Positions 1 through 56,174 of a stretch of 56,174 bases of DNA are shown in pieces (position 1 is the first letter of the stretch; every line of letters begins with the position of its first letter). Position numbers and translations under genes: made by a program. The notes beneath the pieces were generated by a model. The model did not search any database. It saw only the letters and a list, made by a program, of their open reading frames with translations, and was not told the DNA's origin. The DNA comes from Calothrix membranacea FACHB-236 (lineage in GTDB: Bacteria > Cyanobacteriota > Cyanobacteriia > Cyanobacteriales > Nostocaceae), in contig NZ_JACJPX010000054.1 in NCBI RefSeq assembly GCF_014696315.1, forward strand, positions 1 to 56,174. Reading direction: 5' to 3'.

Positions 1-6
1 AGGTTT

Positions 7-126
7 TCCTGGTGTCTATTGCGCGGTGGAACCACACTGACCCCATCCCGAACTCAGAGGTGAAACGCTGCTGCGGCCACGATAGTCTAGGGGTTGCCCT
101 ACGCCACAATAGCTCGATGCCAGGTC
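7..126 (+). rRNA. rrf: 5S ribosomal RNA
   Basis: The sequence from TCCTGGTGTC to GCCAGGTC has the cyanobacterial 5S layout: complementary ends (CCTGG / CCAGG), the conserved internal block ACCCCATCCCGAACTCAG near positions 40-57, and GATAG followed by a G-rich arm. It is the last gene of an rRNA operon entering from the left edge; 23S is not in the window. A strong hairpin with a T-rich tail follows directly. Exact ends are judged from pairing and may be off by a few bases. Confidence 0.95.
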
Positions 127-137
127 TTTTAATAAAC

Positions 138-178
138 AAAAATCCTTCCTAATGCAATTTAAGTTAGGAAGGATTTTG
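138..178 (+). terminator. Rho-independent terminator of the rRNA operon
   Basis: A 14-bp inverted repeat, AAAATCCTTCCTAA at 139-152 and its complement at 164-177, encloses an 11-nt loop and starts about 12 nt after the 5S RNA. Position and stem strength fit termination of the rRNA transcript. Confidence 0.85.
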
Positions 179-285
179 TTATATCTACCCTACTTCTGGC
201 TCAATATATGACCCTAGCTCTAGACAGTGGTTGGGCATCATTCACTTTCTGTAGCTGTGCCAAGCTGAACGCTACACTTAGCTTT

Positions 286-651
286 GGCTTTGTTGCATAA
301 AAGGAAAAAAAGATATACTTTGCCTGGGTTGGATCAGTAATTAGGCTTCAACTTTGTAACTGTCCGGCTTGCCTAACCCAATCATGCGGTTAAGGGCAGC
401 ACATTGTAGAAATAACTTGACAGCCTGATTGTCAAAGAAGCGTCGTCTCAACTTGCCACCAAAGATGGTTTTGAGTCGAAAGATGGCAGTCTCAGATAAA
501 GAATGGCGATGATAACTAGACTCTTGTTTCCATTGCTTACGTCCGACTTGATTCACCCGTCGAAGATTTTCATCTCTGGGATGCGGCTGGGAATGAGGAT
601 GTGGTTGTTGAATTTTGGCGTTGCTGCGTGGTGGAATTATTGCTCTGGCCC
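286..651 (-). pseudogene. IS5-family transposase remnant with one terminal repeat
   Basis: On the minus strand the frame ending at 341 encodes the C-terminal part of an IS5/IS4-type DDE transposase. It contains SYHRHSLSETAIFRLK, FGGKLRRRFFDNQAV and NRMIGLGKPDSYKVEA, and includes the catalytic Glu block (Y-x-R-H-S-x-x-E). The frame stays open upstream of the first Met, through IIPPRSNAK, to about 660, and then loses similarity, so the N-terminal two thirds are missing. GGCTTTGTTGCATAA at 286-300 matches the usual end of these elements and marks the left boundary. It is dead: no complete DDE domain and no second inverted repeat seen. Confidence 0.8.
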
Positions 652-897
652 TTATCGTAAGGCAGCAATCAAACGATTAATAAGTTGCTTCTTTGCTTCG
701 CTTAAAACCAGTTTATCATTCCAGTCAACTATCTCAGCTTGATAGTGGATGTTGGCTAAATCCGTTTCATTCTGACTTGACGGTATTGAGATTTCAATTT
801 CTGAGGTTGTGACAAAAATCGAAATCTCGGTTTTTGGTGTACATATATGAATAACGATCGCTCTTCCAGTGTGGAAAACTTGACAGCGATGTCTTCA
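652..897 (-). pseudogene. Coding-like open frame without a start codon (gene fragment?)
   Basis: On the minus strand a frame of about 80 codons runs to a TAA at 652-654, exactly where the IS5 remnant begins. It has no ATG, GTG or TTG start, but the last 35 codons have a protein-like composition (for example ANIHYQAEIVDWNDKLV followed by SEAKKQLINRLIAALR). I do not recognise the family. It may be the C-terminal fragment of a gene damaged by the neighbouring IS, or chance. The rest of this leader region up to thrC shows only hairpins. Confidence 0.25.
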
Positions 898-966
898 ACA
901 AGCTGCTGCCAGGTTCTGATTTATTTCCAAGGCTTTCCTATAATCATGCAAATATTTTGACAAACG

Positions 967-999
967 AAACATACCCGACTTTTTTTGTCGGGTATGTTT
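967..999. other. Perfect 13-bp hairpin upstream of thrC
   Basis: AAACATACCCGAC (967-979) pairs perfectly with GTCGGGTATGTTT (987-999) around a loop of seven T. It lies about 67 nt before the thrC start. No T-run follows on the plus strand. It could end a transcript coming from the left or sit in the thrC leader. A related hairpin with the same ATACCCGAC core occurs at 37038-37070. Confidence 0.5.
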
Positions 1000-1065
1000 G
1001 ACTGGTATTTCTACTCGTGTTACTATCAGGCGACAGTTGACAGACAAACAGGGAAAGCTAGGTTT

Positions 1066-2370
1066 ATGACTCAGACAAAATCCGCACTTAACGAAGCAGC
1101 TGCTATATATTTCCAAGCCTTGAAGTGTAAGGAATGTGGTGAGGAATATGAACTGAAAGCTAACCATGTTTGTGAATTATGCTTTGGGCCGTTAGAAGTT
1201 AAGTATGACTACAATGCTCTGCGTCGTTCTGTCACTCGTGAAAAAATTCAAGCTGGCCCGAATTCTATTTGGCGTTATCGTGCCTTTTTACCTGTAGCCA
1301 CTGACGATGTTATAGATGTGGGAACAGGTATGACTCCCCTGGTTCGTTCTCATCGTCTGGCTCGTCGTCTGGGTTTAAATAAGCTTTATATTAAAAACGA
1401 TGCTGTCAATATGCCCACCCTCAGCTTCAAGGATCGGGTGGTTTCAGTTGCTTTAAGTAGAGCCAGAGAGTTAGGTTTTACTACCGTCTCTTGTGCTAGT
1501 ACTGGGAATTTGGCTAATTCTACAGCTGCGATCGCAGCTCATGCAGGTTTAGATTGCTGTGTGTTTATCCCTGCAGACTTGGAAGCAGGTAAAGTCATGG
1601 GTAGCTTAATCTACAGCCCAACATTGATGGCTGTGAAGGGTAATTACGATCAGGTTAATCGTCTGTGTTCGGAAGTAGCTAATACACATGGATGGGGTTT
1701 TGTCAATATTAATCTTCGCCCCTACTACTCAGAAGGTTCTAAGACCCTAGGCTTTGAAGTGGCTGAACAATTGGGTTGGGAATTACCTGACCATATCGTC
1801 GCGCCTTTAGCGTCTGGTTCACTATTTACAAAAATTTATAAGGGATTCAAAGAATTTGTAGAAGTTGGTTTAGTAGAAGACAAGAAAGTCCGTTTTAGCG
1901 GCGCGCAAGCTGAGGGTTGTTCTCCCATCGCGCAAGCTTATAAAGAAGGACGTGATTTTATTAAACCAGTCAAACCGAATACCATTGCTAAATCTATTGC
2001 GATCGGTAATCCAGCAGATGGTGTTTATGCTGTGGAGATAGCTAACAAAACAAACGGTAATATTGAATCAGTTAATGATGCAGAAATCATTGAAGGCATC
2101 AAGCTGTTAGCTGAAACAGAAGGCATTTTCACTGAAACAGCTGGCGGTACAACCGTTGCAGTGCTGAAAAAATTAGTAGAAGCTGGCAAAATTGATCCAG
2201 ATGAAACTACTGTGGTATACATCACTGGCAATGGTTTGAAAACTCAAGAAGCACTTCACGGCTATATTGGCGAACCTTTGACAATTGATGCTAAACTCGA
2301 CAGTTTTGAACGCGCACTAGAGCGTTCTCGCACTCTTGATCGTTTGGAATGGCAGCAAGTACTCGTCTAA
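1066..2370 (+). CDS. thrC: Threonine synthase
   Basis: Pyridoxal-phosphate enzyme that converts O-phosphohomoserine to threonine in the cytosol. The protein is 434 aa. It starts with a rubredoxin-like zinc ribbon typical of the cyanobacterial/plant form (CKEC about residues 17-20, CELC about 32-35). The PLP lysine is in SFKDR (K122), followed by the ASTGNLANS phosphate-binding loop. The open frame reaches 27 codons further upstream with no ATG and into the leader hairpin; the ATG at 1066 gives the family's usual N-terminus, so I chose it. A MoaD/ThiS-like gene follows 117 nt downstream on the same strand, an arrangement recalled from other cyanobacteria. No regulatory element is recognisable beyond the upstream hairpin. 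Confidence 0.93.
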   Translation: MTQTKSALNEAAAIYFQALKCKECGEEYELKANHVCELCFGPLEVKYDYNALRRSVTREKIQAGPNSIWRYRAFLPVATDDVIDVGTGMTPLVRSHRLARRLGLNKLYIKNDAVNMPTLSFKDRVVSVALSRARELGFTTVSCASTGNLANSTAAIAAHAGLDCCVFIPADLEAGKVMGSLIYSPTLMAVKGNYDQVNRLCSEVANTHGWGFVNINLRPYYSEGSKTLGFEVAEQLGWELPDHIVAPLASGSLFTKIYKGFKEFVEVGLVEDKKVRFSGAQAEGCSPIAQAYKEGRDFIKPVKPNTIAKSIAIGNPADGVYAVEIANKTNGNIESVNDAEIIEGIKLLAETEGIFTETAGGTTVAVLKKLVEAGKIDPDETTVVYITGNGLKTQEALHGYIGEPLTIDAKLDSFERALERSRTLDRLEWQQVLV

Positions 2371-2436
2371 AGGATGAAAGCTGTTTACTTAGCGCCTCCG
2401 CAGGAGAAGGATGAAGCCTGAAAAACCAAATTAAAT

Positions 2437-2485
2437 ACTTCAGACTTCATACTTTATACTTCATATTTCACACTTCTTATTTCAA
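2437..2485. repeat. 7-bp repeat array (ACTTCAT) abutting the next start codon
   Basis: Seven consecutive 7-bp units: ACTTCAG, ACTTCAT, ACTTTAT, ACTTCAT, ATTTCAC, ACTTCTT, ATTTCAA. The array ends two bases before the ATG at 2488, so it occupies the place where a ribosome binding site would be expected. It is an STRR-type heptad array as found between genes in filamentous cyanobacteria. Confidence 0.8.
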
Positions 2486-2487
2486 TT

Positions 2488-2763
2488 ATGTCTGTAACAG
2501 TTTTAGTTCCCACGGCTCTTCAGAAATTTACCAATAACCAGGCTACATTAGAATGCAGCGGCAGTACGATCGCAGAATTATTTGATTCTTTAGAACAAAT
2601 CTGTCCCGGTATTAAAGCGCGCTTGTGCGATGAAGCCGGAACGCCACGGCGCTTTTTGAATTTATATGTCAATAGCGAAGATATTCGCTTTTTGGATGGG
2701 ACAGCTACACCTCTTAAAGATGGTGATGAAGTCAGTATTGTCCCTGCTGTTGCAGGTGGTTGA
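2488..2763 (+). CDS. MoaD/ThiS family ubiquitin-like sulfur carrier protein
   Basis: A 91-aa beta-grasp protein ending in Gly-Gly (VAGG at the C-terminus), the tail that MoaD/ThiS/CysO-type carriers need for adenylation and thiocarboxylate formation. The conserved block [13 protein letters not shown] and the acidic [14 protein letters not shown] end are visible. It follows thrC on the same strand. By analogy with CysO-CysM (a carrier with a PLP enzyme), a role as sulfide donor in amino-acid synthesis is possible, but a role in molybdopterin or thiamine synthesis cannot be excluded from sequence. No Shine-Dalgarno is seen because a 7-bp repeat array reaches to two bases before the ATG. A strong terminator follows 36 nt after the stop. 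Confidence 0.85.
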
Positions 2764-2798
2764 TCAAAAGAAGTTTGAAATTTGTTAAATATACATTA

Positions 2799-2833
2799 AT
2801 AAGCGTGCCGCAACAGCACGCTTATGTTTTTTT
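2799..2833 (+). terminator. Rho-independent terminator after the MoaD/ThiS-like gene
   Basis: ATAAGCGTGC (2799-2808) pairs perfectly with GCACGCTTAT (2816-2825) around a 7-nt loop and is followed by G and a run of seven T. The remaining bases up to the antiporter start at 3076 are low-complexity (GGGGCAT/GGGGATT-like and pyrimidine runs) with no gene. Confidence 0.9.
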
Positions 2834-3075
2834 GGGCATGGGGCATTGGGGATTGGACAATACTTATTTCTCTCCATACTCTCCCCTTCTACCCTAGATC
2901 AACGAACGGAGTCGAGGCGCAGCTTCCTCTGCTTCCTTTTCCCTATTCTCTACCTCTATGAATATTTAGCAATAAATCTGCAAATTTTGTCTTCCTTGCA
3001 CCAATAACTTGAGCATAGATATATAAAAATTTGTATGCTGAGGTTAATAGGTCTTAATAGTTCTTTTTAAAACTG

Positions 3076-5412
3076 GTGCAAGAAGATTTTAGGTTAATTG
3101 TTGATTTAGTCTCAGTTCTTGCTGTCGCAGCCTGTGGCGGACTGTTTGCAGCGCTATTACGACAACCTGTGTTGTTAGGGTATCTCATCGGCGGGATGGT
3201 GGTGGGGCCGGCGGGGCTGGGATTGATTAAAGAAGTAATTCAAGTAGAGACTCTAGCTCAGTTTGGGGTCGCTTTCTTGTTATTTGCTTTGGGTGTAGAG
3301 TTTTCCTTTACAGAACTGAAGAAGGTAAAAGCGATCGCTCTGGGTGGTGGAGGGCTACAAATTGCGTTGACAATTTTAATCACGGTTGTAATATGCGGTG
3401 TTACAGGTGCTTGGGGAGCCTTACCTGCTAAGGGCGTATTTTTGGGGTCAATTCTATCTTTATCTTCAACTGCAGTTGTCCTCAAATGCTTGATGGAAAG
3501 CAACGAAACAGAAACGCCCCACGGACAGGTGATGCTGGGTATTTTGGTAGTGCAGGACTTGGCATTAGGGCTAATGCTAGCAGTCCTACCAGCACTGCAT
3601 GAACCTGGTGAAGCGATTGGTGTCGCGGTGGTGACAGCGCTGGTACGCATTGGCTTATTTGCAGCTGGTGCAGTGGTCGCTGGGATTTGGCTGATTCCTC
3701 CACTATTACGACTTCTTGCCCGCACTGAAAGCAAAGAGCTATTTTTATTAGGTGTAGTGGCACTTTGCTTGGGTATTGCCCTGCTGACAGAGTATTTAGG
3801 GCTATCCATTGAGATGGGGGCGTTTGTCGCGGGTTTAATGATTTCCGAAGTGGAATACGCTGACCAAACTTTGACCTATGTGGAGCCCCTCAGAGACATC
3901 TTTGCCAGTTTGTTTTTTGCATCTATTGGGATGTTGATTGACCCAGTGTTTTTGTGGAAAAACCTGGAATTGATTTTGGGTTTAGTAGCAATAGTTTTCG
4001 TAGGTAAGTTTTTAATCATTACTCCTTTGGTAAAACTGTTCCGCTATCCCTTAAAAACAGCTTTAATTGCTGGGCTGGGGCTAGCTCAAATTGGGGAATT
4101 TTCCTTTGTACTTGCCAGTGAAGGGCAGGCTTTGGGCTTGGTTTCGCGTACAGTGTATTTACTGATTTTAGGAACTACAGCAGTAACACTGGTTATTACC
4201 CCGTTTGTGCTACGTTTGGTGCCATTTTTATTTACTGTGGCAGAATCTATGCCGTGGCTGAAACCTTATTTAGAAGAAGTCCAACCGCGGGATATCTCCG
4301 AAGATTTGCCATTAAAAGGGCACGTAGTAGTTTGTGGTTATGGGCGAGTCGGCAAAAATTTAGTCAAATTATTACAGCAACACCAGCTACCTGTAGTCGT
4401 TATCGACCAATCTGAAAGCAGAATTCAGAAATTGCGGGAAGCAGGAGTGCCTTATGTTTATGGCAATTGTGTGAGTTTACACGTTTTAGAAACTGCTGGG
4501 GTAAATCATGCCAAAGGAATGGCGATCGCACTTCCTGACCCCATGAGTACGCGTCTTTGCCTCAAACGTGCTTTAGAATTGTGTCCAGAATTAGATTTAG
4601 TTGTTCGCGCTACTCAAGATAAAAATATTGAAGTACTTTATCAATTAGGCGCTAGGGAAGTTGTACAACCAGAGTTTGAAGCCAGTTTAGAAATGGCAAC
4701 CTATTTATTAAAAGGTTTAGGTTTGGCAGGAGATGTTGTCCAACGGGAAATGCAGCAAATTCGCAAAGATCATTATTTGGACTTGCGGCCAGAACGTACT
4801 GCATCTGAAGTTTCCCGTGATTTAGAGCAAGCAACACAAGATTTCAATCGCCGCTGGTATCCCCTACCATCTGGTTCGCCCCTAATTGGTATGAGCTTAG
4901 AAGAAGCAGATATGCGTTACTTAATTGGGGTGAGTTTAATGGCAATTCGCCGCGTTAACGGCGAAGAAATTGACTATCCCAATAACCAAACCCGATTGGA
5001 AGAAGGCGATCGCTTGCTGGTAGTGGGGGCAGATGAAGAACTAGCAGCTTTGGCAGAATTTGCCGTTGGTAGAACAGCCGTCCCAGGAGAAGATAGCGCT
5101 TGCCAGTGGACAGCAATTAATGCTGATACGCCAATTTTAGGTAAAAATTTAGCAGATTTAGATATTAGTAACAAATACGGTGTAAAAGTAGAGGCAATCC
5201 GGCGTGATGGGAAATTTATTCGCTCTCCTGATAGCCATATGGACTTGCGAGACGGCGATCAAGTATTGTTATGCGGCAGCTTAGAGAGTCTCAATCAACT
5301 ACAACCTTTGTTTGCTACATCTGAGGCATTACCCCTCTCTTTACCGATAGTCAAAGCTGATGAGGCAGAAGCTCTAAAAGAAGTTCTGCCTGTAGATCAG
5401 CCAAGATATTAA
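3076..5412 (+). CDS. CPA2 (KefB-type) cation:proton antiporter with RCK domains
   Basis: Membrane antiporter of 778 aa. About 12 hydrophobic segments fill residues 1-390 (Na+/H+ exchanger fold; RQPVLLGYLIGGMVVGP near the start, with EFSF and STAVVLK typical of CPA2). A cytoplasmic RCK_N/TrkA-N Rossmann domain begins near residue 417 (VVVCGYGRVGKN, the GxGxxG NAD loop). Two TrkA-C-like lobes follow, about residues 593-660 and 675-755 (each ending RLEEGDRLLVVG or DLRDGDQVLLCG). The start is GTG at 3076; no ATG lies near. Ion selectivity (K+ or Na+) cannot be decided. It runs convergent with hfq, with a small hairpin between them. Confidence 0.9.
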   Translation: MQEDFRLIVDLVSVLAVAACGGLFAALLRQPVLLGYLIGGMVVGPAGLGLIKEVIQVETLAQFGVAFLLFALGVEFSFTELKKVKAIALGGGGLQIALTILITVVICGVTGAWGALPAKGVFLGSILSLSSTAVVLKCLMESNETETPHGQVMLGILVVQDLALGLMLAVLPALHEPGEAIGVAVVTALVRIGLFAAGAVVAGIWLIPPLLRLLARTESKELFLLGVVALCLGIALLTEYLGLSIEMGAFVAGLMISEVEYADQTLTYVEPLRDIFASLFFASIGMLIDPVFLWKNLELILGLVAIVFVGKFLIITPLVKLFRYPLKTALIAGLGLAQIGEFSFVLASEGQALGLVSRTVYLLILGTTAVTLVITPFVLRLVPFLFTVAESMPWLKPYLEEVQPRDISEDLPLKGHVVVCGYGRVGKNLVKLLQQHQLPVVVIDQSESRIQKLREAGVPYVYGNCVSLHVLETAGVNHAKGMAIALPDPMSTRLCLKRALELCPELDLVVRATQDKNIEVLYQLGAREVVQPEFEASLEMATYLLKGLGLAGDVVQREMQQIRKDHYLDLRPERTASEVSRDLEQATQDFNRRWYPLPSGSPLIGMSLEEADMRYLIGVSLMAIRRVNGEEIDYPNNQTRLEEGDRLLVVGADEELAALAEFAVGRTAVPGEDSACQWTAINADTPILGKNLADLDISNKYGVKVEAIRRDGKFIRSPDSHMDLRDGDQVLLCGSLESLNQLQPLFATSEALPLSLPIVKADEAEALKEVLPVDQPRY

Positions 5413-5474
5413 ATGTCGTGGCTAAGGGAAAATAGCCTGCAAAGAGAAGTTTGAGGAATGTTAGCCAGCAGACT

Positions 5475-5491
5475 AGCCTAAATTTTAGGCT
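5475..5491. terminator. Short bidirectional hairpin between the antiporter and hfq
   Basis: AGCCTA / TAGGCT with AATTT loop lies between the converging genes and overlaps the hfq stop codon. It is short, so only a moderate terminator candidate. Confidence 0.4.
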
Positions 5492-5714
5492 TAATGTAGG
5501 CGATCGCGTGCTTCCAAAGAGTAGTTTGTTGGCTGTGTTCATCAACAATACAGACGCAGTTTGGATCTTGCCAAATTATCCTACCTGTAAGTAAATCGCC
5601 CGTCACCAGTTTGAAATCTACTGCTGCTGCATTTTTAATCAGGTTTTGTACTTGCCGAATACTGGGCAGTGAAGTGTCGAATTCCGTAAGGGTTTTTGGT
5701 GGTGATGGATGCAT
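5478..5714 (-). CDS. hfq: RNA-binding protein Hfq (cyanobacterial type)
   Basis: A 78-aa Sm-like protein of the divergent cyanobacterial Hfq branch. SLPSIRQVQNLIKNAA forms the N-terminal helix; VDFKLVTGDLLTGRIIWQD is the Sm1 region; WKHAIAYIKPK is the C-terminal Sm2 strand, which replaces the YKHA motif of enterobacterial Hfq. Homologues in cyanobacteria are about 70 aa and act in motility/pili rather than classic sRNA pairing (family knowledge). The gene is divergent from dapF, a neighbour pairing I recall from other cyanobacteria. The first seven residues are not conserved in my memory of the family, so the true start may lie slightly inside. Confidence 0.9.
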   Translation of the reverse strand: MHPSPPKTLTEFDTSLPSIRQVQNLIKNAAAVDFKLVTGDLLTGRIIWQDPNCVCIVDEHSQQTTLWKHAIAYIKPKI

Positions 5715-5743
5715 AGGGAAGAATGTTTAAATGGGGATTGGAA

Positions 5744-5843
5744 GGGAGATGAGGGGGATGTAGACGCTACGCGTCTTCCCGCAGGGTGGGAGATGAGGGG
5801 GATGTAGACGCTACGCGTCTTCCCGCAGGGTGGGAGATGAGGG
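5744..5843. repeat. Tandem 44-bp repeat, 2.3 copies, in the hfq-dapF gap
   Basis: Two identical 44-bp units (5744-5787 and 5788-5831) and a 12-bp partial third. Each unit contains GGGAGATGAGGGGGATG, the dyad AGACGC-TAC-GCGTCT and TTCCCGCAGGGT. It lies between divergent promoters of hfq and dapF. The flank to 5900 has ATGCCCC/ATGCCCA heptads. Confidence 0.9.
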
Positions 5844-5937
5844 AGAGAAATTCTCATGCCCAATGCCCCATGCCCAACTCCCAATTTCTCATCCATAATC
5901 GACAGTAACTAATCTTTGATAATTCATCCTTGGGTAA

Positions 5938-6777
5938 ATGGCAATCGAATTTACTAAGTATCACGGTTTGGGGAATGACTTTATTCTCATTGATAATCGC
6001 TCTTCATCAGAGCCAGTAATCACTCCAGAGCAAGCAATCAAGTTGTGCGATCGCCACTTTGGTATCGGTGCAGATGGTGTAATTTTTGCTTTACCAGGAG
6101 AAAACGGTACTGACTACACCATGCGGATTTTTAATTCCGATGGTTCAGAACCGGAAATGTGCGGTAATGGAATTCGCTGTTTAGGTGTATTTTTAGCTGA
6201 CTTAGAGGGCGAATCGAGGGCTAAAGACTTATATCGCATTCAAACATTGGCTGGTGTAATTACACCCCAACTGATGGCGGATGGTCAAGTGAAGGTGGAT
6301 ATGGGTTTACCCAAATTACTGGCTGGAGAAATTCCCACTACTTTAAGCGCTGCGGATACCAAGGTAATTAATCAACCCCTAGAAGTGGCAGGTAAAACTT
6401 GGGAAGTTACCTGTGTGAGTATGGGCAATCCTCACTGTATTACCTTTGTGGAAGATGTCGCTGCAATTCCTTTAGAAAGCATTGGGCCGCAGTTTGAACA
6501 TCACCCAGTTTTTCCCCAACGCACAAATACTGAATTTATTCAAGTAGTTAGCCGTGATTACTTGAAAATGCGAGTTTGGGAACGAGGCGCTGGTATTACT
6601 TTAGCTTGCGGTACTGGCGCTTGTGCTTCCTTAGTGGCTGGTGTGTTGACCGGAAAATGCGATCGCATCGCCACTGTAGAACTACCTGGTGGCCCTTTAC
6701 AAATTGAATGGTCAGAAATTGACCAACGGGTTTATATGACTGGCCCAGCAGAGCGAGTTTTTACTGGGAAATTATAG
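5938..6777 (+). CDS. dapF: Diaminopimelate epimerase
   Basis: Cytosolic PLP-independent racemase that converts LL- to meso-diaminopimelate for lysine and peptidoglycan. It is 279 aa, the family's usual length. The two catalytic cysteines are in MCGNGIRC (C75) and [10 protein letters not shown] (C224). The N-terminal [16 protein letters not shown] motif is intact and sets the ATG at 5938. It is divergent from hfq across repeat-filled DNA and is followed by a small hairpin and a convergent kinase gene. Confidence 0.96.
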
Positions 6778-6785
6778 TTTTTATC

Positions 6786-6804
6786 GGCAGGTATATTGCC
6801 TGCC
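6786..6804. terminator. Hairpin after dapF
   Basis: GGCAGG (6786-6791) and CCTGCC (6799-6804) pair around a 7-nt loop ten bases after the dapF stop. No T-run follows, so termination is plausible rather than certain. Confidence 0.45.
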
Positions 6805-6884
6805 ATACCCAAAATTAATATCATCATGTAATTTTTCCTCCTCTGTTCACAAAAGTGATTGTCTATTTTTTATTTGGAAGTTTC

Positions 6885-8870
6885 TTAGCGTATGGGAATG
6901 GTAATTACAAACTCCGTCCCTCGTTCTGGCAATGAGAAACACTCTAACAATCCACCATGTTTTTTAGTCACAATTTGATAACTAATTGATAATCCCATCC
7001 CAGTACCTTTACCAACTGGTTTAGTAGTAAAAAATGGTTCAAATAAATGCAGTCGAACATCTTCGGTAATTCCTGTACCGTTATCAGCAATTTTAATAAT
7101 AATGTTTTTATTTACCTGAGCAGAAGTAATGTGAATTACTGGTTCAGCACAAAGCCCTTTTTCAAAAGCTTCTTCTAAAGCATCAATGGCATTTGCCAGG
7201 ATATTCATAAATACCTGGTTCAATTGTCCTGCAAAGCAAGGTATTGCTGGGATTTCACCATAATCTTTGATTAATTCAATTGGAGGGCGATTATTTTGTG
7301 CTTTTAATCTATGTTGTAAAATTAACAAAGTACTATTGATACCTTGGTGCAAGTCTGCCGTTTTAAACTCAGCTTCATCTAACCGAGAGAAGATTCGCAA
7401 ACTCAACACAATCTCACGGATGCGCTCAGATCCAATCTTCATTGAAGTCAGTATCTTAGGCAAATCTTCTATTAAATATTCAATCTCAGCTTCTTGTTCA
7501 GCATTTTGAATTTCTGCTTCTGGATTGGGGTAATATTTTTGATAAAGCTGAAGTAATAAAAGCAATTGTTTAGTATAGTCGTCAGTGTATTTAAGATTAC
7601 CGTAAATAAAGTTAACTGGGTTATTAATTTCGTGAGCAATACCAGCAACTAAGCGCCCCAAAGAAGACATCTTTTCGTGCTGGATGAGTTGTGACTGCGT
7701 AAGTTTGAGTTCGTTTAAAGTTTGCTTAAGATTAAGATTTTTTTGCTGTAGTTCTTGCGTGCGCTCTATTACTTTTTGTTCTAAGTTTTGGCTGTAAGCT
7801 TCTAGTTTGCTGTTAGCTTCGTATTGCTCTACTAGTAGTCGTTGCACCTGTTTAATTAGCTGATTCAAAGTAAGAGCTAAAATACCAACCTCGTCTTCGG
7901 TTGTCACTGAGGCTTGGAGATTAAAATCAGAGCTATGGGTAACTTGTTGTGCAATCTGAGTTAAAGCTTTTAAAGGACGAGTAATGGCTCGCGCAATTAA
8001 ACTTCCCATAATTGCCACAATCAAACTTCCCAGCAAAAATAACACTCCCAAATGCTGCCAGAGCTTCCATCGAGCTAGGTCTAAAGGCAAAATGGGATAT
8101 AACACTGTAGTTACTAGAGAATGGCTTGCACCTCGAAATAAGATGCTTTTAGCTAAATAATTCTGGTTGTCAATTGTAATTCGTCTAGCGGGTGAATCAG
8201 GGCTAGGAAATTGTCGCTTGCTACTGGGTACTGTTGATAATGTTGTAGCGACTATCTGTTTTTCTCTAAGAACAATCAAATGCTTAGAAGAACCAGCAGC
8301 AATTTTTTTCAGAAGCGTATCATCTACTGAATAACCAATGATCATTCCTCCGGAAATTCCAGCCGATGATTTAATTACATGGGTTACCACTTGCAGAACT
8401 TGTTTGTCACCTTCTACATTTAACAAATCAATTAAATGTGCACCACGGCTAGCGCTATTACTAATTGCTTCATCCAATATTTTAACTTGATATAAGGAAT
8501 TATTACGCGTATCTAGTAATAAGTTGCCTTGGGAATCAACTATTTTGATCCAATCTAATTTCAATACGGACTTAAGTGGTAATAATATCTGTAAAAGTAA
8601 GGCTTGATCGCGCTTTTCTACAGCTTGGATAAGCTGATTTTGTGTGGCAATTAACTCAATTTTAGTTTCTAGCGTTTGCTGCTCATACTGAAAATCTTGA
8701 GAAACACGTTCCGCAAAACTTTCAACTTCTTGGCGAAAATTCTGTTCCAAACTATCTGTGAACCAATGTCCTAGTGCTAGTAAGCCAAACGTGAATACGC
8801 TAAAACAAACTATTAGTAGCGGTAGAACTATCTTTTGGCTTAGACTCAACCGCCTAAAAAATCTGTGCAT
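6885..8870 (-). CDS. Membrane sensor histidine kinase with HAMP domain
   Basis: A 661-aa two-component sensor. TM1 is at about residues 14-34, an extracytoplasmic sensor domain at about 35-272, TM2 at about 273-295, HAMP at about 295-345 ([16 protein letters not shown]), a coiled-coil linker at 345-400, then the HisKA dimer helix with H413 in IAHEINNP and a complete HATPase domain (N box [10 protein letters not shown]1 [15 protein letters not shown]2 GTGMGLS). All catalytic boxes are intact. It lies 12 bp downstream of a PstS-like lipoprotein gene on the same strand, so the two are almost certainly co-transcribed. The periplasmic binding protein is a likely ligand-presenting partner of this kinase (inference). 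No response regulator is adjacent. Confidence 0.92.
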
Positions 8871-8882
8871 AACAAGTTCTAT

Positions 8883-9752
8883 TTATTGAGCAGGGACAAA
8901 GCCATTTTTTTGTAGCAGTTTTTTTCCTGTCTCGCTATAGATAAAATCTATAAAACCCTGGGTCTGTGCTGAAGGCTTTTTACTCGATATAATGCCTATT
9001 TGACGTAGCATTTTGTATTTACCATTAATTAAGTTTTCTTGTGTAGGTGCAACTTTGTTGAGGCTGAGACGATTGACTGGTAGTTGATTGATGAGTGAAT
9101 AAGCTAAAGAAAAAGCACCGATGGAATTAGGAATATTTTGTAAGGTTTCGATTAATTCACCCTCTTTGTTCAAAATTACAGCTTTAGTTGTAGTCTTATC
9201 ATCACCTAAATAATATTTTCGCAATAATTTTTTGGCTGACTCATCTTCTGGCCGATCTAACACTACAATTTTTGCATCAGGCCCGCCCAGTTCTTGCCAA
9301 TTAGTGATTTCACCTTTGTAAATTGCTTTTAACTGCTGAGTTGAAAGATTGCTTACACCTTTAACGCTATTGTGAGTAGCAACAACTAACAAGTCTTTTG
9401 CCAATTCGCGATACTGAATTTGACCGTTATCTTCTTCAGGCTTGAGTTGTTTACTAGTACTAGCAATCTCGATAAGATTGTTTTTCAAAGCTGCGATCGC
9501 ACCTTCAGATTGGCTATTAGAAACAAACTCAATTTTAATTGCTTTATTTTGAGCTTCATAAGCTTTTGCTAACAGTGTTGAGACCGTTAACGTTGAACTA
9601 GAACTACCCATTTTGATAATTTTTTGGGCTTGGGAATCAGTCTGACCAGCGATTTGACGAGAATTTTTTGGGGTAGTTGAATTAATCGAAGTACAACTGT
9701 ACAGCCCAAAGATCATAATTCCCATGAACAGCGAGTAAGCAATTTTTTGCAT
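8883..9752 (-). CDS. PstS-like substrate-binding lipoprotein
   Basis: A 289-aa exported protein with a lipoprotein signal peptide: hydrophobic residues 4-18 and lipobox GLYSC with C20 as lipidated cysteine. The mature part has the PBP-like fold of the PstS family (GSSSSTLTVSTLLAKAYE near the start, ITNWQELGGPDAKIVVLDRP, IYSETGKKLL near the end). The ligand is probably phosphate or another oxyanion, but this is not provable here. No PstCAB permease lies near; the gene directly precedes a histidine kinase with 12 bp between them. A sensory rather than transport role is therefore the best inference. Confidence 0.85.
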   Translation of the reverse strand: MQKIAYSLFMGIMIFGLYSCTSINSTTPKNSRQIAGQTDSQAQKIIKMGSSSSTLTVSTLLAKAYEAQNKAIKIEFVSNSQSEGAIAALKNNLIEIASTSKQLKPEEDNGQIQYRELAKDLLVVATHNSVKGVSNLSTQQLKAIYKGEITNWQELGGPDAKIVVLDRPEDESAKKLLRKYYLGDDKTTTKAVILNKEGELIETLQNIPNSIGAFSLAYSLINQLPVNRLSLNKVAPTQENLINGKYKMLRQIGIISSKKPSAQTQGFIDFIYSETGKKLLQKNGFVPAQ

Positions 9753-9844
9753 AAATTAACGATTCAATTTTGGATGTTGCATTGCTCCACAAATTAATTT
9801 AAAAACATGAAACCGATATTAATTTATGATGCAAGTATATTTAT

Positions 9845-9857
9845 ACATACGGTATGT
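9845..9857. promoter_or_regulatory. Palindrome upstream of the PstS-like/kinase operon
   Basis: ACATAC-G-GTATGT is a perfect 6-1-6 dyad about 95 bp before the lipoprotein start codon (transcribed leftwards). It could be an operator; no regulator can be named. The other bases of the gap 9753-10022 show no gene. Confidence 0.35.
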
Positions 9858-10022
9858 GTTTGCAAAAATTTGACTTAGCGATAGATTATACTCTCTGGTG
9901 TGTTTAACCAGAATTGAAATAAAACACTATTTTGGTAGATAATTTTTGCAATAGCAAGCTATGAGGTGAAAACAGAAGTAAACATTAGCCTAACACAAGA
10001 ATACTGGGAATTATATTTTACT

Positions 10023-10697
10023 TTATTTGATTTTTTTATTTTCTGTAATAACACTGAGATAGTAGTGCCAGAGGATTCTGGTAGCGACTGCACGCCAAGG
10101 CCGCCAATTTTGGGCGATCGCTTCTATTTCTGCGGGTGTGGGACGTGTGGTTAATCCTTTGAGCTTTTGTAAAGCGATCGCCACTCCTAAATCGCCTTTG
10201 GGAAACACATCAGGACGTTGTAGCGCCATCAGCAAGTAAATATCAACTGTCCAGTCTCCAATACCTTTGATGCGTTTTAATTGCGTCCTAATAGTTGTTT
10301 CATCCATTGTCTCTAGTTGCATTAAATTTAGCTGACCGTTGCTCATTGCATTCGCTAATTCTCGACAATAGAGCATTTTTTGTCGGCTAAATCCAACTCC
10401 TCTTAATTGCATATCATCTAACGTTAAAAAATTCTCTGGTGTGAGTGTTTGGACAATTCCACATAGACGCGTATAAACAGCCTTGGCTGCGGCTAAGGAA
10501 ACTTGCTGTTCTAGAATAATCCGCAGCAAGGTAGGAAAACCCCTTTCTCTTTCCCACATTGGTGGCGGCCCAAATTTTTCGAGAATACCAGCAAAATCAC
10601 TATCAAAACTAGCAAGCACCATCAAAGCATGGGCAAAAGTTTCTTGAGTTAGTGATTCTATTTCTGGTGTTGGAGAAATCGTTTCTTTTAAAGTCAT
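10023..10697 (-). CDS. DNA-3-methyladenine glycosylase II-like (HhH-GPD) protein
   Basis: A 224-aa base-excision repair glycosylase. The helix-hairpin-helix is at residues 141-152 (KRIKGIGDWTVD) and the catalytic Asp is D169 in PKGDLG, as in AlkA. The short length, without the AlkA N-terminal beta domain, matches the compact bacterial/yeast MAG-type forms. No FeS cluster cysteines are present, so it is not an EndoIII/MutY member. It is divergent from the next gene, with 95 bp between them. Confidence 0.88.
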   Translation of the reverse strand: MTLKETISPTPEIESLTQETFAHALMVLASFDSDFAGILEKFGPPPMWERERGFPTLLRIILEQQVSLAAAKAVYTRLCGIVQTLTPENFLTLDDMQLRGVGFSRQKMLYCRELANAMSNGQLNLMQLETMDETTIRTQLKRIKGIGDWTVDIYLLMALQRPDVFPKGDLGVAIALQKLKGLTTRPTPAEIEAIAQNWRPWRAVATRILWHYYLSVITENKKIK

Positions 10698-10792
10698 GGT
10701 TTATAGCAATTGAAGTTATTACTTAGCTGAGTTATTGTTCAAATTTTAATAAAATTGGGAATTTTAAATTAGGTCTATAAGGTGGATTTTTT

Positions 10793-11884
10793 ATGGGTGG
10801 TATTTACCTAATTCAGGAGCAAGGTCAACTAGTGGAAATGGCAGAAACGTCATATCAATCAGAAGATTTACTACAAAAGTTACTAGCTGATTATCCTAGT
10901 TTATTGGCAGGAGAACAGATAGATAGTGCTGCACCTAGACGTTGGCTGTTAGTTTCACGGGAGATATTAATACCAGATTCAGAAGATAGCGGCGGACGTT
11001 GGGCACTCGATCATTTGTTTCTCGATCAGGATGCTATACCAACTTTGGTAGAAGTTAAGCGCGCTAATGATAGCCGCATCCGGAGAGAAGTTGTAGGTCA
11101 GATGCTTGACTATGCAGCTAATGCAGTAAATTATTGGTCAATAGATAAAATTCGCACTCAATTTGAAGCTAAACGCGACTCTGAACAGTTATTGATAGAA
11201 CTGATTGGGGAAGATAACGCTAATATAGAAAAGTTTTGGCAACAAGTTACAACCAACTTGCAAGCAGGTAAAATTCGCCTCATCTTTGTAGCTGATAAAA
11301 TTCCTGTTGAACTTCAGCGGATAGTAGAGTTTTTAAATCAACAAATGAATCCAGCACAGGTATTAGCGGTTGAGATTAAGCAATATGTTGGGCAGAATTT
11401 GAAGACTTTAGTTCCTAGAGTGATTGGGCAAGTAACAGTAAAAAAAACTCTGATAAATTCAACAGAAAAGAAACAATGGAATAAATTATCGTTCATGAAA
11501 ATAATTGAGGAAAAATACGGTATTGATGTAGCTAAGGTTGCTGGGAGAATTTTCGATTGGTCAATTGAACAATCAATGCAAATTGAATGGGGTAAAGGTC
11601 AGATTTGTGTTTGCTTTATACCTCAATTCCAGCATCAGGAAAATATTTACAATTTTTTCAAGGTTTGGGAGGATACTAACGTACAGATTTTACCGAATAA
11701 ATTACCTTTAAAATTTGAAAAGAAAACAGAACTTAGGCAAAGACTTCAGGATGTAATTGGTCAATCAAAGACTCTTGATTTGAGCGAATGGAATATTCAC
11801 TTATCGGTTCTCAAAGATGAGCTAGTTCTAAACCAGTTTTTAGACGTGCTTGCTTGGGCTATAGATGAAATAAAATTATTATGA
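10793..11884 (+). CDS. PD-(D/E)XK nuclease-like protein of unknown role
   Basis: A 363-aa soluble protein. Residues about 80-115 carry LDHLFLDQDAIPTLVEVKR followed by REVVGQMLDYAAN. The order Asp, then Glu-x-Lys at a strand end, then a Gln in a helix is the pattern of the restriction-endonuclease-like fold. The C-terminal 200 residues are not recognised. It resembles cyanobacterial and bacterial hypothetical proteins thought to bind or cut DNA, but no function is established. It starts at ATG 10793 and has no evident operon partner; a glycosylase gene is divergent to the left. Confidence 0.7.
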   Translation: MGGIYLIQEQGQLVEMAETSYQSEDLLQKLLADYPSLLAGEQIDSAAPRRWLLVSREILIPDSEDSGGRWALDHLFLDQDAIPTLVEVKRANDSRIRREVVGQMLDYAANAVNYWSIDKIRTQFEAKRDSEQLLIELIGEDNANIEKFWQQVTTNLQAGKIRLIFVADKIPVELQRIVEFLNQQMNPAQVLAVEIKQYVGQNLKTLVPRVIGQVTVKKTLINSTEKKQWNKLSFMKIIEEKYGIDVAKVAGRIFDWSIEQSMQIEWGKGQICVCFIPQFQHQENIYNFFKVWEDTNVQILPNKLPLKFEKKTELRQRLQDVIGQSKTLDLSEWNIHLSVLKDELVLNQFLDVLAWAIDEIKLL

Positions 11885-12061
11885 GCTATGGTGCGCCTAC
11901 ACAAGCCGCTTTGTAATATTGAAGTTTTGATTTCCAGTCAGCCCTAATAACAACTGTTCACCCGATTGGGGGAATGCGATCGCATCAAGCAGAATTACCC
12001 TGAAATAAGGGGTAGTTTTGCTGCTGACAGCAATGATGTTACTCACATCAAAATTGTCAAG

Positions 12062-14608
12062 ATGGCAACAATTGCCTCAATTACATTAGTTCCTGGCTGT
12101 ACAAAGGCACAAAAAGTGGATGAAACTGTAAAATTACTGCATAAACCAGATTTTCCACATAGGACTCTAACTTTGTTGGAGAAAATTGCTGCTAATTTAC
12201 CGGGAATGATTTTCCAAGTCCTGCAACGTCAGGATGGTTCTGAACAGGTGATGTATGTAAGTTCTGGTTGTCGTGAACTATATGAATTAGAACCAGAAGT
12301 TATTCAAGCAGATTTGCAGGTACTTAACAAACTAGTACATCCACAAGATGCGAACAGCCTCGCAGAATCTATTGAGGTTGCTAAAGCTACTTTGTCACCT
12401 TGGCGTTGGGAAGGTCGCATCATTACACCGAGTGGCAAAATCAAGTGGATTCAAGGCGCTTCCCAGCTAGAACTACAAGCTAATGGTGATTGGCTGTGGG
12501 AGGGTTTAGTAATGGATATTACAGCCCGCAAGCAAGCAGAGGAAGAATTGCGAACCAGCGAGAGGCGCTATAAAGCGATTTTAGATGCGATTCCTGATTT
12601 GATGTTTCGCCTCAGCCGTGAGGGTGAGTATTTGGACTTAAAAGGCGATGGTGCAAACATAGTTTTGCCGAAAGAAGAGATAGTTGGTAAAAATTTGGCA
12701 GATATATTACCAACAGATGTAGTTGCAATTAGCCAAGAAGCGATCGCCAAAACTTTGGATTCTCATAATTTGCACACTTGTGAATATCAACTACCAACGC
12801 CTTTAGGAATTCGAGATTATGAGGCACGTTTGGTAGCAAGCGGTACAGATGAAGTGTTGGCAATTGTCCGTGATATTACGGAGCGTAAACAAGCAGAAGC
12901 TAATTTGCAAAGTCTGGCGCAAAAGTATTCTAAAGCTTTTCGTTGCAGCCCCAATCCCATCAGTCTCAGTACGCTGGAAGAAGGACGCTACATAGAAGTT
13001 AACGACAGTTTTGTCAGACTTTCTGGTTTCGACCGAGAAGAAGCGATTGGGCGCACATCTTTTGAATTAAATATGTGGGTTAATAAGCGCGATCGCATGA
13101 AATTATTACAAGACTTGCGAGACCTGGGTATGGTAAGGAACTTAGAAATAGAATTTCGCGCTAAATCAGGACAGATTCTCACATCACTGCTATCGGCAGA
13201 AATTATTGAATTAGATGGCACTCCCTGCATCTTAGCAGTCAATCACGACATTACCGAACGTAAACAGGTAGAAGCCCAATTGCGCCTTTCCGCTCAGCGC
13301 GATCGCTTGTTGACGGAAACCTTAGCGAGAATTCGCTCTTCCCTCAACTTAGAGCAAATTCTGCAAACTACAGTCACAGAAGTTCGGCAATTTTTACAAG
13401 CTGACCGCGTGTTTATCGGTCTGAATGATGCCAAACAAGGAGGTAAAACGGTTGCGGAATCAGTAGATCCTAAATATCCCGCCATTTTGGGTTGGACAAC
13501 TGAAGATAAAACTTATCTCCAAGAATTAAAAACTCTCCTCACTACTAATCGGGTGCGCTTAGTAGAAGATATCGATCAAATAGCTGCATCGCCCAAATTA
13601 AAGGCACACTATGAGCAATTCCAAACCCGGGCGACCTTGGCTGTACCAATTATGGTCAACAATGAATTATTGGGGGCGTTAATTGCTAACCAATGTTCTG
13701 GGCCCCGTCACTGGCAAGCTATAGAAATAGATTTACTCCAACAAATGTCAGAGCAGTTAGCGATCGCTATTCAACAAGCCCGACTTTATCAAGAACTGGC
13801 AACGCTCAATACTAATTTAGAACACCAGGTAGAAGAACGCACTGCCCAACTACAGCAGAAAATGCAGGAACTAGAAGGACTGCAACGGGTAAAAGATGTA
13901 GTATTGCACACCGTTGCTCACGATTTGCGAACTGCGGTGATGGGTAATTTATTGGTGCTGAAAAATTTACTCAAAAATCGCGGACAGAATCAAGAAGCCA
14001 CGCCATTGGAAATTCCCGTCCCGCGTTCGGTCATTGAGCGGATGATTCAAGGTAATGACCGACAATTAGGAATGATTGACTCATTACTAGAAATTCATAG
14101 TTGCGAAGGTCAAGGAATGTCCCTGCGCCGGGAATTGGTACATTTTAGTACGCTCCTGGAGTCGATTATTAAAGACTTGCAGCCGATGCTCAACCAAAAT
14201 CAAGCGATATTGAATAACTTACTGCCTGACGATTTACCATTAGTGATGACAGATCCAACTCAGTTGCAAAGAGTCGTAGCTAATTTATTTACCCATAGAT
14301 TGCAAAATAATCCCCCTGGGTTAAGCTTTACCATTAAAACCAAAATTGAACCGGGCATGATTCGCACCGAAATTCAAGATAATGGTATCGTCATGAGCAA
14401 ACTAGAGTGCGATCGCCTATTCGATTTATCTGTTCGTGAACCCCAAGCCTGTTGTTCCACAAGCTTAGCTTTAAAAATGTACCTCAGTCGGCAAATAATT
14501 CAAGCACATGGTGGAGAAATAGGTGTTACTAGTAGTCGCAAACAAGGTTTAACTTTTTGGTTCACATTACCCTTAGCCACTCCATCCCCAATAATTCGTA
14601 ATTCGTAA
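12062..14608 (+). CDS. Multi-PAS/GAF sensor kinase with degenerate ATP-binding domain
   Basis: About 848 aa and soluble. Three PAS-type domains (each closing with DITARKQAE, DITERKQAE or DITERKQVE) are followed by a GAF domain (about residues 410-570), a coiled coil, a HisKA helix with H620 in VAHDLRTAV, and an ATPase-like domain. That domain has lost key residues: the N box reads NLFTHRLQ (the next gene has NLIVNAVK), G1 reads DNGIVM, and the G2 glycines are replaced (STSLALKMYL versus SLGLGLYL). It is probably inactive as a kinase. The frame is open upstream to a TTG at 11966; I prefer ATG 12062. The C-terminal residues IIRNS and the stop come from a 7-bp repeat (AATTCGT). It may act as partner or sensor for the paralogue that follows. 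Confidence 0.85.
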   Translation: MATIASITLVPGCTKAQKVDETVKLLHKPDFPHRTLTLLEKIAANLPGMIFQVLQRQDGSEQVMYVSSGCRELYELEPEVIQADLQVLNKLVHPQDANSLAESIEVAKATLSPWRWEGRIITPSGKIKWIQGASQLELQANGDWLWEGLVMDITARKQAEEELRTSERRYKAILDAIPDLMFRLSREGEYLDLKGDGANIVLPKEEIVGKNLADILPTDVVAISQEAIAKTLDSHNLHTCEYQLPTPLGIRDYEARLVASGTDEVLAIVRDITERKQAEANLQSLAQKYSKAFRCSPNPISLSTLEEGRYIEVNDSFVRLSGFDREEAIGRTSFELNMWVNKRDRMKLLQDLRDLGMVRNLEIEFRAKSGQILTSLLSAEIIELDGTPCILAVNHDITERKQVEAQLRLSAQRDRLLTETLARIRSSLNLEQILQTTVTEVRQFLQADRVFIGLNDAKQGGKTVAESVDPKYPAILGWTTEDKTYLQELKTLLTTNRVRLVEDIDQIAASPKLKAHYEQFQTRATLAVPIMVNNELLGALIANQCSGPRHWQAIEIDLLQQMSEQLAIAIQQARLYQELATLNTNLEHQVEERTAQLQQKMQELEGLQRVKDVVLHTVAHDLRTAVMGNLLVLKNLLKNRGQNQEATPLEIPVPRSVIERMIQGNDRQLGMIDSLLEIHSCEGQGMSLRRELVHFSTLLESIIKDLQPMLNQNQAILNNLLPDDLPLVMTDPTQLQRVVANLFTHRLQNNPPGLSFTIKTKIEPGMIRTEIQDNGIVMSKLECDRLFDLSVREPQACCSTSLALKMYLSRQIIQAHGGEIGVTSSRKQGLTFWFTLPLATPSPIIRNS

Positions 14609-14656
14609 TTGTCTATGTTCTCTCTCTCCCCTGCTCCCTGCTCCCTGCCCCCTTTT
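14593..14656. repeat. 7-bp repeats after the first kinase gene
   Basis: AATTCGT, AATTCGT, AATTGTC (14593-14613) overlap the stop codon of the preceding gene; CTCCCTG-type heptads follow (CTCCCCTGCTCCCTGCTCCC). No terminator hairpin is seen. Confidence 0.7.
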
Positions 14657-14757
14657 TAGTTGCCAGTTTCTTACCCCTTTAATTAATCCTATTGATAAAT
14701 CCAAGCCAAAATACAAGGGTATTGTGGCAGTCTGGAAATAGGAAACACCTGCGACTT

Positions 14758-16548
14758 ATGGGCAAAGTGGGTAATAAGCGAATGGCTACCTTATTAAAAA
14801 CAGTGGAAAGGTGGGCTAAAAGAGCCTTTTGTACATCAACTAATGAAAAAGTTGCTGTTGTTAAAACTAAAATTCAAGAATCAGAATGGTTAGCGGCTAG
14901 ACAGCGCTTTTTATGGCAAAGGTTGCAATTATGGCTATTACTAGCACTAATCTGCTTATTTACCTTTACTTTGCGTAATATTTATGACCTATATTTTCCC
15001 TTAAAAGAATTTGAGCAATTACCAGAGGCGTTCAGAACCCAAGGATTGTTTATCAATCTTGCCATGCTGGTAATTCTCATTATTTGCTTTAGCTTGCACA
15101 GAACTCAGTTTGGTCAGCGTTATCCTGGACTATTATTTGTAGGGTCTTCTTGGTCAATTAGCCTCGCATCACAGTTATTTGCTACCATCAAAGGCTTTGC
15201 ATTACCTGATACCCTGGGTTGGTCACTGCTGTTTTTAAGCCAAGCTACATTTATTCCTGTTTCCTGGCGTTTGCATTTGATGTCTCAGGTGGGTTTGCTG
15301 ATTTACTATTTTGGTGTCAATACAATCTTAGGACTACCAACCCCCATACCAGAACATCCAGAAATTTATAATGTCACGTTTATCTTGTACGTTTTTTGGT
15401 TATGTGCAATCTGTGATCTGGGTGTTTATCTTTATGATCGCCTACAACGCTCAGATTTTTATGCTCATCAAGAACTAGAATCTGCTTATCAACAGATCAA
15501 GGTTGCAGAAGCAAAATATCGGAGTATCTTTGAAAACGCTGTGGAAGGGATTTTTCAAAGCAGTCCTGATGGTAAGTACATTACAGCTAATCCTGCCTTA
15601 GCTAAGATTTACGGTTACTCATCGCCAGAGGAAGTAACAGCTAACTTCACTGATATTGAGCATCAACTATATGTTAACCCCAACCGTCGAGCCGATTTTG
15701 TCCGCCTGATTGAACAGAATGGTAGCATCTCAGAATTTGAATCCCAAATTTACCGCCGAGATGGGAGTATTGTTTGGATTTCCGAAAAAGCTTACGCAGT
15801 CCGCGACGAACAGGGAAAGCTGCTTTATTACGAAGGACTAATTGAAGACATCACCAAGCGCAAACAAGCTGAAGAAGCCTTACGAGTCTTTTTCCACGCA
15901 GTTTCTCACGACTTACGCAACCCAGTACTAGGTACTTTAATGGTGCTGAAGAATTTACTGGCAAATCCAGACAGCAAAATTACCATTTCTCGCTCAATTT
16001 TAGAACGGATGGTGCAAAGTAGCGATCGCCAACTCAGCTTAATTAACTCCTTACTGGAAGCTCATAGTAGTGAGGTACAAGGGATAGCTATACAACGCCA
16101 GCCAGTACAATTACATACAATTGTACTGGCTGCGATCGCCGATTTAGAACCGATGCTAGCGGAAAATCAAGCGACACTGAGAAATTCAGTCACCGCAGAT
16201 TTACCATTAATTAACGCCGATCCGACGCAACTGTGGCGCGTATTTTCTAACTTGATTGTTAATGCAGTGAAACACAACCCCCCTGGGTTAATGTTGACAA
16301 TCAACGCCACCATCAAGGGAAACAAAATTTATTGTACAGTCAGCGATAACGGTGTCGGCATTAGCCAGCAACAAAGCGATCGCCTTTTTGACCTTTACTA
16401 CCGGGGTAATATCTCTCGTAACTCTGTCAGTTTAGGATTGGGATTGTATCTATGTAAGCAAATCATCCTAGCTCATGGTGGCGACATTGGCGTAAATAGC
16501 GCTTTAAATAAAGGTGCAAGCTTCTGGTTTACCTTGCCAATACAGTAA
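14758..16548 (+). CDS. Membrane-anchored PAS histidine kinase
   Basis: About 596 aa. Six hydrophobic segments lie at about residues 60-240 (LWLLLALICLFTFTL is the first), then a PAS domain (KYRSIFENAVEGIFQSSPDG to DITKRKQAE), a HisKA helix with H384 in VSHDLRNPV, and an intact HATPase (NLIVNAVKH, DNGVGI, LGLGLYL). The HisKA-HATPase half is clearly paralogous to that of the preceding gene, for example VLKNLL, DPTQL and NPPGL in the same positions, so the pair arose by tandem duplication. The frame is open to a TTG at 14692; ATG 14758 or 14782 are likelier starts. No response regulator is adjacent. Confidence 0.88.
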   Translation: MGKVGNKRMATLLKTVERWAKRAFCTSTNEKVAVVKTKIQESEWLAARQRFLWQRLQLWLLLALICLFTFTLRNIYDLYFPLKEFEQLPEAFRTQGLFINLAMLVILIICFSLHRTQFGQRYPGLLFVGSSWSISLASQLFATIKGFALPDTLGWSLLFLSQATFIPVSWRLHLMSQVGLLIYYFGVNTILGLPTPIPEHPEIYNVTFILYVFWLCAICDLGVYLYDRLQRSDFYAHQELESAYQQIKVAEAKYRSIFENAVEGIFQSSPDGKYITANPALAKIYGYSSPEEVTANFTDIEHQLYVNPNRRADFVRLIEQNGSISEFESQIYRRDGSIVWISEKAYAVRDEQGKLLYYEGLIEDITKRKQAEEALRVFFHAVSHDLRNPVLGTLMVLKNLLANPDSKITISRSILERMVQSSDRQLSLINSLLEAHSSEVQGIAIQRQPVQLHTIVLAAIADLEPMLAENQATLRNSVTADLPLINADPTQLWRVFSNLIVNAVKHNPPGLMLTINATIKGNKIYCTVSDNGVGISQQQSDRLFDLYYRGNISRNSVSLGLGLYLCKQIILAHGGDIGVNSALNKGASFWFTLPIQ

Positions 16549-16850
16549 TCAGTAAATTGTTTACATTAAGGTGTTTGGTATTTATCTTTATTCCCCTGAT
16601 CCTTAATGCCTAAATTGTTAAAAAAATATGACATTTTTTGTTGATAAAGTTACTCTGACTCTTGCTCCAAGATGCACAATTTTCCTCATTTTATCTAACT
16701 CCACTTTTTTAGGGGGGTTTGCATCCCTTTATAGACAATAATTATCAGCAAACTACCCATATAAATATCAGTAAATTATGGGCAATTAAATCAAATTAAC
16801 GGTAATCACATCGGGATAGTAAACTTATAAATTGCCACGTAAAAACCCTA
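16549..16850. other. Gene-free AT-rich gap
   Basis: About 300 bases between the kinase and the promoter of the next gene. I see a T-rich stretch but no convincing ORF, repeat or terminator hairpin. Confidence 0.5.
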
Positions 16851-16904
16851 TTGACTCCTCAAAAATATGAGTCTAATGTGATAAGTAGTCCTACCAAGGA
16901 CTAC
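16851..16904 (+). promoter_or_regulatory. Promoter and operator-like dyads of the Csp-type gene
   Basis: TTGACT (16851-16856), a 17-bp spacer and TAATGT (16874-16879) form a sigma70-type promoter about 60 bp before the start codon. GACTC and GAGTC lie symmetrically around the spacer. A perfect 8-bp dyad GTAGTCCT-ACCA-AGGACTAC (16885-16904) begins where transcription should start. It could be a repressor operator or a 5' mRNA hairpin. A metal-responsive regulator is an inference from the gene product. Confidence 0.55.
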
Positions 16905-16938
16905 TCACAATGCATCAGAAAGTTAGGAGGTATTTCCT

Positions 16939-17316
16939 ATGATGATGATGATGGCTGAATCCATGACAACCGAAATGCAAACTTGCATGGATGCTTGCAT
17001 GGAATGTCATAAAATGTGCATGGAAGCCATGACTCATTGTATGTCTATGTTCAAAGGCGGTAAGCAAATGGACATGAACATGATGAGCATGATGGGCATG
17101 ATGCGCGACTGCGCTGAAATGTGCATGATGTGCATGAACATGATGATGGGCGGTTCCGAATTTATGGGACGCACTTGTATGCTGTGTGCAGAAATGTGCA
17201 ATCGCTGTGCAATGGCTTGCGAACAAATGAGCGACAATCCCAAAATGATGGAATGTGCTGCTGCTTGCCGCAAGTGTGCAGAATCTTGCAGAATGATGCA
17301 AATGATGCCTGCTTAA
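16939..17316 (+). CDS. Met/Cys-rich four-helix-bundle copper-binding (Csp/DUF326-type) protein
   Basis: A 125-aa protein with 17 Cys and 40 Met by my count. CxxxC-type spacings (CMDACMECHKMC, CAEMCMMC, CRKCAESC) line up along predicted helices, as in the bacterial copper storage proteins that bind many Cu(I) ions inside a four-helix bundle. There is no signal peptide, so a cytosolic store like Csp3 is expected. A strong AGGAGG ribosome site lies 7 bases before the ATG, and the product starts with five Met. The gene stands alone with its own promoter and terminator. The Met content is unusually high even for this family (from memory). A copper ATPase is encoded 17 kb away. Confidence 0.85.
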   Translation: MMMMMAESMTTEMQTCMDACMECHKMCMEAMTHCMSMFKGGKQMDMNMMSMMGMMRDCAEMCMMCMNMMMGGSEFMGRTCMLCAEMCNRCAMACEQMSDNPKMMECAAACRKCAESCRMMQMMPA

Positions 17317-17353
17317 TTTACATAACTCGCAGAAGTTTATCTGCAACCTAATA

Positions 17354-17390
17354 TTCAAGCGCTCAGGCTCACAAAGTCTGGGCGCTTGAA
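17354..17390 (+). terminator. Terminator after the Csp-type gene
   Basis: TTCAAGCGC (17354-17362) pairs with GCGCTTGAA (17382-17390); further weaker pairing continues inward. It lies about 40 nt after the stop codon. The following bases are only moderately T-rich. Confidence 0.65.
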
Positions 17391-18190
17391 GTCTATTTAT
17401 AGGAAAAAATCAGAAGATAGATTCAAAGGAGAAAGATATATATAACTTATTGAGGATTTCAATATTTAAATGATTGCTACCAAACATTTTGATAGCGAAA
17501 TGTAGAGTAGTTTTGAACTATTTTGTTGCTAAACTTTTTAGGGAAGTAAAAATATATTCCTAGAAATAAAGAGTGTTGATAGAAACTGGCGATCGCGTTT
17601 GAGCAAAATAGTAAAATCCATTACCCTCAGAGACCATTTATAAAGTAAATCTTAAGTATGGTACGTTACAGATAAATTTCATTTTCTATCAGGACTTACG
17701 CAACTGGTACACCAATCTTCTGGTTTAAGAGTCAACAGTCAAGGGTCAAGGGTCAAAAATTCAAGTTTTTTGGACTTTTGACTCTTGACTCTGGACAGCC
17801 TCAACGAAAAAAATGTGACACTTGCGTAAGTCCTATCTATAAGTCCCAAATTCTTTCATAGTCGTAACACACCGCCGCATCGATGGTGCTTTAGGCCCTA
17901 GGATAGTTATTTCGTGACGAATGATCTTGCAAATAAGCGCCCAACACACCCTACTGGCGTGTCTAAACTAAAATAGTGCGTTTAACTCAACTAAACTTGA
18001 GGAATTAGCGGAAGCACAGTGAGATTTCACTCGCAAAAACGATTTAGCAAATTATCTGGTAAACATTTCTCCACTCCAAGCAACTAAATAAGATTAGGGA
18101 GCTGTATCAACGCGATCGCTTCACCTCCCACTACTCCACTACAATATAGATAGACTTTGTTGAGATTTGTATCGTTGGGGATTAGCTGTC
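17391..18190. other. Gene-free stretch of 800 bp with a MITE-like element
   Basis: No ORF with coding character is seen on either strand. It holds the terminal-repeat element at 17691-17834 and a short ACACACCCTACTGGCGTGTC-type dyad near 17950. The DrrA-like gene's promoter should lie in the last 150 bases; no clear -35/-10 pair stood out. Confidence 0.6.
17691..17834. mobile_element. MITE-like element, 144 bp, with 13-bp perfect terminal repeats
   Basis: AGGACTTACGCAA (17691-17703) and its exact complement TTGCGTAAGTCCT (17822-17834) bound a non-coding segment. Inside is a second dyad, AGAGTCAA...TTGACTCT, with 7-bp GTCAAGG repeats, so the RNA or single strand would fold into one long hairpin. 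ACTTACGCA-type ends are recurrent in Nostocales genomes (recall). No clear target duplication beyond a possible TA/ATC was found. Confidence 0.7.
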
Positions 18191-19210
18191 ATGGCTCCCG
18201 CTGTTTTAATTCAAAATCTGCAAAAGCGCTATGGCACGGTGGAAGCCGTCAAAGATGTCTCATTTCAGGTAGAACCTGGAGAAATCTTTGGCTTACTTGG
18301 CCCCAATGGCGCTGGCAAAACAACTACTCTGCGTGCTTTGTGTACCCTCACCACGCCGGATGCTGGCAAAATCGAAGTATCTGGAATTTCGGTGTTGGAT
18401 AACCCCAGAGTAGCCAGACAAAAGCTAGGTTATGTGGCTCAAGAAGTCGCTTTAGATAAGGTATTAACTGGTAGAGAACTGCTGCAACTGCAAGCGGCGC
18501 TTTATCATCTCCCTAGCGCGGTAGGGAAACAGCGAATTGAGACAGTACTAGATTTACTCAATTTGCAAGAATACGCTAATAAAAAAACCGGAACTTATTC
18601 AGGCGGTTTACGCAAGCGCCTGGATTTGGCGGCTGGGCTACTCCATGCACCAGATGTTTTGGTATTGGATGAACCTACTGTAGGGCTTGACATAGAAAGC
18701 CGCTTTATTGTGTGGGAATTCTTGCGGAAGCTACGCGCCTCTGGAACCACTGTAGTAATTACCAGCCATTATTTAGAAGAAATTGATGCGCTAGCCGATC
18801 GCGTGGCGATTATCGATCGCGGCGTTGTGATTGCATCTGGGACACCTTCACAATTAAAAGACCAAGTAGGAGGCGATCGCATTACTCTGCGAATTCGCGA
18901 ATTCTCCCCCATTGAAGAAGCCGAAAAAGCTAAACATCTCCTGCAAGCTTTGCCATTGGTGCAGGAAGTAATTATCAACAGCGCCCAAGGTAATTCTCTT
19001 AATTTGGTAGTCACACCCCAAAATGACGCGCTAATTACCATTCAGCAAGCCTTAAATACAGCTGGCTTACCCATTTTCGGCATCGCCCAATCTCGCCCCA
19101 GCTTAGATGACGTTTACCTTGCCGCCACCGGACGCACCCTCATGGATGCAGAACTCGCAGCCGCAGCTAATCGCGATCCGAAAGCTGAGAAGAAGCAGAA
19201 TATGAGGTAG
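18191..19210 (+). CDS. ABC exporter ATP-binding protein (DrrA-like)
   Basis: A 339-aa ATPase of the daunorubicin-resistance/ABC-2 group. Walker A is GPNGAGKTT, the Q-loop is GYVAQEVALD, the signature is YSGGLRKRLD, Walker B is VLVLDEPTVGLD and the H-loop is ITSH. The C-terminal 100 residues form the DrrA-type extension. ATG 18191 is chosen over a TTG eight codons upstream because it gives the family N-terminus. The permease follows 157 bp downstream on the same strand. The substrate is unknown; drug, lipid or polysaccharide export are all possible. Confidence 0.92.
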   Translation: MAPAVLIQNLQKRYGTVEAVKDVSFQVEPGEIFGLLGPNGAGKTTTLRALCTLTTPDAGKIEVSGISVLDNPRVARQKLGYVAQEVALDKVLTGRELLQLQAALYHLPSAVGKQRIETVLDLLNLQEYANKKTGTYSGGLRKRLDLAAGLLHAPDVLVLDEPTVGLDIESRFIVWEFLRKLRASGTTVVITSHYLEEIDALADRVAIIDRGVVIASGTPSQLKDQVGGDRITLRIREFSPIEEAEKAKHLLQALPLVQEVIINSAQGNSLNLVVTPQNDALITIQQALNTAGLPIFGIAQSRPSLDDVYLAATGRTLMDAELAAAANRDPKAEKKQNMR

Positions 19211-19241
19211 GGAGTGGGGACAGGGAGATGAGCAAGGGGGC

Positions 19242-19365
19242 AGGGAGCAGGGAGCAGGGGAGAAATAATTAATGACAAACACCAATTACCAATTACCGAT
19301 GCCCAATGCCCCATGCCCAATGCCCCATGCCCATTCCAAAATCTAAAATCCAAAATCCAAAATTG
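19242..19365. repeat. Four kinds of 7-bp repeat between the ABC genes
   Basis: The intergenic region is built from heptads: AGGGAGC x2, CCAATTA x2, ATGCCCA/ATGCCCC x5 (19299-19333) and AAAATCT/AAAATCC/AAAATCC/AAAATTG (19338-19365). The last array ends two bases before the permease ATG at 19368, the same geometry as at the MoaD/ThiS-like gene. Confidence 0.8.
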
Positions 19366-19367
19366 TT

Positions 19368-20255
19368 ATGAGTGTTACTCCAAAATCTGATATCAATTGG
19401 CAACCAGCAACATCGCCGCAAGGATCTGTTGATGCTACTCCTAATTTTTTTGGTGAATTAGTACAGGAGACGCTAGCTTTAACTCGTCGCTTGTTTATTC
19501 AGTTGCAACGCCGTCCTTCAACTTTGGTGGCGGGAATTATTCAGCCTGTAATGTGGCTGGTGCTGTTTGGTGCTTTGTTCCAAAATGCTCCTAAAGGACT
19601 TTTTGGCAGTACGACAAATTACGGTCAATTCTTAGCCGCTGGCGTAATTGTTTTTACAGCATTTGCTGGGGCGCTAAATGCTGGTTTACCAGTAATGTTT
19701 GACCGGGAGTTCGGATTTTTAAATCGCTTACTGGTAGCGCCTTTAGCTTCGCGGTTTTCGATTGTCTTTGCTTCGGCAATCTTTATCATCAGCCAAAGTT
19801 TACTGCAAGCGGCGGTAATTGTGGCAGCAGCAGCATTTTTAGGCGCAGGCTTACCAGATTTAGCTGGGCTGGGTGCGATCGCTTTAATTGTCTTCCTTTT
19901 GGCTTTGGGTGTCACAGCTATCTCTCTGGGCTTGGCTTTTGCCTTACCGGGACACATTGAACTCATCGCCGTAATTTTTGTCACTAACCTACCGCTATTA
20001 TTCGCCAGTACAGCCTTAGCACCTTTATCTTTTATGCCCCAGTGGTTGCAGGTTGTGGCTACTCTAAACCCCCTTAGCTATGCCATTGAACCAATCCGCT
20101 ATCTCTATCTCCACAGTAATTGGGGATTGGGTAGTGTTGTGATGCAAGCTCCTTGGGGTGCTGTTACCTTTGGCGGAGCATTATTAATATTACTTGGCTT
20201 TGCTGTTGTGGCTTTATTAAGTATTCAACCCCAACTTCGACGAACTCTTGCTTAA
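19368..20255 (+). CDS. ABC-2 type permease (DrrB-like)
   Basis: A 295-aa integral membrane protein with a soluble N-terminal 40 residues and about six membrane segments: WLVLFGALFQ at about 65-75, then FLAAGVIVFTAFAGALNAG, and the last at 270-288. The ABC-2 signature region (LNPLSYAIEPIRYLYL) precedes the last segment. It forms the transporter with the upstream ATPase. No Shine-Dalgarno is visible because a 7-bp repeat array extends to two bases from the ATG. Confidence 0.9.
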   Translation: MSVTPKSDINWQPATSPQGSVDATPNFFGELVQETLALTRRLFIQLQRRPSTLVAGIIQPVMWLVLFGALFQNAPKGLFGSTTNYGQFLAAGVIVFTAFAGALNAGLPVMFDREFGFLNRLLVAPLASRFSIVFASAIFIISQSLLQAAVIVAAAAFLGAGLPDLAGLGAIALIVFLLALGVTAISLGLAFALPGHIELIAVIFVTNLPLLFASTALAPLSFMPQWLQVVATLNPLSYAIEPIRYLYLHSNWGLGSVVMQAPWGAVTFGGALLILLGFAVVALLSIQPQLRRTLA

Positions 20256-20299
20256 GATATAAGCATAATTTCATTGTAAAAATTTAGGGTAAGATTCCC

Positions 20300-20698
20300 A
20301 TGAAAAAAATATTCCTACCCCTGACTAAACTCGCAGCGATTACCGTAGCCGGAATTAGCTTTGCCTCTTTACTAGCTCAACCTAGCTTGGCTCAATTAGG
20401 CACAGTTGATTCTGGTAATAGTGGCGATCTCAATCAGAATAATGCCAATCCCTTTCCTGGTGCCGGTAGTTCAGATTTTAATATGTTCAACCTGATTCAC
20501 CAGGCAAATTTTGGCACTCTCAACTGGAATGCTGACCAGCAAAATCAGCAGCTAGACGAAGCCGCCCTGGAGTTTAAAAGAAGACAACAACAAGCAATTC
20601 AAAAGGGCGGTCAGCTAGGAACTGCTCCCCAAACTTTGCCAATTATCACACTCCCACAAAATCCTGCTGTGGAGCAGACAGCACCAGCAAAAAACTAA
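20300..20698 (+). CDS. Small secreted protein of unknown function
   Basis: A 132-aa protein with a Sec signal peptide: KK at residues 2-3, a hydrophobic core to about 25 and a likely cleavage after SLA (about residue 31). The mature part is rich in Asn, Gln and Pro (NNANPFPGAG, QQNQQLDEAALEFKRRQQQ) and has a short amphipathic helix. I do not recognise a family beyond small cyanobacterial exported proteins. It starts 44 bp after the ABC permease and may be co-transcribed. A bidirectional terminator follows. Confidence 0.7.
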   Translation: MKKIFLPLTKLAAITVAGISFASLLAQPSLAQLGTVDSGNSGDLNQNNANPFPGAGSSDFNMFNLIHQANFGTLNWNADQQNQQLDEAALEFKRRQQQAIQKGGQLGTAPQTLPIITLPQNPAVEQTAPAKN

Positions 20699-20730
20699 AA
20701 GATTACCAAAAAATCGATTATCCATTAATG

Positions 20731-20765
20731 AGGGGCACAACGAAGTTTTTCTCCGCTGTGCCCCT
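20731..20765. terminator. Bidirectional terminator between convergent genes
   Basis: AGGGGCACA (20731-20739) and TGTGCCCCT (20757-20765) form a strong stem, followed by ATAATTTTG on the plus strand; it lies between the secreted-protein gene and prxQ, which converge. Confidence 0.8.
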
Positions 20766-20794
20766 ATAATTTTGTTGATTTTAAATGGGAAATT

Positions 20795-21232
20795 CTATAG
20801 CCCTAGAGCAGCTAAAACATCACTGGCGTGAGTGGCTGTATTCACACTGCCATCAACATGGGTAATTTTGCCATTGGGGTCGATGACGTAGGTAACACGC
20901 TTAGCGTAACCACCACCATCAACATCGTATGCTTTGATTAGGCTGTGATCGGTGTCAGCCAGTAAAGGAAAATTCAGATTATATTTTGCTGTGAATGCCT
21001 GATGGGAAGCTTCATCATCTGCACTCACACCCAGTACGACAATATCTTTACCTTGATAATTGGGTTGAGCATCCCGGAAGCTACAAGCTTGTTTTGTGCA
21101 ACCTGGGGTGTCATCTTTGGGGTAAAAATATAAAACTACTGTCTTACCTGCAAAATCAGATAAAGACACAGTGTTGCCGTTAGTATCTTTGGCGGTAAAT
21201 TTAGGTGCATCGGTACCGACTGCTAGAGCCAT
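20795..21232 (-). CDS. prxQ: Peroxiredoxin Q / bacterioferritin comigratory protein
   Basis: A 145-aa thiol peroxidase that reduces peroxides with thioredoxin. The peroxidatic cysteine is C45 in DTPGCTKQAC and the resolving cysteine is C50, the spacing of the atypical 2-Cys PrxQ class. There is no signal peptide, so it is cytosolic. It is a single gene, with its own start at 21232 and a terminator at its end. Confidence 0.95.
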   Translation of the reverse strand: MALAVGTDAPKFTAKDTNGNTVSLSDFAGKTVVLYFYPKDDTPGCTKQACSFRDAQPNYQGKDIVVLGVSADDEASHQAFTAKYNLNFPLLADTDHSLIKAYDVDGGGYAKRVTYVIDPNGKITHVDGSVNTATHASDVLAALGL

Positions 21233-21334
21233 AATGAACCCTTCCTATTTCAGATTGTTGGGGCATTTGAAATTTTACAATAATTTACAATAATTAAATT
21301 AATTACTTCAACATAGAAAATTCCCCAGATTCAA

Positions 21335-21739
21335 ATGGCAGCTGTGAATTCTTCCAACCCCAAAGCCTTTTCCTATTCTCCAAGCACTATAGAACGTGCA
21401 GAGCGATCGCTAATTTGTTCTCCCTTCAACCCTGCTTTATTAGCGGCGATGCGTCAGCAGAGTGTCTCCGTGAGTGCGATCGCTCAAGATAATGGTATCA
21501 AGCATGGCTACACCAAGCAGCCGTTATCAGAATTAGCTTGCGATCAAGCTTTGGATTGGCTAATTCAAGTTGGTGTACTGCGGCGCGAAGTCGATGGACA
21601 GGGAATTACAGATAGTTTCCGCCTCACACCCCTAGGTCAAAAATTAGCAGCACAATATCAAAATAAAAATTGGCCTCAGCCTTCATGGAGCGATCGCATT
21701 CAAAATGCTGTGACTCGTTGGTTTCGAGTACCTTTTTAG
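21335..21739 (+). CDS. Conserved cyanobacterial protein, winged-helix-like
   Basis: A 134-aa soluble protein found in cyanobacteria. It resembles what I remember as the Npun_F0494 family. The middle part (ACDQALDWLIQVGVLRRE followed by DSFRLTPLGQKLAAQY) has the helix-helix-wing layout of winged-helix DNA-binding domains, but this is inference. It is divergent from prxQ with about 100 bp between the starts. Confidence 0.65.
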   Translation: MAAVNSSNPKAFSYSPSTIERAERSLICSPFNPALLAAMRQQSVSVSAIAQDNGIKHGYTKQPLSELACDQALDWLIQVGVLRREVDGQGITDSFRLTPLGQKLAAQYQNKNWPQPSWSDRIQNAVTRWFRVPF

Positions 21740-22003
21740 AATTTGAAACTAATAAGGTTAGGATGAGGGAGAAAAAGGGAACAATATATACGCAAGCATC
21801 GACCCCATTTATAAAATCTTTATCATCAGCATTAGACTGAGTTTGTGCGGTGATGGTAGGGAGTACAACACGAATGTGGGAAATCTAGAGGCTAAATCAT
21901 TCCTCTAACTACTTCCTAGCTTGTTACCTGTTGACGAGCGGATTACCAGCTTACCGTTCAACCCTAAAATTCCGCCCCTTATGTCGAACAACCGATAGTC
22001 ATT

Positions 22004-23479
22004 ATGAAATCAATTATGGTGGTGGGGACAACATCCCACGCGGGGAAATCACTAATAACTACAGCTATCTGTCGCATTCTATCGCGCCGTGGCTGGCGAG
22101 TGGCTCCCTTTAAAGGTCAAAATATGGCTTTAAATGCGTATGTAACCTCTAGCGGGGGAGAGATTGGCTACGCCCAAGCAGTGCAAGCTTGGGCGGCGGG
22201 AGTTGTACCTTGGGTAGAAATGAACCCAATTTTGCTGAAGCCCCAAGGGGATATGACTTCACAAGTCATCCTTAAAGGTAGACCTGTAGGTAAGGTAAGT
22301 GCGGTAGATTACTACGAGCAGTATTTTGAACTGGGTTGGCGGACAATTGAAGAATCCCTACAACATTTAAGTACAGAATTTGACTTGTTGGTTTGTGAAG
22401 GCGCTGGTAGTCCTGCAGAGATTAATCTCAAGCACCGCGACTTGACAAATATGCGAGTAGCTAAGTATTTAAATGCACCAACAATATTGGTAGTAGATAT
22501 AGATAGAGGTGGTGCATTTGCTCATGTTATCGGTACTTTAGAGCTATTAGACCAAGACGAACGCGATTTAATTAAAGGTATAGTAATTAATAAATTCCGC
22601 GGGCAGCGCTCCATTTTAGAACCAGGTATCAAATGGTTAGAAGCGCGGACTGGTATTCCTGTGATCGGTGTTATACCTTACTTGGAACATATGTTCCCAG
22701 CAGAAGACTCCCTAGATTTATTGGAGAGGAAAGCCCATAAATCCCAAGCTGACCTAGATATTGCTGTTCTACGCTTACCCAGAATTTCTAACTTTACCGA
22801 CTTCGATCCTTTAGAATCAGAACCGACGGTATCTGTAAGATACCTCAACCCCAAGCAAGATTTAGGTCATCCAGATGCAGTAATTCTACCAGGTACAAAA
22901 ACCACAATTCCTGACTTGATACTGCTACAAAAAAGCGGCATGGCAGAAGCCATACAACATTATGCAGCCTCTGGTGGTACAGTTTTAGGGATTTGCGGTG
23001 GTTACCAAATGCTGGGTCAAATCATCGCTGACCCAGAGGGCATAGAAGGACAAGCTGGCAGATATCAAGGACTAAATTTATTACCAATTAGAACTGTAAT
23101 TACCGGACAGAAAATTGCCCGCCAGCGCCAAGTCAGCTCAAACTTCCCGCAAATGGGCTTACCAGTTTATGGGTTTGAAATTCATCAAGGGCGATCGCGT
23201 ATTGAACAGCAACCAGATAGCCAAGCCTTTCAACCTTTATTTGATGATATTAATTTAGGGTTAGTAGATAGTTGTCAATCAGTTTGGGGTACATATCTTC
23301 ATGGTATTTTTGACAACGGCCCTTGGAGAAGGGCTTGGTTAAATCGGCTACGTCAACAACGGGGTCTGAAATCTCTGCCAACTGGTGTTTCTAACTACCG
23401 AGAACAGCGAGAGCAAACTTTGGACTCCCTAGCCACTGAAATTGAAAACCATTTAGACTTAACGCCGTTTTTGTCTTAG
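22004..23479 (+). CDS. cobQ: Cobyric acid synthase
   Basis: Glutamine-dependent enzyme that amidates the b, d, e and g carboxylates of adenosylcobyrinic a,c-diamide. It is 491 aa. The N-terminal P-loop-like motif is GTTSHAGKS (residues 8-16), followed by PFKGQNMALNAYVT, typical of CobQ. The C-terminal GATase domain has the nucleophile C331 in GICGGYQMLG and the triad His in GTYLHGIFDN. The 264-bp upstream gap was checked for a cobalamin riboswitch and no convincing B12 box was found. A small ferredoxin gene follows 15 bp after the stop. Confidence 0.95.
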   Translation: MKSIMVVGTTSHAGKSLITTAICRILSRRGWRVAPFKGQNMALNAYVTSSGGEIGYAQAVQAWAAGVVPWVEMNPILLKPQGDMTSQVILKGRPVGKVSAVDYYEQYFELGWRTIEESLQHLSTEFDLLVCEGAGSPAEINLKHRDLTNMRVAKYLNAPTILVVDIDRGGAFAHVIGTLELLDQDERDLIKGIVINKFRGQRSILEPGIKWLEARTGIPVIGVIPYLEHMFPAEDSLDLLERKAHKSQADLDIAVLRLPRISNFTDFDPLESEPTVSVRYLNPKQDLGHPDAVILPGTKTTIPDLILLQKSGMAEAIQHYAASGGTVLGICGGYQMLGQIIADPEGIEGQAGRYQGLNLLPIRTVITGQKIARQRQVSSNFPQMGLPVYGFEIHQGRSRIEQQPDSQAFQPLFDDINLGLVDSCQSVWGTYLHGIFDNGPWRRAWLNRLRQQRGLKSLPTGVSNYREQREQTLDSLATEIENHLDLTPFLS

Positions 23480-23494
23480 AGAGGTTGGTATTTG

Positions 23495-23734
23495 ATGAAT
23501 GTTCGCGTCCACTTTTTACCAGATGATGTCACAGTAGAAGCTGAAGTAGGAGAACCCCTGTTAGATGTAGCAGAACGGGCGGGGATATTTATCCCTACTG
23601 GCTGTCTCATGGGGACTTGTCACGCTTGTACAGTGGAATTAGAAGATGGAGAAACTATCCGCGCTTGTATCACAGCAGTACCCCCAGGACGCGAACAATT
23701 AACCATTAATCTCTTTAGTGACCCAACATGGTGA
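23495..23734 (+). CDS. Small 2Fe-2S ferredoxin
   Basis: A 79-aa beta-grasp ferredoxin. Cysteines C37, C42, C45 and C58 give the spacing CX4CX2CX12C; photosynthetic ferredoxins have about 29 residues before the last Cys, so this is a shortened form. It begins with ATG 23495 (a TTG one codon earlier is possible), just downstream of cobQ, so co-transcription is likely. Its redox partner is unknown; a reductase step in cobalamin metabolism is only a guess from position. Confidence 0.87.
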   Translation: MNVRVHFLPDDVTVEAEVGEPLLDVAERAGIFIPTGCLMGTCHACTVELEDGETIRACITAVPPGREQLTINLFSDPTW

Positions 23735-23751
23735 TGAGGTAGCTATCACCA
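23729..23751. terminator. Hairpin overlapping the ferredoxin stop codon
   Basis: TGGTGAT (23729-23735) pairs with ATCACCA (23745-23751) between the converging ferredoxin and SRPBCC genes. There is no T-run, so it is a moderate candidate. Confidence 0.4.
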
Positions 23752-23805
23752 AGCTGACAATATGATTGCTTTCAAAAATCACATTGCTCTACTTACTACC
23801 TTTAT

Positions 23806-24249
23806 TTACCCAGCTTTTGCATTCAAAGCATATTCCCTAAACCGTTCTAAATCCGCTTGAATTGTGGACTCCACTGCCCGTCCTAAAAATAGGTTATCCA
23901 TGATTTTGCCAATAATTCCTGGAATGGCATAGGAAATAGTGAGTTTGACAATACTACTATTGTGGCGATCGTAAAAACGAATCGCCCCTTGATTTGGCAA
24001 CCCATCAATCGATTTCCATTGAATAATCTGATTGGGTACAACTTTGAGAATCTGAGATTTCCAGGTAAAATCCAGACCGCCAGTACTTAGCTTCCAAATA
24101 GATATTTCTGGATTATCGGGTGGAACCTTTACCGAATCAATCCACTTCATCCATTTGGGCATTTGTTCTAAATCAGACCAGAGGCTCCAGACAAAATCTA
24201 TAGGAGCCTCTACTTCTACCTGTACACTATGCTCTAGCCAGTCTGACAT
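23806..24249 (-). CDS. SRPBCC (cyclase/START-like) family protein
   Basis: A 147-aa protein of the polyketide-cyclase/dehydrase-like SRPBCC superfamily, with the opening VEVEAPIDFVWSLWSD and MPKWMKWIDSV. The fold has a hydrophobic ligand cavity. It lies 37 bp downstream of zds on the same strand. I recall this pairing from other cyanobacteria and it suggests a role tied to carotenoid or lipid handling, but no activity is known. Confidence 0.82.
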   Translation of the reverse strand: MSDWLEHSVQVEVEAPIDFVWSLWSDLEQMPKWMKWIDSVKVPPDNPEISIWKLSTGGLDFTWKSQILKVVPNQIIQWKSIDGLPNQGAIRFYDRHNSSIVKLTISYAIPGIIGKIMDNLFLGRAVESTIQADLERFREYALNAKAG

Positions 24250-24286
24250 TTTTTCCTCTGCGCCTTTTGTTGCTGAGTGCGGTTCG

Positions 24287-25726
24287 TTATTGCTTCACAT
24301 TCTCTAAAATTACTTTTGCTGCCCGCCTTCCGGAAATTGTTGCTCCTTCCATACTATCGATATAGTCTTGCTGAGTGTAACTACCTGCCAAGAAGAAATT
24401 CGCTACGGGTGTCTTTTGGTTAGGACGATATACATCCATACCTGGTGCTTCGCGGTAGAGAGATTGGGCAAGTTTGACTACGTTGTACCAAGTCATATTT
24501 AACTCCCGCGATGAGGGGAAGAGTTCATGCACTTGCCCAAGGACGTGCTGGGCGATCGCTTCGTTGCTTTGTTTAATAAACGGATCTCCTGGTGTCAGTA
24601 CTAACTGCAACAATGAACCCTGTCCTGGGCGATAATAATCCGCAGGGCTACTCAGTGCTAAATCGGAAAAGCAAGAAAAGTCTGCATCGGCAGTATAAAG
24701 TAAGTTATCTATGCCAGCTGCATGATTTAGCTGTTTGCGTTTTTCCTCATCTTGCAGTTCTGTTACCCAGCCATCAAATCTCAGTTGTACTGTTGCTACC
24801 GGCACAGCATCTAGTTTGTAGATATTGTCAAATTCTGACCACTTCCGCCACTGCTGCGGTAATATCCGCTGAATCCCTGGCACATCACAGGCGAAGACAT
24901 AGGCATCAGCAGTAATTACTTCCTCTGTATCACCTTGGGCAACTACTATCCCAGTTACATGGGTTTCTTTATCTAATTCTGCAAACTGAATTTCCCGCAC
25001 TTGCCGACGGGTATGAACTTGCGTGCCTCTAGCGGCCAAGTATTCCAAAATTGGTTTGTGCAAATATTCATGAGGCGAACCTTCCAGCATCCGCAATATG
25101 GAAGCCTCAGTTCTCACAGCAAAAAACTGAAAGATTGTCAGCATACAGCGGGCGGAAATGTTTTCACAATCAATAAATCCTAAGGCGTAAGCGATGGGGT
25201 TCCACATCCGCTTGATGCTACCTTGGCTACCACCGTGACTGCGAAACCAGTCAGCAAAGCTAATCTTATCTAAGTTGCGAATGGTTTTCATTGCCCCGTC
25301 AAAGTCCACTAAACCCCGAACTATGGGGCTAGTGCCTAGAGCGATCGCATTTTGCAATTTATCTTGTAATGATAGTTGAGAGGTGGTGAAAAATGCCTTT
25401 AAACCATTAAAAGGCGCACCTGTGAAGAACCGAAAATCTAAAGCACCAGTATGCCCACCTTTGTTGATAAAAGTATGGGTATGTTCTTTTAGACGTAAAT
25501 TGTCTATCGCCCCTACCTTTTTCATCAAGTCAAAAAGCTGATAGTAGCAGCCGAAAAACACGTGCAACCCCATTTCAATATGGTTGCCATCGCCATCTAC
25601 CCAGCTGCCAACTTTACCCCCAACAAATGGACGGGATTCAAAAATCTGTATTTCACAGCCAGCATCAGCTAAATCTACGGCAGTGGCTAGTCCTGCCAGT
25701 CCCGCACCTACGATTGCAACGCGCAT
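24287..25726 (-). CDS. zds: 9,9'-dicis-zeta-carotene desaturase
   Basis: A 479-aa FAD enzyme (CrtQ/Zds, plant type) that turns 9,9'-di-cis-zeta-carotene into 7,9,7',9'-tetra-cis-lycopene at the membrane, using plastoquinone. The dinucleotide motif is [11 protein letters not shown] (residues 6-16), followed by [13 protein letters not shown]. The C-terminal FAD motif is [17 protein letters not shown]. The sequence fits Zds better than Pds ([18 protein letters not shown]). The start at 25726 precedes the FAD fold directly. A SRPBCC gene follows in the same operon. Confidence 0.92.
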
Positions 25727-25949
25727 TCCGTCGTTCCTTTTCAGTTTCTTTACAGATTGTAACTGGCTTGGTGTCGGAATTTGCTATTTATATGCAGCTG
25801 ATTACCAGATATGAAAACATGAGAGTTTGTTTACACAAGACTCTCATGAACAAGAGACTAGAGGATAAAGACAATTCAAAATTCAGAAATTTTCTTTGAG
25901 GTTAACATTCCTAGGCTATTCTGCTTTTAAGTTGCACAATCCATCGTGA

Positions 25950-25993
25950 GGGCTGTTGACTGTTGACCGTTAACAGTCAACAGTTAACAGCCC
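25950..25993. repeat. 7-bp repeat hairpin upstream of zds
   Basis: GGGCTGTT at the left end pairs with AACAGCCC at the right end; between them TGTTGAC and its complement GTCAACA alternate. The element would form a nearly perfect stem of about 18 bp. It lies about 225 bp before the zds start and may belong to the AGTCAAC-type STRR family. Confidence 0.75.
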
Positions 25994-26261
25994 ATATTAG
26001 TAGTTATGCAATTTAGACGCGCATTAGCTTACAAATTTTACAGCGCTACTTAACATCATTTGCTACATCGAGGCGACCCCAACATACACATTATTTAAGT
26101 CTGCAACGCTCCCCAATGTGGTAGCCTCTACAACCTACCACCTAATTCACTGTAGTCTTCTCTTTTAGGAGAAGACCAAGTGATTATTTATTGACTTATC
26201 ACCTATTTGGATGATATTGAAATAAAAACAAGTATTTAAAGGATTGTTGACAAATACCTGT

Positions 26262-26432
26262 CTACCTGCTCACTTCTTTAGTCTCTTCAGCAATAGATAA
26301 ACCTCTAATCAGTTCTCGAATTACATCAGTTGCTGGTCTCCCAGTTTGCTGACAGTATTGTTCTAGTTTTTCAGCTTCCTGTGCAGCGAGATTGACAGTT
26401 ATACGTTTGACAGCCCACTTCTTATTTGTCAT
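26262..26432 (-). CDS. Ribbon-helix-helix (CopG-type) small DNA-binding protein
   Basis: A 56-aa ORF. WAVKRITVNLAAQEAEKLE has the beta-strand (KRITVNL) followed by helix A, and TGRPATDVIRELIRGL forms the turn and helix B, the RHH_1/CopG layout. An upstream in-frame ATG at 26436-26438 would add two residues. The gene stands alone inside a long gene-free region. No toxin gene lies next to it, so it is more likely an orphan regulator than an antitoxin. Composition and codon use look normal for the window. Confidence 0.7.
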   Translation of the reverse strand: MTNKKWAVKRITVNLAAQEAEKLEQYCQQTGRPATDVIRELIRGLSIAEETKEVSR

Positions 26433-26439
26433 TATCATG

Positions 26440-28450
26440 TTAGTTGCTATATATTAACATCATCAAGGACAGCTAATTAAAGATGAAAAAGGTAACATTC
26501 TTAGAATTAGTGTCAGTAAACAAGCAATGCCATTAACACTAAAAATGCTAGTTTTCTCAAAGATTGTTCATTTTCCAATAAAATATAAAAGGTAAAATTC
26601 CTTTGATACTGTTGTGACAGGAAAAATACCGCACACTTGCCTTTGGAGGGCTTTGCATCGGCATAAGTATCTTGGTGAAAGCCAAACAATTAAGTTTTAT
26701 AAATCAAGGGTTGCCCATACTGTTAAGTAAATAAAGATTGTTGAATTTTTTCTTTAGCAAAAGCATTTGTTTTTCGCTCACGACTAAATTGGTTAAAAAA
26801 TTCTGGAAAAAACATAATATCATAAGATCTAACAATCAAGTTTTAGAAGATCAACATTGTTAAACGCTTTCTGGGAAAGAGGTTTTAGCAATATATCTAG
26901 TTGGTTATTAATCACTGTTAAGCTCATACTAACCAGCCATAACGCCACTGGAGAGGTTGCTGTCCCTGGCATCTAGCTATTGACATAAAACTTTATGCTT
27001 ATAAATGAAGATGTCTTGAGGACAAAGGCTGAGTAAATTTTTATGTTCATCTCATATGCACAGTTTGATGCAAAAATGATGCAAAAATTTAGTAGCTTGT
27101 CATCAACTTTTAATTAATTTGATTGCTTTCCTCAGTTAGTATTGCCCATAGCAATAGCCAATGATTGTGCTGTTTATATCTAATTAATTAAGAGCAAATT
27201 ACTACCAAATGATTATTTTAAAACTTATATCTTTGGTAAGTTGTGTTATTTATTTTCTGGCAAGTAACCACTATTCTTTTTTAAGAAATGAATTTTGAGG
27301 CTCTGAGGTAGTCGCTAAACTTTGTCATAACTATAGATGTGTGGTTTATTAAAAGTATTCATCTGACTAAAGTTACAGATATTAAGAATTTCTCTTAATA
27401 TATTTTCTTGCCATTGATGAATATCTTAGTTATTGCCAGAAAAAGTTATTTGCTGTGAATCATTATTTTGTGACCTCAGTTCACTGTATAAAAAATATTG
27501 TACACTTCAATATTTTTTGGGTGCATTTATTATAGCCATTATTGCTAAACTTTAAGCAATCTTTATTCAAGGCTTTAATCCTAGGTTTTGTATGCTTTGT
27601 AAAATAATTACATAAAAAACCTTGCCTACCTAAAGTTTTAGTGAATGAAATTTATAAATAATAAAATGCTGAACTTTAATTTAAAAGCAAGACAAATGTC
27701 TGCACAAGGTTGGTCAATTTTCAAAAGCTTAAACTTAGCAGCAAGCTTGGATGATATTGTGATAATTAATACATTTTAAATAGAAGAATAAGTAAGGATA
27801 TAAAAGAAGACTATTGTTACTTCATAAAGTTTTGAGCAAGTAAATAATCAGGCTATACGGGTCAAAATACTGATACGAGTATGGAATTGAGGTTTGCCGA
27901 CAAATCTACTTACAGAAAACTCTACCTGCTGTTACAAAGCAAGGGATATTTTTGTAACTGGAAGTACTTTATGCTTTAAAACACCAATTGAGTATTCAGT
28001 AACTTGTAGTAAACCTGGGATAGGTACTTGTAAACAAAGTTGGAATGTAGCGGTACAGGCGCATAATTAGTAGATATGACTCAAATCTAGAAATGAAGAG
28101 ATCTAGGTATGTGCAGTTTTACTATTAGCTTGAAAAATAGCATAGGGCATAGAGCATAAAGGAGGCAATACGGTCTTCTCCCTAGGGAAGAGGCTAGCGT
28201 CTGCCGTAGGATGACCCAAGGGCTGTAGGAGTTTCCCTCATGAGCAATTGCCGAAAGGGTTCCCCACGTTGTAGCAACTGTCATCATGGAAAAGACAGAT
28301 TTTCATGCTTGGTTATGCTAAAACCTGGCGTGAATGGCTGAGTTGAAATTAATCACAAGAAAAATCAGGGGAGCCACTAAATATATCTATCCCCAATGGC
28401 AAATGACAATATTTCCAGAAGGAGGCGTTTATCCCCCTTCTCACAAAAAG
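26440..28450. other. About 2 kb AT-rich stretch without recognisable genes
   Basis: No ORF above about 25 codons has coding character. I looked for tRNA, tmRNA and repeats and found none until 28135-28285. There a GC-richer segment ends in GTTGTAGCAACTG, resembling the repeat at 38271-38375. GGGCATAGAGCAT heptads begin at about 28140. Upstream sequences of zds and small RNAs could hide here, but I cannot support any. Confidence 0.5.
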
Positions 28451-30085
28451 CTATTCAAATTGTAGTTCGGGTACGAGTTGCAGAGTCCCAATACCTAAAT
28501 CTTTGGGTGAAAGCGATCGCGCTTCAAACAAAGCCATCATATCTCGCAATTGCGGGTTGCCACGAGCCGATCCTGTCAATCCTTTGGCAATAATTAAACC
28601 ACAATAGCCCTTAGTATTTTTACACCGCTGATTCCATTTTTTGCGGGCTTCTACATGGACGGGATCATCATCTAAAAATTCCCCAAACAGAAATAATTCA
28701 TTATTGTGGGTTTGTAATAAACCTAAGTCGTATTGATTGCCATCAAAGGGATCAGCTCCCGGATTAAAGCAAATTGCTTTTAATCCCCCAGCAGCTTCTA
28801 AATGTTCAATTACCGTCTTCGCTCTGGGGCGAGAAGTTTGAATTAAAATCACAGGTAAACCATCACCGACTTTGGCAATTTCACCCACAGGATGATAGGT
28901 AACGCCTTGACGCAAATACTCCAGCATTTCCCAAGAGACTACTCCCAAACTTAAGAACGAGTCTTCGGGGATCAAATCATCTCGTAATGAACTAAACATC
29001 ATGGAGGAGTCTGCTATTTCGTCATCTTCAATATCTAAGCCTGCCATTTCCTCCAATTCTGCCGCCAATTCTGGCATGGTAGAGACAGTCACAGATACTG
29101 TTTTCGTTGCTTCATCAGCATGGGGAAGTGTAATCCGATAGCGATGGCTGAGGCTGGGGAAGGAATCTGCATACAGTTGGCGACGGTGATCGCGGATAAA
29201 GCGGTTAAGGCTTTCTAAAGCTACAAAGACAACTAATGCTTCTTCGTCATACAAAACAGACCGCAACCCTTCTAAAGGGTGAATATTACCAAAGGTAGGG
29301 TCAACTTCAGATAAAGGTAAATCTGCTAAATCGCCATCATCTTCTTCATCAGTTTCATCGTTACGCTCAAAGGTGAGAAACAGGCAATCTTGTTTGAGAA
29401 AAGCTTCTTCTAAACGTCCTTGTGATTCTTCATCTCTTAAAACAGCCGCACGAAACTGCTTTAGGGATTCTTCAGAACGGTAGAACAAAATGCCATATTC
29501 CATTCCCAGCATCCCCATTACAGAGGCGTAGAGTTTACCTACATCCCATCTATTGATTTCTATAGATAAAATTTGCTGTTCTTCCAAAAATTGCCAGGGA
29601 GATGCTTGCCAAATTGTAAATGCCTTTTCTTGCAAAGCTTGTGCATACTGGGGAGGTAAATCAGGGATTTGACTATCAAGAATTTCCCCAAAAGAACGAA
29701 ACAGTTCATCAATTAAAGGTAATTCTGGTGCGTAGTCAATGGCGATGTCCAAATCTTGTAATACCCCGCGCAGATAAAATTGGATCTCGCGATCGCGCAC
29801 GACAATTCTTTGGGGACGAGCAGGTTTTGCTGGACTATGGGGATGTTCCATTGCTCGCATTAATGTGCGAACAACCGCCTCAGGCCCTGTTTCTGTGCCA
29901 ACTACATCCATTCCTCTGACAATACCTTGGGAACCGTCCACCCAAAGAATACAATCGCCCTTTCCTTCTGGATCTCTGGGCTGGGTTTGGGAAGATGACA
30001 ACGGACGGCGATCGCCCTCCCATACAGAAGGAATTTGGGTTAATTTCTTCAACCGACGACTGGTAGAGCGATTAAAACTTGTCAT
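28451..30085 (-). CDS. DUF6930 domain-containing cyanobacterial protein
   Basis: A 544-aa soluble protein of a family found in cyanobacteria, recognised from SEETG-free blocks such as CILWVDGSQGIVRGMDVVG near residues 45-63 and FWLE-like C-terminal repeats. It contains an acidic linker (NDETDEEDDGDLADLP) at about residue 245 and no membrane segments. Function is unknown. The gene is divergent from iscA with about 300 bp between the start codons; no clear promoter was recognised there. Confidence 0.7.
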   Translation of the reverse strand: MTSFNRSTSRRLKKLTQIPSVWEGDRRPLSSSQTQPRDPEGKGDCILWVDGSQGIVRGMDVVGTETGPEAVVRTLMRAMEHPHSPAKPARPQRIVVRDREIQFYLRGVLQDLDIAIDYAPELPLIDELFRSFGEILDSQIPDLPPQYAQALQEKAFTIWQASPWQFLEEQQILSIEINRWDVGKLYASVMGMLGMEYGILFYRSEESLKQFRAAVLRDEESQGRLEEAFLKQDCLFLTFERNDETDEEDDGDLADLPLSEVDPTFGNIHPLEGLRSVLYDEEALVVFVALESLNRFIRDHRRQLYADSFPSLSHRYRITLPHADEATKTVSVTVSTMPELAAELEEMAGLDIEDDEIADSSMMFSSLRDDLIPEDSFLSLGVVSWEMLEYLRQGVTYHPVGEIAKVGDGLPVILIQTSRPRAKTVIEHLEAAGGLKAICFNPGADPFDGNQYDLGLLQTHNNELFLFGEFLDDDPVHVEARKKWNQRCKNTKGYCGLIIAKGLTGSARGNPQLRDMMALFEARSLSPKDLGIGTLQLVPELQFE

Positions 30086-30393
30086 AGAGTAAGTTAATTA
30101 AAAGAAGCAATTTATCCGTCAATTTTTGGGATTGGTTAGCTTTAGATGCAATTTTCCTAGCCTTTACCTGAATATTTAGAGGCAATTTAGGCTACCACAA
30201 GGCTAAATCTCCCAAAATAGCGAATCTTAAAAGGCACCGAATCTCTCAATTCTAGAATAAAAATATTTAGCCGCTTTTGACGCAGTCTTTACAATTTACC
30301 AATCAGGGACATCAATGTCGCTAGAATGGATACAAAAACACTAACTACAACCCCAGCATACTGGTTAAAGCAATTCAGGAGTTGAAACAGCAG

Positions 30394-30750
30394 ATGACAC
30401 AAGCTACTCAGCCACAACAACGTGGAATTCAGTTAAGCGAAACCGCATTACGTCAAGTTAAGTCTCTTCGCGATAAGCAAGGTCAAGATTTATGCTTACG
30501 GGTAGGCGTGAGACAAGGCGGTTGTTCTGGGATGTCCTACATGATGGACTTTGAAGATGCCAGCCAGATTACCCCCCAGGATGAGATTTTTGACTATGAA
30601 GGGTTCAAAATTGTTTGCGATCGCAAAAGCTTATTATACCTCTATGGCTTAATGCTCGATTACAGCGATGCCATGATTGGTGGCGGCTTCCAATTCACTA
30701 ACCCCAATGCTAATCAAACTTGTGGTTGCGGTAAGTCATTTGGTGTCTAG
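30394..30750 (+). CDS. iscA: IscA/SufA-type iron-sulfur assembly protein
   Basis: A 118-aa A-type carrier that delivers Fe-S clusters or iron to targets. The three conserved cysteines are present in GGCSGMSY and the C-terminal TCGCGKSF. The start is set at ATG 30394: the AGGAG at 30377-30381 is 12 bases upstream, while a TTG at 30382 would be too close to it. The 308-bp gap before it (30086-30393) shows no gene. A TPR gene follows. Confidence 0.93.
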
Positions 30751-30751
30751 T

Positions 30752-30850
30752 CCACAGTCAACCGTCAAAAGTCAACTGTTTACAGTCTTATATTATTGAT
30801 CCTTCACTAGATGATCCTTTACTATTGACCCTTGACCCTTGACAACTGAC
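30752..30850. repeat. AGTCAAC/TTGACCC-type 7-bp repeats between iscA and the TPR gene
   Basis: CAGTCAACCGTCAAAAGTCAAC at the left and TTGACCCTTGACCCTTGAC at the right are heptad arrays of opposite orientation, so the intergenic transcript can fold. The right array ends a few bases before the ATG at 30853. Confidence 0.75.
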
Positions 30851-30852
30851 CA

Positions 30853-31275
30853 ATGACTAATACTGTTGAATCCCTGTTTGATACAGGTTTAGAACGCTAT
30901 AAAGCAGGAGAAAGCGCAGCTTCTTTAATTCCGGTTTTTAAAGAAGTTTGCGATCGCTCTCCTAAAAGTAGTTCTGCTTGGACTTGTTTGGCTTGGTTAT
31001 ACATGCTGGACAACAAAGCCAACTTAGCTTACAAAGCTGCACTCAAGGCAGTCAAGCTCAATCCCCAAGACCCACAAGCCAGAATTAATCTCGCCGTGGC
31101 TATGTTAGAAACCGGTCAAAAAGGTTTGCGACAACATATTGATTTCGCCCAACAGTTAATTTTTGTTAATCAAGAATGGGAAGAGGAAGTCAGAAACAGC
31201 ATCGAAGATGGTTTAACAAGAAAACCAGATTGGCAGAGTTTGGCAAAAGTCAAAGGCTGGCTGTTTGAGAATTAG
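30853..31275 (+). CDS. TPR-repeat protein
   Basis: A 140-aa soluble helical protein. Two tetratricopeptide units are visible: SSAWTCLAWLYMLDNKANLA with YKAALKAVKLNPQDPQARINLA. The rest (FAQQLIFVNQEWEEEVRNSI) is helical. It probably mediates protein contacts; partner unknown. It follows iscA on the same strand, about 100 bp downstream, an arrangement that may mean co-transcription. Confidence 0.82.
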   Translation: MTNTVESLFDTGLERYKAGESAASLIPVFKEVCDRSPKSSSAWTCLAWLYMLDNKANLAYKAALKAVKLNPQDPQARINLAVAMLETGQKGLRQHIDFAQQLIFVNQEWEEEVRNSIEDGLTRKPDWQSLAKVKGWLFEN

Positions 31276-31383
31276 AGGCGCTTAGGCGCTTAGGCTAGGG
31301 TCTAGATAGTAGAATTATTGAGACTATAAAAATAAAGCTTAGTCTCTAATCCCTAGCCCTTTATCCCTCATTCTTAGATCTGT

Positions 31384-31626
31384 ATGAAAGAGAAATTGTT
31401 AAGCTGGCTAAACTTTGTTTTAGTTGCAGATGTATTCCTGGTTTTGTTTGGCTTTGCATGGTTTGCGATCGCAGTTATTGGAGATGCCTCTGGTGTCAAT
31501 TTAGGACTAGATTTGTGGCATCAACTCTGGCAACCTTTGTTTAATCCAGCTATTGGGATTCTCATGGGAGGGGCACTTGTCAGTGGTCTGATCAATTGGG
31601 TTTCGCGTAAATTTCAGGCTGATTAG
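31384..31626 (+). CDS. Small two-helix membrane protein
   Basis: An 80-aa protein with two hydrophobic segments (about residues 9-33 and 52-68), the second ending in a basic WVSRKF tail. Conserved in cyanobacteria from memory, function unknown. It follows the TPR gene by 108 bp on the same strand. It converges with the epimerase gene. Confidence 0.7.
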   Translation: MKEKLLSWLNFVLVADVFLVLFGFAWFAIAVIGDASGVNLGLDLWHQLWQPLFNPAIGILMGGALVSGLINWVSRKFQAD

Positions 31627-31654
31627 TTTAAAGTTTGACTTTCTACTCTTAAGG

Positions 31655-32575
31655 TTATTTTAAAATTTCTCTAAGCGCTGCTGGTAAATGAGGATACTGG
31701 TACTGAAAGCCTGATTCTACAGTGCGCTTAGGTAAAACTTGTTGACCTTCCAAAACTACTTTTGCTCCGTCTCCCAAGAGTGCTTCTAATGCTAAAGCGG
31801 GAACGGGTAACCAAGAAGGACGATGCATTACTTGCCCCATAGTTTGGCTTAACTCAGCCATACGGACGGGATTGGGAGCAGTAGCATTATATACACCTTC
31901 CATTTGGGGTTTTGCGATCGCTTGCAGAATCAGATTAACTACGTCGTCTAGATGAATCCACGAAAACCATTGCCTACCACTGCCAATCGGGCCACCGGCA
32001 AAGAGTTTGAAGGGAGTAATCATTTTACCCAAAGCGCCACCCATACCGAGGACAATACCAAACCGGAGAATGACTAAGCGCACACCAGCATTTTTTACCT
32101 TGTTCGCTTCTGCTTCCCACGCTAAACAGACTTCAGACAGAAAATCATTTCCCGATTGGCTGCTTTCGTCAAAGGTAGCAGTCTCACTAGTACCGTAAAA
32201 CCCAATAGCAGAGGTGTTAACTAACACTTGTGGTTTGGGGTTAGCTTTAGCTATTGCTTCCACAATTTTTTGTGTTCCTAGCTGACGGCTATTCAGAATC
32301 TCTTGTTTGTGTTCTGTTGTCCAGCGTTCCTCAGCGATAGGTTCACCTGCTAAATTCACCACCGCATCACAACCTGCGATCGCATCTTGCCAAGAGCCAG
32401 ATACAGTTGGTGTATACGCAATAATCTCTACATTGGGGAACGCCTGAGAGGGAAAAACTTTTCTGGCAAAGGTTGTATTACGAGTTAACACTAACACGCT
32501 ATTACCTTCCTGGTGGAGCCGTTCTACCAAACGACTACCCACAAATCCTGATGCTCCAGCAATTGCTATTTTCAT
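31655..32575 (-). CDS. TIGR01777 family NAD(P)-dependent epimerase
   Basis: A 306-aa extended-SDR protein. The nucleotide motif is GASGFVG (residues 7-13), the serine and YxxxK region is SAIGFYGTS, and the block WFSWIHLDDVVNLI and the C-terminal DUF1731-like domain (RTVESGFQYQYPHL) mark the TIGR01777 family. Its cyanobacterial and plant members include the SulA/GIANT CHLOROPLAST 1 group, linked to cell and plastid division (family knowledge); activity is not established. It is a single gene. Confidence 0.9.
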   Translation of the reverse strand: MKIAIAGASGFVGSRLVERLHQEGNSVLVLTRNTTFARKVFPSQAFPNVEIIAYTPTVSGSWQDAIAGCDAVVNLAGEPIAEERWTTEHKQEILNSRQLGTQKIVEAIAKANPKPQVLVNTSAIGFYGTSETATFDESSQSGNDFLSEVCLAWEAEANKVKNAGVRLVILRFGIVLGMGGALGKMITPFKLFAGGPIGSGRQWFSWIHLDDVVNLILQAIAKPQMEGVYNATAPNPVRMAELSQTMGQVMHRPSWLPVPALALEALLGDGAKVVLEGQQVLPKRTVESGFQYQYPHLPAALREILK

Positions 32576-32767
32576 AATCTACCATCTCCGCCAAACCCTA
32601 TTTTAAAGTTTTTTATCAAATTTTCAGCTTGCAGTTCTCTTCTTTTTGGGTAAAAAGACTTGGTTTGAGATTTTGGATGAGATTTCTTTAATGAATCTGT
32701 AATCACTTGCTGTTTACATGCTTCGATATTATAGGATGGACGGAGTGTTGCAAGGCGTGGGGCTATT

Positions 32768-33115
32768 ATGGCTCGCTATACCTGTTCATTTATTGTTTCT
32801 GTTCCTGTTGAGCATCTCCAGCCGTTGCTTGTAGATTTGCTACAAGACTGTGAATTGGATATTCAATACTACACAGGCGATTACATTATGGCTCGGGAGA
32901 TACCTGGGACTGTTTCATTTTCTAAAATGGTTAAAGTGGAAGTACTGATTGATAAATCAACAGCGACCGAAACAGAAACCCGGATGAGTATTGTGGTGAA
33001 AAATGAGGAACTGCCACTCCAACTGGATAATCACTGCCGACAAATGTTTGAATTTATCAAGCAAGCGATTGAACACAGTCGCCATTGGCATTTGATTGAA
33101 AGTTTAGCAGGGTAA
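32768..33115 (+). CDS. Conserved cyanobacterial protein of unknown function
   Basis: A 115-aa soluble alpha/beta protein (ARYTCSFIVSVPVEHLQ; YTGDYIMAREIPG; CRQMFEFIKQAIEHSRHWH). No motif of a known enzyme is seen. The start codon at 32768 is preceded by about 190 bp without genes after a divergent epimerase gene. The gap to the FHA gene (33116-33400) has only small inverted repeats such as GCTAGCTTCAGGCAAAGCTAGC. Confidence 0.6.
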   Translation: MARYTCSFIVSVPVEHLQPLLVDLLQDCELDIQYYTGDYIMAREIPGTVSFSKMVKVEVLIDKSTATETETRMSIVVKNEELPLQLDNHCRQMFEFIKQAIEHSRHWHLIESLAG

Positions 33116-33400
33116 TTTTTGCTACATCTCATTTTAGGCATCGGCTGCGGCTAGCTTCAGGCAAAGCTAGCTCAAGCAACGCGCCACAAATTATACTCAT
33201 ACTAATTTTAGATGGTGAATTTAGCTCAAAAGTTCTGACTACAGGCTTTTCGAGTAAACTCTGTTTAATAGATGTTGTTATGTCCAACTCATCATGACAA
33301 ACGGTAGCTTACAGCTTCTGCATCTGTAAGTAGCCTATGAAGATATTGGCTGCTTGTAATTTTTTGAGCAAGCGCCTCTATTTTGATGATGTTATTGGTT

Positions 33401-33904
33401 TTAGATGTCCTCTAGATCGTCAGTCATACCCGGATTTATTAGTGTAATATCATACTCACTAGCATCCGTCATGCCTGAGCGATGAGTATTTCTTAACAAG
33501 TAATAAATGGCACGTACTTGAGGCCCAAAAACGATTTCGTCTTCATTTCTCAGATCGTGGGATGGCATCTTCCGTCCATTAATCATGAGACCGTTAGAAC
33601 TAAGTTTGCCTTTAGCATCGCCATCGACAATTCGATAATAATAGCTATGGCTATTCTGTTCGCGTGGTAATCTTACTAATGTGGCATGGCGGCGAGAGAC
33701 AAACTGCGACACCAAACGGATATTGCAATCACGATCTCTACCAATAGAGTAGATGGGATTTTCTAGCGAAAATTCCTTACGACCTTGATCGTCTTCAAGA
33801 ATGAGAAGATGGCTTTCGTTGGTTTCTGCGGCCATTGATGTGTCGTTACTAAAATCGCTTGAAATTTGATTGCTGAAGATGTGTTTAATATAGTTTCCTG
33901 CCAT
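33401..33904 (-). CDS. FHA domain protein
   Basis: A 167-aa soluble protein whose middle, about residues 45-125, is a forkhead-associated phosphothreonine-binding domain (YSIGRDRDCNIRL; SRRHATLVR; LSSNGLMINGRKM). All key FHA residues (GR, S-R-H, N-G) are there. A Met at residue 24 is an alternative start. The flanking regions are short and unstructured. It is probably a reader of Ser/Thr kinase signals; partner unknown. Confidence 0.88.
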   Translation of the reverse strand: MAGNYIKHIFSNQISSDFSNDTSMAAETNESHLLILEDDQGRKEFSLENPIYSIGRDRDCNIRLVSQFVSRRHATLVRLPREQNSHSYYYRIVDGDAKGKLSSNGLMINGRKMPSHDLRNEDEIVFGPQVRAIYYLLRNTHRSGMTDASEYDITLINPGMTDDLEDI

Positions 33905-34097
33905 TATTACGCATTACAGTCTTTGGTACAGCTTTAATAAGCATTTAAGTGCATTTTGACTCAATAAAGTAGAATATTGCTCTTCTACTCCTGCTACTTT
34001 CATTTTAGGAAGATTCTCAACAGATTTGGTAGATGCATCAATCCTGATGATTGGTTGAGTCTGCCTATAAAGGCAGAATTACGAAGGAGTTGAGCGT

Positions 34098-34130
34098 ATG
34101 ATCTCCGAAAAAGAAATTTACGGTCGATGA
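34098..34130 (+). other. Ten-codon ORF with a strong ribosome site
   Basis: GAAGGAG followed 9 bases later by ATG opens a frame MISEKEIYGR that stops at 34128-34130, overlapping the 3' end of copA on the other strand. A TCTGCC/GGCAGA hairpin (34060-34077) precedes it. It may be the remains of a truncated gene start or a leader peptide. Confidence 0.25.
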
Positions 34131-36592
34131 GCCAAACGCCGTAATAAAACTGAGTTACTAACAACACTAACTGAGCTGAAGGCCATTAATGCGGCGGCAC
34201 CAGATGGGCTAAGGAGAAAACCCAAACTCGGTAATAAAACACCTGCTGCTAAGGGAATACCAATTGTATTATATGCAAAAGCCCAGAATAAATTCTGCCG
34301 GATTTTGTTGAAAGTGGCACGACTGAGGTGAATTGATTCCACAACATCGCTGAGGCGATCGCGCATTAATACAATAGCAGCAGTTTCCATCGCTACATCG
34401 GAACCAGAATATAAAGCAATTCCTACATCTGCTTGCGATAAAGCAGGCGCATCATTGATCCCATCTCCCACCATTGCCACAATAGATTTTGATTTGGAGA
34501 TGTTGATTGTTTCCCCAACCTGAAGAGATTGGATAGCAGCGGCTTTTTTGCTTGGGGGAACACCAGCAATTACATCATCGTTACTTAGTCCCAGTTGTTT
34601 ACCGATCGCACTCGCAGCTTCTTGGCGATCGCCGCTGAGTAACATCACCCGTAAACCCATCTGGCGCAATTTATCGACTGTAGCTTTGGCATCTGGTCTC
34701 AGGGTATCAGCAACGCCAATAATTCCGGTTAAAATCCCGCCTACTGCCACACAAACAACTGTTTTACCCTCTGCGGCTAATTTTTGGCTTAACTGTTGTG
34801 CAGTCTCACTAATGGCAATTCCGTGCCAACTCAACCATTCCCAATTTCCCAACAGGACATTTTTACCTTGGACTACAGCCGATACACCTAGTCCTGGTTC
34901 TGTGTGAAAATCTACAGCTTCAGGTATAGTTAATTCTTGTTGCTGTGCTTCCTGCTGAATGGCTTTAGCAAGAGGATGGTATGTACCACTTTCTACAGCA
35001 GCAGCGAATTGTATAAGAGACTGGGAGTTAGCAACTAGGGAAGATTCGCCCTCAGAGGCTACTTCTTCAATTAGCAGACAATCTGTAACAGTGGGATTCC
35101 CTGTAGTTAACGTGCCTGTTTTATCAAAGACTATGGTATCTAGCTGGTGAACGCGTTCCAAAACGTCACCGCCTTTGATTAACAAACCTCGTTCTGCACC
35201 TAAGCCAGTCCCAACCAAAATTGCTGTGGGTGTAGCCAAACCCAAAGCACAAGGACAAGCCACCACCATAACTGCGATCGCTAATTTTAAGCTGATCAGG
35301 AGTGGAGAATAATGAGTGCTGAGTGCTAAATGCTGAGTGCTGAGTGGGGAGTGGTGGGACATTTCCATGCTGGTTGACATGGCAATATCTGGCCAGATGT
35401 GGACACCAAAGAAATACCAAAAGACAAAGGTTAATGAAGCCGCTGCTAATACACCGTAGGTAAAGTAACCAGCTACCGTATCGGCTAATTTCTGAACAGG
35501 TGCTTTCCGGGTTTGGGCATCTTCCACCAGGGCTACAATATGGGCTAATGTGGTATCGCTACCTGTACGAGTTGCTTGAATTGCGATCGCACCTGATTGA
35601 TTAATAGTACCTGCTGTAACAAAATCTCCAGGCTGTTTGATGACTGGTACAGCTTCCCCTGTCAACATGGACTCATCAACCGTGGTTTGCCCTAACCGCA
35701 CCTCGCCATCTACGGGGATTTTATCGCCAGGTAGTATCTGTAGCCATTCACCAACTCTCACTTGTTCTGCAGGAATCTCGATGCTAGCAGAACCGATAAC
35801 GGCATCTCGACTTGCACCATTACTTTCTTGCCCAATTTTCTCAGGATTAGCAATCAACCGCGCTACTTGTGGTTGTAATGCTAGCAGTTGCCGAAATGCT
35901 GCTGCAGCGCGACCTCTAGCTTGTTGTTCTAATGTGCGCCCCAAAAGAATGAAGCCTAACATCATCACTGGTTCATCAAAAAAGCACTCCCAACCCATTT
36001 GCGGGAAGATTAGCGCCACCAAACTGGCTGTATAGGCTGTCAGGGTTCCCAAACCTATCAAAGTATTCATATTGGGCGCATTTCGCCGCCAGCCTAGCCA
36101 GCCATCAACTAAAATTGGGCGACCGGGAAATAGGATTGCCACTGTTGCCAGTCCACAATGGAACCAGATGTTATTTAAAAATGGCAACGTTACACCGCTA
36201 ATCGTACTAAAATGCCCAATTCCTGACAAAACTAGTAGCAAGCCAGCAACTAATAACTGCTTGAGTGCAGATTGCATTTCTCGGCGCTGACGTGCTTCTG
36301 GGTCTTCTCGGGTAGATATTTCACCTGCGGCTGTTCGTGGTTGAGTTGGGAAGCCATTGGCACTCAAATGCTTTGCCAATTGTTCGGCATCAACTGCACC
36401 CACTTCTGACTCTACAACTGCGACCTCAGTCGCCAGGTTCACACAGGCACTCTTGACTCCTGGATGTTGAGTTAGCTGCCTTTCTACTGCTTTCACACAC
36501 CCAGCACACTTCATGCCCCCAACATCCAGAATTATTTTCTCTGTAATGGGCATCATTTCTGGGGTGAGATTCGTTTTGGGAACAAGTTGCAT
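34118..36592 (-). CDS. copA: Copper-transporting P1B-type ATPase
   Basis: An 824-aa Cu(I) pump. One N-terminal heavy-metal domain has GGMKCAGC (C29, C32). Membrane metal site CPC lies in VACPCALGLATP, the phosphorylated Asp is D490 in DKTGTLT, the actuator motif is MLTGEAVP, and TM7/TM8 contain AYNTIGIP and SSVSVVSN, the P1B-1 (Cu+) pattern. Direction (cytosol to thylakoid or outside, CtaA/PacS/CopA-like) cannot be decided. The loop before the CPC helix contains a stretch coded by a 7-bp repeat array (see 35301-35356) next to MSTSMEMSHH, a Met/His-rich part that could bind copper. The gene stands alone; a Csp-type copper protein is encoded at 17 kb. Confidence 0.93.
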   Translation of the reverse strand: MQLVPKTNLTPEMMPITEKIILDVGGMKCAGCVKAVERQLTQHPGVKSACVNLATEVAVVESEVGAVDAEQLAKHLSANGFPTQPRTAAGEISTREDPEARQRREMQSALKQLLVAGLLLVLSGIGHFSTISGVTLPFLNNIWFHCGLATVAILFPGRPILVDGWLGWRRNAPNMNTLIGLGTLTAYTASLVALIFPQMGWECFFDEPVMMLGFILLGRTLEQQARGRAAAAFRQLLALQPQVARLIANPEKIGQESNGASRDAVIGSASIEIPAEQVRVGEWLQILPGDKIPVDGEVRLGQTTVDESMLTGEAVPVIKQPGDFVTAGTINQSGAIAIQATRTGSDTTLAHIVALVEDAQTRKAPVQKLADTVAGYFTYGVLAAASLTFVFWYFFGVHIWPDIAMSTSMEMSHHSPLSTQHLALSTHYSPLLISLKLAIAVMVVACPCALGLATPTAILVGTGLGAERGLLIKGGDVLERVHQLDTIVFDKTGTLTTGNPTVTDCLLIEEVASEGESSLVANSQSLIQFAAAVESGTYHPLAKAIQQEAQQQELTIPEAVDFHTEPGLGVSAVVQGKNVLLGNWEWLSWHGIAISETAQQLSQKLAAEGKTVVCVAVGGILTGIIGVADTLRPDAKATVDKLRQMGLRVMLLSGDRQEAASAIGKQLGLSNDDVIAGVPPSKKAAAIQSLQVGETINISKSKSIVAMVGDGINDAPALSQADVGIALYSGSDVAMETAAIVLMRDRLSDVVESIHLSRATFNKIRQNLFWAFAYNTIGIPLAAGVLLPSLGFLLSPSGAAALMAFSSVSVVSNSVLLRRLAHRP
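35301..35356. repeat. 7-bp repeat array inside the copA coding sequence
   Basis: Eight consecutive heptads: AGTGGAG, AATAATG, AGTGCTG, AGTGCTA, AATGCTG, AGTGCTG, AGTGGGG, AGTGGTG. On the minus strand they encode the stretch HHSPLSTQHLALST and its flank. The copA frame is intact. Such arrays are normally intergenic. Confidence 0.85.
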
Positions 36593-36708
36593 GGCAAGAG
36601 TTTAGTTAGATTCGCTGCAAATTTTCAACGCTCATTCAAAGCGTCCTAATTTGAGGGTAGGCGAAATTTTGAACTAAGACTGCTTGTCGAAGATAAATTT
36701 AAACAAGG

Positions 36709-36814
36709 GATTGGGGATTGGGGATTAGGGGAGATGAGGGAGATAAGGGGGATGAGGGGGATAAGGGAGAATACTAAACGAATTTCGTAATTACGAATTA
36801 CGAATTACGAATTT
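36709..36814. repeat. GGGGATT and ACGAATT 7-bp repeat arrays
   Basis: GGGGATT heptads begin near 36711, pass into GGGGGATAAGGGAGATGAG-like runs, and end with ACGAATT x3 (36793-36813). The stop codon of the small membrane gene at 36805 lies inside the last array. Confidence 0.75.
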
Positions 36815-36975
36815 TTATAAGATACATAGACTAATGCCGCAATTTGGATAGGAAGAAAAGCAATTAGGCTTTTAAAAAAATAGTTGATCTCTAGATTAGA
36901 CATGGTGATGAAATATGCCGCACCAACTAGTATTAAAAAGGCTAACGAAAGTTTTTGATGTTTGATTTTGAGCAT
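36805..36975 (-). CDS. Small two-helix membrane protein, 56 aa
   Basis: An ORF too short for usual cut-offs. Residues 10-25 (SLAFLILVGAAYFITM) and 36-54 (SLIAFLPIQIAALVYVSY) are hydrophobic, with a basic start (MLKIKHQK) that suggests an inside N-terminus. The final residues KNS and the stop come from the adjoining ACGAATT array. No family recognised and no strong ribosome site; I rate it likely but unproven. Confidence 0.5.
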   Translation of the reverse strand: MLKIKHQKLSLAFLILVGAAYFITMSNLEINYFFKSLIAFLPIQIAALVYVSYKNS

Positions 36976-37037
36976 AATGGTAGATATAAGTTTTTAATAT
37001 CGCAATCCTATCTAATTTCTCAGAATCAGTAAACTTC

Positions 37038-37070
37038 AGATACCCGACTTATTAAATAAGCCGGGTATCT
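37038..37070 (-). terminator. Strong hairpin after the TM2 gene
   Basis: AGATACCCGACTTATT and AATAAGCCGGGTATCT pair over 16 bp with one G-U pair, and the loop is minimal. It lies 83 bp past the TM2 gene's stop. T-rich sequence follows on the plus side, so it may work in both directions. The ATACCCGAC core is shared with 967-999. Confidence 0.6.
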
Positions 37071-37152
37071 CAATTTTTATGCATGATTTACGATTCGTAT
37101 ATGCATTTAGGATATATAGCCATAAATATCAGTTAAATTGTGAGCTATAAAT

Positions 37153-37428
37153 TTAAAACCAGCCCTGCTTATTCACAAAATAGGTATCTACGAATTCTTC
37201 TTGGGACTTGTTTAAATAGATCATGCCTTCAATTAAGCCTACAAGTTGCATAATTAACAAAGTAAAACCGTAGGTAAAAGTACCTCCAACTACTGTGATA
37301 ACTAGCATAATGAAGCCTTCTGGAGCATACCCGAGAATAAACTTATGAACTCCAAAACCTCCAAAAATAATGCCACAGTAACCAGCGATGAGTTGTTTGT
37401 TTGTTTGACTCGAGTTTAGATTTGCCAT
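37153..37428 (-). CDS. TM2 domain membrane protein
   Basis: A 91-aa protein with two membrane helices. GIIFGGFGVHKFILGYAPEG (with G, H-K-F) is the start of the TM2 domain, and the second helix is about residues 50-66. TM2 proteins are widespread small membrane proteins of uncertain role. The long region upstream (37429-37819) has no gene but an imperfect 14-bp dyad (AAAGTAAATATATT, 37485-37523) and a second inverted repeat with GGTTAAGGG and CCCTTTAA at about 37610-37670. Confidence 0.87.
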   Translation of the reverse strand: MANLNSSQTNKQLIAGYCGIIFGGFGVHKFILGYAPEGFIMLVITVVGGTFTYGFTLLIMQLVGLIEGMIYLNKSQEEFVDTYFVNKQGWF

Positions 37429-37819
37429 ATTGAGTGCTGCTCCTGAAGAAATAGGGGGTAATTTAAAATGATTCTTTCAGAAAAAAAGTAAATATATTCA
37501 CTGAGGAAATATATTTTTACTTTCCCGAGCGAAAAAGCTCTAATTTAGATAAATAAGCATAGACAAAGTCTACGATGCCGTCAGAATCGTAAAAAGAATG
37601 CTTAAGAGTTAATGGTTAAGGGAAAAGGAAAGGAAAAACCTTTAAGCATTACCCTTTAACTTTTTACCCAAACTAAATTCTCTGTTCAAAATGCTGAATC
37701 GACTACTTTTGACACAGAGGTTATTTGATATTGTTTGGAAGTATATCGTGCTTAAATATCTGATTAACGTTTGTATCTTTGGTGACAAATCTCAACACAT
37801 AAGCTTTGCAGAATCTTAG

Positions 37820-38107
37820 GTGAATTTTTCTCTTGAGGAGAATTCACCCTCAATTATCAGCAAATACTCCTATGTTGGAATACCCCTATCTACAAGTTCA
37901 TCAGTTTTATGTCCGGAATTTTTTGGATATGGCTGCAATGATGAGGACGTATTTAATAGAAACTTTATGGAGAGTACCAACTTAGATATCTTTCCACAGA
38001 AGAGAAGCAATTTTCCTACTACCAAAAATATGGAAGTAGATTATGCAAAAATTCATCAATCACTGCTAGCTGCTGTTCCAAACATTCTGAAACAGAATCC
38101 TTGGTAA
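37820..38107 (+). CDS. Hypothetical protein, uncertain start
   Basis: A 95-codon frame beginning with GTG inside a hairpin (GGTGAATT 37819-37826 with AATTCACC 37841-37848, GAGGAG between). Composition is protein-like (Cys at 31 and 39; end YAKIHQSLLAAVPNILKQ). No family recognised. A Met at residue 50 (37967) would make a 46-aa product. It could be a small secondary-metabolite-type peptide gene or chance. Low confidence. Confidence 0.3.
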   Translation: MNFSLEENSPSIISKYSYVGIPLSTSSSVLCPEFFGYGCNDEDVFNRNFMESTNLDIFPQKRSNFPTTKNMEVDYAKIHQSLLAAVPNILKQNPW

Positions 38108-38270
38108 GCTAATCCCCATCTCTACAAGGGCTAATATGACCTAGAGGTGACTAAATGTCGTTCTAGATACTTTGCTATGTATTTTTTGGTATTGCTTAAG
38201 TGACTTGTACCACCAGCAATATTACCCTAAAAATAGCATTTATTGATGCTGATTACTGACTAAGAAAAGT

Positions 38271-38375
38271 GCTGAGGAGCCACTGCGTTGCGGGGGTTTC
38301 CACGGCAGTCCGCTCAAGTCGGGAAACCCGCCCACGCGGCTGCCTCCCCGTTGTAGCAAGTGGCGTTGCTGAGTA
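38271..38375. repeat. GC-rich dyad repeat, also seen near 28.2 kb
   Basis: CCACTGCGTTGCGGGG at the left faces CCCCGTTGTAGCAAGTGG at the right; GGGTTTCC and GGGAAACCC lie inside. A diverged relative with the same GTTGTAGCAA end is at about 28180-28280. The rest of 38108-38507 shows no gene. Confidence 0.65.
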
Positions 38376-38507
38376 AAAAATACTAGCCTCTAGCCTCTAT
38401 TTCTTAGCTGGCTACTTATAAGCAGTAATGATTGTCATATATTATTGCCATATATGGAGATGAAAGCAAATATTTTTCTGCTTCGGCAACCGTAAATTTA
38501 CGTATAA

Positions 38508-40082
38508 TTAATTACCGCTACCTAGAATAAACAAACTGAGTAGGGTACCACTGTTCCAAAGGCTGTGGAGAAGCATCGGTGCGAGGAGGTTACGCGATCG
38601 CGTGTAGACTACACCTAAGACGATCCCCAAGGCTGTGAGGGGGAGAATTTCCGATAAACTCAGGTGTGCAGCCGCAAATAGCAAGCTACTGAGTAGAATT
38701 GATCCCCACACTGGAAGGTAACGAGTGAGGGAAGGTAACAAGAAGCCGCGGAAGAGAATTTCTTCAAAAATAGGAGCTGCGATCGCAGCTGTGATAAAAA
38801 ATATTCCGAGTGCTACAGAATCTTGACTTTCTAATGCTAGTTGCAGTAGAGGATTACTACCACCCTGTCCTTGCCATAGCTGTTGATTAATCAAGGACAC
38901 GACTACTACTATCGGTAAAGCCGTGCAATAGCCACCCAGCCCCCACAAGAACCAATTACTGCGAAGATTAAAGCGAAACCAGTATTCTGGTAACGGGAAA
39001 AAGCGCTTAATCGATAAATATAGTACTGCTAACGCGCCTGATGCGACGATAATATAACGCAGCAAAACCGAGAAAGCCTGAAAGCGCACATCACCACCAC
39101 TTAAGGAGATGGGGAGCAGGGATAATATTAATGGTACAAAAACTTGCCCCATCAAGAAAAAGCCGATGACAAAAACCTGAACAATTATTTCGCCACCCCA
39201 AGGAGTTGACCAAGCTACATCAGCGTTTTGAGCTAGTAAAGCGGCTTTTCCCTTCACCAAATATTGCACCAATACTGCAATTAGCAGTACTATCCCAATG
39301 ACAGCTGCCAAGGTGGGGATGATCCCAATCACCGCTAACTTCACGACAGCTTGGGTAGCAGCTTCTTGTTGTGCTGCTTTTACTGTCGCCAGTGCATCGG
39401 GACGTTGCTGAAGTTGGTATAGTTGCACCAGTGCAGTAGCACGAAACCAACCATCTAAATTCTTTTGAATCAACTGTTGAGCATTGGGGAGCAGACGGGG
39501 AGGATTACTCCACAATCCAATTAATACAGCAGAGGTTTCGGGAAATTGGGGATTAATATTTGAGCGTTGCTGGACATCATCCCAAGTCTTAATTGCTGTC
39601 TCAGTCTTTCCCTGTTGTGCTTGTAAAATTCCCAGACGTAAATCTAATTCCGCCGACAATTTTTGTAGTTGCTTAAGAGACTGCTGCAACTGTTGCTCTT
39701 GTGGATTAGCGGGATTTTCTCCGGGGCGAGTTTCTGGTAAAGGTTTAGACGGTGCAGGAGTATCAACAGATGGAGAACGCAGTTTTTCCAGTTGAGTTGT
39801 AGCTTTCTCTAAATTGGTTTGCACCGATTTCCGCGCGTCTTGATATTGCTTGGCAGCATTTTCCAGAGGTTCCTCACCCAGTATGGTTTCACGAACCACT
39901 TGTAAATTTTCTTTGCTGCTCTCTTCTGGTTGCCAAGCTTGTGCTTGCAGTGCCAAATTTGTTTGGTACAACTCCAAACGACTTTGAAACTGGGGTTCTT
40001 GCCAACTGCCAAATAAAGACAAGCCGCACAACAACAACGAAATCAGCGTCAACCCAATTAAACCCAACCGTTTAATAGTCAT
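38508..40082 (-). CDS. CPBP family intramembrane glutamic protease
   Basis: A 524-aa membrane protein. The N-terminal half after one membrane anchor (about residues 8-26) is an extracytoplasmic coiled-coil region (residues 45-235; QQQL-rich with Pro linkers). About eight hydrophobic segments follow. The CPBP (Abi) motifs are in the C-terminal part: EEILFRG, FAAAHLSLS and HSLWNSGT, supplying the catalytic Glu and His/Asn. Cyanobacterial CPBP proteins with such a soluble region are recalled as a subgroup; substrate unknown. Confidence 0.9.
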   Translation of the reverse strand: MTIKRLGLIGLTLISLLLCGLSLFGSWQEPQFQSRLELYQTNLALQAQAWQPEESSKENLQVVRETILGEEPLENAAKQYQDARKSVQTNLEKATTQLEKLRSPSVDTPAPSKPLPETRPGENPANPQEQQLQQSLKQLQKLSAELDLRLGILQAQQGKTETAIKTWDDVQQRSNINPQFPETSAVLIGLWSNPPRLLPNAQQLIQKNLDGWFRATALVQLYQLQQRPDALATVKAAQQEAATQAVVKLAVIGIIPTLAAVIGIVLLIAVLVQYLVKGKAALLAQNADVAWSTPWGGEIIVQVFVIGFFLMGQVFVPLILSLLPISLSGGDVRFQAFSVLLRYIIVASGALAVLYLSIKRFFPLPEYWFRFNLRSNWFLWGLGGYCTALPIVVVVSLINQQLWQGQGGSNPLLQLALESQDSVALGIFFITAAIAAPIFEEILFRGFLLPSLTRYLPVWGSILLSSLLFAAAHLSLSEILPLTALGIVLGVVYTRSRNLLAPMLLHSLWNSGTLLSLFILGSGN

Positions 40083-40141
40083 TATCTCCCCTTGACTAAC
40101 CTGTTTAAAGCGCGTGCCCCTTGGAATTATCGCAAGAAAAA

Positions 40142-40194
40142 GGGGGAATGGGGAATGGGGATTGGGGATTGGGGATTGGGGATTGGGGATTGGG
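40142..40194 (+). repeat. GGGGATT array, strong G-quadruplex candidate
   Basis: Eight G-runs (GGGG, the last GGG) start at 40143, 40150, 40157, 40164, 40171, 40178, 40185 and 40192, exactly 7 bp apart with loops of three bases (AAT or ATT). It lies about 60 bp before the CPBP start, in the gap 40083-40412, which otherwise shows no gene. Confidence 0.9.
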
Positions 40195-40412
40195 TAATTG
40201 TTTTTTTCTGAGCAGTAGGGGTATTGGCGGCGTACAACCTGCTATTAATTGATACTAAGTAATTTAACCCCTTTTCCCCTTTCCCTTTGACCTTTTCCCA
40301 CCTTATCTTAAAATCCAAGTCATATTACAATTAGCACCCTGCTGTTACTGGCAGATGGACAGCAAAAAATAGATTAAATTAATTTTTATATATAGTTATT
40401 ATTACTGAGTAT

Positions 40413-40871
40413 ATGGAACCTGTGACGCTGACGGCTGTGGTAACTGCGATCGCTACTATACTTTTGACTAAGCCACTAGAGAAAGTAGGCGAAAACATTG
40501 GTGATGTGGTTTGGACGCAAAGTGGCAAGTTAATTGAAAAACTACGCAATAAGAATAAATTGCCATTGCTGACTGCGGCTGTAGAAGCCAATGAACCCCA
40601 ACGATTAGATTATGGTCAAGCAGTGCTGGAATTGAAAGCCGCAGCAGCACAAGACCCGGAAATTGCTCAAGCAGTTGTGGATGTGGAAGCAGCCACTAAA
40701 AATGATCAGTCTGAGACGGGGAAAGAAATTCAAAAACTAGTAGATGAAATTAAGTCACAGCCCTCAGTAGTCAACAACTTTGCGAAATTAGCAGAAGAAA
40801 TAAAAGCCGAAAAAGGTGCAATGGTTGCTCAACAAATCAACATTGAGCAGCAAAACAATACTTACAACTGA
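40413..40871 (+). CDS. N-terminal module of a NACHT receptor (or separate partner gene)
   Basis: A 152-codon ORF of helical character: a hydrophobic N-terminus (LTAVVTAIATILLTKPLEKVG), acidic amphipathic middle and QQINIEQQNNTYN at the end. Such Asn/Gln-rich tails with TYN occur in cyanobacterial helical proteins that precede NACHT or other effector domains (recall). The frame stops at a TGA (40869-40871) and continues, in the same frame, into the NACHT coding sequence. I read it as the N-terminal part of that receptor or its direct partner. No enzymatic motif is visible. Confidence 0.7.
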   Translation: MEPVTLTAVVTAIATILLTKPLEKVGENIGDVVWTQSGKLIEKLRNKNKLPLLTAAVEANEPQRLDYGQAVLELKAAAAQDPEIAQAVVDVEAATKNDQSETGKEIQKLVDEIKSQPSVVNNFAKLAEEIKAEKGAMVAQQINIEQQNNTYN

Positions 40872-40943
40872 CTGGAGTCGCCCGACGGGGAGAAGCGGGT
40901 AAAGTTAACTCTCGATGACTGGAGTGAAATCTGTCGTGAAATA
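40869..40943 (+). other. In-frame TGA and 24 untranslated-looking codons before the NACHT gene
   Basis: TGA followed by C (the leaky stop context TGAC) separates two ORFs that share one frame. The 24 codons after it read like protein (GEKRVKLTLDDWSEICREI) and continue smoothly into ADRRKLTTNPLT; as I recall, NACHT homologues have a similar DW...IC...L...LT.N block. No ATG or GTG starts here. Confidence 0.7.
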
Positions 40944-43900
40944 TTGGCAGACAGGCGCAAGCTGACTACAAATCCCTTGACATTAACTGAAGGCGTAACG
41001 CTGCAAGTTGATGATGTTTACGTACCACTAGGATTAGTTGAGCGCAAAAAATTATCCAAACGTCAGGATGATGTTTCTCCAGAACAGGGTTCAGAACTGT
41101 ATAAAGAAACCGAAATCACCAAAACTTTTGAGAATAAATCTTTTCTTGAAGAAGTTATCGAACAGAATAACACGCCGAAAAGTAAAGGTAAGCGAATTGC
41201 GATTATTGGTGAACCAGGAGCAGGAAAGACAACATTATTACAGCAGATTGCTTATTGGGTATCACGTGAGATTCACCAGTCGATTGTCATTTGGGTATCT
41301 TTAGCAGATTTGCGCGGGAAGGAATTAACAGCTTATCTGTTCGAGACTTGGTTGACTCAAGTTGCTGAGAAAACAGGTAAAGCTGAAGCCACTAAGCAAC
41401 TGAAGGATGATTTTGTTGCTTTGTTTAATCAAAATAATGTGTGGCTACTGTTAGATGGGTTAGATGAAATGTCCACATCTTCAAGTAATCCTCTAACAGA
41501 ATTTGCCCGACAATTCCGTGAAGCAAGGGCAATTTCTCAAGCGCGAATTGTGCTAACTTGTCGAGTTAATTTGTGGGATGGCAGCATTAATGCACTTGAT
41601 GATTTTGATACCTATCGCACTTTAGATTTTTCTTATCTCAAAGATGTAGAGGGATTTATTGATAAATGGTTCAATAAAATTGAAATTCCCGACACTGGGA
41701 AGCAGTTATGTACAGCCTTGAAAAACCCGGGGAAAGAACGAATTCAGGATTTAGTGAAAAATCCTCTGCGGTTGACGCTGTTGTGCTTGAACTGGCAATC
41801 AGGAAATGGCAAATTACCAGATACTCAAGCCGGACTCTATCAGCAATTTGTTGATGATTTCTACAAGTGGAAGAAAGACGAATTTGCTACAACATCTGAC
41901 CAGCGTCAGCAACTCAATATCAAATTGGGGGAATTAGCTAAAGCAGCAATAGACAAAGAAGCAACCCGGTTTCGCTTGCGGCAAGATTTTGTTAATCGCT
42001 TCTTAGGGGATGTTGATGATGACAATTCATTGCTGAAATTGGCACTAAATCGCGGCTGGCTGAACAGTATAGGGATAGATGAACAGAGAAAACCCGTTTA
42101 CGCTTTCTTTCATGCCTCATTTCAAGAATACTTTGCTGCTAAAGCAATTGATGATTGGCATTTCTTTCTCAATCACGTTCCCAAAAATCCTAGTAAAGGA
42201 ACTTATCGCATCTTTGAACCGCAATGGAAGCAAACAATATTACTTTGGCTAGGGCGAGAAGAAAAAAAACTTAAACAACAAAAGCAACAATTTATCGATG
42301 CTTTAGTGAAATTTAAAGACGGATATGGTGAGTGGAATATAAGAGATGTAGACAAAGGATTTTATGGAGATCGCGCTTATTTTTTAGCAGCCGCAGTAAT
42401 TGGTGAATTTAATGATTATGGACAAACAAATGAAATAGTAGATAATATTGTCAAATGGACTATTAATAATTGCCTATTGAGAAAGGACGATAGAACATTA
42501 AGACAAGAGATGCCGCGTACAAAAACAATTGATATTTTAGTAGAGCATCTATTAAATTTAGCAGATGATTTAGCGAATAAGCCAAAAGAAATACGTTTTT
42601 ATTACTTAAACAATCTTGGCGCAGCAATATTTAGTTTAGAAAAGATTGCTATAGGTAACGAAAAGGCTATTAATGCGTTAATCAAATTATTTCACTCAAA
42701 GTATGTAACTGAAGACGAATCCTGTCTCCATAAAGTAGTAATGGCATTAAATCAAATTTGTACATTTACAGAAAATAATATTAATGCTTTATTAACTTTT
42801 GGGGAGTCACAAGGTTACAATAGATATAAATTAATACAAATAATAGAAGAGTTAAGAATAAAAAGTAGAGAAGATAAACAAATCATTGGTATCTTGATAA
42901 ATATGATTAAACCAGAAGATATGTATTACTACAATCACGGACAAACAGAATACAGATTAAGAGAAGTACAAAATAACCCAGTAATGAATGCCCTAGTACA
43001 ATTATTGAAGTTAAAATGTGTGTCTGATAAAACCATTGCGGAAGCAGCATCTAAATTAGTAAAAAATGAGCCAAATAATCAAATAGGAATTGATGCCTTA
43101 GTAGAATTACTAGAATTAGCTGACGTAGATACGGACATCCATAGGTTAGCGGCATATAGTTTACGGACAATTGAGTTAGGTAATCAAAAAGCCATTGATG
43201 CTTTAGTAAGACGGCTACAGTTAATGGATGCTGATGAAGATACTCTTTGTGAAGTAGTAAATAGCTTAGGCTACATAGGTAAAGGAAATAAAAAAGCCAT
43301 TGATGACCTAGCGAAATTGTTAGATTTAAAAAATCTAGATGACTATACTTGTCGCTTAGTAGCGGACAGCTTAGGAAAAATTGACCCAGGTAATCAAAAA
43401 GCAATTGATGCATTAGCAAATTTGCTAGCTTCAGAAGATATGGATGAAAATATGCTTAGGTTAGTGGCAGAAAACTTAGGCAAGATTGACCCAGGAAATG
43501 AAAAAGCGTTAGAGACTTTAATAAAACTACTTGACTCAACAGATGAAAATAACGGTATCTATTGGTTAGTGCCAGACAGCTTGAAACAAATCTTGCAAAA
43601 AAATCAGCTAAAAAGTGTTGTCACCAAGTTAACAAGCAACTTAAATAGTTCGCAATTATCGAATTATATTTATCAAGATGTCCTCAAGCATTGCGCCCAA
43701 AATATGAATTACCCAGATTTCTACAATGCATGGAATTGGAATCAGGGTAAGGATAAAGAAGTCAGCGTTAACTCTCTAAATTCAATCCAATGCTTGCAAT
43801 CTGCAATTAACGATGACAGCCAACTCAGCCAAAAAATTCACTTCATCTGTATCGACACCAGTAAATTCATCGTCCCAGATAACCCAGCTAGCAAAATTTA

Positions 43901-44201
43901 CACTACAATCGTCAAAGCTGGCTGTCCTAAATGCGAAGATGGTACGCCGAAAACAATGGCGGAACTGCAAACCTATTGGGAATTGCTAGAAACTGATAAG
44001 CGCGTGGTTTTAGTATTTCACCCAAGCGCAACTAATACTACAGATGAGGTGAAATACAGCGATCGCTTTCTCAGTGACATTAGCAAGTTTGAGGGAGCGA
44101 TTTGTTTTATGAGCAACCCCATACCAAATCACAACACTCTCAAATTTTTTCCACCCAGTCAGCCGATTGACGTAATTGTAGAATGGTTGCGGCGTAGTTG
44201 A
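40944..44201 (+). CDS. NACHT-domain STAND NTPase with HEAT-like repeats (NLR-like)
   Basis: 1085 aa from a TTG, which is a poor start choice; coding similarity reaches upstream. After the block DVYVPLGLVERKK come the NACHT ATPase (Walker A GEPGAGKTT at residues 89-97, Walker B LLLDGLDEMS at about 167-176, and the sensor VLTCRVN near 210), a winged-helix/helical part with FFHASFQEYFAA at about 390, and HEAT-like helical repeats at about 570-885. The repeats between 712 and 885 have a 35-residue period (NxKAIDALxxLL). A C-terminal alpha/beta domain (about 920-1085) contains CPKCEDGTPKT. Bacterial NACHT proteins of this type act in antiphage immunity (family knowledge). The first ATG in the frame lies after Walker B. 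Confidence 0.88.
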   Translation: MADRRKLTTNPLTLTEGVTLQVDDVYVPLGLVERKKLSKRQDDVSPEQGSELYKETEITKTFENKSFLEEVIEQNNTPKSKGKRIAIIGEPGAGKTTLLQQIAYWVSREIHQSIVIWVSLADLRGKELTAYLFETWLTQVAEKTGKAEATKQLKDDFVALFNQNNVWLLLDGLDEMSTSSSNPLTEFARQFREARAISQARIVLTCRVNLWDGSINALDDFDTYRTLDFSYLKDVEGFIDKWFNKIEIPDTGKQLCTALKNPGKERIQDLVKNPLRLTLLCLNWQSGNGKLPDTQAGLYQQFVDDFYKWKKDEFATTSDQRQQLNIKLGELAKAAIDKEATRFRLRQDFVNRFLGDVDDDNSLLKLALNRGWLNSIGIDEQRKPVYAFFHASFQEYFAAKAIDDWHFFLNHVPKNPSKGTYRIFEPQWKQTILLWLGREEKKLKQQKQQFIDALVKFKDGYGEWNIRDVDKGFYGDRAYFLAAAVIGEFNDYGQTNEIVDNIVKWTINNCLLRKDDRTLRQEMPRTKTIDILVEHLLNLADDLANKPKEIRFYYLNNLGAAIFSLEKIAIGNEKAINALIKLFHSKYVTEDESCLHKVVMALNQICTFTENNINALLTFGESQGYNRYKLIQIIEELRIKSREDKQIIGILINMIKPEDMYYYNHGQTEYRLREVQNNPVMNALVQLLKLKCVSDKTIAEAASKLVKNEPNNQIGIDALVELLELADVDTDIHRLAAYSLRTIELGNQKAIDALVRRLQLMDADEDTLCEVVNSLGYIGKGNKKAIDDLAKLLDLKNLDDYTCRLVADSLGKIDPGNQKAIDALANLLASEDMDENMLRLVAENLGKIDPGNEKALETLIKLLDSTDENNGIYWLVPDSLKQILQKNQLKSVVTKLTSNLNSSQLSNYIYQDVLKHCAQNMNYPDFYNAWNWNQGKDKEVSVNSLNSIQCLQSAINDDSQLSQKIHFICIDTSKFIVPDNPASKIYTTIVKAGCPKCEDGTPKTMAELQTYWELLETDKRVVLVFHPSATNTTDEVKYSDRFLSDISKFEGAICFMSNPIPNHNTLKFFPPSQPIDVIVEWLRRS

Positions 44202-44220
44202 TTATATTTATCTATTGAGA

Positions 44221-44375
44221 ACAACAGCTTGTCCGTTTGTTACCAACACGAATTGTTTCGTGACTCTTATCCTTTGGTAACGACAACTTATGCGATGGTT
44301 ACCAACACAACTTGTTTCGTGACCACAGCTTTTCTATTTGTGGCAAACGCTTATGTTGTCGTCACCACAGTTTAA
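44221..44375. repeat. Degenerate 59-bp tandem repeats behind the NACHT gene
   Basis: GTTACCAACACGAATTGTTTCGTGAC (26 bp) at 44239-44264 recurs at 44298-44323 with two differences, 59 bp away; a third more degenerate unit follows to about 44375. The rest of 44202-44537 has no gene. Confidence 0.75.
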
Positions 44376-44537
44376 GCAAAACTTATCAATCAACGCTATT
44401 CTAGTTTTGCTTGTGCGTCAAGTTAGAGAGTCAAGCCTTTCGTGAGAAAAACGGATTCACAATACAAAGGCGATCGCTTCCTAAAATGCAAGGTTAGGAA
44501 ATGCTAAGATTTCAATCAAATTTGCACTACTACTTAC

Positions 44538-44873
44538 CTAAGAAATCGCAAATTCTGTGTGTTTTCGCTGTTCCAAGGGTCTAAAAGCCAGAACAATCTG
44601 CTTTTTGGGAATTCCCGCAGCTACCAGATCATTAGCGATACCTTCTTCTGTACCATCGTGTTGAATCCAAAGTTTATGATCAATCACATCAATGTGCAGC
44701 AAAGTGCCATAGATGCGATAACCGTTTTCCCAGCCTGTTTCGACTAGCAAATAGCGATCGCGTTCTCTATCTAACACTAACTCAACTTTTACCCCATCAT
44801 CACTCTGGAGAAAGTCGGTGTAGTCTTGGAATACTTTTTCAATTATCTGACGATATTGGGTTAGTGAATCCAT
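44538..44873 (-). CDS. xisI: XisI-like fdxN-element excision controlling factor
   Basis: A 111-aa protein matching the XisI family: YRQIIEKVFQDYTDF at the start, DRERDRYLLVETGWENGYRIYG and LLHIDVIDHKLWIQHDGTE in the middle, and AFRPLEQRKHTEFAIS at the end. XisI was described as needed with XisF and XisH for excision of the fdxN element in Anabaena, but many such pairs occur without that element. Its start overlaps the end of xisH by 13 bp. Confidence 0.93.
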   Translation of the reverse strand: MDSLTQYRQIIEKVFQDYTDFLQSDDGVKVELVLDRERDRYLLVETGWENGYRIYGTLLHIDVIDHKLWIQHDGTEEGIANDLVAAGIPKKQIVLAFRPLEQRKHTEFAIS

Positions 44874-45280
44874 CGGCTAATTGCCTCCTGACTCGGATCA
44901 AAGGTTACTAAACGAATGATGCCATCTTCAATCAAGGTTTGTCCGGCTTCTTCTTCAAAGACAGTTTTGCAAGTTGCTTCAGTAACAGCAAGATACAGGA
45001 TATGCTCTGGATAGTACCGCTTCAATAATTGTGCGTACAAAACAAATTGACCTAACGCCTCTTCAAGATCCTTCATATCCGAAGGACGGGTAAAGCTTTT
45101 AACTTCGACAGCAATCTTGTGGGTGCCACGTTCAGCTGCCAGCAATCGTTCTGCCCCCAAATCGACAAATAGATTTTTACCGCGCGCCAGACGAATTCGT
45201 AGGGGATCATGAGTGATGATCCAGCCATCTTTAATCAAGGCATTTTTAACGTTATCGTGATAAAGGTCTCTCGCAGGCAT
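44861..45280 (-). CDS. xisH: XisH-like fdxN-element excision controlling factor
   Basis: A 139-aa protein of the XisH family. FVDLGAERLLAAE followed by KIAVEVKSF has the Asp and Glu-x-Lys of the PD-(D/E)XK nuclease-like fold. The sequence opens with ARDLYHDNVKNALIKDGW. It overlaps xisI, so they are translated together. No site-specific recombinase or fdxN gene is in the window, so an excision role is unproven here. It neighbours the NACHT gene. Confidence 0.93.
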   Translation of the reverse strand: MPARDLYHDNVKNALIKDGWIITHDPLRIRLARGKNLFVDLGAERLLAAERGTHKIAVEVKSFTRPSDMKDLEEALGQFVLYAQLLKRYYPEHILYLAVTEATCKTVFEEEAGQTLIEDGIIRLVTFDPSQEAISRWIH

Positions 45281-45462
45281 AATTTTTCGATTGTATCGTG
45301 CCTGTTATCTAGATTATTATGAGCAGGCGATCGCCCTTCGTTGAGGGGGTATCATTACTCAGGTCTGTAAGGCTTTCGTAATTACGAATTACCATTAAAC
45401 TTCTATTTCCATACAGTTTGGATAGCCAATACTGAAACAATGGAAGTAGACACAAAAGTAAA

Positions 45463-46209
45463 ATGCCGACTATGAGTGAACTTCCCAAGAGTCTTGAAGA
45501 AGCGATCGCCCAATCTCGTATAGCTACCCAAGCTGCTTTAGCAGATGGCCATACTCGCTTACAAGTTGAGTATTTGTTTCCAGAACTCAAAATGATGATG
45601 GTGGCGGCAGATTTTTTACCAATGTTTGCCGAATACGAGTCTCGCCTGAAGATTTTCTTTGCTGATGCTGGTGCTGCTGCCCTTGCTCGTCGTGAATGGG
45701 CAGATACACCATATAAAATTGATGATATTGGTACAGGTAGGGCAACTGCTGTTGGTTCCAAAATAAAGCCAGAAGACGAAATTTTTCTATTTATTACCCC
45801 AACTTCCGTGGAAGTACCGCAAATGGAAAAACTTTGTCAAGAAATAGGCGATCGCCCGATAGTTCTCTTAAATCCCCGTCTCGAAGATTTTGGGATTGTC
45901 GGTATTGGTTATGCAGCAAGACAAGTCCGCAAACGTTTTATTGATGGCATTGAATCTAGTTACTACCTACGCCCCATAGATGATCAAACGGCTGTGTTTC
46001 GCTGTTACCCAGGACAGTGGGAAATTTGGGTAGAAACCAACGATGAATATCATAAAGTTACCGAATTACCGCAAAAACCATCGGGTGAGGAGGTAGATCT
46101 CATCCTCATGAAAGGACAACCCCAAACAGCTACGAATGAGGCTGTAGCGGGTAAAAAGCCTGGTGTATTTAAGAGTTTGCAACGATTCCTCAAGGCGTTG
46201 AGTAGTTAG
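45463..46209 (+). CDS. DUF1995 family protein (LPA3-like)
   Basis: A 248-aa soluble protein of DUF1995, present in cyanobacteria and plastids. Blocks such as LQVEYLFPELKMM and RPIVLLNPRLEDFGIVGIG are visible. Plant relatives assist photosystem II assembly (LPA3, family knowledge). ATG 45463 is used; an ATG three codons later is equally possible. A G-rich low-complexity run follows it to 46287. Confidence 0.85.
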   Translation: MPTMSELPKSLEEAIAQSRIATQAALADGHTRLQVEYLFPELKMMMVAADFLPMFAEYESRLKIFFADAGAAALARREWADTPYKIDDIGTGRATAVGSKIKPEDEIFLFITPTSVEVPQMEKLCQEIGDRPIVLLNPRLEDFGIVGIGYAARQVRKRFIDGIESSYYLRPIDDQTAVFRCYPGQWEIWVETNDEYHKVTELPQKPSGEEVDLILMKGQPQTATNEAVAGKKPGVFKSLQRFLKALSS

Positions 46210-46287
46210 GATTGGGGATGAGGGAGATGGGGGGACAAGGGGAAAGGGAGAAATCCCCATTACCTATGCCCCATGCCCCATGCCCTA

Positions 46288-49200
46288 TTAATTACTTCTT
46301 AAAGGCGCATTCAAGACTTTCTCAATGCGATCGCGTGTTTCTAAGATATGCGCTTTTGTATAATCATCGTCAGAATTTACTCCTGCTAGTTTTTCGTTAA
46401 GTTGCCGGATTTTATACCAAGCTAATGTACGTGCGTCTTCGGGTACGTATTCTTTGCGTAACACCATATCACTTAAGATATTCACATATTCCCGCTGCAA
46501 GCCTCGCCGCAGGCTGGAAATCTTCAGGGGTTTGTTTTGCGGTTTGATTACTTCTGTCCAAATGTCTGTTTGCAGAGTGTCAAATAGTTCTGGAATACTG
46601 AGTGTTTTCTCGGTAGGATTTTTGAGTTCAATGTCCTTCAGGCGGGTAAGGCGATCGCCTGAAAGTAAATCCATCAATACCGCACTTTGCAAAATTAACA
46701 CCAAGTCATGAATTGGGTAATCTAAACGCCCAATCATCGGATAGCTACCCCAATGGTACCAACGTGAAGGTGCTAGTTTATTCAGCAATTCTGGCGAGAA
46801 GTTAAAAGCATCTTCTGCAAAGACATATTTGTTCAATGTCGCTAATGCTTGGCGTTGTTCCTCTACTGGAACGGCTTGAAATGGTAAGCGCCGTTCCCCA
46901 ACTGCTGTGGTAGATGAGGCACTAGCACGAATACGATAAAAAGACTGTCCGCCAATATATTTTGTGGTGTAGAAAATATTTTGGAAGTAGTTACCTAATA
47001 CAGTACCAAAGCGATCGCTCAAGTCGCTAAAACTCTCGCCTGCAATTGGATAACGTTTGCTGAGACGATCCCACATGACGCGAGAATTATCTAGCTGCCA
47101 TTGGGAATAGCGCAATACGTTACCGCTATTGTCCCAAGCATTAGCAGTGGGGTCGAGGTCATATCTATCTTCATCTGTAGAGTAACTCAACTCTGGTCGA
47201 TTAGATTGGCTAGCAATTTCTTCTAAAATCGGTTTCTCGGCTATGGGAGTTGATGCTTGAGTTGGCAGATAGCCGTACTTAATTGCCCAATCATCATAAG
47301 GCCCTACCATATTGGGAAAATAATCTCCTTGTTTGGTACCTTGGGGGGCAATATTCGGGGGAATGTAATCCATCACCGAAGCTGTTAAACCTTTGTGGCT
47401 AGTAATCTGCTGATCGTTTAGTTCTTCGGGTGGAAGTAAGTTGCTACCCCGGAAGTTATGACGTAACCCCAAGGTGTGACCAACTTCGTGGGCAATAATT
47501 AAGCGTAAGTATTGATTGATATACTCTTTTAATTGCTCTTGGCTAGTGGTGTTGTCTTCTAGGAGTGTCATCGCCAAAGAACCCAAAGCAAACTGCTGAG
47601 AGGCTTCCATGCCATAACACAAATCTGACTCACCAGCTATTTTCGCTAATCGGTTCAACCAAGGCTTTTTCTTTGCTGGCTGTTGGGGATTCGCGTTAGA
47701 TTTTCCCCCTAAGCCATTGACGCAAAGCATATTGTTTTGCATCAACGCCGATAAAGAAGTACGTGTAGATACTTGGTTAGGTTGTACTATTTGCCGATAC
47801 TCATTCTTCAGTACACGGACAAAGCTACCATCTACTAAAATATCTGCATCTAAAATTTCCCCAGTTAAGGGATTAACACGGGATGGCCCCCTAGCAAAAA
47901 AACCATCGATGGTATTAATCCAACGAATAGTATTGTAACGAATATCTGCAGGGTCCCATGTGGGATTATCTGGCATTTGCCGTACTTCAATTGCGTCTTT
48001 AAAGCCTGCCTTGAGAAAGGCTTTATTCCACATTAATATCCCTTCTTTAATGGCATCGCGATACTCAAAAGGTACAGCGTTATCAATCCAAAAGACAATC
48101 GGTTTTTTCGGACGAGATATTGCTGCTTGTGGGTCGGCTTTTTCTAAGTTCCAGCGATTGATATAACGCACAAACGGGTCGCCGCGATCGTCTTTAGATA
48201 AGTCTTGATAGGCAGTGATAAAATAGCCGACGCGATCATCAGCCAAACGTGGCTGATATTTATTGTTTGGCAATTGGGAGATACTGTAGTGCAGACGCAG
48301 AGTAAAGCCACGGCTGTCAGCTAAAGACTCAAAGTTGAGCATTTCACTTTCGCTACTGCTACCGCCACCACCAGAAAAATTTAAGACAGTTTCCACTTCT
48401 AGGTTTTCTGGAAAGACTTTAGCTTCACCAAAATAGGATTGATCTGTACCACCTGGTATCCCTAAACTTAGAGATAAGCCAGCTAAATCTGTTAGTAACA
48501 AATCGCCCAAATCAATCAGCAGAGTTTTGCGTTCTGGATGAATGCTTTTAATGGGAATAGTGTACAGTACAGAGTCACTAAAAGACCGAGCCAGCGATCG
48601 CGCCTGTGGATCTCCTTCACGAGTACGAAAATTAACATTACGAACAGCAAATTGCAGGTTGTTATCGACTCGTTTGAAGTAAAATAAAAAATCCTGCAAA
48701 GGCATACCACTATAAATACCTTGTTCCCCAATACCAGATTCCAAGGTAGACGTAGCTAAGTAATTTTTATTTAGTTGCTCTGGTTGAATTTCTAAATAAA
48801 TTTTATTCTTTTCTTTTTGGCGATAAAGCGTGAACACTCCCGCTGACTTTTCAGTGTCTTTGGTAACTTCATCAAACGACTCTAAATCATCCTTTTTTGG
48901 TGGTTTACTAGATGAGTTAGGTTTTTCGTTTGGCTTATCTGGGGTTTTTCCCGCTTGTAAAAAAGGTTGTTTTCCTACTTGTTTCGGACTTTTAACTATC
49001 CAGTTAAAAGGTTGCTGCTGTACCTGTTGATTTTGATTAAGAACCCAGACTTTATCTATCTTTTGCCCTAGAGAATCCGGTAACTGTGGCTTACCTACGG
49101 CTTGTTTGGGAGCATCATTGTCTAGTTTTTTTAAAGGTTTCAGGTTTTGCTGGCTACTCTCAGCTGTTTCTGTAACCTTGACTAGGGGTGGGTTTAAACT

Positions 49201-49332
49201 AACTATATTTACCTTTTGTGGATTGTGTAACTCAGTATTTACTCCCTTGTTAGGCACAGACTTAGCACTAGCAGTTGTTAATCCTAAAAACAAACCATGC
49301 AACAAAATTACATAAAAAGTTAATCTATTCAT
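46288..49332 (-). CDS. Exported zinc metalloprotease (HExxHxxGxxH; DUF5117/DUF4953-like)
   Basis: A 1014-aa protein with an N-terminal signal peptide (hydrophobic to about residue 20, then TTASAKS). Zinc site is HEVGHTLGLRH (first His H615), the metzincin signature. A preceding region (LKTxx-like beta strands, residues 160-400) matches the DUF5117/5118 layout, and the long C-terminal part extends to the end of the family. A low-complexity Pro/Lys-rich linker lies at residues 85-160. Probably periplasmic or outer-membrane; substrate unknown. Upstream region 49333-49835 is gene-poor. Confidence 0.9.
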   Translation of the reverse strand: MNRLTFYVILLHGLFLGLTTASAKSVPNKGVNTELHNPQKVNIVSLNPPLVKVTETAESSQQNLKPLKKLDNDAPKQAVGKPQLPDSLGQKIDKVWVLNQNQQVQQQPFNWIVKSPKQVGKQPFLQAGKTPDKPNEKPNSSSKPPKKDDLESFDEVTKDTEKSAGVFTLYRQKEKNKIYLEIQPEQLNKNYLATSTLESGIGEQGIYSGMPLQDFLFYFKRVDNNLQFAVRNVNFRTREGDPQARSLARSFSDSVLYTIPIKSIHPERKTLLIDLGDLLLTDLAGLSLSLGIPGGTDQSYFGEAKVFPENLEVETVLNFSGGGGSSSESEMLNFESLADSRGFTLRLHYSISQLPNNKYQPRLADDRVGYFITAYQDLSKDDRGDPFVRYINRWNLEKADPQAAISRPKKPIVFWIDNAVPFEYRDAIKEGILMWNKAFLKAGFKDAIEVRQMPDNPTWDPADIRYNTIRWINTIDGFFARGPSRVNPLTGEILDADILVDGSFVRVLKNEYRQIVQPNQVSTRTSLSALMQNNMLCVNGLGGKSNANPQQPAKKKPWLNRLAKIAGESDLCYGMEASQQFALGSLAMTLLEDNTTSQEQLKEYINQYLRLIIAHEVGHTLGLRHNFRGSNLLPPEELNDQQITSHKGLTASVMDYIPPNIAPQGTKQGDYFPNMVGPYDDWAIKYGYLPTQASTPIAEKPILEEIASQSNRPELSYSTDEDRYDLDPTANAWDNSGNVLRYSQWQLDNSRVMWDRLSKRYPIAGESFSDLSDRFGTVLGNYFQNIFYTTKYIGGQSFYRIRASASSTTAVGERRLPFQAVPVEEQRQALATLNKYVFAEDAFNFSPELLNKLAPSRWYHWGSYPMIGRLDYPIHDLVLILQSAVLMDLLSGDRLTRLKDIELKNPTEKTLSIPELFDTLQTDIWTEVIKPQNKPLKISSLRRGLQREYVNILSDMVLRKEYVPEDARTLAWYKIRQLNEKLAGVNSDDDYTKAHILETRDRIEKVLNAPLRSN

Positions 49333-49835
49333 TTAATCAATCCCCGATAACAATCACTAGCTAATTTCTCATTGTTGTAAACTTAAGCTGCTTTGCGTTC
49401 ATATAACTGAAGCTTATTCTAAAAATATTATTAGCTGCTTAATATCCAGCAGTGAACTTTTTCGTTAAGTTATCATTATTTTTTTCAACCTGATTGGACA
49501 GTTTTACTGTAGTATTTTTGCTAACAATTGAGTCTGTAGCATACAGTACGTATTATTTTGACACCAGACTAGTAAACTTGCTGGGAAGAAAGTATAACAA
49601 TTTAGGCTAAATCGATGACATTACTGGAAAAGGCACAACTTCTCAAGCTGTCGATTTCGATTTACACGGAGAAAAATTGTCAGGCTCCTATTGGTTAGCT
49701 ACCACGGAAATATCCCACAATATTACTAGTTATCAATTATACGCATGCATTTTTGCCTGCTAAGCTTCTGAATCCGTCTTAACCTTTAAATCATCTCTAA
49801 TTAATCAGTAACAACATAGTAATACAAGATACAAA
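49333..49835. other. Gene-poor gap with one start-less open frame
   Basis: No complete gene. A 50-codon frame without start codon runs 49611-49763 on the plus strand (GKGTTSQAVDFDLHGEKLSG, then SYWLATTEISHNIT), with a stop directly before it. Its composition is coding-like, so it could be a decayed fragment. Promoters of the flanking divergent genes should lie here; none was clear. Confidence 0.45.
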
Positions 49836-51608
49836 ATGTCATATTTATCGCAAATTTGGAAGCGTTTAAGCAATTACGCAAGAGGGACAAAGTTGCTAGA
49901 GATATCGCACACAGAATCTCTGGAAGCCGAAGCAGTGTCTTTTAAAAGAAAAACAACTTCAGATTTTGAGCAAGGCGTTAAATTTGCTCAAAATAATTTA
50001 CCAGACTCCTTACTACCCCAACAATTACAAAAAAGGTTGGAAGAATGGTCAAACCCAAGTAGTGGGCTACTAGAGTTTACAAGCGAGATGCCATCCGCCA
50101 CAATCAGTATAGACGCGCAGCGACTCACCGCTAGATATCGCCAATTATATGCACAAATTTACGATTTATTAGGTGAGAGTGCGTTGACCCCAGACATGGT
50201 TGAACAAGTTATGAACTTGTTAATTGTGGGGAAAAAATTTCGTCCAGTGGTCTTATTTCAACGTCTAGAAGAATTTTATCGTCGCTGGTGTCGAGGGGAA
50301 TTTATCGATGCAGCACCGAATGATAACTTGCCCCAGAAAAAAATGCTACAGATGCTAGAGAAAAATAGAGACATCGGACTGAGGCAAGTAGATATATATA
50401 CAGGACTTAATGTACTCATTTTACTATTAGAGTTACACCGCTACGCCCAAAGGCTAGCTGAACTCCAGCAGCATATTACGTTTTATCCTTCCAGCCAACC
50501 GGATACAGAAAGTTTTTTCACATCGCAACTTCTACGTATTATTAACTATAGCGATGCCATAGAAATTGGTAATTTTGCTAGTATCATTGGGGAATTCTTA
50601 AGAGGTGGCAACTTCCGTGGTGCTTATTTAGGAAATGCTAACTTGGCAGGTGCTAACTTTAGCGGCGCTAACCTTACTGGTGCATACTTAGGAGATGCCA
50701 ACTTAACTGGTGCTAACTTTAGCGGCGCTAACCTTACTGGCGCAAACTTGGGTGATGCCAACCTCAGTGGTGCAAACTTGAGCAATGCTAACCTCAGCCG
50801 AGCCGACCTCAGCAGTGCCAACTTTAGCGGTGCCAACCTCAACCATGCTCACCTCAGCCGTGCTAACCTTAGCCACGCTGACCTCAGCAGCACCAATCTC
50901 AAAAATGCTAATCTCACTAGTGCCGACTTGAGCAGCACTAATCTCAAAGATGCTAACCTCAGTGGTAGCGACCTTAGCCACGCCATACTTTTCGGTGCTA
51001 ATCTCAGCGAAGCTAACTTGACTGGCATCAACCTCAGTCATGCTGATCTCTGCCGTGCCGACCTCAGTGGCGCAGACCTCAGCCGTGGTATCCTCAATGG
51101 TTCCAATCTCAGCGACACAATTCTTTTCAGTACCAACCTGAGTGATGCCATTCTTGTGGCTGCAGATCTCAGCTACGCCAAACTCAACGGTGCAAAACTC
51201 AACGGCGCGAAGCTCAACGGTGCAATGTTTTTAGGTGCAGATCTCAGCGGTGTAGATTTGAGTGGTTTAATTCTCAACGATGCCGACCTGAGTGGTGTGA
51301 TGCTTAACGATGCTGACCTCAGCGGTGCCGATTTGAGTGATGCCATGCTTTTTGGTACCGACCTCAGTTATGCCAATCTCAATCAAGCCAATCTCAGTGG
51401 TAGTAACCTTAGTGGTGCTTTACTCAATGGCGCAGACCTTAGCCAGAGCAACCTTAGCTACGCCATACTCAGCAATGCTGATGTCAGCGAAGCCAACTTA
51501 GAAGAAATGACCTGGGGAGAAAAGCAGCAATGGGAAACTGTTCGCGGATTAGAAACCGCACTCAATGTGCCAGAAGGATTGAAGCAGCAGTTTGGGTTAG
51601 GGGGATGA
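49836..51608 (+). CDS. Pentapeptide-repeat protein with a helical N-terminal domain
   Basis: A 590-aa protein. Residues about 255-560 are tandem A(D/N)LXX pentapeptides, more than 50 units (ANLTGANFSGANLSNA type), which fold into a right-handed quadrilateral beta-helix. The N-terminal 255 residues are helical (RYRQLYAQIYDLLGESALTP; LFQRLEEFYRRW) and belong to no family I know. No membrane anchor or kinase domain is seen. Function unknown; pentapeptide proteins in cyanobacteria are varied. Two 9-bp repeats (GATGAGGGA) follow the stop codon. Confidence 0.88.
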   Translation: MSYLSQIWKRLSNYARGTKLLEISHTESLEAEAVSFKRKTTSDFEQGVKFAQNNLPDSLLPQQLQKRLEEWSNPSSGLLEFTSEMPSATISIDAQRLTARYRQLYAQIYDLLGESALTPDMVEQVMNLLIVGKKFRPVVLFQRLEEFYRRWCRGEFIDAAPNDNLPQKKMLQMLEKNRDIGLRQVDIYTGLNVLILLLELHRYAQRLAELQQHITFYPSSQPDTESFFTSQLLRIINYSDAIEIGNFASIIGEFLRGGNFRGAYLGNANLAGANFSGANLTGAYLGDANLTGANFSGANLTGANLGDANLSGANLSNANLSRADLSSANFSGANLNHAHLSRANLSHADLSSTNLKNANLTSADLSSTNLKDANLSGSDLSHAILFGANLSEANLTGINLSHADLCRADLSGADLSRGILNGSNLSDTILFSTNLSDAILVAADLSYAKLNGAKLNGAKLNGAMFLGADLSGVDLSGLILNDADLSGVMLNDADLSGADLSDAMLFGTDLSYANLNQANLSGSNLSGALLNGADLSQSNLSYAILSNADVSEANLEEMTWGEKQQWETVRGLETALNVPEGLKQQFGLGG

Positions 51609-51681
51609 TGAGGGAGATGAGGGAGATGAGGAAGAAATTCCAATTACCCAATGCCCCATGCCCCATGCCCCATTAAACTTA

Positions 51682-52293
51682 TTAATTGTCCTTACGATTA
51701 ATATCTTGCAAATCAAGAGCGTAATTTAATCGCAAAACATTCACTCCTGGCTCACCAAAAACCCATAGAAATCTATCGTCAGTATATTTATTAATTAGAG
51801 GTAATATTTCATCTTCTTTGAGATTCCGGGCATTAGCTACTCTCTCTAATTGCTGCCTAGCAGATTTTACCGAAATATGAGGATCTAAGCCAGATGCAGA
51901 GGTGTAAATTAAATCTGCGCTTGGTTGAATATTTTCGTCTCGAAATTGATTAGCTTGCTCAACAATACGATTAAGTAATTCTGGATTAGTAGGAGCCAGA
52001 TTACTAGCGCCAGAAATGCCAGTTGGTTTGGCTTTTCTACCTTGGCTATATCTCACTGTACTAGGGCGGCTATGAAAATATTTCTCTGATGTAAACACCT
52101 GACCAATTAAGGCAGAACCAATTGGTGGGGCATCTGGTTGGGCATCTATATTTTGCATGATGCTACCATTAGCTTGCCAAGGGAAAAAAACTTGACCGAC
52201 TACTAAAATTAACAGAGGATATATGATTGCCGTTAGTAACCAAAGTACCAGAGTTATACGAATTGACCTGATGATTTCTCGAATAATAGACAT
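51682..52293 (-). CDS. kdpC: K+-transporting ATPase subunit C
   Basis: A 203-aa membrane-anchored subunit of the KdpFABC potassium pump. One N-terminal membrane helix (about residues 10-35) is followed by a periplasmic domain with the KdpC blocks FTSEKYFHSRPS, SGASNLAPTNPEL, SASGLDPHIS and VNVLRLNYALD. It follows the small KdpG-like gene by 57 bp in the same operon. No kdpD lies after it; the next gene (pentapeptide) is on the opposite strand. Confidence 0.94.
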   Translation of the reverse strand: MSIIREIIRSIRITLVLWLLTAIIYPLLILVVGQVFFPWQANGSIMQNIDAQPDAPPIGSALIGQVFTSEKYFHSRPSTVRYSQGRKAKPTGISGASNLAPTNPELLNRIVEQANQFRDENIQPSADLIYTSASGLDPHISVKSARQQLERVANARNLKEDEILPLINKYTDDRFLWVFGEPGVNVLRLNYALDLQDINRKDN

Positions 52294-52350
52294 ACAATAA
52301 TCTGTGCGATCGCTCTTTTGAATTTAATATTGAATAATAATTTTGAACTG

Positions 52351-52605
52351 TTAGAAGCGTTCTGGCTGAAAAACAACAATAAACAAGTATATAACCAGGG
52401 ATATCGTCACAAGTCCCAAAATGCCAATTGCCCATGTGGTGCGGCTTTCTAAATTTACATCAGAGGCGGCATAAACTACAGGGGCAAATGCTACGGTGAA
52501 TCCCAGCACCATCAACGTTGACAGCAGGAACTGGTGTTTACGCAATTTTGTCCAGACAAAATATATTGTCTGTCTTAAACTTCTATCCTGAAAATTTTTG
52601 TTCAT
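52351..52605 (-). CDS. kdpG: KdpG/KdpF-like small subunit
   Basis: An 84-aa protein with two membrane helices. The C-terminal part (SLVIYLFIVVFQPERF) is like KdpF, which ends with a PERF-type tail. The N-terminal extension with its own helix (LLSTLMVLGFTVAFAPVVYA) is not in the 30-aa KdpF of enterobacteria. In Anabaena kdp operons I recall a kdpG gene at this place, between kdpB and kdpC. It probably stabilises the pump. Confidence 0.7.
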   Translation of the reverse strand: MNKNFQDRSLRQTIYFVWTKLRKHQFLLSTLMVLGFTVAFAPVVYAASDVNLESRTTWAIGILGLVTISLVIYLFIVVFQPERF

Positions 52606-52691
52606 TTTGCTTTATTTTTGCACCCTTAGTATTTACGTTTAATGGAAAATCATGTCATTAAACGCAGAGTAACGCGGAGGTTACCGCAGCT

Positions 52692-52733
52692 AAAAGTTCC
52701 TCGAATCTGGGTTTCCCAGCGTAGGAAACTTTT
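52692..52733 (-). other. Intercistronic hairpin between kdpB and the kdpG-like gene
   Basis: AAAAGTTCCTCG / CGTAGGAAACTTTT with a second CTGGG/CCCAG stem inside pair across about 40 bases in the 288-bp gap of the operon. It may separate expression of kdpB from kdpGC, or be a repeat. No gene lies in the gap. Confidence 0.5.
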
Positions 52734-52893
52734 CAAGACAAAGTAAGGCAGGTAATTAGGTCGGTGGAAATCAACGAAACTATGTTAAGAAACATAAATA
52801 GACTCTAAATCCTTACTAATGACAAATAGCTAAGAACAAATGACAGCCTCCGCCATTTATCTTTAATTAAGCACGAATTCATGAAATACTGTA

Positions 52894-54999
52894 CTAAGTT
52901 AAACCTGCTATTGTAATCAGCATATCGATTAATTTAATAGCGATAAATGGCGTAATGATTCCACCCAAACCATAAATTAAGATATTGCGTTGCAGGAGTT
53001 GATTAGCTGTCAAAGGTCGAAAATATACGCCCTTTAAAGCTAAGGGAATTAAGGCAGGAATAATCAACGCGTTATAAATTAATGCCGATAATACAGCCGA
53101 ATTAGTACTAGTCAATTTCATAATATTCAGGCTTTGCAAATTAGCAGAAGCAAATATTACGGGAATAATTGCAAAGTATTTAGCAATATCATTAGCTAGG
53201 GAAAATGTCGTCAACGCCCCACGGGTAATGAGCAATTGTTTACCAACACTGACGATATCAATCAATTTTGTGGGATCAGAGTCTAAATCAACCATGTTAG
53301 CTGCTTCTTTTGCCGCCTGAGTCCCTGTATTCATGGCTAAACCAACATTAGCTTGTGCTAGTGCTGGGGCATCATTGGTGCCATCTCCGGTCATGGCGAC
53401 TAGTTTGCCTTTAGCCTGTTCCTGTTTAATCACAGTAATTTTATCTTCGGGGGTGGCTTCGGCAATAAAATCATCAACACCAGCTTCTTTGGCAATCACC
53501 GCCGCAGTAATATGGTTGTCTCCAGTCAGCATAATGGTACGTACTCCCATGCGGCGTAACTGGTCAAAGCGTTCGCGAATACCTGGTTTGACAATATCTT
53601 TGAGATAAATTACGCCGTAGATTTCATGGTCTAAGCACACAGCTAAGGGTGTACCTCCCTGCTGGGAAACTCGCTCGTAAGCTGCGTCAAGTTCTGGGGT
53701 TTCACGACCATTACGGGAACGTACAAACCCTTTAATTGCTCCTACTGCTCCTTTGCGTACCTCCCGTCCACCAGGTAAGTTGGTACCACTCATGCGGGTT
53801 TTGGCAGAAAACTCTACTGCTTGTGCTTGATGGTAGTCAAAATCTACCCTTGCGCCTAATTTTTCTGCTAGTCGCAAAATCGATTTACCTTCAGGGGTAT
53901 CATCAAATACGCTAGCTACCCAAGCAACATTGGCGATTTCTTCAAGTGTATGACCATTGATGGGGATAAACTCTTCTGCCAAGCGGTTACCAAGGGTAAT
54001 TGTCCCTGTCTTATCTAAGACTAGAGTATTGACATCCCCACAGGCTTCGACAGCTCTACCAGAGGTGGCAATCACGTTAAATTGGGCAACTCGATCCATA
54101 CCCGCAATGCCAATAGCACTCAGCAACCCGCCAATGGTAGTGGGGATTAGTGCAACTAACAGGGCAATTAAAACTGGTATGCTGACGGGATTATTAACGG
54201 TATAAGCAAATGCAGGCAGAGTTACTACTACAAATAAAAATACTAAGCTGAGAACTGCCAATAATACAGTCAAGGCAATTTCATTAGGTGTCTTGCTGCG
54301 TTCTGCCCCTTCCACTAAAGCAATCATCCGGTCGATAAAGCCTTTGCCTGAGTCGGCTGTAATGCGGATGATTAATTCATCTGAGATAATCCGCGTACCA
54401 CCAGTTACAGAACTAGCCACATCTGAGCCAGATTCCTTAAGTACTGGTGCAGATTCCCCAGTAATTGCTGATTCATCCACTGAAGCCACACCCATAATTA
54501 CTTCCCCATCGGCGGGAATGAAATCACCTGCAACCACGTAGACGGTATCACCTTGTTTGAGGCTGCTAGATGGGACTTCGGTAATAGTGCCATCGGTGGC
54601 GAGTTGTTTGGCAATAGTATCTGATTTTGTCGATCGCAAAACATCGGCTTGGGCTTTACCTCGTCCTTCGGCTACAGCTTCCGCAAAATTGGCAAACCAG
54701 ACTGTAAAAAATAAAATCCCAGTTAATATGCCGTTGAAGAGTTGGGGATTATTCTGCTGAACAGGGCCAAACAAACTGGGATCAATGGTGACCGCTAAAG
54801 TAATGAGCGTACCAATCCACACTAAAAACATTACTGGGTTTTTGATGGCGTGTTGTGGATTGAGCTTGACAAAAGCATCTTTAATAGCTCTAAAGTATAT
54901 GCCTCTAGTAGTTATCTTGGCTTTTTTGCGTGGTTGACGGCGATCGCCTGAACGTGAACGTGGGGGTCTAGCTTTTGAGGTAGTTGCAACTTGATTCAT
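52894..54999 (-). CDS. kdpB: K+-transporting P-type ATPase subunit B
   Basis: A 701-aa catalytic subunit. The phosphorylated Asp is D329 in LDKTGTIT, the actuator motif is ESAITGESAP, and the hinge is TGDGTNDAPALAQA. The N-terminal tail is basic (RPPRSRSGDRRQPRKKAK). It phosphorylates on K+ uptake through KdpA. It sits 83 bp after the kdpA fragment; that gap has G-rich repeats (GGGGGATGAGGG). If kdpA is dead, the pump is non-functional unless a second kdpA exists. Confidence 0.95.
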   Translation of the reverse strand: MNQVATTSKARPPRSRSGDRRQPRKKAKITTRGIYFRAIKDAFVKLNPQHAIKNPVMFLVWIGTLITLAVTIDPSLFGPVQQNNPQLFNGILTGILFFTVWFANFAEAVAEGRGKAQADVLRSTKSDTIAKQLATDGTITEVPSSSLKQGDTVYVVAGDFIPADGEVIMGVASVDESAITGESAPVLKESGSDVASSVTGGTRIISDELIIRITADSGKGFIDRMIALVEGAERSKTPNEIALTVLLAVLSLVFLFVVVTLPAFAYTVNNPVSIPVLIALLVALIPTTIGGLLSAIGIAGMDRVAQFNVIATSGRAVEACGDVNTLVLDKTGTITLGNRLAEEFIPINGHTLEEIANVAWVASVFDDTPEGKSILRLAEKLGARVDFDYHQAQAVEFSAKTRMSGTNLPGGREVRKGAVGAIKGFVRSRNGRETPELDAAYERVSQQGGTPLAVCLDHEIYGVIYLKDIVKPGIRERFDQLRRMGVRTIMLTGDNHITAAVIAKEAGVDDFIAEATPEDKITVIKQEQAKGKLVAMTGDGTNDAPALAQANVGLAMNTGTQAAKEAANMVDLDSDPTKLIDIVSVGKQLLITRGALTTFSLANDIAKYFAIIPVIFASANLQSLNIMKLTSTNSAVLSALIYNALIIPALIPLALKGVYFRPLTANQLLQRNILIYGLGGIITPFIAIKLIDMLITIAGLT

Positions 55000-55082
55000 A
55001 TATTTTCGTGAGTGAGGGTGATGGGAGGCAGGGGGAGATGAGGGGGATGAGGGAGATTTTCTACATTGTCATGCTTGTTTAC

Positions 55083-55988
55083 CTAACTGCCAGAGGATAA
55101 TTTAATACCTTCGGCTATAGGGCCTAAAGCCAAGACTGGGAAAAAGGTGAGTACGCCTAAAATGAGACTTACGCCAGCTGTGACACAAGTAAATAGCAGA
55201 GAATCGGTTCTGAGGGTACCAGGGGTTTCTGGTACTGGTTTCTTACGAGACATACTATCAGCCAGTAACAATATGGCAATAATCGGTATGTAGCGTCCTG
55301 CTAAAAGAGGAAATAAGCAACTCAAATTCCACCACAAGGCTGTAGGTGCAGGGTGGGTAGTAGCTAAACCTGCCAATCCAGAACCATTGTTAGCTGCGGC
55401 TGAGGCATATTCATAAACTACTTGGGAAATGCCATGAAAGCCAGGGTTGGTAAATCCCGCGAAGGAGATGGGGTAGGCTAAGGCGATCGCACTGGGAATT
55501 AATACTGCAATTGGATGGATCAGTAATACTATACTGGCGAGAACAATTTCCCGTTTTTCAATTTTGCGTCCTAAAAATTCTGGGGTACGTCCTACCATTA
55601 ACCCAGTGAGAAAGACGGTAAGAATTACGTAAATTAATAGATAAGCTATTCCAGTTCCTTGACCACCCCAAATAATTTGGAGGAACAAGTTAAATAAAGT
55701 TGAAAATAATCCTTGGGGCATTAAGGAATCGTGCATTCCATTGACAGCACCAGACATAGTGGCGGTAGTCATGACTGCCCATAATGCTGTTTGTGCCCAA
55801 CCAAATCGCACTTCTTTGCCTTCTAAATTTGGGAGTTCTAACCCTAAGGTGCTATTGATCAGGGGATTACCTTGTAGTTCGGCGCTGGCTGTGATTCCCA
55901 CCAACACTACAAACACCACAAACACCATCCAAAAAAGCAACCAAGCTTGTTTGAGGTTATTGGCAAAGACACCATAGGTGTAAATCAA
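55083..55988 (-). pseudogene. kdpA: kdpA, 5'-truncated by an insertion sequence
   Basis: The frame encodes the C-terminal 301 residues of KdpA, the K+ channel-like subunit, normally about 560 aa. It contains [21 protein letters not shown] (the third/fourth pore-loop region), [19 protein letters not shown] and [17 protein letters not shown]. It begins in the middle of the conserved LIYTYG segment; upstream of 55988 there is no matching KdpA sequence but a transposase end. The first half may continue on the other side of the insertion. I treat it as an interrupted gene. Confidence 0.85.
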
Positions 55989-56174
55989 CCGACATTCCGC
56001 AGGTTAGTTAATAAAGAAGATAATATTTTCGACAAGGAGCACCAAAAAACTGGAGAATCCATTGCCTTTCCGGGGTTAAGTTGGTAATTTGCTTGATTTG
56101 GGCAATCGTAACCAAATGAATCGACATAAAACATTGGAACACCCAACGTAAGGTGGGAGTAGAAGTTGGCTTAC
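55989..56174 (-). mobile_element. Insertion sequence (IS1634-like), left end; transposase C-terminus
   Basis: On the minus strand a frame entering from the right edge and ending TAA at 56008-56010 encodes about 55 codons: PTLRWVFQCFMSIHLVTI, then ITNLTPERQWILQFFGAP. This PTLRWVFQ block resembles IS1634-group transposase ends in cyanobacteria. The 20 bases between it and kdpA include CCTGCGGAATGTCGG, probably the terminal repeat. The element's length and other end lie outside. Confidence 0.75.

Follow-up and report, generated by a model that had tools for sequence, protein, structure and literature searches.

The fungal proteins HET-S and NWD2 (PMC4344463) are encoded by separate genes. In the mode of action proposed for them, an N-terminal motif of the NLR templates an abundant effector. 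The bacterial amyloid NLR signalosomes described in PMC7889193 and PMC9815663 pair a BELL-BASS effector gene with a neighbouring BASS-NLR gene, with TIR as an occasional effector; the genes of a pair are adjacent or overlapping and the motif has a copy on each side. Readthrough programmed by a structured 3' signal is known, in the literature consulted, mainly from viruses and eukaryotes. Viral type II signals are given as UGA-CGG or UGA-CUA, often with a 3' structure from about 8 nt past the stop, as in alphavirus and coltivirus, the gammaretrovirus signal being UAG with an 8-nt spacer and a pseudoknot; the same source describes UGAC as leaky (PMC3542737).

Here we describe a locus of Calothrix membranacea FACHB-236 that is very probably one gene with two products, in which programmed UGA readthrough would yield a free effector and a scarce effector-NLR fusion. 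The window, the whole stretch of DNA analysed, spans 56,174 nt (GCF_014696315.1, NZ_JACJPX010000054.1, forward strand). As the preliminary description had stated, the effector ORF (40413-40871 including the stop, with an ATG start) and the NACHT ORF lie in the same frame with a single TGA (40869-40871) between them, and a C follows the TGA directly. That description also had 24 codons leading from the TGA straight into LTTNPLT; the frame is indeed open, but LTTNPLT starts at codon 31 (40962). The extension is a NACHT-type NLR (STAND), with PF05729, PF13646, PF22730 and PF22724 all over their Pfam cut-offs and NCC-H immediately N-terminal of NCAB1. The features are listed in Table 1.

Table 1. 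Features of the putative UGA readthrough locus
Feature	Position	Strand	Remarks
N-terminal effector domain, 152 aa, BELL-like by description	40413..40868	+	All-helical; product of normal termination
Effector C-terminal tail, ~20 aa, ends AQQINIEQQNNTYN	40809..40868	+	Amyloid-signalling-motif-like by composition and position
In-frame UGA, putative recoding site, followed by C	40869..40871	+	Conserved
Spacer of 8 nt from UGA to hairpin, CTGGAGTC in this locus (CTACAGTC as consensus)	40872..40879	+	Part of the cassette
Hairpin S1, 5' strand, GCCCG	40880..40884	+	Pairs with 40896-40900; covariation n=131, swap test n=137
Hairpin S1, 3' strand, CGGGT	40896..40900	+	Covariation and swap test
Possible pseudoknot S2, 5' side, in loop, GGGA	40888..40891	+	Suggestive only
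Possible pseudoknot S2, 3' side, TCTC	40910..40913	+	Suggestive only
Read-through extension: linker and NACHT receptor, 1109 codons + stop	40872..44201	+	Open frame; Pfam NACHT, HEAT_2, NCC-H, NCAB1
NACHT NTPase domain, extension residues 108-255	41193..41636	+	PF05729, E 1.8e-11
Walker A, GEPGAGKT	41208-41231	+	Inside NACHT domain
HEAT repeats, best stretch, extension residues 784-856	43221..43439	+	PF13646, E 4.3e-16
NCAB1, NACHT C-terminal alpha/beta domain, extension residues 973-1108	43788..44195	+	PF22724, E 1.4e-38

As in the BASS signalosomes of filamentous cyanobacteria (PMC7889193, PMC9815663), the NLR here has as its neighbour a small helical effector whose C-terminus carries an amyloid-like motif, but the motif is present in one shared copy and one frame runs across the UGA. 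The likeness to HET-S and NWD2 concerns the proposed mode only, and the predicted fusion differs from them in carrying the effector domain as well. With the viral signals, as the sources present them, it has in common UGA-CUA (in most cassette members), an 8-nt spacer, a 3' RNA structure and an in-frame C-terminal extension. Unlike them, the cassette stands in bacterial chromosomal genes, would be read by bacterial ribosomes, has a stem of 5 bp, is assigned to readthrough from sequence, and joins an effector to an NLR where the viral signals join capsid to polymerase. The NACHT, NCC-H and NCAB1 domains are those of bNACHT and EruA-type antiphage proteins; the EruA model NF058535 (NCBIfam) scores 44.4 bits against the extension, with a cut-off of 1000, and the literature search found no UGA cassette described for any protein of the bNACHT or EruA type.

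An open frame past a stop is indecisive on its own, because it follows 2 of the 32 stop-to-stop ORFs of at least 150 codons in the window (at least 100 open in-frame codons); the first is the effector ORF, and the second, on the minus strand, has a TAA at 8885. The decisive evidence is the conservation of the stop, its context, the frame and the predicted hairpin across other genomes. The main set comprised 148 unique loci retrieved with the 152-aa effector alone, and in 125 of them at least 50 further codons are open in frame beyond the stop (at least 300 codons in 111). The stop is TGA in 124/125 extended loci, C follows in 118/125, CG occupies +10/+11 in 121/125, and TGA, TGAC and CG occur together in 116/125; the cassette is present in 2 of the 23 non-extended rows of the set. 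As background, 357 ORFs of at least 250 codons in the same DNA gave TGA in 98 cases and TGAC in 8. Loci found through their NACHT part carry a TGA at the same place in 24 of 30 cases. Among 122 loci selected for CG, the third codon after the UGA is TCG in 103, CCG in 18 and ACG in 1, whereas farther downstream TCG makes up 7.8% of Ser codons and CCG 11.4% of Pro codons; this bias therefore points to constraint on the nucleotides. Less favourable is linker pN/pS, which is weak as evidence that the linker is translated: it is 1.28 for codons 1-12 and 0.42 over codons 13-22, and the two wrong frames give 0.53 and 0.99.

Hairpin S1 begins 8 nt past the UGA and has 5 bp and a loop of 8 or 11 nt. 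It was assessed in an alignment of 131 rows, made from 139 sequences after removal of 8 irregular ones, and by a strand-swap test from which 2 were left out. The strands of S1 pair perfectly with their own partners in 118/137 sequences, against 56.9 perfect pairings when strands were swapped (sd 4.1, maximum 71, 2000 rounds). In the alignment, 97.2% of cells are paired, against at most 51.3% in slid versions, and the 90 double-change cells compare with 31.6 (sd 4.4) in shuffles that ignore relatedness. G-U pairs account for 110 of the ~634 paired cells, as expected of RNA, not of a DNA palindrome. For S1 alone, two of five pair-count measures did not exceed the shuffles, namely change on both sides (3 vs 3.0) and further pair types (10 vs 9.0). 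Folding the whole 82-nt stretch of 8 sequences gave no exceptional stability (z -2.10 to +0.59). When the +4..+34 segment is folded, S1 lies within the minimum-energy fold of 101/137 sequences and is absent from that of the window's own sequence. By its strong covariation S1 is a conserved predicted 3' RNA structure and a candidate stimulator. For S2, 89.4% of cells are paired, with 11 double-change cells against 3.9 and with 11 and 12 in slid versions; its covariation is no better than that of versions slid by one column, and the H-type pseudoknot is suggestive only.

Of the explanations offered in the preliminary description, stop-codon read-through is strongly supported, as is recoding at the UGA in general, with TGA, C context, frame and putative downstream hairpin all conserved. 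Most ribosomes would terminate at the UGA and release the free 152-aa helical effector with its N/Q/G-rich, amyloid-motif-like tail. A minority would read the UGA as a sense codon, probably for Trp through the near-cognate tRNA, and make a 1262-residue fusion of effector, tail, linker and NACHT-HEAT-NCAB1 receptor. UGA-C, the 8-nt spacer and the 5-bp hairpin, possibly extended to an H-type pseudoknot, would program this event. Its likely purpose would be to hold the receptor at a low level and the effector at a high one, in a set ratio with identical motifs. Once activated and oligomerised, the receptor would seed the tails of free effectors and thereby trigger them. What the comparison shows is the conservation of UGA, context, frame and hairpin, and the modularity of the cassette; we infer readthrough itself, how often it occurs, which residue is inserted, the seeding and an outcome in cell death or defence. 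For E. coli, UGA is reported as the leakiest stop, miscoded mostly by Trp, and readthrough as favoured by G, not C, after the stop (PMC11126739); the latter counts against the C of the cassette.

Termination followed by re-initiation at a nearby TTG, GTG or ATG, aided by the hairpin, would give two proteins whose shared frame is historical, and is unlikely. Candidate starts do exist: the window has TTG at 40944 (codon 25) and 40977 (codon 36), correctly noted earlier as the only in-frame ATG, GTG or TTG between the TGA and Walker A, some loci have ATG or GTG 23-25 codons downstream, and two-gene forms with a real ATG occur (L105, L116, L124, L139). However, of the 58 LTTNPLT-type loci that were aligned, 18 have a TTG at the 40944 place and another 18 a start-like neighbouring codon, none of 63 candidate starts there has a Shine-Dalgarno-like core, and of 174 loci 115 have no ATG before Walker A, 47 neither ATG nor GTG, and 12 none of ATG, GTG and TTG. 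True two-gene forms place the ATG at a distance of 20 or 21 nt and use TAA stops too, whereas here the frame is kept, and re-initiation leaves the UGA of 124/125 loci unexplained. The earlier proposal of a TTG start is thus disfavoured, a conserved start and a Shine-Dalgarno core both being absent; nor do homologues usually begin the NACHT protein near 40944 with a separate effector gene everywhere, the separate-gene form being the minority. A recent nonsense mutation, a pseudogene or a sequencing error can be rejected: broken copies do occur in other places (with an internal TAA in L050 and, in L153, another stop at codon 2), but the homologue alignment, with TGA, context, frame and hairpin kept in more than 100 loci, refutes this account.

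In the bacterial SECIS layout a hairpin lies directly behind the UGA, and the conserved hairpin right after the UGA here resembles it. Redefinition by dedicated machinery, through selenocysteine and a SECIS-like hairpin or through a UGA-suppressor tRNA, would give one full-length protein; it is extremely unlikely, with selA in 0/208 family genomes (controls including E. coli were positive), no selB match above cut-off in the C. membranacea genome, and the anticodon UCA in none of the 46 tRNAs that ARAGORN named among 47 Rfam tRNA matches there (the match without a call is L339); tRNA-Trp has the anticodon CCA. In-frame bypass (stop hopping), or other recoding at the same site, would give the fusion minus a few residues and is very unlikely, even though comparative sequence cannot tell it from readthrough. 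According to the relevant part of PMC5009743, stop hopping could mimic readthrough and no natural cases are known; UGAC with a 3' structure at 8 nt fits the readthrough signals set out in PMC3542737 better. That the block is a DNA recombination or module-swap site, with the UGA a plain effector stop, is scarcely credible: it does lie exactly at the junction of shuffled effector and receptor modules, but UGA exclusivity, the frame and the G-U pairs of the covarying stem are left unexplained, and single nucleotides vary in compensated pairs.

A literature search found no report of a UGA-hairpin effector-NLR cassette, and the readthrough reviews, in the parts consulted, describe no comparable family among bacterial chromosomal genes. 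If programmed readthrough is true, many cyanobacterial NLR genes would be misannotated as two genes or with a false start, the real N-terminus of the receptor would be the effector, and the cassette would explain simply how a cell fixes the ratio of a dangerous effector to its receptor and keeps their motifs matched. Its compactness and its hundred natural variants make it material for studying how bacterial ribosomes pass a stop codon. A broader and more doubtful possibility is that, across the class Cyanobacteriia, this recoding element serves one group of bacterial immune systems as the standard setter of effector:receptor ratio, so that any effector placed before it also becomes the N-terminus of the receptor after it. 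The cassette may then be a termination sensor too, since release factor 2, charged tRNA and translation speed all bear on how readily a UGA is read through. If infection or stress made termination less efficient, more receptor would be produced and the system would be armed.

The effector family is present in 149/217 family genomes and 93/388 order-level genomes, and the effector matched no Pfam family above cut-off. Its AlphaFold model (mean pLDDT 70.8) is helical throughout as far as about residue 132, and the tail, residues 133-152, falls below pLDDT 50. Over 182 loci, N, Q and G together make up 36% of the last 22 residues against 19% of the body, and charged residues 14% against 26%. By composition and position the tail is amyloid-motif-like, and in the fusion it would have the effector on one side and the NLR on the other. 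Among two-gene forms, L105, L116 and the contig C93 pair show a related motif on both sides, by eye only; the tails of TIR effectors have, by eye, no amyloid-like look.

The cassette sequence model matches 121/208 family genomes and 33/388 class genomes. All 60 further matches retrieved have the UGA and open frames on both sides (L263 was read by eye), and the class-level loci read have TGA in 22/22 and an extension of at least 100 codons in 21/22. The predicted cassette is modular: in many cyanobacteria it links more than one type of effector to more than one type of NLR receptor. Upstream of the UGA stand the BELL-like family, TIR (L277, L283) and an alpha/beta-hydrolase of DUF676 (L278), and downstream NACHT, NB-ARC with TPR, or NB-ARC; in L168 and L188 what follows the effector and cassette is a short extension that matches no Pfam family. 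Contig C93 of the C. membranacea genome holds a natural sense version, an 823-codon effector-tail-NACHT ORF in which TCA replaces the TGA; it has a decayed hairpin strand and adjoins a separate 144-aa effector gene.

The genome of C. membranacea FACHB-236 comprises 8.8 Mb in 164 contigs, the window being contig C115. Its 152-aa effector ORF ends in a single TGA, followed by 1109 open codons in the same frame that constitute the NACHT receptor. Pfam detected NACHT, HEAT_2, NCC-H and NCAB1 in this extension and no family above cut-off in the 152-aa part. Two details of the preliminary description were confirmed: C directly follows the TGA, and ahead of Walker A the frame contains just two start-like codons, the TTGs at 40944 and 40977.

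A search with the NACHT part retrieved 30 loci, the majority from Nostoc, of which 24 carried the effector ahead of the receptor with a TGA at the equivalent place and nothing else between; at locus L026 the receptor was fused without a stop to a different N-terminal domain. The effector alone gave matches in 149 of 217 family genomes and, in an order-level sample of 388 genomes, in 93. The best 150 of these lists were examined, corresponding to 148 unique rows, and the frame stayed open for at least 50 codons beyond the stop in 125 of them and for at least 300 codons in 111. The 125 extended rows had TGA in 124, TGAC in 118 and CG at +10/+11 in 121 (all three together in 116). The 23 non-extended rows ended in TAA (10), TGA (9) or TAG (4), with the cassette in 2, and 357 background ORFs of at least 250 codons from the same DNA ended in TAA (181), TGA (98) or TAG (78), with TGAC in 8.

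Among 122 loci chosen for CG, codon 3 after the UGA was TCG in 103, CCG in 18 and ACG in 1, and codons 1-12 gave a pS of 0.11 and a pN of 0.14; constraint on the bases 3' of the stop acts on nucleotides. The 5-base strand +12 to +16 (T of UGA = 1), separated from the UGA by an 8-nt spacer, is complementary to a strand 8 or 11 bases further, giving hairpin S1. In 137 sequences (139 non-redundant loci minus L115 and L170), strands paired perfectly with their own partners in 118 cases, against a mean of 56.9 and a maximum of 71 when partners were swapped (2000 rounds). A covariation alignment of 131 rows (8 of 139 dropped as irregular or non-members) had 97.2% of S1 cells paired, with both-side changes in 90 cells against 31.6 in shuffles; two of five covariation measures were not above shuffles. 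When the partner strand was shifted by one to three columns, at most 51.3% of cells were paired. Stem types include GCCCG:CGGGU, GUCCG:CGGAC, GUCUC:GGGAC, GCCUG:CAGGU, GCCGG:CCGGU and GUCGG:CCGAC. Energy folds formed S1 in 101 of 137 short segments, the window's own segment being without it, and a second helix between the loop and UCCC downstream, which would form a pseudoknot, is only suggestive. The 8-nt spacing and UGA-CUA context are shared with viral type II readthrough signals, as described in PMC3542737.

Re-initiation at a TTG, proposed in the preliminary description as a source of two proteins, is unlikely: the codon equivalent to 40944 is TTG in 18 of 58 aligned LTTNPLT-type loci, other candidates are scattered, none of 63 candidate starts has an SD-like core, and 12 of 174 Walker A loci contain no ATG, GTG or TTG ahead of that motif. 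Selenocysteine insertion is likewise unlikely, since selA was found in 0 of 208 genomes and selB had no match above cut-off in the own genome. No UCA anticodon occurred among the 46 ARAGORN-named tRNA hits (of 47) of that genome.

The proposed UGA readthrough would most likely operate as follows. Ordinary termination would release free effector, and readthrough would yield a scarce effector-tail-NLR fusion. The structure model of the effector is all helix (mean pLDDT 70.8), and its tail is high in N, Q and G, low in charge and without a confident fold; it occupies the position of the amyloid motif that PMC7889193 describes for BELL-BASS effectors. An activated receptor may bring its tails together as a template for recruiting free effector, a putative seeding step modelled on the templating of effector proposed for NWD2/HET-S.

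A cassette model built on sequence only had hits in 121 of 208 genomes of the family and, in a class-level sample of 388 genomes, in 33. Sixty further hits were retrieved, and all had the UGA, an upstream ORF and an in-frame extension of at least 100 codons. Of 30 class-level loci, 22 were inspected (8 from the own family omitted; two sites already encountered are included), with TGA in 22 and an extension of at least 100 codons in 21. By profile, 58 of these 60 hits had an upstream protein of the BELL-like effector family (weakest E 0.0027); of the other two, by eye, L263 resembles this effector and L253 is alpha/beta-hydrolase-like, with no Pfam family for its upstream protein. Other upstream modules in Pfam were TIR (L277, with EAD9, and L283) and a DUF676 hydrolase (L278). 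Downstream, Pfam gave NACHT (window, L155, L278, L283), NB-ARC with TPR (L079, L154, L253, L281) or NB-ARC (L222); the short extensions of L168 and L188 had no Pfam family. The cassette is modular and widespread, and it is more general than amyloid signalling because the TIR-bearing members lack an obvious amyloid tail.

Two-gene forms occur at L105, L116, L124 and L139, where the effector stop is TGA or TAA, the receptor ATG lies 20 or 21 nt past it, and the receptor has a similar motif of its own (for example MPEDSGKLADKIGAYAGYGGTVNINNL). On contig C93 of the own genome the junction within an effector-tail-NACHT ORF is a recognisable cassette with TCA in the stop place and a decayed first hairpin strand; this one case would be the expected outcome if a duplicated gene divided the two readthrough products between two genes.

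Programmed readthrough, NLR receptors and BELL-BASS pairs are already known. Their combination did not appear in any of the papers searched: none describes a bacterial class whose chromosomal genes conserve a structured cassette for UGA readthrough that links interchangeable effectors with interchangeable NLRs. In a beta-propeller paper (PMC9218822), in-frame stops of related cyanobacterial proteins are interpreted as decay, an example of how a signal of this kind could be overlooked.

Coordinates of the effector gene, its surroundings and related loci
Locus	Coordinates	Strand	Feature
Window	8885	-	another in-frame pair: TAA between a 290-codon and a 665-codon ORF (each stop to stop)
Window	38508-40082	-	524-aa membrane protein, Rce1-like CAAX protease domain (PF02517), divergent to effector gene
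Window	40150-40195		short flanking repeats upstream of gene, GGGGATT units (by eye)
Window	40413-40871	+	effector ORF
Window	44220-44370		short flanking repeats downstream of gene, repeated TTGTTTCGTGA-type units (by eye)
Window	44538-44873	-	XisI (PF08869), of XisI/XisH pair immediately 3' of NACHT gene, opposite strand
Window	44861-45280	-	XisH (PF08814), of the same pair
L156, own genome	C93:56000-59258	-	144-aa effector gene adjoining 823-codon effector-tail-NACHT ORF
L341, own genome	C84:63338-64390		NACHT-part paralogue, 49% identity; different N-terminal domain, one 1039-codon ORF without stop
L168	630-1001		effector joined via cassette to non-NLR-looking extension (124 to 328 codons across L168, L169, L188 and L200)
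L169	633-1010		as L168
L188	639-1622		as L168; extension membrane-spanning by eye
L200	639-1295		as L168; extension membrane-spanning by eye
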